Below are positions 1 through 36,809 of a DNA stretch of 36,809 nt, piece after piece. Location of the stretch: the NCBI GenBank assembly GCA_029865005.1, contig JAOTSI010000003.1, positions 1 to 36,809 of the forward strand. Reading direction: 5' to 3'. The translations under genes and the position numbers were made by a program. This DNA comes from Desulfobulbaceae bacterium. GTDB taxonomy: Bacteria; Desulfobacterota; Desulfobulbia; Desulfobulbales; Desulfobulbaceae. Position 1 is the first letter of the stretch. Each line of letters starts with the position of its first letter. Under the pieces are notes generated by a model. The model made no database searches and had not been told where the DNA came from. It saw only the letters and a list, made by a program, of their open reading frames with translations.

Positions 1-405
1 GTTTACATATTGATTTAATATCTCTTTGTGCAGAGAGGCTACTAAAATTTTACTGCCCTCATCCGATTCTTTACTTACGGAATATTGGAAACGAAGTTGC
101 TCAATGGGAGTTATTAATTGTTCTTCAAGTTCAAAAGAGAGGGTTTGGTTGATTTGTTTACTGTCTATAAATGGAAGAAATAAATTACGTAGGGATAAGC
201 AGGATAGAGGAAGGCCGATAACTGTATTAATGTCTCTAAGTGTTATCTCGTCGAACATTATCTGGAAATCAGGGAGTTCTCCGTTGAGTTGGTTGGGGGC
301 GTGTAAGAGGGAGACAAGCTGTTTTACCCCGCTACCTTGTTGGCCCACTAGGGCAGCTGCTATATGATTATCGGCGATATCAATGCCGAGTACGTATTTA
401 TCCAT
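1..405 (-). CDS. gspL: Type II secretion GspL/PilM-like actin-fold protein, N-terminal part (truncated by window edge)
   Basis: Minus-strand frame from ATG at 405 reads MDKYVLGIDIADNHIAAALVGQQGSGVKQLVSLLHAPNQLNGELPDFQIMFDEITLRDINTVIGLPLSCLSLRNLFLPF..., open to position 1. Actin-like N-terminus, immediately downstream of gspK. Not in the ORF track because it has no stop inside the window. Confidence 0.8.
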   Translation of the reverse strand, partial: MDKYVLGIDIADNHIAAALVGQQGSGVKQLVSLLHAPNQLNGELPDFQIMFDEITLRDINTVIGLPLSCLSLRNLFLPFIDSKQINQTLSFELEEQLITPIEQLRFQYSVSKESDEGSKILVASLHKEILNQYVN

Positions 406-443
406 ATTGTATTCGTAATAACTCGTACTTCGTTTATTTCATA

Positions 444-1442
444 CTACTCTACTTTCCATGAAAGTAGATTTTGCTGACCGGACGTTAAGCGGTGAATGGT
501 GCCAACTCCTTGTCGTCGTAAATTTTTATATTCCGCCTTAACATTTACTTGGTAATAATCGCCGTTCACCGTGAGAAGTTGAGGGCTAATGGTGATATCA
601 GAGGGGAATGATGTATTCTTATACCACGAAATGTTATTGAGTGCGTCCTTATTGGACTCATCGGTGCGATATTCCACTAGAGCTTCCACTCCGTCTTCAG
701 GTATGCCTGGGGCGAGAATACTTAAAATTAAGGGGTTCGCGGTGTTAATATTAATTTTACCGTCTTGCCCATATACATCAATATAGTTGATTAATCCTTC
801 ATGTTCTTTTGTTCCGTATAAAAGCTCTTTGGTCATCCCCTTAACTGCCAGCAGTTCCTCCGGCCTGATAAAAGGAGCGTTGGCGCATTCGTGTCCCTGT
901 TCAAGGGATTGATAATAATTACTTTCAGCGCCCATTGGTCGTTCTTCATCGTCCTTGTCTATCCAGTCACTAAGCGCATCAAGTAAGGACTCGGCTTCTT
1001 CCTCTCCTTCGACGGCAAAATGACCTGAGGTCAGAAATCGGAGCCATAACTTACGTTGTAATATAACTCGACTTTTTTCCGATTCAGACTTGTTTGCAGG
1101 AATAAGACTATTAACCTGCAATTTTCCGGTTAGATCATTGATCTGTATGGTAATTCCCTCGCCGTCGAAGAAAGAAGAGAGGGCATCTGAATCATAAATA
1201 GCCCATGGATCAAGTAGGCTGTCTGTTACTGTTGCTTGTTCATCCTTTGTTAGTAGGGCGAAACTTATGTTGAGTCCGGAGGAGAGCATGGCATCAAGGC
1301 GTACTGTGTCTGCCTGATTATGGGAACTGTATAATTGCCAATTGACAGTGGAACCAATCTCCACTGTCACGCTAATTAAAATACCCACTACGAATAAGAC
1401 AAGTAACAGAGCCATCCCTTGATTGTCTGGTAGTAATTTCAT
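444..1442 (-). CDS. gspK: Type II secretion minor pseudopilin GspK
   Basis: MKLLPDNQG^MALLLVLFVVGILISVTVEIG leader, no Glu at +5 (typical of GspK), long C-terminal domain. ATG at 1442 overlaps the gspJ stop (1439); the track start at 1475 is probably too far upstream. Confidence 0.88.
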   Translation of the reverse strand: MKLLPDNQGMALLLVLFVVGILISVTVEIGSTVNWQLYSSHNQADTVRLDAMLSSGLNISFALLTKDEQATVTDSLLDPWAIYDSDALSSFFDGEGITIQINDLTGKLQVNSLIPANKSESEKSRVILQRKLWLRFLTSGHFAVEGEEEAESLLDALSDWIDKDDEERPMGAESNYYQSLEQGHECANAPFIRPEELLAVKGMTKELLYGTKEHEGLINYIDVYGQDGKININTANPLILSILAPGIPEDGVEALVEYRTDESNKDALNNISWYKNTSFPSDITISPQLLTVNGDYYQVNVKAEYKNLRRQGVGTIHRLTSGQQNLLSWKVE

Positions 1443-2146
1443 TGCCCATTGCTCTGATGAGTAAGGTTCGACCAACCAACGGGAATAAGTATGTTGGTGG
1501 TGAAGCTCACTGTGGTTTCCTCTTGTTTGCTAAGCCAAAATTCCAAGGTGCATTTTACAGCGGCTGGCAATTCTATGGGATCACTGTCTGATTCAGCCGG
1601 TTCCGAGGACCAATTATCGCTTTCTTCTTCCCCTCCGGTAAGATAGGTAAAAGTGACTGATCGAAGATGGTCAGCGATAATATATCCGGGAGCGGTCTCA
1701 CTTTCTATGCTTATGGTCTCGTCGGTAAGGCCTGGCTTTAGTAATATATCGCTGCGATAGAGGACCAATCGCCCATCGCCTTCTCTATGGGGAAGTGCTG
1801 CATAGGATATAATACCAGGCCCTTCACTATCATGTTCCTTATCAAAAACTATATGACCGAGGGAAAGGAAACTTAATCGATCTGCTCGCGCTCCGTTTTG
1901 ATCTATATTTTCCCCGATAAATTGAACTTTTGGGTCATAAATAGCCGAGGTGACATCTTCTCGAATGCGTTGCATGGCGACTTGAGCTTGATAATAGATG
2001 TCTCCCTGTGTTCGAACGGATTCCATCATGTCAAATGTCCCGGATAGTGATATGGAAACCATGGTCATGACCATTGATAGTACCATTAGGGCCAACATGA
2101 TTTCAAGTAGGGTCATTCCATGATTTTCCCTTATCATATTGATCAC
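1439..2146 (-). CDS. gspJ: Type II secretion minor pseudopilin GspJ
   Basis: Prepilin leader ENHG^MTLLEIMLALMVLSMV; position in the G-H-I-J-K-L order. Confidence 0.88.
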   Translation of the reverse strand: MINMIRENHGMTLLEIMLALMVLSMVMTMVSISLSGTFDMMESVRTQGDIYYQAQVAMQRIREDVTSAIYDPKVQFIGENIDQNGARADRLSFLSLGHIVFDKEHDSEGPGIISYAALPHREGDGRLVLYRSDILLKPGLTDETISIESETAPGYIIADHLRSVTFTYLTGGEEESDNWSSEPAESDSDPIELPAAVKCTLEFWLSKQEETTVSFTTNILIPVGWSNLTHQSNGQ

Positions 2147-2607
2147 TCTTGTTCTCCACCGGGCGAATTGCTGATAAGTGCACGAATAGAGTAGCTGTAT
2201 TTTTCGTCATTTTCCAAGGTGATGGTTAACTGGATGGCCTTGAGGGTATTTTCATCGGTCTCAATTCCAATTTCCTTTTCTGACGGCGTCCATACTTTCA
2301 AGGAATAATAGTAATTGTCATAAGGTTCTTCAAAGGAATCTTGATTGGAACTGAGCGAGGAAAAATCTGCCAGTTGCAGTTCGGTTATTTTTCCCCCTGC
2401 CAAGAGGGACGCTGTAGTATTAAAGCGAGAACTCATGGCTACTTGGATACTCTGGGATTGTGAACCTAGCAGGCTGACCACAGTGATAGCCAGGATGGCG
2501 ACAGCTACCATAACCTCTAAAAGGGTAAATCCAGAGGAGTTACCGGCCAGAAAAAAGGTTTGTTTTTTATAAGGTGGCTGGTTCAACATAGGAATCAAAA
2601 ATATCAC
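2143..2607 (-). CDS. gspI: Type II secretion minor pseudopilin GspI
   Basis: Prepilin leader GNSSG^FTLLEVMVAVAILAITVVSLLGSQ; operon position. An alternative ATG exists at 2589. Confidence 0.85.
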   Translation of the reverse strand: MIFLIPMLNQPPYKKQTFFLAGNSSGFTLLEVMVAVAILAITVVSLLGSQSQSIQVAMSSRFNTTASLLAGGKITELQLADFSSLSSNQDSFEEPYDNYYYSLKVWTPSEKEIGIETDENTLKAIQLTITLENDEKYSYSIRALISNSPGGEQE

Positions 2608-3088
2608 TTACTCCAAGGAATGGTGACACTACGATGGTAATTATATCACCGTCATCGTCAAGCAGGTGAATATAGGCCTCTTCGGAATAACCTTTCGTGT
2701 TAAAGTGCAAACCGGTTCCTCCCAAGGAATGTTTCTCCCCAGGTATCAGAAGAATGTCTTGAATTGTGACACCCTCGGGAAGTTGAAATTGTTTTCCTTT
2801 TTTCGAGTCGCTATTTTCTAGTTCAGTGGATGATTTTCTGCTGATGATGTCGTGCTCCAGGTCAAAAATAAGGGTGTAATCGGTTCGTTTTCGAATGGCT
2901 TGTTGTTTGGTGTCGGCAATAAATCCGGTTAAGGTACGGGCGGAGGATTTGAGTGAGCCGAAGAAAACTGAGCGTGACATTCTCGGAATAGCCAGAGTTG
3001 AGACAATTGAGATTAGGGTGAGGGCAATAAGCATCTCTAAAAGGGTGAAGCCAGCAGATTTATTAGGAGCAATAGTATTTTTTACCAC
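2567..3088 (-). CDS. gspH: Type II secretion minor pseudopilin GspH
   Basis: Prepilin leader NKSAG^FTLLEMLIALTLISIVSTLAIPRM. GTG at 3088 gives MVKNTIAPNKSAGFTLLE and sits after an AAGGAG overlapping the gspG stop; track ORF begins at 3172. Confidence 0.82.
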   Translation of the reverse strand: MVKNTIAPNKSAGFTLLEMLIALTLISIVSTLAIPRMSRSVFFGSLKSSARTLTGFIADTKQQAIRKRTDYTLIFDLEHDIISRKSSTELENSDSKKGKQFQLPEGVTIQDILLIPGEKHSLGGTGLHFNTKGYSEEAYIHLLDDDGDIITIVVSPFLGVSDIFDSYVEPATL

Positions 3089-3104
3089 GGTAATACTATT
3101 CTCC

Positions 3105-3542
3105 TTAGTCAAGCTCCCAGTTATTAATATCGGCGTACTTATCTTCTCCTCCTTGTTCTCCGTCGGCCCCATAGGACATTAAATCGAAATCTCGGTGAAT
3201 ACCAGGTTGGATATAAATAAATTCGTTATCCCAAGGGTCCTTAGGGATAACCTCGATATAGCCGCCTTTACGCCATTTTTTTGCTAGTTTGCCAGCGGAC
3301 GGCGGTTCAATGAGGGCTTGAAGTCCCTGTTCGGTGGAGGGGTATACACTGTTATCCAGCTTATATCTTTGCAGGGCTTGTTCGAGGGCGCGGATATTGA
3401 CTTCTGCTGAAACACGTCGTGCTTCATCTGGATATGGCATAAGTTTCTGTACAACTAAACTTCCAAGAACACCGAGAATAACCAGAACAACCAGTAATTC
3501 GATTAGGGTAAAGCCACGTGAATCTTTGAGATGATTTTTCAT
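3105..3542 (-). CDS. gspG: Type II secretion major pseudopilin GspG
   Basis: MKNHLKDSRG^FTLIELLVVLVILGVLGSLVVQKLMPYPDEAR... DPWDNEFIYIQPG... SYGADGEQGGEDKYADINNW, classic GspG. Confidence 0.95.
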   Translation of the reverse strand: MKNHLKDSRGFTLIELLVVLVILGVLGSLVVQKLMPYPDEARRVSAEVNIRALEQALQRYKLDNSVYPSTEQGLQALIEPPSAGKLAKKWRKGGYIEVIPKDPWDNEFIYIQPGIHRDFDLMSYGADGEQGGEDKYADINNWELD

Positions 3543-3653
3543 AAAAGTAAATGTATTTAGGTTAAGAGTAGTGCAGTGAGAGGTTGCGCGATATTATAAT
3601 TTTCTCATGGGATGAGGGATCAAAAAAATATCTTTGAGTTAAAAAATAAAGGT

Positions 3654-5822
3654 TCATATATTAGTACATTCTTTAACAGCCAATTTAGCTCTGCGTATTC
3701 TGATTATAGTCCCCAGTCCAATAAAGCAAACAAGGATTGACAATAGAGCTGGATGCAAGCTGAGCCAGCTGAGTGCAATGAGCGGTAATAACAAACATTG
3801 GGTTAATAGTCGTAAAATACTGTTAGCGGCAATGGTGTTAGCAATGGTCGGAGAGAAATGATAATAGAAGTCTACTAAATGGCAACCCACGGAATTGTGA
3901 ATGAGGTAACGGTCACGAAAATCGCGCAAAACCTTAACATAGGGGTGAAGAACTGAACCGTAGGCTGCTGTGGCGATAAAACAAGCCTCAGAGGTTTCGA
4001 ATTTTATAATATTACCATAGTAAATGTCACTTTTTTCGCTGATTCCATAGGCGCGTACATAATAGGTGGTACCGGGCCGAAGATCGTTCATTTTGGATGA
4101 ATAAGTTCCGGTGCCGGAGCCGTTGTCAGTGAAGCCGTCGGTGATGAAGTTGCTATTTTGTACTTTTTGGGGTTCGCTTTCCTCTGTATCAGTATTGTCA
4201 TTTTGAGGATATAACGGATCAGGGTTTAAACTGAAAACAATTCCACGTTTTTTAAAAGTTAAACTTGTATTATCTTGAATTGTTCCTCCGCTGACTGCCG
4301 AAGTTTGGGTGATAGAGGTAACTATGCGGGTGCTGATGCCCGAGGCGTTGAACACCTCGGTATAGTTGGGAGTAGAGCTGACCGATCCGGTAAGATCTCC
4401 ATTCGTTGGTAGAGTACTTGACGTTGTATCTGAAATATCATAGCTGGCTAGAGCTGCGGCCTCAATTCCTTCCTGTTGAGTGACACCAACTGCGATGATC
4501 TTGTCGGTTGAAAGGAGTGCTATTGCCGTGCCATAATCATTATCGCCAAAGGGAGAGATCATGGCAGAGATATCCCATTGATTTGAGTAATCACTTTCAG
4601 GATTCATAAAGGATTGCTCATCATCTAAGGAATTATACATAATGAGATCGTTAATGACGATTTGTGAACCGGAAATCGAATTGTTTATTGTTGCTTTCTC
4701 TTGGGCAAAAATAAAGAGAAAGCTTTTTTTGTTATCGATATCCTGGGTATAGCCTGTCATCCCTATGCCGTTTTCACTCACTACTAGCGTGGAAATTTCA
4801 TCGTCTTCATCTTCTAAGCCAACGTTTAAAGCTCCTTCGAAGCCGAAGGTCCCATCGGCAGTCCCGTTATGGGTAAAGAGAAAAAGCATGGAATCACGAT
4901 CTCCAACTTCTCCTATGGAGCCGGCTGCCAATAGGGAACCGTCTTCTAAGATACTTATGGCCTGACCTCTGCTTGAGACGTGGTCATCTGTTGGGTAAGC
5001 TACTCCTTGGTCACCGAAACTTTCATCAAGTTGTCCATAGGCGCTAACCCGTATCACCAATGCCTGTTCCCAGCCATCGTTATTATTACTCGTAGAACCC
5101 ACTGCGACAATACTATCATTGGAGAGTATCTTGAGGTCGTTTAATACCGTATCATCACCTATGGTGTCTATAACTTTGGTTCCCTGAGCGTCGCCGAAAG
5201 TAGTGTCGATCGTACCATCATCCAAATACCTGGTCAATACAGGGACTTTTCCGATGGTGCCGGTAGAGTAGCCAGCCACTACGATTCGGCCAGCTGAATC
5301 AACGGCTACAGCATGTATTTCATCGTTGTCTGCTGTATTTCCAATGATTATGCCGTTCTCTCCGAATCCTTCGTAAAGAGAACCATCTGCATTGTAACAA
5401 GCTAATGCAAAATCTTTATCCCCTGAAACCACCGTGGCGTAACCTGCGGCAATAATTTTGCCGTCAGCTGTATAGCTCAGGGCTAAAATTTCAGCATCGC
5501 CGTTTCCCAATTGGGTTGTTATTGCACCATCTGATTGAAAAGAGCTGTCCAGGACACCGTTAGAATTAAGACGCAACAACGCAAAACTTGACCGGGACGA
5601 GACAGTAGTGCTGCCTCCTACGATTATTTTGTTATTATCATGATCTATTAATAAGGCATTAGTTTTAATCGTATTTCCGTTAATATCTATAATGGCCCTA
5701 CCGTTAATGCCAAACTCACCATCGCCTTCAAAGCTCAAGGCAGATGAGGTATCAAAAGTGAGAGGTAATAAGATATGTAGTATAAAGAGCAGCCATAACC
5801 AGCTTATCTTGTGATTTTTCAT
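3654..5822 (-). CDS. Secreted delta-60-repeat (beta-propeller-like) protein with C-terminal CFI-box domain and TM segments
   Basis: Signal-peptide-like N-terminus; repeated 'DSSFQSDGAI', 'FGENGIIIG', 'DTTFGDAQGTKV', 'DESFGDQGVAYP', 'DGTFGFEGALNV' units; Fn3-like segment; C-terminus ACFIATAAYGSVLHPYVKVLRDFRDRYLIHN...VDFYYHFSPTIA then hydrophobic helices. Confidence 0.85.
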   Translation of the reverse strand: MKNHKISWLWLLFILHILLPLTFDTSSALSFEGDGEFGINGRAIIDINGNTIKTNALLIDHDNNKIIVGGSTTVSSRSSFALLRLNSNGVLDSSFQSDGAITTQLGNGDAEILALSYTADGKIIAAGYATVVSGDKDFALACYNADGSLYEGFGENGIIIGNTADNDEIHAVAVDSAGRIVVAGYSTGTIGKVPVLTRYLDDGTIDTTFGDAQGTKVIDTIGDDTVLNDLKILSNDSIVAVGSTSNNNDGWEQALVIRVSAYGQLDESFGDQGVAYPTDDHVSSRGQAISILEDGSLLAAGSIGEVGDRDSMLFLFTHNGTADGTFGFEGALNVGLEDEDDEISTLVVSENGIGMTGYTQDIDNKKSFLFIFAQEKATINNSISGSQIVINDLIMYNSLDDEQSFMNPESDYSNQWDISAMISPFGDNDYGTAIALLSTDKIIAVGVTQQEGIEAAALASYDISDTTSSTLPTNGDLTGSVSSTPNYTEVFNASGISTRIVTSITQTSAVSGGTIQDNTSLTFKKRGIVFSLNPDPLYPQNDNTDTEESEPQKVQNSNFITDGFTDNGSGTGTYSSKMNDLRPGTTYYVRAYGISEKSDIYYGNIIKFETSEACFIATAAYGSVLHPYVKVLRDFRDRYLIHNSVGCHLVDFYYHFSPTIANTIAANSILRLLTQCLLLPLIALSWLSLHPALLSILVCFIGLGTIIRIRRAKLAVKECTNI

Positions 5823-5871
5823 GGTCCGCCTCCGCTTAACGGTTCAATTCTTATGGTCCATTGTAGCCCTT

Positions 5872-5893
5872 ATCTTATAACTCCTTATAAGAT
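5872..5893. repeat. Perfect 9-bp-arm hairpin between the delta-60 gene and the MoeA-like gene
   Basis: atcttataa-ctcc-ttataagat. No T-tract on the minus side, so not a convincing intrinsic terminator. Confidence 0.7.
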
Positions 5894-5912
5894 TATGCCA
5901 TATTTGTTTTTA

Positions 5913-6938
5913 TCAAGGTCCGAAATGACAAACGGGATAGCGACATTTTTTGCAGTTACGGCATAGACCGCCGTGCCCTAAAGCAGCCAGTTGTTCGCGA
6001 CCGACCTTTTCTCCTATTAAAATCCTCGGTAGTACTAAATCAAATACAGTTATTTTATGATACATTCCGCAAGCCGGTAAACCGAGAATAGGAACATCTT
6101 TGATGCGACCGGTTAAAAACATGGCTCCAGGCAATACTGGAGATCCGTAGGTTATTTCCTCGGCTCCCGCTTGAAAAATACCTTTGCGGGTCACATCATC
6201 GGGGTCCACCGACATACCACCGGTGGTTATGATCAGTTGCGCGCCTTGGGTAATGCAATCCTTGATAGCGGTGGCGATTTTGTCGATATCGTCTGGGGCA
6301 TAGCGCACGATATCAAGTTGACTACCCAGCTCCTTGAGTTTTGTTCGAATAACCTCTTGAAAACGATCTTCTATTTTCCCGGAAAAAACTTCATTGCCGG
6401 TTATTACCACTCCGGCACGCACTTTTTTTAGAGCAATGACTTGGATGATTTTTTTATTTTGCTTGCAGATTGCTGTGGCCTGATCCAACAATTTACGTTT
6501 GGCAATGAGAGGGATTAGCCTGGTAGCGGCCACTGTATCTCCCTTGTGAACTGGGGTGTAATTGGGAAGTGTTGCACACATCACCTCGCCAAGCAGATTA
6601 AATTGATAGAGGCTATCAACGTCGATTTTTAGTAATCCATTTTCTTCAGCTATGAGGGATATTTTGCCTTCTACCGGTTCTGGACTGCATTCAATACCTG
6701 AGCCGGCTAAAGAGGCGGATAATATCCGAGCAGCTTCATCTTCATGGATTTCATCATCTCGCAGTTCCAGAACGTAAATATGTTCTTTACCCAAGCGTTT
6801 GAGATGTGGCAGGTCCTCTTGTCGGATAACATGGCCCTTTCTAAAGGCTGGACCTTTTTTTTCTCCCCGTACTATCTCTGTGACATCATGGGGAAGTACC
6901 ATGCCAACGGCTTGATCTACCAGTATTTTTTTTTTCAT
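5913..6938 (-). CDS. MoeA/MogA-like molybdopterin-binding domain protein with C-terminal Cys cluster
   Basis: RAGVVITGNEVFSGKIEDRFQEVI...LIITTGGMSVDPDDVTRKGI... and C-terminal GGLCRNCKKCRYPVCHFGP. Confidence 0.82.
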   Translation of the reverse strand: MKKKILVDQAVGMVLPHDVTEIVRGEKKGPAFRKGHVIRQEDLPHLKRLGKEHIYVLELRDDEIHEDEAARILSASLAGSGIECSPEPVEGKISLIAEENGLLKIDVDSLYQFNLLGEVMCATLPNYTPVHKGDTVAATRLIPLIAKRKLLDQATAICKQNKKIIQVIALKKVRAGVVITGNEVFSGKIEDRFQEVIRTKLKELGSQLDIVRYAPDDIDKIATAIKDCITQGAQLIITTGGMSVDPDDVTRKGIFQAGAEEITYGSPVLPGAMFLTGRIKDVPILGLPACGMYHKITVFDLVLPRILIGEKVGREQLAALGHGGLCRNCKKCRYPVCHFGP

Positions 6939-6958
6939 ATATTAGATGCCGGAGGGGA

Positions 6959-7321
6959 TTATTCGTTTACCTTTTCTTTATTTTCATCTTCTTCTATTTC
7001 TCCCATCATTACCCATGCATCAACAGCCTTAACCGGCTGCTCAGTGGTACGAATTATACAATCTACTCCAATGGGAAGGGTGAAAACTTCACCTTTGTTA
7101 ACCTTTGCTTCTTGATTTCCTATTCTGAGAAAAAGTTCTCCTTCCACAACCATGGTGATTTGTTCATGGGTATTACTATCCATTTTAAAAATAGTATTGG
7201 GCTCCATCTCAAAATAGGTCATTTTTACATGTTCCAGGGAAACTCCCCAAGAATTGATTCCATCAGCAATTTGTTTCAGGTTCAGTTCTTCGGTCGGAAA
7301 ATATTGTGGTTTAAGTGCCAT
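6959..7321 (-). CDS. Cupin-domain protein
   Basis: HEQITMVVEGELFLRIGNQEAKVNKGEVFTLPIGVDCIIRTTEQPVKAVDAW cupin-type pattern. Confidence 0.82.
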   Translation of the reverse strand: MALKPQYFPTEELNLKQIADGINSWGVSLEHVKMTYFEMEPNTIFKMDSNTHEQITMVVEGELFLRIGNQEAKVNKGEVFTLPIGVDCIIRTTEQPVKAVDAWVMMGEIEEDENKEKVNE

Positions 7322-7372
7322 TATACGTCTCTTTGATGCTGAATGAGCGTTGTTGAAATAATTTATATGTAA

Positions 7373-8338
7373 TTATTGGGCTGGGAGTGTTTTTGCATTA
7401 TCTGTGTTTTGTGCTTTTTGGTCCGTTGGATGAAAATATTTAATCCTGAGATTGGCCATGATCAAAGATTCCGATCGTGAGCGGGTCGGTAGAGTTGTAT
7501 AAAGTTCACGGTATGCGCGATCAATGTTTTTACCATGGGAGACAATCTCGGTGGCCAGGGTGTCGAACTGAGCAAGGTAACTTTTCATTTCCATAAGATC
7601 CCGGTTTGAGGAGAGTGGACCGTGACCTGGAATAATCTTCTCTGCGCCTAAAGATGAGACTTTATCAAGTTCTGCTCGCCATCTAACTATTTGTCCTTCA
7701 CCCATATAGGGATGATAATCGGTAAATAGTAGATCTCCCGTGAAAACTACCTTTTTTTCAGGAAGATGAACGAAAAGGCTCCCTCTGCTATGCGATGGCG
7801 TAGCTGTCACCAGACGAATATCTACTCCCTTGAAATCAAGTTTCAGAGACTGCCCATTAAACGTTCTGGTGGGGTAAACGATCTCAGTTCCGGCTAACTC
7901 TTCAGCAGTCAGACCGTAGGAGGTTGCGTTTTCTAAGGTGGTATGTGAATGCTTCACCATTTCGTCGAGGCAATCGGCGTGGGCAACGATTTCTGCTCCT
8001 TCATTTTTAAAGACAGAGGCACCGAAACTATGATTTAGATGATGGTGGGTGAGAATTAGGTACTGGATGGGTTTATCGGTGATGGTTTTTATCTCGGCAA
8101 GAAAGTTTTGTGCTTCTTTTGCGCTTCCCAGGGAGTCTATAACTGCAACTCCTTCATCTCCTATGATAATTCCGCTATTGGCTCCAAAACTATTGGTGGG
8201 AAGAGGATCGTGAACGTCCAGATAGCTATATACTCCATCCGTTATCTGTATCATTGGTTCGCGTCCAAAAGTTAAGGAGACACCAAGGAGCAAAAGACTA
8301 ATAAGGAAAGCAATTACTATTCTGAACAACTGGATCAT
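7373..8338 (-). CDS. Exported/membrane-anchored metallo-beta-lactamase-fold hydrolase
   Basis: N-terminal hydrophobic segment; YLILTHHHLNHSFGASVF, ATPSHSRGSLFVHLPEKKVVFTGDLLF, IIPGHGPLSS. Confidence 0.85.
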   Translation of the reverse strand: MIQLFRIVIAFLISLLLLGVSLTFGREPMIQITDGVYSYLDVHDPLPTNSFGANSGIIIGDEGVAVIDSLGSAKEAQNFLAEIKTITDKPIQYLILTHHHLNHSFGASVFKNEGAEIVAHADCLDEMVKHSHTTLENATSYGLTAEELAGTEIVYPTRTFNGQSLKLDFKGVDIRLVTATPSHSRGSLFVHLPEKKVVFTGDLLFTDYHPYMGEGQIVRWRAELDKVSSLGAEKIIPGHGPLSSNRDLMEMKSYLAQFDTLATEIVSHGKNIDRAYRELYTTLPTRSRSESLIMANLRIKYFHPTDQKAQNTDNAKTLPAQ

Positions 8339-8359
8339 AGGTATCCCTCTAAATTGAGA

Positions 8360-9214
8360 TTATTTTTTTATTAGTGAACGTAGGAGGTTAAGGTTTTCTT
8401 TGTCTTCGGCCATGTTGTCAGACTTGGGCGTTTCCAAGGACATTGGAAGTTGAGCGAATCTGGGGTCGTTGAGTAGACAACGAAAACCTTCTGTTCCTAT
8501 TTTTCCTTGTCCGATATGCTCGTGTCTATCAACTTTGGATCCCAATTCTTTCTTTGAATCATTGAGATGGAAAAAATGGACGCGGTTTAATCCTATTTTT
8601 TTATTTAACTCGGATACGGTATTTTTGTATGTGGCTGGAGTACGAATATCATAGCCCGCTGCGAAAATATGACAAGTATCCACGCAGACTCCCACTCGTT
8701 GGGAATGTTTTAGTTTGCTAATGATGGTACCCAGTTCATCAAATCTTGCACCCAAAGCGGTCCCTTGTCCGGCTGTAGTTTCTAGTAGCAGCATGACTCG
8801 TGAGCTCTCAGGAAGCATGGCAAAAGCTTTATCGGTCATGGAAACAACTCTTTCTATACCGGTTTCGATTCCTGCTCCGCCGTGACTACCTGGATGGATA
8901 ACGAGGTAGGGAATAGATAATTGGTCACACCGTTGCAGTTCATCAACAAAGGCTGGTAATGATTTATCGGCGGTTGCTCCGGGTGCGGCGGCTAAATTTA
9001 TAAGGTAGGAAGCATGGGCGGCCACCGTTATTTCCCCGCAGAGGTCTCTCTTCTCGGTGAATGTAGTTATTTCTTGAGTCGTTAGTGGCTTGCTTCGCCA
9101 TTGGCGTTGATTTTTGGTAAATATTTGTAGTGCGTCGCCTCCGACTTCGCTTATGCGATCAAAGGCTTTGTGTAAACCACCTGCTATGGACATATGGGCG
9201 CCGATACGCGGCAT
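8360..9214 (-). CDS. nfo: Deoxyribonuclease IV (endonuclease IV, AP endonuclease)
   Basis: MPRIGAHMSIAGGLHKAF...ALQIFTKNQRQW...LVIHPGSHGG...LLLETTAGQGTALG...VGVCVDTCHIFAAGYDIRT...HLNDSKKELGSKVDRHEHIGQGKIG. Confidence 0.95.
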   Translation of the reverse strand: MPRIGAHMSIAGGLHKAFDRISEVGGDALQIFTKNQRQWRSKPLTTQEITTFTEKRDLCGEITVAAHASYLINLAAAPGATADKSLPAFVDELQRCDQLSIPYLVIHPGSHGGAGIETGIERVVSMTDKAFAMLPESSRVMLLLETTAGQGTALGARFDELGTIISKLKHSQRVGVCVDTCHIFAAGYDIRTPATYKNTVSELNKKIGLNRVHFFHLNDSKKELGSKVDRHEHIGQGKIGTEGFRCLLNDPRFAQLPMSLETPKSDNMAEDKENLNLLRSLIKK

Positions 9215-9281
9215 GAGCTTCCCTCTTTGAAATGATATTTATATTTTTCTGGTTTGTGGAATTTATTTACCTTGTATCTGG

Positions 9282-9349
9282 TCACAGGTGGTCAATATTT
9301 ATACAGTTGCTGCTGCTCGCTATAGCCCATCTATGCAGGCAGAGGCAAC
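9282..9349. repeat. Dispersed palindromic repeat, copy 1 (downstream of surE)
   Basis: tcacaggtg-N6-atttatacagttgctgctgctcgctatagcccatctat; second copy at 27158-27210 (3 mismatches over the 38-bp core). Copy 1 also folds as gttgctgctgctcgc / gcaggcagaggcaac. Confidence 0.8.
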
Positions 9350-9416
9350 CTCATGAAAATGAGATGTCTGTGAGCACCTACATATTTTCACCTAAATGAA
9401 CGGAGAAAGCAACCCA

Positions 9417-10172
9417 TTACCACTGCCAATTATTTTTCAAATATTCAAGACCGGCATGATTGGTTAAATCTAACTGAATGGGAGTCACTGAAATAAAACC
9501 GTCACGTACTGCCTGCTCATCTGTACCCTCTTCACCGGACCAATGAACGGTACCGCCGCCGATCCAAAAGTATTTTCGACCCCAGGGATCAAAAGTTTCC
9601 TGGATACCATCTTTGTAAAGGCGGCGTCCTTGCCTGGTGAAGCGGAGTTGGTTAAGATCTGCTAGTTTTCCCGATGGGATATTGATATTGAGTAGCGTAT
9701 TTTCCGGCAAACCATGGTGTAGTACCATTTGGGCCAGTCGGCTGGCAATGTTGGCCGTAGTGTCAAAATCATGGTCACCCTCTCCGGCTGCAGAAACGGC
9801 TAGTGATGGAATAGAGTACATTGTTCCCTCTATAGCCGCAGAAACCGTGCCGGAATAACTGATGTCATCGCCCAGGTTGGGGCCTGGGTTTATTCCGGAG
9901 ACGAGTAAGTCTGGCTTTTTCGAGAGTACTTTATTCATCCCAATGGTCACACAATCAGTGGGGGTGCCGTCCAGGGTATAAACATTGTCCCGTACCTTGT
10001 GAACCCGTAGTGGACGGTCCATGGTGAGGGAATGACTCACCGCGCTGTTATCACGGGCTGGCGCTACGACCACCGTGTGACCAAGAGACTTCATGGCCTC
10101 GTATAACGCGGTGAGGCCTGGTGAGTGAACACCGTCATCATTGGTGACAAGAATATAGGGTGTTGTGCTCAT
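9417..10172 (-). CDS. surE: 5'-nucleotidase SurE
   Basis: ILVTNDDGVHSPGLTALYEAMKSLGHTVVVAPARDNSAVSHSLT...DGTPTDCV...SGINPGPNLGDDISYSGTVSAAIEG. Confidence 0.96.
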   Translation of the reverse strand: MSTTPYILVTNDDGVHSPGLTALYEAMKSLGHTVVVAPARDNSAVSHSLTMDRPLRVHKVRDNVYTLDGTPTDCVTIGMNKVLSKKPDLLVSGINPGPNLGDDISYSGTVSAAIEGTMYSIPSLAVSAAGEGDHDFDTTANIASRLAQMVLHHGLPENTLLNINIPSGKLADLNQLRFTRQGRRLYKDGIQETFDPWGRKYFWIGGGTVHWSGEEGTDEQAVRDGFISVTPIQLDLTNHAGLEYLKNNWQW

Positions 10173-10221
10173 AAGTTCTTTTTTGGTATTTGGTCACGGG
10201 GTTAATAAATAGTTGTTTTAA

Positions 10222-10379
10222 GGGAGCTTTCAAAAATAATCTACCCGACTGACTTGTCTATGGCTCCGTCTTCTGCGTTGCGCCAAGGGTTACATACAAC
10301 AAGTATGCGCCCCTTGGCACGCCTTGAAGACGAAGTCCTATCCTATGCCATTCGGGTAGATTATTTTCTTCCAGCTTCC
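10222..10379. repeat. ~158-bp imperfect inverted repeat (palindromic intergenic element)
   Basis: Left gggagctttcaaaaataatctacccga...ctccgtcttctgcgttgcgccaaggg; right arm reverse-complement ggaagctggaagaaaataatctacccga...cttcgtcttcaaggcgtgccaagggg; centre catac-aacaa-gtatg. Confidence 0.88.
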
Positions 10380-10444
10380 TAGTGCCCCGAGAGATTGTAT
10401 GTGATCACAGGTGGTTGCACCAATAATTATTTTTTGCCTGTTGC

Positions 10445-11221
10445 TTACTCTAGTCCGTATTTGTCTTTGTATCCCCGAGGGGTTATCATTTTTCCTTCCC
10501 AGGCAAAAGTTGTGGAGTTTCCAATGATCACCGTGCTTTGCATCGCGATTTCTTCAAGGGGCATATCTTTAAGGGTAGAAATTCTTATGGTTTCATTTTC
10601 CCGTGAGCCACCGCTAACGATACCCACAGGAGTATCAGGTGATCGATGGGTGAGGATAATTTCCCGAGCTCGTACGATTTGCTGGGTACGTTTTTTGGAC
10701 TTGGGATTGTAGAGAACGATAACAAAATCAGCCATTGCCGCAGCTTCAAGGCGTTTTTCAATCACTTCCCAGGGGGTAAGGAGGTCAGATAGGCTTATTG
10801 ATGCAAAGTCATGCATTAACGGAGCCCCAAGAATGGCGGCACAACAGTTAAGGGCGGCAATCCCTGGAATGATGTCTATGGAGATATTATCGTTGCGGGC
10901 TGCAGCCAGCTCAAGGACCAGGCCGGCCATGGCATAGATACCAGGGTCACCGCCGCATATTAAGGCAACATGTTTCCCCTTGGCAGCTTCATCAAGTCCT
11001 TTTTTACAACGATCCATTTCCTGCATCATCGAAGAGGAAATGATTTCTTGTTGTGGTTGAAAAAGATGATCAACTAGATCGAGGTAGGTGCGATAGCCTA
11101 TTATGAGATCGGCTTTCCGAATGGATTGCTCAGCACGAGGTGTTATGAGGTCGACGGCTCCAGGTCCGGTTCCGACCACGGTGAGTGAACCTCCGTTACC
11201 GCTATTGTCACGTCCTTGCAT
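10445..11221 (-). CDS. cobJ: Precorrin-3B/cobalt-factor III C17-methyltransferase (CobJ/CbiH)
   Basis: LTVVGTGPGAVDLITPRAEQSIRKADLIIGYRTYLDLV...ALICGGDPGIYAMAGLVLE...IIPGIAALNCCAAILGAPLMHDFASISLSDLLTPWEVIEKRL; RBS-like aaggaa 7 nt before ATG. Confidence 0.92.
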   Translation of the reverse strand: MQGRDNSGNGGSLTVVGTGPGAVDLITPRAEQSIRKADLIIGYRTYLDLVDHLFQPQQEIISSSMMQEMDRCKKGLDEAAKGKHVALICGGDPGIYAMAGLVLELAAARNDNISIDIIPGIAALNCCAAILGAPLMHDFASISLSDLLTPWEVIEKRLEAAAMADFVIVLYNPKSKKRTQQIVRAREIILTHRSPDTPVGIVSGGSRENETIRISTLKDMPLEEIAMQSTVIIGNSTTFAWEGKMITPRGYKDKYGLE

Positions 11222-12174
11222 TTTACTTTCCTTACAATTAATCTATGGTTTCCGGCACTTAAAATGGAGGCCGGTTCAGCTACGCCTTTTGCTCCGGTTG
11301 CTCGCAAAACAGCTTGCGACTCGGAGATGTTCGCAACTTCATTGAGTTGGCTGCTAGAGAAAAAATCAATTTCATACCCTTTACCGGCGGCAAAATCAAG
11401 AAGTCCTCGTTCATCAGCCTTAATATCAATGGATGCCAGGTTGCGAATGGCGTTGAGAAACAAGCCGTGGTCAGCAAAAACCTCGGTGCAGGCTCGTTCA
11501 ATGCATTTGGCACTGACTCCTCGGTTACACCCTATTCCTACCACCAGGGATTTGGGGATAAGAACGAAGCAGGATAGGTATTTTTCGGTTCGAGAAGTGA
11601 TCACCAGATCGGCGTTTTTTATTGTATTGATATGCTGGATATCCGGGGGAAGAGGAGGCAAAGGATAATCACTGTAAAGGGTAATAAATCCGTTGTTAAC
11701 CAGTCTGCCCATGATAACCGCTAACCCTTTAGGTTGATGAACCGTTAGGTTATTGTCTTTGATCCATATATCCAGAGCTGTTCGACCTAGAACATCTGAT
11801 GCCGTGGTAATAATAGCTTGTCCGTTAAGTGTCCGGGCTACTTGGTTTGCCAGTTCATTGGCTCCTCCTAGATGACCGGAGAGTAGGGAAATAGCATAAT
11901 GACCGGCTTCATCACAAACGACTACAGCTGGATCATGGTATTTGTCGCGAAGAAGAGGGGCAATGGTGCGCACGGCGATACCTGTTGCCATGATAAAGAT
12001 TAAAGCATCGTAGCGGGTCCATGCCTTTTTCACCGTGCTCCGTACAGTTCCCCGACAGTGAAGAGGGGTAGCTCCAGGAAAATGCTCTGCTAAACGGATA
12101 GCGAGTTGGTGCCCTCCTTGAGTAAGACTTAAAATGGCAACTTTTGTTTCTATGTTTTGTTCTGTAATTTCCAT
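11143..12174 (-). CDS. cbiG: Cobalamin biosynthesis protein CbiG (cobalt-precorrin-5A hydrolase)
   Basis: IFIMATGIAVRTIAPLLRDKYHDPAVVVCDEAGHYAISLLSGHLGGANELANQVA...TASDVLGRTALDIW...VVGIGCNRGVSAKCIERA. Confidence 0.93.
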   Translation of the reverse strand: MEITEQNIETKVAILSLTQGGHQLAIRLAEHFPGATPLHCRGTVRSTVKKAWTRYDALIFIMATGIAVRTIAPLLRDKYHDPAVVVCDEAGHYAISLLSGHLGGANELANQVARTLNGQAIITTASDVLGRTALDIWIKDNNLTVHQPKGLAVIMGRLVNNGFITLYSDYPLPPLPPDIQHINTIKNADLVITSRTEKYLSCFVLIPKSLVVGIGCNRGVSAKCIERACTEVFADHGLFLNAIRNLASIDIKADERGLLDFAAGKGYEIDFFSSSQLNEVANISESQAVLRATGAKGVAEPASILSAGNHRLIVRKVKCKDVTIAVTEVHSPWSEPDLEPSTS

Positions 12175-12188
12175 GCACTGTTTTGATT

Positions 12189-13739
12189 TTAAAGGGCTTT
12201 GTGTAAATCTGGCATAATAGTGGTTATGTCGTTATGGGTAGAGTCGATTGATGGTGCAAACTCAATGGAGATAATTTTTGATTCTCCAATAGAAGTGCTT
12301 TCTTTTCGAATTACACTGAATTTAGAGGGTAATTGTTTTTTCAACCAAGATATTAAATCTTTTTCATTCCTATCTTTCATTGTAACCAGAAAAACTTTTT
12401 TTCCTTTTTCTGTAATTGGTTGAAATTTTATATCCGGGGTTTGTTTTATTTGAATGACACTACAAGTCCATTGTTTATTGATTATTTTATAATGAACATC
12501 GTCCAAATTCCATAAATACATTAAACGCTCCCCTAATCGTAAGTGAGAAGCTACAATATCGCCATTGTGAACCATTGTATTTAGAGTTTTATAAATTAAA
12601 TTGGCGTTATTAGTTGATCTTGAAATTTTACTGTGAAGTCGATGGAAAGTGTTACCTGTGTTTAATATTAGCACGCTAATAACAATAATTAATGGTATAA
12701 ATTCAAATATTTTTTTCTTTGAAAAAAATGGGTTAGAAAGTAGCCAGATGATGCCAAGGGAAATCATACCAAAATAAAATGGTAAAAAATATATCCATAC
12801 CCTTTGAAAAGGAGGTATGACGCCAGTGAGCAAGATAACTATTGTTGGCCAAGAGATAATTGATACCAGTAAAATAACTAGCTCACTACTGTTACGAAAT
12901 AAACGAATAACAAGTGCAAATAAGCCTATTGTAGCTAAAATAACAACATATGACTGTAGCTCATTGTTCCATCCATGAATGACCTTGTCGAAAGCATGAG
13001 GAATCATAGTTAATAATTCCGAAAAAGAATGTTTAGTTGCTTGCTTGAGGGGAGGTAGTCCTTTGTAACTAAATAATACAGGGCTGTAAAATATAATGGT
13101 AAAGATACTTGTTAACACTACCGATATTGTAGATCTGGTAAGTAAATATTTTTTTAGAATTACATCTTTCTCTAACAACCCCGTTCCAAAAATCCACATA
13201 TAAACTGCACCGGCACCATAAAGCATACTGGGAACAGTGTACAAGCCAAACGACACAGTCAATGACAAAAAAAGGTAATTATGGCGACCAGATTGGTTTA
13301 TAATAAGTTTGCCAAAAATAAAGGATAATATAAAAAGGAAAGCTTGGAGACTATAACCACGTGCCTGCCCAGAATAAAATGCCATGGAAAACGAGGTGGC
13401 TACGAAGGTAGTGGTAAGTAGTGCCACATGATTGCCACCAACTTTTTTCCAAAATAAATAAGAAAGAGGGATAATGGCAATCCCAGAAATTATCGAAGGC
13501 AAACGAATTACCCATGTGGCCTCACCAAAAAAAATTACGCATATTTTCCCTAATATCGAAAAGAGGAAATGGTTATTTGCTACATGATAATTTGTTATAC
13601 AGTATAAAAAATCAGACTTGATAAAATGAAGATATGTATATGCTTCATCATATGTTATTGGCATGTGTATAGCATAAAGTCTTAGTAATACAGCTACGGT
13701 AAGGCTGGCGATTATCAATAAACTGTGTGTTCTCCCCAT
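12189..13739 (-). CDS. Multi-pass membrane glycosyltransferase, PMT/GT39-like
   Basis: HMPITYDEAYTYLHFI (D-E motif in first loop), about 10 hydrophobic helices, short soluble C-terminus. Confidence 0.75.
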   Translation of the reverse strand: MGRTHSLLIIASLTVAVLLRLYAIHMPITYDEAYTYLHFIKSDFLYCITNYHVANNHFLFSILGKICVIFFGEATWVIRLPSIISGIAIIPLSYLFWKKVGGNHVALLTTTFVATSFSMAFYSGQARGYSLQAFLFILSFIFGKLIINQSGRHNYLFLSLTVSFGLYTVPSMLYGAGAVYMWIFGTGLLEKDVILKKYLLTRSTISVVLTSIFTIIFYSPVLFSYKGLPPLKQATKHSFSELLTMIPHAFDKVIHGWNNELQSYVVILATIGLFALVIRLFRNSSELVILLVSIISWPTIVILLTGVIPPFQRVWIYFLPFYFGMISLGIIWLLSNPFFSKKKIFEFIPLIIVISVLILNTGNTFHRLHSKISRSTNNANLIYKTLNTMVHNGDIVASHLRLGERLMYLWNLDDVHYKIINKQWTCSVIQIKQTPDIKFQPITEKGKKVFLVTMKDRNEKDLISWLKKQLPSKFSVIRKESTSIGESKIISIEFAPSIDSTHNDITTIMPDLHKAL

Positions 13740-13764
13740 ATGTTCACCTTATAATTACAAAGTT

Positions 13765-14033
13765 AGGCTCGTCGCTGTTTCGTGTGGGTAATCCAGAATT
13801 ATACTACGTTACCTGGTACTTTAACCAGCCTTTGAGCTGGAGCCCCGCCGGAGGCATAGCGCCTCATCGCCTTTGCCACTTTCAGGTCTGCATACCACAA
13901 CAAAACTGTCAAGGCGGCGACCGGTGGGAGCGCCCGTAGGGCTGGGCCTTGACAGCTTTGTTGTGGTATGCTAGCTCGGAATTATTCCTAATTAGAAGGA
14001 GTTCGATTACCCACACGAAATAGCGAAAAGCCT
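13765..14033. mobile_element. MITE-like non-coding element 1 bounded by near-identical terminal inverted repeats (A/B)
   Basis: Left aggctcgtcgctgtttcgtgtgggtaatc (13765-13793), right gattacccacacgaaatagcgaaaagcct (14005-14033), 26/29 complementary; no ORF inside; carries the hairpin at 13890-13971. Confidence 0.6.
13890..13971. repeat. Long hairpin, 26-bp arms with one mismatch
   Basis: gcataccacaacaaaactgtcaaggc (13890-13915) / gccttgacagctttgttgtggtatgc (13946-13971), 30-nt GC-rich loop. Confidence 0.92.
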
Positions 14034-14200
14034 AACACTGTTTATTTTTTTTGGATCAAATTGTACCTTGTCAAAGTTAATTGATTTAAAATATAATAGA
14101 ATTATTTATTTTAAAACCTATCTATAATAATTACTTTCTTTACCTCTAAACAATAATACATTGTTACGATTGACAGTTAAAACAAATTAACTTTTCGTTA

Positions 14201-14252
14201 TTATACCTAATTAGAAGAAGTTCGATTACCCACACGAAATAGCGAGGAGCCA
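14201..14252. repeat. Isolated second copy of the MITE-like right end (C)
   Basis: ttatacctaattagaagaagttcgattacccacacgaaatagcgaggagcca matches 13982-14033 at about 47/52 positions in direct orientation. Confidence 0.85.
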
Positions 14253-14284
14253 AAAGGGCTCTTCGTTATTTCGTGTGGGTAACT
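14224..14284. repeat. Hairpin from two abutting ends (C and D)
   Basis: gattacccacacgaaatagcgaggagc-caaaagg-gctcttcgttatttcgtgtgggtaac; arms about 26-27 bp with few mismatches. Confidence 0.9.
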
Positions 14285-14478
14285 ACTTTTAAACCCCTGG
14301 CGTGTAACTAGTACTAGTTAGCTCCTGTTTGTGGCGTGTCACGAATAGCATTGAAAGGGAAAGGGGGCAAAAGCGAGAGGGCTGAAGCCTCCGGCGGGGC
14401 TCCATCTTAAGGGCTGGTCAGCTATGTCTCCGCATTAGAGGGCTTTTCGATGTTACCCACACAAAACAGCGATGGGTC
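14257..14478. mobile_element. MITE-like non-coding element 2 bounded by inverted ends (D/E)
   Basis: Left ggctcttcgttatttcgtgtgggtaac; right gttacccacacaaaacagcgatgggtc; internal gcctccggcggggctcc segment is an inverted copy of 13822-13885. Confidence 0.5.
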
Positions 14479-14570
14479 AATTTTTTTCTAGTGTTTTTGT
14501 AATGATTGTTTTTAACAACTTTCATCATAAGAACTCCTGACTATAAAGTTCTTTTTTTACTGGTAATGAA

Positions 14571-15281
14571 ATGAATCAATCATCTATAAAGAAATTGTCT
14601 ATTGTCATCCCGGTTTATAATGAAATAAATTCCCTGGAAAAAGTACTCAGGATGGTGCGTGCGGTTACCCTGCCCATGGAAAAGGAGATAATTATCGTGG
14701 ATGATTGTTCCACGGACGGTACACGCGAATTAATGAAAAATATGTTCGCTTCTGATTTGTTAACTGTATTTCATCCGGTTAATCAGGGCAAAGGGGCGGC
14801 TTTACGGACAGGTTTTGCAAAGGCGAGCGGAGAGATTGTCCTGATTCAAGATGCCGACCTGGAGTATGATCCCACCGAATATCCGAAACTACTTGCTCCT
14901 ATTTTAGAGGGAAAAGCCGATGTCGTATATGGTTCCAGATTTGTTGGTTCCAAGGCCCATCGGGTACTCTATTTTTGGCATATGGTTGGCAACAGGTTTC
15001 TTACTCTTATTTCCAACATGTTAACTAATCTTAATCTTACTGATATGGAAACTTGTTACAAAGTCTTTCGGTTGGAGGTGGTTCAGGCAATAACTATAGA
15101 GGAAAATCGTTTCGGCTTTGAACCGGAGATTACTGCCAAGGTGGCTAAGACACGATGTAGAATCTATGAGGTGGGAATATCTTATAGTGGTCGAACCTAT
15201 AGAGAAGGAAAGAAGATCGGTTGGCGAGACGGTATCTCCGCTTTGCGTTGTATTTTGAAGTATAATTTGTTTTCTTCATGA
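14571..15281 (+). CDS. Family 2 glycosyltransferase (dolichol-phosphate mannose synthase-like)
   Basis: [21 protein letters not shown]...[16 protein letters not shown]...[38 protein letters not shown]...YGSRF. Confidence 0.92.
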
Positions 15282-15345
15282 ATTAATACAATGCGAGTAA
15301 TCGTTCACCGGGTAGACAAACAACGTGCTTGCATATAACACTTTA

Positions 15346-16194
15346 TTATTGGAATCGCTCACCAGTTTGATTTTTTTTTGCCTGCAAGAAGCGTAACTGG
15401 ATTTGTTTGCATATGAAATTAATTAATCCCATATTATTGCCGAAGTTTTCCATGGTAACGGAAGGATCTGCGAGAAGGTGAAGGAGAGAAACCGTGGGAT
15501 GGTTCGGGTCTAGAGCACCTTGAATCGCTGCACCAAAAGAACCAACCCTGTTTATTTCACCGCTTAAGGGTAGCGAGTCAGTGCCCCGTAGTACTCGAAT
15601 TCCGAGTTGATGTGCAGTGGAGAATTGTTTCACCCAATGCCAAAGAGCCGGACGAGCGCCGTTATCTCCGAGAATTAACTGCTCGTCAGTCAATTCAGCG
15701 AGTAATTTTGAGACGATTTTTCCCCTATTACCCAGCCACTTGCCCACCCCCCATGGGAGAATAACTAAACTCTTAGTGGCCCGCCCTGTATTTATAAGCT
15801 CCCCTGTTGTCATTCCGTTCTTACCTTGTTCATCGCCGAAGATCAGCACTTCAAGTCCTTCGCTTGAAACCAGTTGACGACCGGTGATGAGCCAGAGTTG
15901 CCAGCCGTCATGGGCTATGGCTTTCCATGAATGAGGCTCTGAGGTAGCATTTAAGGTCCAAGAATTTTTGCTGTTCGAGTTATCAAACTGGCGGTGAATT
16001 GTTTTGAAATCGGGAGATGTATTTGTTTGGGTTAATAGTAGAAGTCCTTGGGTGGCCTGAGGACAAGAGCGGAGAAAGTTGCTTCGGGCTTGGTCCAGTA
16101 AGACGGCTAAAGCAGATGAATCATGGAGATGTACATGGCCGTCTATTGCGATAATTGTTTGTTGATTCGATGTCATGAGGGGCTGTGTATGCAC
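15346..16194 (-). CDS. Conserved-looking hypothetical protein with DGHVHLH motif
   Basis: Long ORF; TIIAIDGHVHLHDSSALAVLLDQA; no confident family. ATG at the MTSNQQT residue may be the true start. Confidence 0.6.
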   Translation of the reverse strand: MHTQPLMTSNQQTIIAIDGHVHLHDSSALAVLLDQARSNFLRSCPQATQGLLLLTQTNTSPDFKTIHRQFDNSNSKNSWTLNATSEPHSWKAIAHDGWQLWLITGRQLVSSEGLEVLIFGDEQGKNGMTTGELINTGRATKSLVILPWGVGKWLGNRGKIVSKLLAELTDEQLILGDNGARPALWHWVKQFSTAHQLGIRVLRGTDSLPLSGEINRVGSFGAAIQGALDPNHPTVSLLHLLADPSVTMENFGNNMGLINFICKQIQLRFLQAKKNQTGERFQ

Positions 16195-16370
16195 CTGGGG
16201 CTACCGGTAAAATTGTTATCTTAAGTAGTTGCTTGTTAATATAGCTGGTTTCATCACCATCACCATCCGTTCCTTCCCCCTTTAAAGGGGAAGGGACCAG
16301 GGACGCCGCTTTTGAACTATCAAAATATAGTTGGTCAGAGGTAACTGTGACCACTTACCAATATTGGGCC

Positions 16371-17414
16371 TTAACCTTGGGCGAGCGGCGATAATTTTCT
16401 TTTTAATATGGGCCTAGCTCGTAGGGCAAGGAAGCAACAGAGTACTGTGGAGAAAAGAAAGAAGATTTTTTCCACTATGGATAATTTGAGCAGAAAATAG
16501 CTCAACCCAATCAAGGGATGAAGTGCTAATCGTACAATACCCTTGAGCAATTCACTGTTACGGATATAATCGGCTATGGGTGGAGAGGTTTCGTAATAAA
16601 AAGAAACAAAACTTCGTCCAATTTTATGGGGTAATAGAATTACATCACGAAACTCTTTGAGCAGCTTTACATGTGGTTCCAGGCCGGAGCCGAAGGCGGC
16701 GGTGGCAATAAAACAGGGACCGCTATTGCTGCTACTTTTAGAATTTGTCGGTGTTGCTCCTGGCATAACACCTCCCTCACCAATGATCCCCTTGAGAGTA
16801 TTGTACCAGGTTTGGGCCATGATTTGATAGCCGCTGTCATTGGGATGCATTCCGTCAACGGTCAGAGAATCCCAATTGGGAGCTAGAGGCGAATACTGAT
16901 CAACCAAACTAATTCCTTTTTCCTGGGCCAAGCTATTAATCATGGGGTTATAGGTGGTTGAAACTTGTTTTTTCCAGCCTTGGGGAGATGTATCAGGTAA
17001 TAGGTTAGATATTAAGGGAGTAGCGTTTCGAGCCCGGCATTTGTTTATCATTTCGCTGAGGTTAAACTTTGTAGTTTCAAGTGATATTCCAAAGGCTCGG
17101 TCATTGATGCCTTCCAGGAGTAATACGAGTTGTGGCCCACTTGCGGCCAAAACAGAGTCTATACGGGCAATGCCTTGTGAAGTATGCTCTCCAGGGATAC
17201 CATAATTTAATATATTTGAATTACGATTGTTATTGTTAAGGAGTGAGGTCAGTTTAGGAGGGTATCCCCCTGATGAACTGCCTTCACCAGCAGTGATGGA
17301 ATCACCAAAAGCATCGATAATTGCGGCCCCTGCAATATAGGGATTCGCCCAATAACAAAGGCTTATAATGAGGGTTGGTAATATTATTGTCTTGTATATA
17401 TTCAAATCTTTCAT
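16371..17414 (-). CDS. Secreted SGNH/GDSL hydrolase with C-terminal CFI-box domain and TM segments
   Basis: [23 protein letters not shown] (block I), [11 protein letters not shown] (block III-like), [14 protein letters not shown] (D-x-x-H block V); C-terminus [28 protein letters not shown]...[14 protein letters not shown] plus hydrophobic helices. Confidence 0.9.
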
Positions 17415-17456
17415 ATTTTTCTCTCTAGCGTTTTACAGAACAAACGGGGTCATGCT

Positions 17457-18305
17457 TTATTCATTTTCAATCTGCAGTAATCGTGCGGGTAGTGATTGAA
17501 TAGCTTTTCCTCTGACATGTAAGGATAGGGAGGGCTGTGAGAGGAGAAACTCTGGTAGGTCTAGGTCGATGGGTTCTGTCTTTAACGGATTAACTGTAAC
17601 CATGCTGTTAGGGTTATCGTTTGTTATGGATTGAGTTTGAATATTTTGGGATGCTGTGGTCTTGCTCCATTTTCCATCGTTATAACTGGTTTGAAAAGTT
17701 TCATAAGTTCCATTGGCATACCCTTGCCATTCTACTGATAGATTATTTGTAGCGGAGTCAAAGCTCATGATGGGTAAAATATCGGGAACTTGATTGTCGG
17801 TTATCCGTACAGGTGGGGTAAAAGTAGATCCATTCCAGAATGTAGTAAAAATTTCATCATCTTGACCGTCAAAGGCGGCCCAGGTTAGCCACAGGACATT
17901 GTTGTTGTCAACAACGATGGAAGGGGCGGTATTGGATGAAAAGCCAGTTTCCAGTTTTTTCTCCTCACTCCAGTTGCCGTTTTGTGATCTTTTATAAAGG
18001 AGATAGGTTTTTTTTCCTTCAACTGAGGACCATACAATCCATGTTTCGTTATGCTGGTCGATGGTTATAGAGGGAACCAAGTTCAAGTTACCATTATTGG
18101 ATAGTTTTTCAGGTCTGCTCCATCCTTCTTTAGTTTGTCTTACTAATAGAACCGGATATTCATCACCTTGAGCTTGAGACCACACAGCGAGTGTCTCTTG
18201 TTGTGGAGCAGTATTTTGCTCAGCATACAGGTTGGAATTTAGTAGTTCGGTAACTATGATAAGGCAAGATAATGCACAATACTTCATGACCCTAATCTTT
18301 TTCAT
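17457..18305 (-). CDS. Secreted hypothetical protein with BNR/sialidase-like propeller repeats
   Basis: Signal-peptide-like N-terminus; repeats with 'IVWSS', 'LTWAAFDGQDDEIF', 'SVEWQGYANGTYETF'. Confidence 0.65.
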   Translation of the reverse strand: MKKIRVMKYCALSCLIIVTELLNSNLYAEQNTAPQQETLAVWSQAQGDEYPVLLVRQTKEGWSRPEKLSNNGNLNLVPSITIDQHNETWIVWSSVEGKKTYLLYKRSQNGNWSEEKKLETGFSSNTAPSIVVDNNNVLWLTWAAFDGQDDEIFTTFWNGSTFTPPVRITDNQVPDILPIMSFDSATNNLSVEWQGYANGTYETFQTSYNDGKWSKTTASQNIQTQSITNDNPNSMVTVNPLKTEPIDLDLPEFLLSQPSLSLHVRGKAIQSLPARLLQIENE

Positions 18306-18498
18306 CTTGTTTCTCCTTATGGCACTTGGTCGAAATTTTGTGGGACTGCCCTTCTAATAAGGCATTTTCGACTCTTTATAATATTAATCTTTTGAATCAT
18401 ATTAACTAATAATAATTCATAAAAACCCGATTTGGATAAATTACACAAGGAAAAAATATGAGATAATCTTTGAAATATAAAAAAAGTCACCTATTTTT

Positions 18499-19281
18499 TT
18501 ATATTGTTTTACGATTTTTTACCACTTTGGCTGGAATCCCTACTGCCACAGTGTGTTCCGAGATTTCTTTGGTCACTACTGCCCCGGTGCCGATGACAAC
18601 ACCTTTGCCTATCTTGACTCCGTCCTGAATATATACTCCGGCACCCAAGAGACAATCATCTCCAATAGTGATACCCCGGACTATTTGTCCCTGAGCCATG
18701 ATGGGAATATCGGTACGCTCGGTTTTATGATCTCCACCGCCGATGAGATAACAATAGGCCGATAATAAGGTATCCTTGCCGATAGAAACAGTGGCTGCGG
18801 ATTGAAGAAAGCAGTTCATTGCGATATTGACATTATCACCAATAAGCAAATCGCCGTTCTTGCAGCTGAGCACCGAGTTTCTGCCAAGCATTACATTATT
18901 GCCCATGGTTATACCCTTATTGGATTGACCTTTTGCATCCAGAACCGCATAATCATCAATGATGCAATTGTCGCCGAGGGTGATTTTGTGTGGATGACGA
19001 ATGGTTAAAGAGCGTCCAAATACCACGTTGCGACCGACTTTGCCAAAAAGCATGGGGTAGAATTTTTTACGCAGGACCAAGCCAAGAGCACCTGGTAAGG
19101 GGCCAAGCAGGGTGGTGAACAGCTCATAGATCAAAAGGTGCCATAATCCCGGGCGACCGACCACGATGCTTTGGTATTTTTGTAAAGCACTTTGCTTGGA
19201 ACCGGTTAGGGTTTCCTGGAGAGCGGTTTTGGCGCTTCCGTCCTCGGAGTCTTTCTTGATTTCAGAGGCTTTGTTGTCCAT
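18499..19281 (-). CDS. Hexapeptide-repeat acyltransferase (left-handed beta-helix)
   Basis: ITLGDNCIIDDYAVLDAKG...ITMGNNVMLGRNSVLSCKNGDLLIGDNVNIAMNCFL...ITIGDDCLLGAGVYIQDGVKIGKGVVIGTGAVVTKEI. Confidence 0.92.
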   Translation of the reverse strand: MDNKASEIKKDSEDGSAKTALQETLTGSKQSALQKYQSIVVGRPGLWHLLIYELFTTLLGPLPGALGLVLRKKFYPMLFGKVGRNVVFGRSLTIRHPHKITLGDNCIIDDYAVLDAKGQSNKGITMGNNVMLGRNSVLSCKNGDLLIGDNVNIAMNCFLQSAATVSIGKDTLLSAYCYLIGGGDHKTERTDIPIMAQGQIVRGITIGDDCLLGAGVYIQDGVKIGKGVVIGTGAVVTKEISEHTVAVGIPAKVVKNRKTI

Positions 19282-19311
19282 GGGTACTATTTCCGACTAA
19301 AGATATGAAGG

Positions 19312-20295
19312 TTATGAGAGCCAGCCTTGTTCCCGATACCAGCTAATAGTTTTGCGAACAGCCTCTCGGAGGGGAACTTTTGATTCAAATCCGAGTAAAT
19401 CCTTGGCTTTTTGAACGGAAAAGGCACGGTTGTTCTGAAAAAAGCTTACCCGTCGTTTATGAAGTGGTGGCACTATGCCCAGGGGAGCACAGAGTGCTTC
19501 GCAAATACCAGCCAGCAGCAAGATCGGTTTTAAAGGAATACGAATCCAAGGTGGTTTTACGCCTAACTCCTCAGCTACAACTTTAAAGAGTTCTTCCAGA
19601 GGGAGGTATTTTTCCCCACCCACAATAAAGGCCTGGCCCACTGCTTTTTCATGGTGCAAACAGAGCATGAAGCCGTCCATTACATCATCAATATATGCGG
19701 GTTGGAAAAAGGCGGTGCAGGGACCGATTTTTAAAAACTTGCCCTTTTGGATCATTTTAAAAAGTTTGAGCATCCGTTTATCCCCTGGCCCGAAAATAGA
19801 AATGGGTCGAACCACAGAAATCGGCAACCCGGTTTCTTTATAGAATTTCCAAACATTTTGTTCAGCAGTCAGTTTGGTTTCTTGATAGAGGTCACAGGGG
19901 TTAAAAGGGGTGGTTTCAGTGGCTGGAATTTCCCGTACATCACCGTGAACTCCTATGGTGGAACAGTGAACCAGACGTTTTACCCCGTGCTTGAGGCAGG
20001 ATTCTAAAACGTTTTGGGTCCCTCCCACGTTAATGTCGTGGGCTTCGGCCTCATCGGAGCCGCCTTTGCGGAAGTTGGAGACGGTATGGATTACGTAATC
20101 AACCCCGGCAACAGCCCTGTCCACGGCATCAGGGTCCCGGATATCACCGTACACGATATTTTCATCTTCTGAGGCTTGCTCTTGATCTTTGGGGGTACGA
20201 GCAAAAATACGTACAGTCTCTCCGTCTCGTCGAAGTCGCGCGACTAAGTGTGAACCTAAAAATCCTTTTCCGCCGGTTACTAGTACCGTTGCCAT
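19312..20295 (-). CDS. NAD-dependent epimerase/dehydratase (extended SDR)
   Basis: VLVTGGKGFLGSHLVARL (GxxGxxG), YQETKLTAEQ (YxxxK), RPISIFGPGD. Confidence 0.93.
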   Translation of the reverse strand: MATVLVTGGKGFLGSHLVARLRRDGETVRIFARTPKDQEQASEDENIVYGDIRDPDAVDRAVAGVDYVIHTVSNFRKGGSDEAEAHDINVGGTQNVLESCLKHGVKRLVHCSTIGVHGDVREIPATETTPFNPCDLYQETKLTAEQNVWKFYKETGLPISVVRPISIFGPGDKRMLKLFKMIQKGKFLKIGPCTAFFQPAYIDDVMDGFMLCLHHEKAVGQAFIVGGEKYLPLEELFKVVAEELGVKPPWIRIPLKPILLLAGICEALCAPLGIVPPLHKRRVSFFQNNRAFSVQKAKDLLGFESKVPLREAVRKTISWYREQGWLS

Positions 20296-20329
20296 GTATT
20301 TAATCCTTCAGGATATTTTGTTATAGATG

Positions 20330-21508
20330 TTATTGTAAGCTATTATAAGCGTCCAGCAGTTTCTTCTGAAAAACCGGGTAGCTGTATTTTTCTTCCACTA
20401 GCTGGGCCGCAGCAGCTCCTTTTATTGCTGCTTGTTGTGGTTCAAACAAACAGATAGCCAGGGCCTCAGCAAAATCCAGGGGTACAGGAGCTGCAAGAAT
20501 GGCTACCGTGTCATTTAACACCTGGGTGTGGGTTTTTTTGGCAGTGGCGATGATCGGCTTGCCGGATGCCATATAGGTATAAATTTTTAAGGGAGTATTT
20601 TCTCCTTCACTGCGCGGGGAAACCAAACCGCTAGCTTTGTTCATCCACACACTCATTTCCTTGGCGGGTCGAGCACCGGTGAAAACAACTTGTTGTGAAA
20701 TATCAAGTTGCTCACAGATATCTTGATATCGTTGAATCTGTTCTGCCGCTCCACCCACAATCACTAATCGGTTGGTTGTAAGTTGTTGGTATTTGTTAGC
20801 TAGAGTTTTCCAAGCTTCCAGGAGAAGGTCAATTCCTTGGTACTTTTCTAGATTACCGGTGTACAGAATAAAGGGTTGATCTGTTATCCCCTTAGTTTGT
20901 AAATATTGCTCCACTTCGTGTATCACTGCCTGATCGGGTTGCTCTTCCTGCAGTGGTATATCCTCAATCTGGACAATTTCTATGCCAGGGGCCATGGAGA
21001 GGGCTTTTTTGCTGAGCGCTTCACACACGGTGACGGTTAGGTCGGTTGATCGCAGAGCCCATCGTTCCAGGACCGATATTATAGCAGGTGTACAAGAATG
21101 TTTGAAAATTTTATGTTGGGCAAATTGCTCCGACATGGAGGAATCCATATCAAAAATGGAGCGGGTGCGAAATATCTTAGCAAAGATAACAGCGAGGAAT
21201 CCACCTTCTTCAATACCGTGAATAACTTGATATCGCTTGCGGATACAGAGTGTTGTAACATAGAAAAACATCAGAACATCATAGATGATCTTAATTAGTG
21301 AAAAGCCCACCGGGATACCTTTTACTCCTAGTATATTGGGAACTTTTATAATTCTAACGTTTTGCAGGGTGATCTCAGATCCGGTGGGGAAAGTTAATAA
21401 ATCAACCTGGTGCCCGGCCTCGCCTAAGATACGGCACATGAGACGGACATTCATCGGGGTTCCCCGTTCGGTATAAAAAGGCTGGGGTGCCAGCATCAAA
21501 ATATTCAT
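20330..21508 (-). CDS. Family 4 glycosyltransferase
   Basis: MNILMLAPQPFYTERGTPMNVRLMCRIL...FILYTGNLEKYQGIDLLLEAW...VFTGARPAKEM...VSPRSEGENTPLKIYTYMASGKPIIAT. Confidence 0.93.
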   Translation of the reverse strand: MNILMLAPQPFYTERGTPMNVRLMCRILGEAGHQVDLLTFPTGSEITLQNVRIIKVPNILGVKGIPVGFSLIKIIYDVLMFFYVTTLCIRKRYQVIHGIEEGGFLAVIFAKIFRTRSIFDMDSSMSEQFAQHKIFKHSCTPAIISVLERWALRSTDLTVTVCEALSKKALSMAPGIEIVQIEDIPLQEEQPDQAVIHEVEQYLQTKGITDQPFILYTGNLEKYQGIDLLLEAWKTLANKYQQLTTNRLVIVGGAAEQIQRYQDICEQLDISQQVVFTGARPAKEMSVWMNKASGLVSPRSEGENTPLKIYTYMASGKPIIATAKKTHTQVLNDTVAILAAPVPLDFAEALAICLFEPQQAAIKGAAAAQLVEEKYSYPVFQKKLLDAYNSLQ

Positions 21509-21611
21509 TTTATAATCGGAATTCTCTCTTGGAATAAAGACAATGGAATGCTAAATTGTTGTAACCGTTCACCGGGTTGTGAAAAAGAGTTCCATAATAT
21601 AGAACTGTTAA

Positions 21612-21712
21612 GCGTTACCAGTGCTGCGCAGGGGCGCAAGCAAGCCGGTGAGCTATAGGTAATCCTATGTGAATCCGGTCTGATCTCTTGCAGGCGTAGT
21701 GCTGGTGAACGC
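21612..21712. repeat. ~100-bp imperfect palindromic element
   Basis: Ends gcgttaccagtgctgcgc / gcgtagtgctggtgaacgc; centre atagg-taat-cctat; intermediate segments also pair partially. Confidence 0.78.
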
Positions 21713-21739
21713 ATATAAATTGTTCATCTTACCACATCA

Positions 21740-22423
21740 GTGGAAAGTAAAAAAGTATCAGAGGAGACTATGTTGCCGCAATTAAATAAAGCGCAATTCA
21801 AGGGAAAAATTTTTATGGTGCTTCTCTTTGCCCTGTTTTGCACCATAGTTGTTTCTTATGCCCGATATCGGGAAGCAGGACGGAGTTATCTCTATTTGAC
21901 CATGGGGGTACAAAGTGAAAATGAAGTGGTGATGGCCCAGTTATTTTATAATATCGGTAGGGGATATAATCAGATTGATTCGGTGATTGAGCCGGTTTAC
22001 AGTGACAATACCGTACAGAAAGTTTCGTTTCGTTTACCATTTAGCAAAATTGACTCTCTACGTTTGGATCCAATCAATGAAGCTGGAATAATCCAGGTGG
22101 AAGGTCTGGAATTCATCGGCTATCATGGGCAATCGCTGGGTGCCGTAGATCTTGCTGGCTTAACACCCATCAGAGATATAGATTCTATCTCCAATAACCA
22201 AAAGGGACTCCTTATTACCGCAACCAGCAAAGCGAACCCAGATGTTTCTTTGCTGGTGGATTATCCCTTTCCCTTTGATGGTACTGCTACTCAGCTAGAT
22301 TGGACCGCAATTATAATCTTTTCCCTTCAGCTGTTCGTGATTTTAACCATCGGATTTTCTATTCCTTTTTTGATCACTTCCCGGTACCAGAAAGAAGAGT
22401 ATCTTCCGCCGCAACCGGAATGA
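21740..22423 (+). CDS. Bitopic membrane protein, one TM near each end around an extracytoplasmic domain; unknown function
   Basis: IFMVLLFALFCTIVVSYA and WTAIIIFSLQLFVILTIGFSIPFLI flank a beta-rich-looking domain. GTG at 21740 or ATG at 21770. Confidence 0.75.
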   Translation: MESKKVSEETMLPQLNKAQFKGKIFMVLLFALFCTIVVSYARYREAGRSYLYLTMGVQSENEVVMAQLFYNIGRGYNQIDSVIEPVYSDNTVQKVSFRLPFSKIDSLRLDPINEAGIIQVEGLEFIGYHGQSLGAVDLAGLTPIRDIDSISNNQKGLLITATSKANPDVSLLVDYPFPFDGTATQLDWTAIIIFSLQLFVILTIGFSIPFLITSRYQKEEYLPPQPE

Positions 22424-24824
22424 TCACCGGATAAAACCGATACATAATTAACGTTGCGAGTAGTAAAAATATACTTACCGCCGTCCCTATAAACAGGAAT
22501 GGGGGGGTGTAACTGAGCTCGATCCGGTGTTTCCCTTTCTCCACCACGGTTCCTAAGAAGCCATAGTTTACACTAATGGCATCAACCTCACGGCCATCTA
22601 TCAGGATATGCCATCCCCCATCATAGGGGATGGACCAACCTAGTATTCCTTTATCATTAGCTTCTATTTCCCCGATTAAGTGTGACTCTGAAAATTCCTT
22701 TATTTGGAATGATTCGGCTCGTAGCTGTTTTATTCGCTTTTTCGTATCAAGGGGTGGGTAGGCAAATTCCTCTCCGATTATGGCTGCCATATTTGTTGAG
22801 CTAATGCCAATTTGATCTTGGCTGGTGACATAACCATGGAGTAGAAGGTGGTCTTTTTGTTTTGTGGGGAGATTTTTTATGATATCTGGATTTATTCTCG
22901 TGTGTTGAATGAATCCTAAGGGAAGCCAGTTGTTGTTGGCGAATAGATTGACATCTCCAAAAGAGCGTAAGAATTCATAGCCCGGGAGCGGAGTTGTATT
23001 TCGATCAAGATAATATTTTACCCCCAGCAGGGAGTGAAGTAAGACTCGATCACGTAAGCCGTAGCGGTAGGAGGAGAGACGCCGGGAGTATTTGGTATAT
23101 CCCATGGTGGTGTAAAACTGAGTGATTCCGCTGGAGATCCCAACATATCCGGTGACTCCGTAGTATTCTTGAATCATAGCGTCATTTAAGCCGCCGGAGA
23201 AAAAAGAACGTTCGACTCGATAAAAGCCCTTGTCATGCTGTTTGAGAAAAGAGAGGGCTTGCCGGATATCATTGTCGTAATAAAAATCCCCCCGTTTGGA
23301 AAAACCAGTATTTAAGGCCCCATTATTCTGCTCAATGGAGTTTCTATTAAAAATAGAGGCTTCGGTGAAAACACAGAGCAGTAGAAGATAGGGTAGCAAT
23401 GGTCTCAAGGGGCGATAACAGGCACTAAGAAAGCATGCTCCATAGATTATAAGGAAAATTTTAATAGAAGGAATTATCGCTGAGTTTATCTGAGCATCTA
23501 CGGTAAATGAATCAAAAGGGAAAAAGGAGATAAAAAGTAATGCACCGAAACTGCTGGCTGCCAGAAAGGCAAATCCCCTTTTTTCTGATATAATTTGGTT
23601 TAAAACCTGAATAACGATAATAAGCAAAAAAGTTGTAATAAAAAGGGTTTGATACTTAAAAGTGGCACTGGCAAAGAAATTTAAAGCATCTCTTACTTGA
23701 GGAAAGATAAGGGGAAGAGATACGAGTAGTAAGAGTGGAAGGTGTCCCTTGCGAAATGCTTGTTTACCGAGAAGTATTAAGGCGGGGAGAGCAATAACCA
23801 CCAGAAGTCCGCAATAAATTGATGGCCCTTCAAAATAACTAAGAAAACCACTGTATTCCCCAAAGGCTCCCCAGATGTCATTGTTAAATAAACGTCCTAT
23901 AATAACAAGTAAATGATCCCAGGTGTCCATGGAGAAAAATTGAGCAATGCGAGTATGTAAGGGATCATGCGCTAAGGCCTCACCCACTCTGTCTTCTGCT
24001 CCCGCCTTGATTACGGAAGGTAGAAGCATATAGGAACTCATTGCGATACCGACGGTATAGAGCAAGCCGGCTTTGAGAAGATAGATTCCGTAATTTTTAA
24101 AACTCAGCAGGTTCATCCCAGCAAGCCGGTATCCCCCGTAAACCACGAAAAATAGAGTGAACTGAAAAATCTGCAATTCAGCTTTCAGGGCGAGAAAACC
24201 TAAAACTAGAATTAAGGGCAACCATTTTCCGGTTTGGAGCCAGCGCTCAAATAAAAATAAAATAACAGCTAGTAGGACAGAATAGTTGGGGTAATGGTAC
24301 CAGTGAACATTAATCACCATATAGCCGCAAAAGGTATAGAGCAGGGTGCCGATGAGTGCCAAGGGTGGTGAAATGGACAACTGGCGCAAAAAGGCGTGGA
24401 AAAAAAGGCCAGCTGTCACAAATTTTAAGAGCATGACAAAGGGCAGAAAATCCACAAAATGTTCTTTACCGGCTAAGAGCAGCAGAAAGTCAAAGGGATT
24501 GAGGTTAACCAGTAAAGTGTAGATATTGAAACCGAGATCAATTTGAAAAGACCAAGGGGAAAATGAAAGGGTTGAAATTTTATCGATCCACAGGGCGTAG
24601 AAGGGGTAAAACTGGGTGATGGAATCCACCGTAAACCCGTAGTGGACAAATGATTTCTCAAAAAAGATATAATCTCCATAGATAATGGAGAAGATAACAG
24701 TGATTGAGAATAGGACTATTTCACTGCCGTACTGTTTTAATATATTGTCTAGCTTGGGTGGTAGGTCTGATATTTTGTTAAAATTAAAAGATTTAAATTT
24801 GGCGAGTAACCTTTGCATGGGCAA
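22374..24824 (-). CDS. YfhO-like multi-pass membrane protein (GT-C-like)
   Basis: Many TM helices; C-terminal ILGWSIPYDGGWHILIDGREVDAISVNYGFLGTVVEKGKHRIELSYTPPFLFIG pattern typical of YfhO proteins. Confidence 0.85.
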   Translation of the reverse strand: MPMQRLLAKFKSFNFNKISDLPPKLDNILKQYGSEIVLFSITVIFSIIYGDYIFFEKSFVHYGFTVDSITQFYPFYALWIDKISTLSFSPWSFQIDLGFNIYTLLVNLNPFDFLLLLAGKEHFVDFLPFVMLLKFVTAGLFFHAFLRQLSISPPLALIGTLLYTFCGYMVINVHWYHYPNYSVLLAVILFLFERWLQTGKWLPLILVLGFLALKAELQIFQFTLFFVVYGGYRLAGMNLLSFKNYGIYLLKAGLLYTVGIAMSSYMLLPSVIKAGAEDRVGEALAHDPLHTRIAQFFSMDTWDHLLVIIGRLFNNDIWGAFGEYSGFLSYFEGPSIYCGLLVVIALPALILLGKQAFRKGHLPLLLLVSLPLIFPQVRDALNFFASATFKYQTLFITTFLLIIVIQVLNQIISEKRGFAFLAASSFGALLFISFFPFDSFTVDAQINSAIIPSIKIFLIIYGACFLSACYRPLRPLLPYLLLLCVFTEASIFNRNSIEQNNGALNTGFSKRGDFYYDNDIRQALSFLKQHDKGFYRVERSFFSGGLNDAMIQEYYGVTGYVGISSGITQFYTTMGYTKYSRRLSSYRYGLRDRVLLHSLLGVKYYLDRNTTPLPGYEFLRSFGDVNLFANNNWLPLGFIQHTRINPDIIKNLPTKQKDHLLLHGYVTSQDQIGISSTNMAAIIGEEFAYPPLDTKKRIKQLRAESFQIKEFSESHLIGEIEANDKGILGWSIPYDGGWHILIDGREVDAISVNYGFLGTVVEKGKHRIELSYTPPFLFIGTAVSIFLLLATLIMYRFYPVIIPVAAEDTLLSGTGK

Positions 24825-24827
24825 TTC

Positions 24828-26669
24828 CTATAATCGTAGAGAAAAATCTTCCCGTTCCAAACTCAGGTTGGGGTTGTAATAAGGGTCTCCAGCCTCAAAT
24901 GTCTCTTTCCATTTGGCTTGGCAAAAGGCTATTTCCTTATTAAAACGTGCTTTTTTCTCTGGAGAATTTTCATAACCCCGGCTTGCAGACTCATAGTGGT
25001 AGAGCTCCACAAAAGGAGTGTAAGTAATTAGGTATCCTTTTTGACGTATTTTTAAACATAAATCAACATCGTTAAAGGCGTGGCTCAGCTCTTCCTCAAA
25101 GCCTCCCACTTCTTCAAATACTTTTCTTTTAATCAGTAAACAGGCTGCTGTGACCCCGCTTAAGTTTTGGCAAATCTTGATTTTGCCGAAATAGCCGAGA
25201 TCATTTCGAAGAAAATATTTATGGGAATGTCCTGCTACGCCGCCAATCCCCATTATAATTCCAGCATGTTGCACGGTCTCGTTGGGATAGTAGAGCTGGC
25301 ACCCCACTGCGCCCATCTCTTGGCGTGCGGCTAAGCCGAGCATCTCTTGGAGCCAGTTAGCAGATAGCACTTCGGTATCGTTATTTAAAAATAGAATAAA
25401 GTCGCCGTCGGTGCGGGAGGCGGCATAATTATTGATTGCGGAAAAATTAAATGGTTTATCGTAACGGAGCAGAATCACCTTGTTGGTTTTACGGAGCTCT
25501 TCATAGTAGGCAAAAGTCTCCTTTTCCTGGGAGTTATTATCTACTACCACAATGCGATAATGGGGGTGTCTAGTTTTTAGTAAAATGGAATCAATACATC
25601 TTCTTAGGACTCCTACCTGATCCTTGCTGGGGATAATGATATCCACCCTGGCATTCTTCGGGGGCTCGTAGCGAATTTGATAGGAGCCGAGAAAATTGCC
25701 ATCATATACCTCACCTTTACAGTTGATACGTTCTAAATGTTCGGTCAAAGCTTTTTTGGCCGCAGTATATGCATACATCTTGGCATCCCCCCGTTGACCG
25801 GTGGAACCGGCGATGGCGCGCCAGTGGTAAAGTATCTTGGGAATATGTACAATATTGCGGGCTTGTTCGGTGACTCGTAAAAAGAGATCGTAATCCTGGG
25901 ACCCGTCAAAACCGGTCCGGAACCCGCCCACCTGGTCCAGTAAGCTTTTACGAATTACGGTGAAATGGCAGATATAATTATAACTTCGTAGGGTGTCTGG
26001 CGACCAATCAGGCTTAAAAAAGGGTTCATAGCGTTTGCCGGTCTCCGATATTTTATCCTCGTCACTATAGATACAGTCTGCATCTTCTGTTTCATTGATG
26101 ACCTTAACCATCTCAGCAAGAGCATTAGGTGCCAGTTCGTCATCATTATCGAGCAAACCGATGAACTCCCCTTTGGCCATGGCCAGAGCAGCGTTGGACG
26201 CCCCGGAAATACCCAAATTCTTATCAAGAAAGTTAATCCTGACCCGTTGGTCCAACCCCTCTTGTTGCTGAAGATATTCGCGTAAGCCTTTGCGAGTGGA
26301 ACCGTCATCGGCGATGCATAGTTCCCAGTTGCCATAGGTTTGAGCTCTTACCGAGGCCACTGCCTTTTCCAGCCACTGCAATGGAACATTATACACCGGC
26401 ATGACTATACTGATAAGGGGCTGGTGAGGTAAGGATTCAGGCGCTATTTCCTGGTTAGATGCAGATTTGCTTTCCAGCTGCATCCAGCGGTCATAGCTAC
26501 TTTTCAGGATCCCGGCCCGTATTAAGGGCATATGGATCTTGGCGATGAAATGTCGTTTAACAGCGGGTATAACCCGTAAGCCAAGGGTGGGGAAGTGCAC
26601 AAGGATATAACCTCGAACCATCCGTCCCAGAAAACCAAAACCCCGGCTTATTATCGATTTGGAACTCAT
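24828..26669 (-). CDS. Glycosyltransferase with two GT2 domains
   Basis: ISIVMPVYNVPLQWLEKAVASVRAQTYGNWELCIADDGS...LLDNDDEL... then VDIIIPSKDQVGVLRRCIDSIL...VVVDNNS...FLNNDTEVLSANWLQEMLGLA. Confidence 0.93.
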   Translation of the reverse strand: MSSKSIISRGFGFLGRMVRGYILVHFPTLGLRVIPAVKRHFIAKIHMPLIRAGILKSSYDRWMQLESKSASNQEIAPESLPHQPLISIVMPVYNVPLQWLEKAVASVRAQTYGNWELCIADDGSTRKGLREYLQQQEGLDQRVRINFLDKNLGISGASNAALAMAKGEFIGLLDNDDELAPNALAEMVKVINETEDADCIYSDEDKISETGKRYEPFFKPDWSPDTLRSYNYICHFTVIRKSLLDQVGGFRTGFDGSQDYDLFLRVTEQARNIVHIPKILYHWRAIAGSTGQRGDAKMYAYTAAKKALTEHLERINCKGEVYDGNFLGSYQIRYEPPKNARVDIIIPSKDQVGVLRRCIDSILLKTRHPHYRIVVVDNNSQEKETFAYYEELRKTNKVILLRYDKPFNFSAINNYAASRTDGDFILFLNNDTEVLSANWLQEMLGLAARQEMGAVGCQLYYPNETVQHAGIIMGIGGVAGHSHKYFLRNDLGYFGKIKICQNLSGVTAACLLIKRKVFEEVGGFEEELSHAFNDVDLCLKIRQKGYLITYTPFVELYHYESASRGYENSPEKKARFNKEIAFCQAKWKETFEAGDPYYNPNLSLEREDFSLRL

Positions 26670-27006
26670 TATTTTTATATATCCACTTGATAAGGGGGGA
26701 ATACCTTCAAAAGAAAGTCCACCCCGAATAGTTTTATTCTTGTTGTTTCGAATTTATGGCCAGCAACCATTGTCGATTTTGATTACTTAAGCAAAATCTT
26801 GTTGGTGCAACCAATCCTTGAGATTGGTGAGGCCTTGAAGGAGCATCTCCCCTGTGGGTCAATATCGTTGACCTAAGGAAAAGTTATTCATTTCAATAAG
26901 TCTAGAATATACCCGGAAGCTGTAGGGGTACCCCCCATAGCCGTCAGGCTAATTCGGATAAGGTAATGGTATTGCGTTGTAAAATAAGCTTGTAGCCTAT
27001 CTCGGA

Positions 27007-27034
27007 CTGTAGGGGCACCCCCCTGTGGGTGCCC
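27007..27034. repeat. Short palindromic repeat 'ctgtaggggcacccccctgtgggtgccc' (related copy at 26920-26936)
   Basis: gggcaccc-ccctgt-gggtgccc perfect 8-bp arms; ctgtaggggtacccccc upstream copy. Confidence 0.7.
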
Positions 27035-27157
27035 GGCTGAACCGAGAGATTCCCTTGAAATTCCAAAGTTAACAACAATGCGAATCATTGTCTGTTCGGG
27101 GTAATTAATAATTGTAATACTTCAACGGGTTGAAAAGAAAAGTTCTATGGTACCTGT

Positions 27158-27210
27158 TCACAGGTGCCTTAGATTTATACAGTTGCCGTTGCTCGTTATA
27201 GCCCATCTAT
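27158..27210. repeat. Dispersed palindromic repeat, copy 2 (just downstream of the 1159-aa GT)
   Basis: tcacaggtg-N6-atttatacagttgccgttgctcgttatagcccatctat, same spacing as 9282-9334. Confidence 0.8.
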
Positions 27211-27214
27211 CCGA

Positions 27215-30200
27215 TTATGAGAGGGACTCGTTTAATATCCGCAAGCGCTGTTCTTCCGAGTCATACCATTTTTGGAACTTATTGCGCCAGAACGTTTCTC
27301 GTTCAAGGGTCAGATTGGGGTTGTAATAAGGATCCCCTGCTGCCAGAAAATCGGCCCATTTATTTTTGAAAAAGTCAGCTTCCTTTTCAAAACGGGCTTT
27401 TTTATCAGGCGTATCTTCATAACCTCGCGATACCGATTCATAGTGATAGGCTTCGCAATAGGGCGTGAAGATATTTGCATAGCCTTTTTGCCCGAGTTTC
27501 AGGCAAAAATCAACATCATTAAGGGCCACGGTTAAATTATCTTCATCTAAACCATCCACCTCTTCAAAGGCTGATTTCTTCACCATGAGCAGGGCGGCAG
27601 TTACCGCGCTAATATTTTGAATACAGTTGAGACGGTTGAAGTAGCCGCAATCATTACGTTCGGAATGGCGATGGGAGTGACCGGCAAAGCCTTTGATCCC
27701 CACAATAACTCCGGCATGCTGAATGGTCTCGTTACCATAATAGAGCTTGGCCCCCACTGCGCCGACCTCTGGCCGTTGGGAATGTTCCAGCAAGGTTTCA
27801 ATCCAATCTTCATTAAGCACTTCGATATCGTTGTTCATCAACACGATATGTTCGCCCTTGGCATGTCCCACGGCGAAATTATTAATCTTGGAGTAGTTGA
27901 ACGGACCGGGAAAATCTAAAAAGGTGATCCTTTCATCTTTGGCGCTGAGCCCTTGGATTAGGGCAAGGGTCTCTTCTTGGCTGCTGTTATTATTGACCCC
28001 GATGATCTCGTAATTTTCATAGGTGGAACGATCCAAGATGGAGGCAATACACTTGCGTAGGTAATCGGCCTGATCGCAAAAAGGGATGATGATGGAGACC
28101 AGTGGGGTTTCTACCAGATCACGGCGGACCCGGTAATAAAAGGGAAGGTTGGAGTTACTCACCGTGCCCTTGATGGAGCGTCTTTCCAGGGCCATTTCCA
28201 AGGCCTTTTTCCCGGCATCAATGGCATAGGTTTTAGCGCCCGGATCAGCGGCAGTGGATGTTTCCAGGGTACGCCAACGGTAGAGGATTTTGGGAATGTG
28301 GATAATCCTGTCGGTTAACTCGGTGACCCGCAACATGAGATCATAATCTTGGGCCCCGTCACATTGGGAAGATACGCCGCCGGCTCGTGTAAAGAGCTCT
28401 TTTTTCATCACTGTGAAATGGGTGATGTAATTGTGGTTAAACAGGAGATCCCCGGAAAAGTCGGGTTTGTGATGAGCGTCTTGAAATTTACCATCCTGGT
28501 CGATGAAACATTCATCCGAGTAGATGATTTCCGCAGCTTGCTCATTGATAACCCGCACCGTTTCCAGCAAAGCGTTGCGGGAGAGTTCATCATCGTTGTC
28601 AAGAAAGGCGAGATAATCACCTGAAGCAAGCTCTACCGCCGCATTGGTGGCTCCGGCGATTCCTTGGTTTTGGGCAAGAAAACTTACTTTGATCCGGGGG
28701 TCGCGATCGGCGTACTCTTGTAACACCTTTTTGACGTGTTCCTTGGGGCTGGCGTCATCCGCCAAACAGAGTTCCCAATTATCGTAGAGCTGTTCAAGCA
28801 CCGAATCAATGCAGGCGCGTAGATATATTTCCGGCACATTATAGACCGGGGTTATCACGCTGATCAGGGGGTTGTCTTTAAACTGCTCTTTTTTTTTATG
28901 GGTGGGGCGGCCTTCGAAGTAACCCAGTCGACAATAATGGACCAGGGGGTTCTCCCCGGACTCCCGCACATCATCATGTATTTCTAAATAATACTTACAG
29001 TCAAAGAGCGGATTTGGTTTTCTGCCCTCTTTACCCCCGATGTCGAGGAAATGTTTGAGCGGGTTTTGCCCGCTGGCATCCACATCCGGGTTGTTTTTCA
29101 AATAATAGGTGGTTTCGAACATGGGCGAGGGATTTTTCCCCTCCCGCCATCCACTGCTGATGTAGTGATAGAGTGGATTGATTTCGGCCTTGAGTACCTC
29201 CTGATAGGCCTCTAAATACCAGACAGTGGCAAACAGAGCATTGGGGTTACGCCCTTCAGCCCAGCCGTTTTCCAAATAATGGATCAGGGGATCAATGGAG
29301 GCACCGCGCAGATCCGGGTTTTCGGCCAGATAGTAGACGGGGTTAAAAAGCCCGGATTCTTTAATTACCCGGTATTCATCTTTGAAATGATACTTTGCTT
29401 TTTTCACCAGAAGACGGGCATTACGCACATGTCCTTTGGCTGTTTCCTTGAGACTGGAGATTGAAGTCATACTATTGGTACATTGACTGAGTTGTTTTTT
29501 GAGAAGCTCGATTTCCTGCTGCTGCTGGTATTGGGTTTCCCGCTGTTGGTGCAGCGCATCATCCTTGCGTTTGAGCAGATAGTGAAAGACCGTTTCCCCC
29601 ACTTCGATAAATTGAAAGGTTATGACAAAGCTTGTGGGCTGGCAACCTTGAAAGGAATAATCCTTTAGATCAAAGAGTAAAAATGGATCTTTATCAGAGA
29701 AAACCAGGTTGGAACTTTGGGGTTCCAGGATGTTGCCGTGATATTTGGCTAATTGAGCTCGGTTGCCGTTTTCATAGGTCAACTCAGCCGAGGTGAGATG
29801 CAACACGCAATAATCGTTTATGGGATTGAATCGCAGCTGCTTAGCCCCATGAAATCGGGAGATATCAAAAGTGAGCGAAAAGGTGCGCTCATCGATTTTT
29901 TGAGTGAGCCGTTGCTGTTCATTAAATCCGTCCCCGGTGTCGAGATAGAGCCTGGCTACCTGATATATCTCACGGGTATCAATAAGCTTATCAATCCAGA
30001 TACGGATGTTGTCATTATAAAGTTTGGGATGCTTACGGTATATTTTTTCAAATATTTCCAGTTTTTGCTCCTTGGTCTTAGAGCGTACCATGGAGTCGGC
30101 GGTAATCCGGTAATAAAAGAGAATTTCCGGTATCTTGTAGGCGATAGACCCTCTTTCAAGTAAGGAGAGCCAAAAATCGTAATCCTCCCAACCATAGACC

Positions 30201-30694
30201 ATGGAGGTGTCATAGCCCCCCGCAGTCTCCCAATCCTGACGCCGAAAAAAAGCGGAGCAGAAAATAATATTATCAATGAGCATCTCATCCAGCGAGAACT
30301 CAGGCAAAATCCACTCGCTATCCAAAGCCCCGAACAATCGAGCCCGGCTATAAACGATGCCGATATCCTTGTTGTTATCAAGAATTCCAACCGCTTTTTC
30401 CAGATAAGTTTTCTCAATCTTGTCATCGGAATCCAGGGGCAAAATGTATTCCCCCAGCGCCTCGGCAATGCCGTTATTACGCGCCCCGGCCAAGCCATGA
30501 TTATCGGTGACCAACACCCTGGTCTTGGGACGATCATAAGCCGCCAACTTATCATTGGTCGCCTCATCAGTGGAACCGTCATTAACAATTATGATCTCAT
30601 AATCGTCAAAACTCTGCGCCAACACCGAATCAACGGTCTCGTCAATAAAATCACCCTGATTATAACAAGGTATAACAACACTAACTTTGGGCAT
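27215..30694 (-). CDS. Giant glycosyltransferase: N-terminal GT2, four ~38-aa repeats, then two C-terminal GT2 domains
   Basis: VSVVIPCYNQGDFIDETVDSVLAQSFDDYEIIIVNDGSTD; repeats 'YYL..NPDV...G.NPL.HY...G..EGR.PNPLF'; LISVITPVYNVPEIYLRACIDSVLEQLYDNWELCLADDAS...; VSIIIPFCDQADYLRKCIASIL.... Confidence 0.93.
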   Translation of the reverse strand: MPKVSVVIPCYNQGDFIDETVDSVLAQSFDDYEIIIVNDGSTDEATNDKLAAYDRPKTRVLVTDNHGLAGARNNGIAEALGEYILPLDSDDKIEKTYLEKAVGILDNNKDIGIVYSRARLFGALDSEWILPEFSLDEMLIDNIIFCSAFFRRQDWETAGGYDTSMVYGWEDYDFWLSLLERGSIAYKIPEILFYYRITADSMVRSKTKEQKLEIFEKIYRKHPKLYNDNIRIWIDKLIDTREIYQVARLYLDTGDGFNEQQRLTQKIDERTFSLTFDISRFHGAKQLRFNPINDYCVLHLTSAELTYENGNRAQLAKYHGNILEPQSSNLVFSDKDPFLLFDLKDYSFQGCQPTSFVITFQFIEVGETVFHYLLKRKDDALHQQRETQYQQQQEIELLKKQLSQCTNSMTSISSLKETAKGHVRNARLLVKKAKYHFKDEYRVIKESGLFNPVYYLAENPDLRGASIDPLIHYLENGWAEGRNPNALFATVWYLEAYQEVLKAEINPLYHYISSGWREGKNPSPMFETTYYLKNNPDVDASGQNPLKHFLDIGGKEGRKPNPLFDCKYYLEIHDDVRESGENPLVHYCRLGYFEGRPTHKKKEQFKDNPLISVITPVYNVPEIYLRACIDSVLEQLYDNWELCLADDASPKEHVKKVLQEYADRDPRIKVSFLAQNQGIAGATNAAVELASGDYLAFLDNDDELSRNALLETVRVINEQAAEIIYSDECFIDQDGKFQDAHHKPDFSGDLLFNHNYITHFTVMKKELFTRAGGVSSQCDGAQDYDLMLRVTELTDRIIHIPKILYRWRTLETSTAADPGAKTYAIDAGKKALEMALERRSIKGTVSNSNLPFYYRVRRDLVETPLVSIIIPFCDQADYLRKCIASILDRSTYENYEIIGVNNNSSQEETLALIQGLSAKDERITFLDFPGPFNYSKINNFAVGHAKGEHIVLMNNDIEVLNEDWIETLLEHSQRPEVGAVGAKLYYGNETIQHAGVIVGIKGFAGHSHRHSERNDCGYFNRLNCIQNISAVTAALLMVKKSAFEEVDGLDEDNLTVALNDVDFCLKLGQKGYANIFTPYCEAYHYESVSRGYEDTPDKKARFEKEADFFKNKWADFLAAGDPYYNPNLTLERETFWRNKFQKWYDSEEQRLRILNESLS

Positions 30695-30973
30695 GGATCA
30701 TTCAAAAAGAAATAGGATTTTTAGTTATATTACCGAAAAACAATCGATAATAACCACCAACCCGGCATTTATACCATATTTCTTTGTTTAATTGAGAAAA
30801 TATTTGGAGATCAGAACAAGTGTTCAATTGGTGATTTTCAGAAAACATGATCAAGGTCTATTTTAAATTGTAACCTGTTACCTCTTTTAGTTTCTATTAT
30901 GTAATACACGTTTCTTTCTCGACATTGTACGGCTTCAATGCTAATTTCAAGGTGCCCCTGGTAACTATTTATA

Positions 30974-33900
30974 GTGATTGGAAATAATAATTATTCGCAA
31001 GCGGGTTTTATGAATCATCCCTTTCTATATAATCCTAAAGAAAATGATCCATTGTCTTTCAAGACCTATTTTTCGCCATCTAAATTTAAGCCACCAAAAT
31101 TACGATCTGAAAAAATATTAGAGCGTCGATTGCTTATTGAGAGTTATCCGTTTTTATCAGACCCGAAAAAACGATTGATGATCGTGGAGGCATCAGCCGG
31201 TTCGGGTAAGACGGTATTTACTCAGCAATGTATTCAAACAAGCGATTTTTTATTTGGCTGGTGTCAAATCCAACGTGATGATCGTGACAGTGTTGAGCTC
31301 ATGGGAGCATTGTTGACTTTATTGTCCAAGACGCTTCCAGGTTTTTATTCCCAAAGGGTGGAGCAAGCTTTAGCGGAAGGGGCTATTAATCACAATGAGG
31401 TAGATCATTATGGAAAGCTGTTAGCCGAGGAGATACAACTTACCGAGCCGTGTGACTACGTGTTGGTAATTGATGATCTTCATGAAATAGAAAAATCAGA
31501 CTCTAGTATGGTTTTACTCGCTATCCTTATCAACTCTACGCCTACTTGGTTTAAATGGTACGTAATTTCAAGACATCCTGTGAGGGATAAGCTTCGATGC
31601 GATCCCCAAAAAGCACCTTTTCTTCAAATCAATCCCCATAGCCTCTCATTTTCCTATGATGAGACCTCATCTTTATTCCGGGATATTTATAAAATTCCAC
31701 TTACTCTCCATCAACTAAATCATATTCAAACAGCAACAGAAGGTTGGGTTTACAGCTTGACGATGATTGGCCTTAAGTGTTTGCGTAATATGGTGCAAGG
31801 GGCAACCCAAATTGATCATCTCGATGCCATTGTTTCGGATAAAGATTTTGAGCTCTTTTTTACCACCGAGCTCCTTCATGATTTTACAGAGAATCAATTT
31901 GATGCCTTAATGCGGATCAGTTTGTTGGATGAGCTCCCTTTATCATTAATCAAGAACTTACTGAACGGAGCCAAAGCACTCCAATTAATCACTATTTTGG
32001 AAAGCAGGAATTATTTCCTGCGCTGCCTTGATGACCAGCAGGAAGTATACGGATTTCATCATTTGTTCCGAGAAACGTTAAGAATGATGGCCGTGTCAAG
32101 CTTACCAACTAATATTATAGTAGAAATATATGGCCAGGCAGCTTCCTATTATCTGTTGAATGGTGAAATTATAAAGGCACTCGATTATGGCGTAAAAGCT
32201 GCTGATTACAAGCTATGCGGCGAGATATTAAAAAAATACGGTTTAGACCTCTACGGAATAAATCAAATAACCTCAATATATGAGATATTAAGTAGGATTG
32301 CTGAACCGGAAGTTCTGGAGCACTCATGGATTTCGCTTTATTTCGGGATATGCTTGCAAGACACAACCCCTATGCATGCTTTACCCTTTTATGAGAATGC
32401 TCATCTTTTGTTCAGAAGAGAAGAAGATGAATTAGGTTTGTTGCTGACTCTTAATCAATTGGTCGAGTTTCACGTAATTATTGATTGTCAGTTTCAAAAG
32501 ATGGACAGCTTGCTACCGACAATAGAAGTCCTTTCAACCCGACTTAACGAACAGTTACCGCTTCTTTTCCAAATCCGCTCTGCCTATATGCTCGCTTTCG
32601 GGTATTGCTTCCTGCAATCTGACATGGCAAAGGTAAACCTCTACACCACTCAGGCCTTAAAACTTTGCCAAAATGGGTCATTTGATAACCAAATTGCCAT
32701 GATTCATTTGATTCGCGGTTATCAGCACGCTTTTGTAGGGGATTGGGAAGGTGTGCGAGATCAGATAGAGATAAGTCTTCCCATGTTTAAGAATCCAAGG
32801 GTGGCATCTCTTAGCAAACTCTTTTTGCAAATGATGCAAATCAACACCTTGGAAATGGTTGGTGACTTCTTTAATTACCGAGCTCGCAAACAAATTTTGG
32901 AGCAAGTAGCGGAACAAGACATTGTGCTTCAGTCAATTATCGCTCCATTTATCGCGATTTGGGATATTGATTCCGCCATAGCAGAGGATCGCATAGAGGA
33001 TGCTTTGCGCATTATCGATCAAGGCTTGCAGGGTGGTTTTGCCGCCGCCATGCCACACATGCGGAGTCAATTTCTGCACTATAAAGCCCTGCTTGCTGGG
33101 ATGCAAGGAGACGAGAAGGGTGTTATAGGTGCTGCACGTAAATCCCTACAGTTACGTAAGCAGGTCGGTGGCAAAGCATTTATTATTCTGAATTATCATA
33201 TTGTCGGGGCGGCTTATGCGCAAGTTGGGCTACAGGAGGCTTTTGAACATTTCCAAAAGGCTCAAGTTCTCTCCGTTGAACTTGGGGAAAAATTTCAATG
33301 GGTCAGTATTCACGCCCACCGAGCAGCATCTCGTTTAAAAAATAATGACATTGAAGGGGCATTGAAAGATGTACGCCAGTGTCTTTCATTTTTACGACAA
33401 CAAAACTATGTCCATTTTTTTTCGTGGACCCCTAGAGTCATGCAGCCTGTAATCTCCACCGCCTTACAATATAATATCGAATTTCCCTATGCCAAGAAAC
33501 TAGCAAAAGAACGGTTAGGGTTAGGTGTTGACCATAAAGGTCGTCTCATCCCCCTATTAACCATCAAGGTGCTTGGCGAATTTTCCTTCAGCCTTGGAGG
33601 AAAAACAATATTAGGAATTGATGACTTTACTCCCCACCAACGTAAACTTCTCACACTTTTGCTCTCTTCTCCGAGTGGTTATCTGGGCGAAGAACAGATT
33701 GAACATATATTATGGGCAGATAAATCCCCTAAAAAACAACGTTCCAGCCTCCATAATCTTTTATCCCGTCTCCGTAAAATGGTTGAAGGTCTAACCGAGC
33801 AGCAAATATCAGGCTCCGATTATCTAACCAATGAAAAAGGAATTATTCGCCTTCATAATAGCTTGGTGGATTGTTATGAATTTCTGAAATTTATGCAAAA

Positions 33901-34309
33901 GGGACTTACCCTTGGCAATCAAAGAAAAGTATGGCAGGCGTCTAACAGCTTTTATCATGCTTTTTCTCTATGGAAAGGCGTGTGTATGCCTGGGGTCGGA
34001 GTGGACCAAGTTGACGACTACCGCGAACTGGTGGAGCGGCAATGCGTTGAAGGAGCGAAATATTACGGTGACATTCTAATGGAGCAAAATCAAAACGAAC
34101 AAGCCTTACCCATCTTGGAGCTAGCCTTTCGTCTTAACCCGCTGGATCATGAAGCTGGTCGTAAATGTTACGAGCTCTACGCCGCCACTGGTAATCATAA
34201 AGCAGCCGCATTTATATTAAAGCGTTATACCACTGCCTATCGCCAACTTGAAGATGATCCGGCAATGATTGATGAGGCTTTAAAAAGGTTTTCTTTTAGT
34301 AATAAATAG
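30974..34309 (+). CDS. MalT-like STAND ATPase transcriptional regulator with C-terminal SARP-type winged helix and BTAD
   Basis: Walker A LMIVEASAGSGKTVFTQQC, Walker B YVLVIDDLHEIE, TPR-like middle, C-terminal LLTIKVLGEFSFSLGGKTI...HQRKLLTLLLSSPSGYLGEEQIEHILWAD...RSSLHNLLSRLRKMVEG then BTAD-like TPR ALPILELAFRLNPLDHEAGRKCYELYAATGN. GTG at 30974 or ATG at 31010. Confidence 0.88.
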   Translation: MIGNNNYSQAGFMNHPFLYNPKENDPLSFKTYFSPSKFKPPKLRSEKILERRLLIESYPFLSDPKKRLMIVEASAGSGKTVFTQQCIQTSDFLFGWCQIQRDDRDSVELMGALLTLLSKTLPGFYSQRVEQALAEGAINHNEVDHYGKLLAEEIQLTEPCDYVLVIDDLHEIEKSDSSMVLLAILINSTPTWFKWYVISRHPVRDKLRCDPQKAPFLQINPHSLSFSYDETSSLFRDIYKIPLTLHQLNHIQTATEGWVYSLTMIGLKCLRNMVQGATQIDHLDAIVSDKDFELFFTTELLHDFTENQFDALMRISLLDELPLSLIKNLLNGAKALQLITILESRNYFLRCLDDQQEVYGFHHLFRETLRMMAVSSLPTNIIVEIYGQAASYYLLNGEIIKALDYGVKAADYKLCGEILKKYGLDLYGINQITSIYEILSRIAEPEVLEHSWISLYFGICLQDTTPMHALPFYENAHLLFRREEDELGLLLTLNQLVEFHVIIDCQFQKMDSLLPTIEVLSTRLNEQLPLLFQIRSAYMLAFGYCFLQSDMAKVNLYTTQALKLCQNGSFDNQIAMIHLIRGYQHAFVGDWEGVRDQIEISLPMFKNPRVASLSKLFLQMMQINTLEMVGDFFNYRARKQILEQVAEQDIVLQSIIAPFIAIWDIDSAIAEDRIEDALRIIDQGLQGGFAAAMPHMRSQFLHYKALLAGMQGDEKGVIGAARKSLQLRKQVGGKAFIILNYHIVGAAYAQVGLQEAFEHFQKAQVLSVELGEKFQWVSIHAHRAASRLKNNDIEGALKDVRQCLSFLRQQNYVHFFSWTPRVMQPVISTALQYNIEFPYAKKLAKERLGLGVDHKGRLIPLLTIKVLGEFSFSLGGKTILGIDDFTPHQRKLLTLLLSSPSGYLGEEQIEHILWADKSPKKQRSSLHNLLSRLRKMVEGLTEQQISGSDYLTNEKGIIRLHNSLVDCYEFLKFMQKGLTLGNQRKVWQASNSFYHAFSLWKGVCMPGVGVDQVDDYRELVERQCVEGAKYYGDILMEQNQNEQALPILELAFRLNPLDHEAGRKCYELYAATGNHKAAAFILKRYTTAYRQLEDDPAMIDEALKRFSFSNK

Positions 34310-34452
34310 ATTTTCAGCTTAATTTTAAGATATTTTTAAGTTTAATTTGGTAGATGTAAATAAGATAATTTCATTGAATTTGGTCTGCAGAGTTTTGGCA
34401 TAATGGGTTTATTATCGTTTGGAAACTGTAAAATATAAGGAGAGGTGGTCGT

Positions 34453-35724
34453 TTGAAATTTCATGAACGTAATACCAAATGGTTGCAACTATGCGCTGGG
34501 ATATTGTTATTTTATATTTTGGCCCCTGTGGTAGCAGTAGGCGCACCGGGTACAGTTAATTTTCAGGGAGTACTTACGGATCAATATGGAAATTTGATTA
34601 ATAACAGCTCATTATCTATGACATTTCGTATATATAATGTGCTGGTCGATGGAACCGCAATTTGGTCTGAAAACCAATCCGTTAGTGTTGTAAGTGGTAA
34701 TTATAGTGTTGGGCTAGGTTCGATAACCCCCCTTTCTTCAACATTATTTTCAACTGATGACCTGTGGCTTGAGGTAGTAGTTGGATCTGATACTCTATCA
34801 CCACGTCAAAAGCTAAATAGTGTGCCTTACGTGTTAAGTTCTGAAACGTCACTATCCACTGGAAGCGTCACAAGCGACCATATACTTGATGGAACTATTG
34901 CTACTAATGATTTATCTTTTACTCCTTTAATTAATCCAATAGCAGTAGATTTGTCACTTGGAGCAGATTTAACAGTTGGTGATGACTTAACAGTTGGTGA
35001 TGACTTAACAGTCATTGATAATGCAGAAATCAAGGATGGACTGGTTGTTGGAGCATCTGACGGAAGCAGTGGAGATGTTTGGCTTTATAACTCATCTGGT
35101 GTTAACACTATACACCTTGATAGCGTTTCAAATGACGGTGGGGCAATTCATATTTCTCATGAAGATGGTTATGACTTGATGACATTAGATGAAAATGCTG
35201 ATGGAGGAAATATTTCAATGTTTAATTCATCAAGTTATTGCACAATTCAATTAATAGCCGATTATGGAGGAACTGGAGACGGCAGGATAACCGTTAATGG
35301 GGCAGACCTTAACGATTATGCTGAATATTTCGCTCTAACTGACAGTCAAAACATCCAACCGGGTATGGTGGTGTCGATTGATCAGAAGCACGTCGGTAAT
35401 TTGACCGTTTCAACAGAAAAATATGATAAAAAGGTCGCTGGTATTATTTCAGGAGCGGGTGGCAAAATGCCAGGCATGATTATCGGTCCAGAGAACCAAA
35501 CTAATAAAAACAAGCCACTGTCTGTATCCGGTATGGTTTATTGTTATGTCGATGCAAGCAAGGAACCTATTGCCGTCGGCGATCTTTTAACATCCTCAAG
35601 TACCGTTGGGCATGCGATGAAAGCTTCTGATCCTTTTCTTTCACGGGGTGCCATTATAGGAAAGGCCATGGAACCATTCTCTGCTGGCAAAGGGCTTATC
35701 CTCATTTTAGTTACCTTGCAGTAA
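34453..35724 (+). CDS. Secreted fibre-like protein with C-terminal peptidase-G2/tail-fibre-like domain
   Basis: Signal peptide; GTVNFQGVLTDQYGNLINNSSLSMTFRIYN; DLTVGD repeats; C-terminal DYAEYFALTDSQNIQPGMVVSIDQ...YDKKVAGIISGAGGKMPGMIIG...LSVSGMVYCYVDASKEPIAVGDLLTSSSTVGHAMKASDPFLSRGAIIGKAMEPFSAGKGLILILVTLQ. TTG start with upstream aaggag. Confidence 0.75.
   Translation: MKFHERNTKWLQLCAGILLFYILAPVVAVGAPGTVNFQGVLTDQYGNLINNSSLSMTFRIYNVLVDGTAIWSENQSVSVVSGNYSVGLGSITPLSSTLFSTDDLWLEVVVGSDTLSPRQKLNSVPYVLSSETSLSTGSVTSDHILDGTIATNDLSFTPLINPIAVDLSLGADLTVGDDLTVGDDLTVIDNAEIKDGLVVGASDGSSGDVWLYNSSGVNTIHLDSVSNDGGAIHISHEDGYDLMTLDENADGGNISMFNSSSYCTIQLIADYGGTGDGRITVNGADLNDYAEYFALTDSQNIQPGMVVSIDQKHVGNLTVSTEKYDKKVAGIISGAGGKMPGMIIGPENQTNKNKPLSVSGMVYCYVDASKEPIAVGDLLTSSSTVGHAMKASDPFLSRGAIIGKAMEPFSAGKGLILILVTLQ
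34966..35019 (+). repeat. Three tandem 18-bp units encoding (DLTVGD)n
   Basis: gatttaacagttggtgat / gacttaacagttggtgat / gacttaacagtcattgat. Confidence 0.9.
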
Positions 35725-35901
35725 GTATAATTAAATGCATTCGTGGTAGTTTACCGTGCTAAGTAAGGCTGTTCGCGTATTGCAATCAATCACCTTATTC
35801 TTAATAAATGTGTATGGTTGTGATATGTTGAATTGCTGAAAAAATAAACATATCAAGTTTCTACTAATAAATGCTATTTGTGGTGATACATTGGAGAATA
35901 T

Positions 35902-36809
35902 ATGATTTTGCGTATCTTTTATCTATCCACCTTTGCTTTGTTAATAGTCGGGTTCATATGCAGCAATCAGCTTTGTGCAGAATCTATGGATGGTAATAAT
36001 TTTTCCATCAATAAACAGATAATTAATGCCGGGGGAGGGGAAATGTCCGCCACCGATAGTTACCTTGTTTTTAGCATTGGCCAAGCTGTAATGCCTGGCA
36101 CTTCAGGGGGTAACCAATATTATCTACATTCAGGATTCTTATTATCTAACCTTGAACCGGAAGCTCAGGCGTACGGAGCTGCATTAGATATGAATATTGC
36201 AACGTATTCATATAATCAAACATCGCTATCAGATCAAGATATTGAACCAACGGTTACAGCTTCATTAAATGATGAAATTTTTTTAACGGTGGTGGCTCAA
36301 AATGTTACAAATCTAGACACGTACCAGGTTGAAGTTTTGTTTGATCCTGCGAAACTACAGTTCTTGGCTGGTTATGAGGAAAATACCCTTACTGGCCTGA
36401 ATAATATATTGAAAAGTAATGGCGGAACAACTATCGGATTTATGTCTGTTGAGACCACGACAGGAACAGTTAATATAGTAAATTCATTGGTAGGTGATGA
36501 TGCTAGTATAGCCCCGGAGGGTACGGGAATTATCGCTATTTTAAAATTCCGTGTTTTAGCTGAATCATATTCAAACAACTTGTTACTCAACAATGTATAT
36601 TTTGTTGATAATACAGGTATTAATGAAAACGCAGCGAATTTGCTAAATGGTGCCGTATTGCCAATTAGTACGGATTCAGATAATGACGGTATTGATGATG
36701 GATGGGAATTGCTTTATTTTGATGATCTTGTTACAGCAAATGCGATAACTGACTTTGATAACGACGGTTACTCTGATCGACAAGAGTATTTAAATTGGGT
36801 TAACGGAGA
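35902..36809 (+). CDS. Secreted cohesin-like domain protein with Ca-binding (thrombospondin type 3/dockerin-like) repeats, truncated by right edge
   Basis: Frame from ATG 35902 is open to the edge: MILRIFYLSTFALLIVGFICSNQLCAES...EIFLTVVAQNVTNLDTYQVEVLFDPAKLQFLAGYEENTLTGLNNIL...GTGIIAILKFRVLAES...STDSDNDGIDDGWELLYFDDLVTANAITDFDNDGYSDRQEYLN. Absent from the ORF track because no stop is present. Confidence 0.78.
   Translation, partial: MILRIFYLSTFALLIVGFICSNQLCAESMDGNNFSINKQIINAGGGEMSATDSYLVFSIGQAVMPGTSGGNQYYLHSGFLLSNLEPEAQAYGAALDMNIATYSYNQTSLSDQDIEPTVTASLNDEIFLTVVAQNVTNLDTYQVEVLFDPAKLQFLAGYEENTLTGLNNILKSNGGTTIGFMSVETTTGTVNIVNSLVGDDASIAPEGTGIIAILKFRVLAESYSNNLLLNNVYFVDNTGINENAANLLNGAVLPISTDSDNDGIDDGWELLYFDDLVTANAITDFDNDGYSDRQEYLNWVNG

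Follow-up and report, generated by a model that had tools for sequence, protein, structure and literature searches.

REP/BIME and PATE elements are dispersed hairpins mobilized by Y1 transposases, and the leader hairpins of IS10 and IS50, which are formed by the ends of the insertion sequences (ISs) themselves, limit transposase expression from outside transcripts (anti-readthrough). In Microcystis aeruginosa PCC 7806 a 187-nt MITE, present in 31-33 identical copies, has been attributed to an ISL3-family transposase (PMC11448079): its inverted terminal repeat begins GGCTCTTCG, it is accompanied by 8-nt direct repeats, and it is dispersed and non-coding, with a predicted stem-loop and a transposase presumably acting in trans. 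Tn3-derived TIMEs are non-autonomous inverted-repeat elements that form mosaics (PMC4133298).

The window – the whole stretch of DNA that was analyzed, 36,809 nt of a Desulfobulbaceae genome – contains a gene-free stretch that is very probably a nest of three non-autonomous ISL3-family MITEs: one complete (A-B), one remnant (C) and a further complete element (D-E). The family shares with ISL3-family ISs (PF01610) the GGCTC tips, the 8-bp duplications at copies outside the window units and, in the same genome, a DDE_Tnp_ISL3 transposase bounded by the same ends; the difference is that the window units carry no transposase. The tip sequence, the dispersal, the non-coding nature, the stem-loop, the transposase putatively acting in trans and, at copies outside the window units, the 8-nt repeats of the Microcystis element recur in the host MITEs, but these measure 200-300 bp, fall into three diverged subfamilies, have ends of ~26 bp and carry a hairpin module that crosses element families. 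Mosaic structure is common to the window MITEs and TIMEs, whose ends are of Tn3 and not of ISL3 type. Dispersed hairpins are likewise shared with REP/BIME and PATE elements, which lack ISL3 ends. The IS10 and IS50 leader hairpins offer a model for the proposed role of the module, but are not a portable module common to IS families.

Layout of the gene-free stretch

The cluster occupies the upstream region common to two divergent genes (Table 1). As originally predicted it has no coding capacity: the sole open reading frame of at least 40 aa within positions 13740-14570 is a 70-aa frame with a GTG start. No intrinsic terminator was found in the cluster region. Elsewhere in the window, the open reading frames at 3654-5822 (-) and 16371-17414 (-) resemble each other in a C-terminal stretch, CFIATAA[YF]GS..FRD....SP.IA.

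Five copies of one end sequence had been proposed. A pattern search of the window recovers four (A, B, C and D) with 0-1 mismatches to GGCTCNTCGCTATTTCGTGTGGGTAA, a pattern without a match in dinucleotide shuffles of the window; the fifth, E, is diverged in its tips and is still a clear copy. A and B do bound one unit, but its length from tip to tip is 267 bp and not the 269 bp first given, while the 222 bp assigned to the unit between D and E are correct. C is an orphan right end, as had been claimed: the remnant is 57 bp long, and positions 14195-14254 are 88% identical to 13976-14035. The AT-rich spacer between B and this remnant has no second copy in the host genome.

Table 1. Features of the gene-free stretch and its neighbors (window positions).
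Feature	Position	Strand	Basis
Neighboring gene, 516-aa multi-membrane protein, glycosyltransferase-like by eye	12189-13739	-	open reading frame list
Unit A-B, 267 bp, assigned to ISL3-type MITEs, subfamily II	13766-14032	+	ends A/B; alignment with C417
Terminal repeat A, left end	13766-13793	+	GGCTCNTCGCTATTTCGTGTGGGTAA match at 13766-13791
Intact cargo module, GC block and long hairpin, 158 nt	13820-13977	+	covariance model
82-nt hairpin, 26-bp arms 96% complementary	13890-13971	+	arms 13890-13915/13946-13971
Terminal repeat B, right end	14005-14032	-	GGCTCNTCGCTATTTCGTGTGGGTAA match at 14007-14032
AT-rich single-copy spacer between B and remnant C	14033-14194	.	genome copy search
Orphan right end C, assigned to a second subfamily-II MITE, left part gone	14195-14251	-	direct repeat; alignment
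End C	14226-14251	-	GGCTCNTCGCTATTTCGTGTGGGTAA match
Unit D-E, 222 bp, assigned to ISL3-type MITEs, subfamily III	14257-14478	-	alignment with C12
End D	14257-14282	+	GGCTCNTCGCTATTTCGTGTGGGTAA match
Module remnant in D-E, GC block only, inverted relative to A-B	14366-14418	-	alignment
Terminal repeat E, diverged	14453-14478	-	reads GACCCATCGCTGTTTTGTGTGGGTAA
Neighboring gene, 236-aa family-2-type glycosyltransferase by eye	14571-15281	+	open reading frame list

A GC-rich block had been described as recurring in inverted orientation, and it does: 13824-13855 is repeated at 14387-14418 with 91% identity, and the longer segment 14366-14418 matches the block at 85%. The block is not confined to this spacer: it belongs to a structured module that is also found outside ISL3 elements. 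The nested symmetry of about 700 bp that had been drawn from these repeats is real as inverted similarity, but not as a single designed structure, since it arises from elements of two MITE subfamilies (II and III) lying in opposite orientation.

The ISL3 family in the host genome

A 20-bp core of the end occurs at 31 places in the host assembly at no more than two mismatches (reversed control: 0), and BLASTN with unit A-B finds related units on several host contigs. On contig C210 two such ends, GGCTCCTCGCTATTTCATGTGGGTAA and GGCTCTTCGCTATTTCGTGTGGGTAA, which match those of the window, enclose an intact 406-aa ISL3 transposase (PF01610, 3.4e-73) in an IS of 1.3 kb. The same domain is present on C276 and C317 and absent from the window units. 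Seven two-ended copies without transposase lie elsewhere in the genome; those on C278, C276 and C12 are 299-300 bp long and are flanked by perfect 8-bp target duplications (8/8: CTAATTTG, TCAAAATT and CAAAGAGT, respectively). These data bear out the link to ISL3 and to MITEs, and supply the further genomic copies whose absence was to have counted against it. Several single ends sit at contig tips, as expected from assembly collapse of a multi-copy IS; at two of them, on C189 and C446, an identical 8-mer, TATTAAAT, adjoins opposite IS ends, so that these tips probably flank a single insertion. GGCTC-type ends are present in nearly all of 22 transposase relatives taken from named genomes, and four of the corresponding ISs (L094, L096, L097 and L106) show perfect 8-bp duplications.

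End-to-end alignment divides the MITEs into three subfamilies. Subfamily I comprises the copies on C278, C276, C268, C98, C182 and C428 plus partial copies; subfamily II comprises A-B, remnant C and the copy on C417 (11087-11291), a relative of A-B without the hairpin; subfamily III comprises D-E and the copy on C12 (2501-2799), which retains both its duplication and its hairpin. A further ISL3-type end, with a subfamily-III-like flank, is found at C414:300-495 (L080) and holds a distinct nested hairpin of the GCCCTTGCCCGC..GCGGGCAGGGGC type; this hairpin belongs to a repeat that matches the host genome at no fewer than 40 places (40 of 259 first-look candidates were scored) and has no copy in the window.

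The window units themselves lack target duplications. Agreement between the 8-bp flanks is 3/8 for A-B and 2/8 for D-E, and a search over A-B, A-C, A-E and D-E, including shifts of ±3, found none (best 6/8, for A-B): the units are thus either old or rearranged. No empty site for the window insertions was found, so that insertion at this locus is deduced from the relatives. The 8-mer immediately left of A, CAAAGTTA (13758-13765), occurs again at 14072-14079, 40 bp to the right of B, and is possibly a displaced target duplication; its single-test shuffle chance is 0.005, but the test was chosen after the repeat had been seen, and the recurrence is accordingly a hint. Together, the 31 ends, the ISL3 transposase between two of them and the duplications elsewhere point to A-B, C and D-E being old ISL3 MITEs of two subfamilies.

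From the matching ends and duplications we infer that these MITEs were mobilized in trans by the resident transposase. The ISL3 DDE transposase of the 1.3-kb IS (the C210 copy and others) would recognize the ~26-bp ends, move the DNA between two of them and generate an 8-bp target duplication; MITEs moved in this way would have inserted in the gap between the two divergent genes and then decayed, the putative signs of decay being the loss of duplications, the truncation of one unit and the absence of the hairpin from another. The stretch could instead be a local regulatory structure common to the two glycosyltransferase-like genes and no part of a mobile family. Its divergent intergenic position would suit such a role, as would TTGTCA-18-TATAAT, a good promoter-like match that the spacer contains at 14068-14097, but promoter-like sites are near shuffle expectation (4 vs 2.1±1.6), and the dispersed ends, the duplications at other copies and the occurrence of both subfamilies elsewhere in the genome render it highly improbable: the dispersed copies refute it as a full account. 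It is also very improbable that the units arose from the resident IS by plain internal deletion. The ends of MITEs and IS are nearly identical, but by eye their interiors share no recognizable sequence, and the module described below is absent from the resident IS and from the 22 relatives analyzed; simple deletion from this IS, which has no module, does not account for the MITEs.

Structure and carriers of the cargo module

In full-length MITE copies a GC-rich block precedes a long hairpin. The hairpin in A-B, overlooked in the original prediction, is part of this cargo module; its folding energy is -51.8 kcal/mol (z = -7.8 vs shuffles). By alignment the hairpin has been lost in D-E and in the copies on C417 and C182. 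Stem sequences vary between MITE subfamilies, with pairing kept and the apex conserved. In 27 aligned copies 91.3% of cells are paired and 26 pairs show double-sided change, and double-sided cells number 159 as against 46.8±6.0 in shuffles (0/500) and at most 65 with slid partners – counts from an alignment that was fitted to the structure and is so biased toward it, in which related copies are counted repeatedly, and of a kind that arm-to-arm correction in palindromes can also yield. A consensus structure for the 5' half was considered and set aside: in an unbiased alignment this half lacks convincing covariation. Primary sequence is conserved across genera, and in unrelated transposon families, both at the apex (CAAGGC-TGCGAG..GCGAGCACCCG.AGGG-CTTGGCCTTG) and in the 5' block. 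Rfam has no gathering-level match in the window, and the best permissive matches, for window and module copies alike, fall far below the cut-off. The module is an uncatalogued structured element.

A covariance model built on block and hairpin (R1) detects the module in 21 of 74 host-family genomes, representing 10 of 14 genera, and a second model (R2), used for the phylum scan, in 22 of 395 sampled genomes; both counts include the host genome. The A-B copy, which belongs to the training set, scores 143.8 bits, and relatives outside the host genome reach 137.6 bits. Plasmid and phage records gave no match, and none of the module copies in other genomes carries ISL3 ends like those of the window. 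A recombinase gene (by Pfam or BLASTX) lies beside the module in 26 of the 49 loci inspected outside the host genome, a raw tally over non-independent loci with no background transposase density as reference. The neighbors are transposases of the ISL3 (L137, L138, L151, L152, L160, L161, L162, L177), IS256 (L132, L133, L135, L154), IS110 (L134, L140, L142, L153), IS3 (L143, L144, L165, L180) and IS21 (L159, L163, L172, L183) families and tyrosine integrases (L130, L150); about eight more loci show, by eye, a terminal repeat only (L139, L141, L176, L173, L166, L178, L145, L158).

In the transposons examined in detail, the module sits between an end of the element and the transposase gene or, in the IS21 of genome G131, at the istA-istB junction. 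Outside the stem, the subfamily-I module of the host is more similar to the modules of an island (0.77) and of IS256 (0.71) than to the ISL3 modules of G080 (0.57), suggesting transfer among element families and not inheritance along with ISL3. Sister ISL3 elements whose transposases are 73% identical differ in its presence: those of G080 and G079 carry the module, whereas that of G006, present in four copies, lacks it and has a different hairpin in the corresponding interval.

Several further observations concern neighboring structures. The ISL3 elements of G006 (L233, L257) and G080 (L231) have a leader hairpin, a candidate anti-readthrough structure, and the start codon of the transposase falls within its stem (GCATCC..GGATGC). 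Six IMG/VR viral contigs (L194-L199) contain the hairpin apex core by itself, framed by ccgaagtga..tcactgaacgaagg and, in most, located between an open reading frame of ~436-440 aa and the next gene. In G294 two module copies (L164 and L179) precede open reading frames that resemble each other by eye; Pfam gave no match to L164:1737-2660. The right flank, CGCGTTAGATTGCC..., is conserved among five module copies (L129, L130, L131, L136 and L150), some of which lie in islands with tyrosine integrases. The module was also considered as an integron-like site beside such islands, and this was rejected: P4-type and other tyrosine integrases were the only ones seen.

Possible roles of the module

As a tentative reading, the module may be an undescribed structured element (RNA or ssDNA hairpin) that moves among ISL3, IS256, IS110, IS3, IS21 and integrase islands because its carrier benefits, for example by having its recombinase gene insulated or tuned. 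The specific role as a portable structured insulator or RNA leader, of which we infer the functional step, is somewhat doubtful, and yet ranks ahead of a neutral palindrome and of a palindrome mobilized by Y1, in that order. Under such a role the module would shield or tune an adjacent recombinase gene, and would be passive cargo inside a MITE. Against this role stands the side on which the module lies – 5' of the transposase in ISL3 elements, mostly 3' in IS256 and IS110 – and a simple mRNA-leader role is weakened by its orientation, which varies relative to the transposase and is antisense in L134/L140 and L162/L177.

REPs start with 5'-GTAGC, and the reverse complement of the hairpin begins in the same REP-like manner. 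The module could thus be a REP- or PATE-like palindrome moved by a Y1 transposase (IS200/IS605 or RAYT) and merely landing in transposons: Y1 transposases are present in 9 of the 12 carrier genomes searched, and ISs have been reported to insert at REP palindromes (PMC1525189). However, Y1_Tnp (PF01797) has no match in the module carriers G062, G079 and G198, and the existence of carrier genomes without Y1 leaves mobilization by Y1 or RAYT unsupported; moreover, the module is ~158 nt long, its 5' half is conserved and not palindromic, and no flanking target motif was recognized by eye. This origin is unlikely. Slightly less so, but unlikely still, is a functionless module, neutral filler spreading between elements, in which correction of the arms by replication template switching mimics compensation. 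The arms are indeed near-perfect palindromes, and the hairpin is deleted in three copies, as palindrome instability predicts; arm correction does not, however, explain a conserved apex and 5' block across genera and unrelated transposons.

The MITE cluster is in itself ordinary: it adds one ISL3 family in the phylum of the window, and an ISL3-attributed MITE has already been published from Microcystis. What deserves closer attention is the module: it is conserved, covarying and uncatalogued, it recurs next to recombinase genes from at least five transposon families that are unrelated, and sister elements differ in whether they have it. Should it prove functional, transposons would trade a non-coding accessory part in the way they trade passenger genes, and the module would be an accessory part shared among mobile elements that is not a gene.
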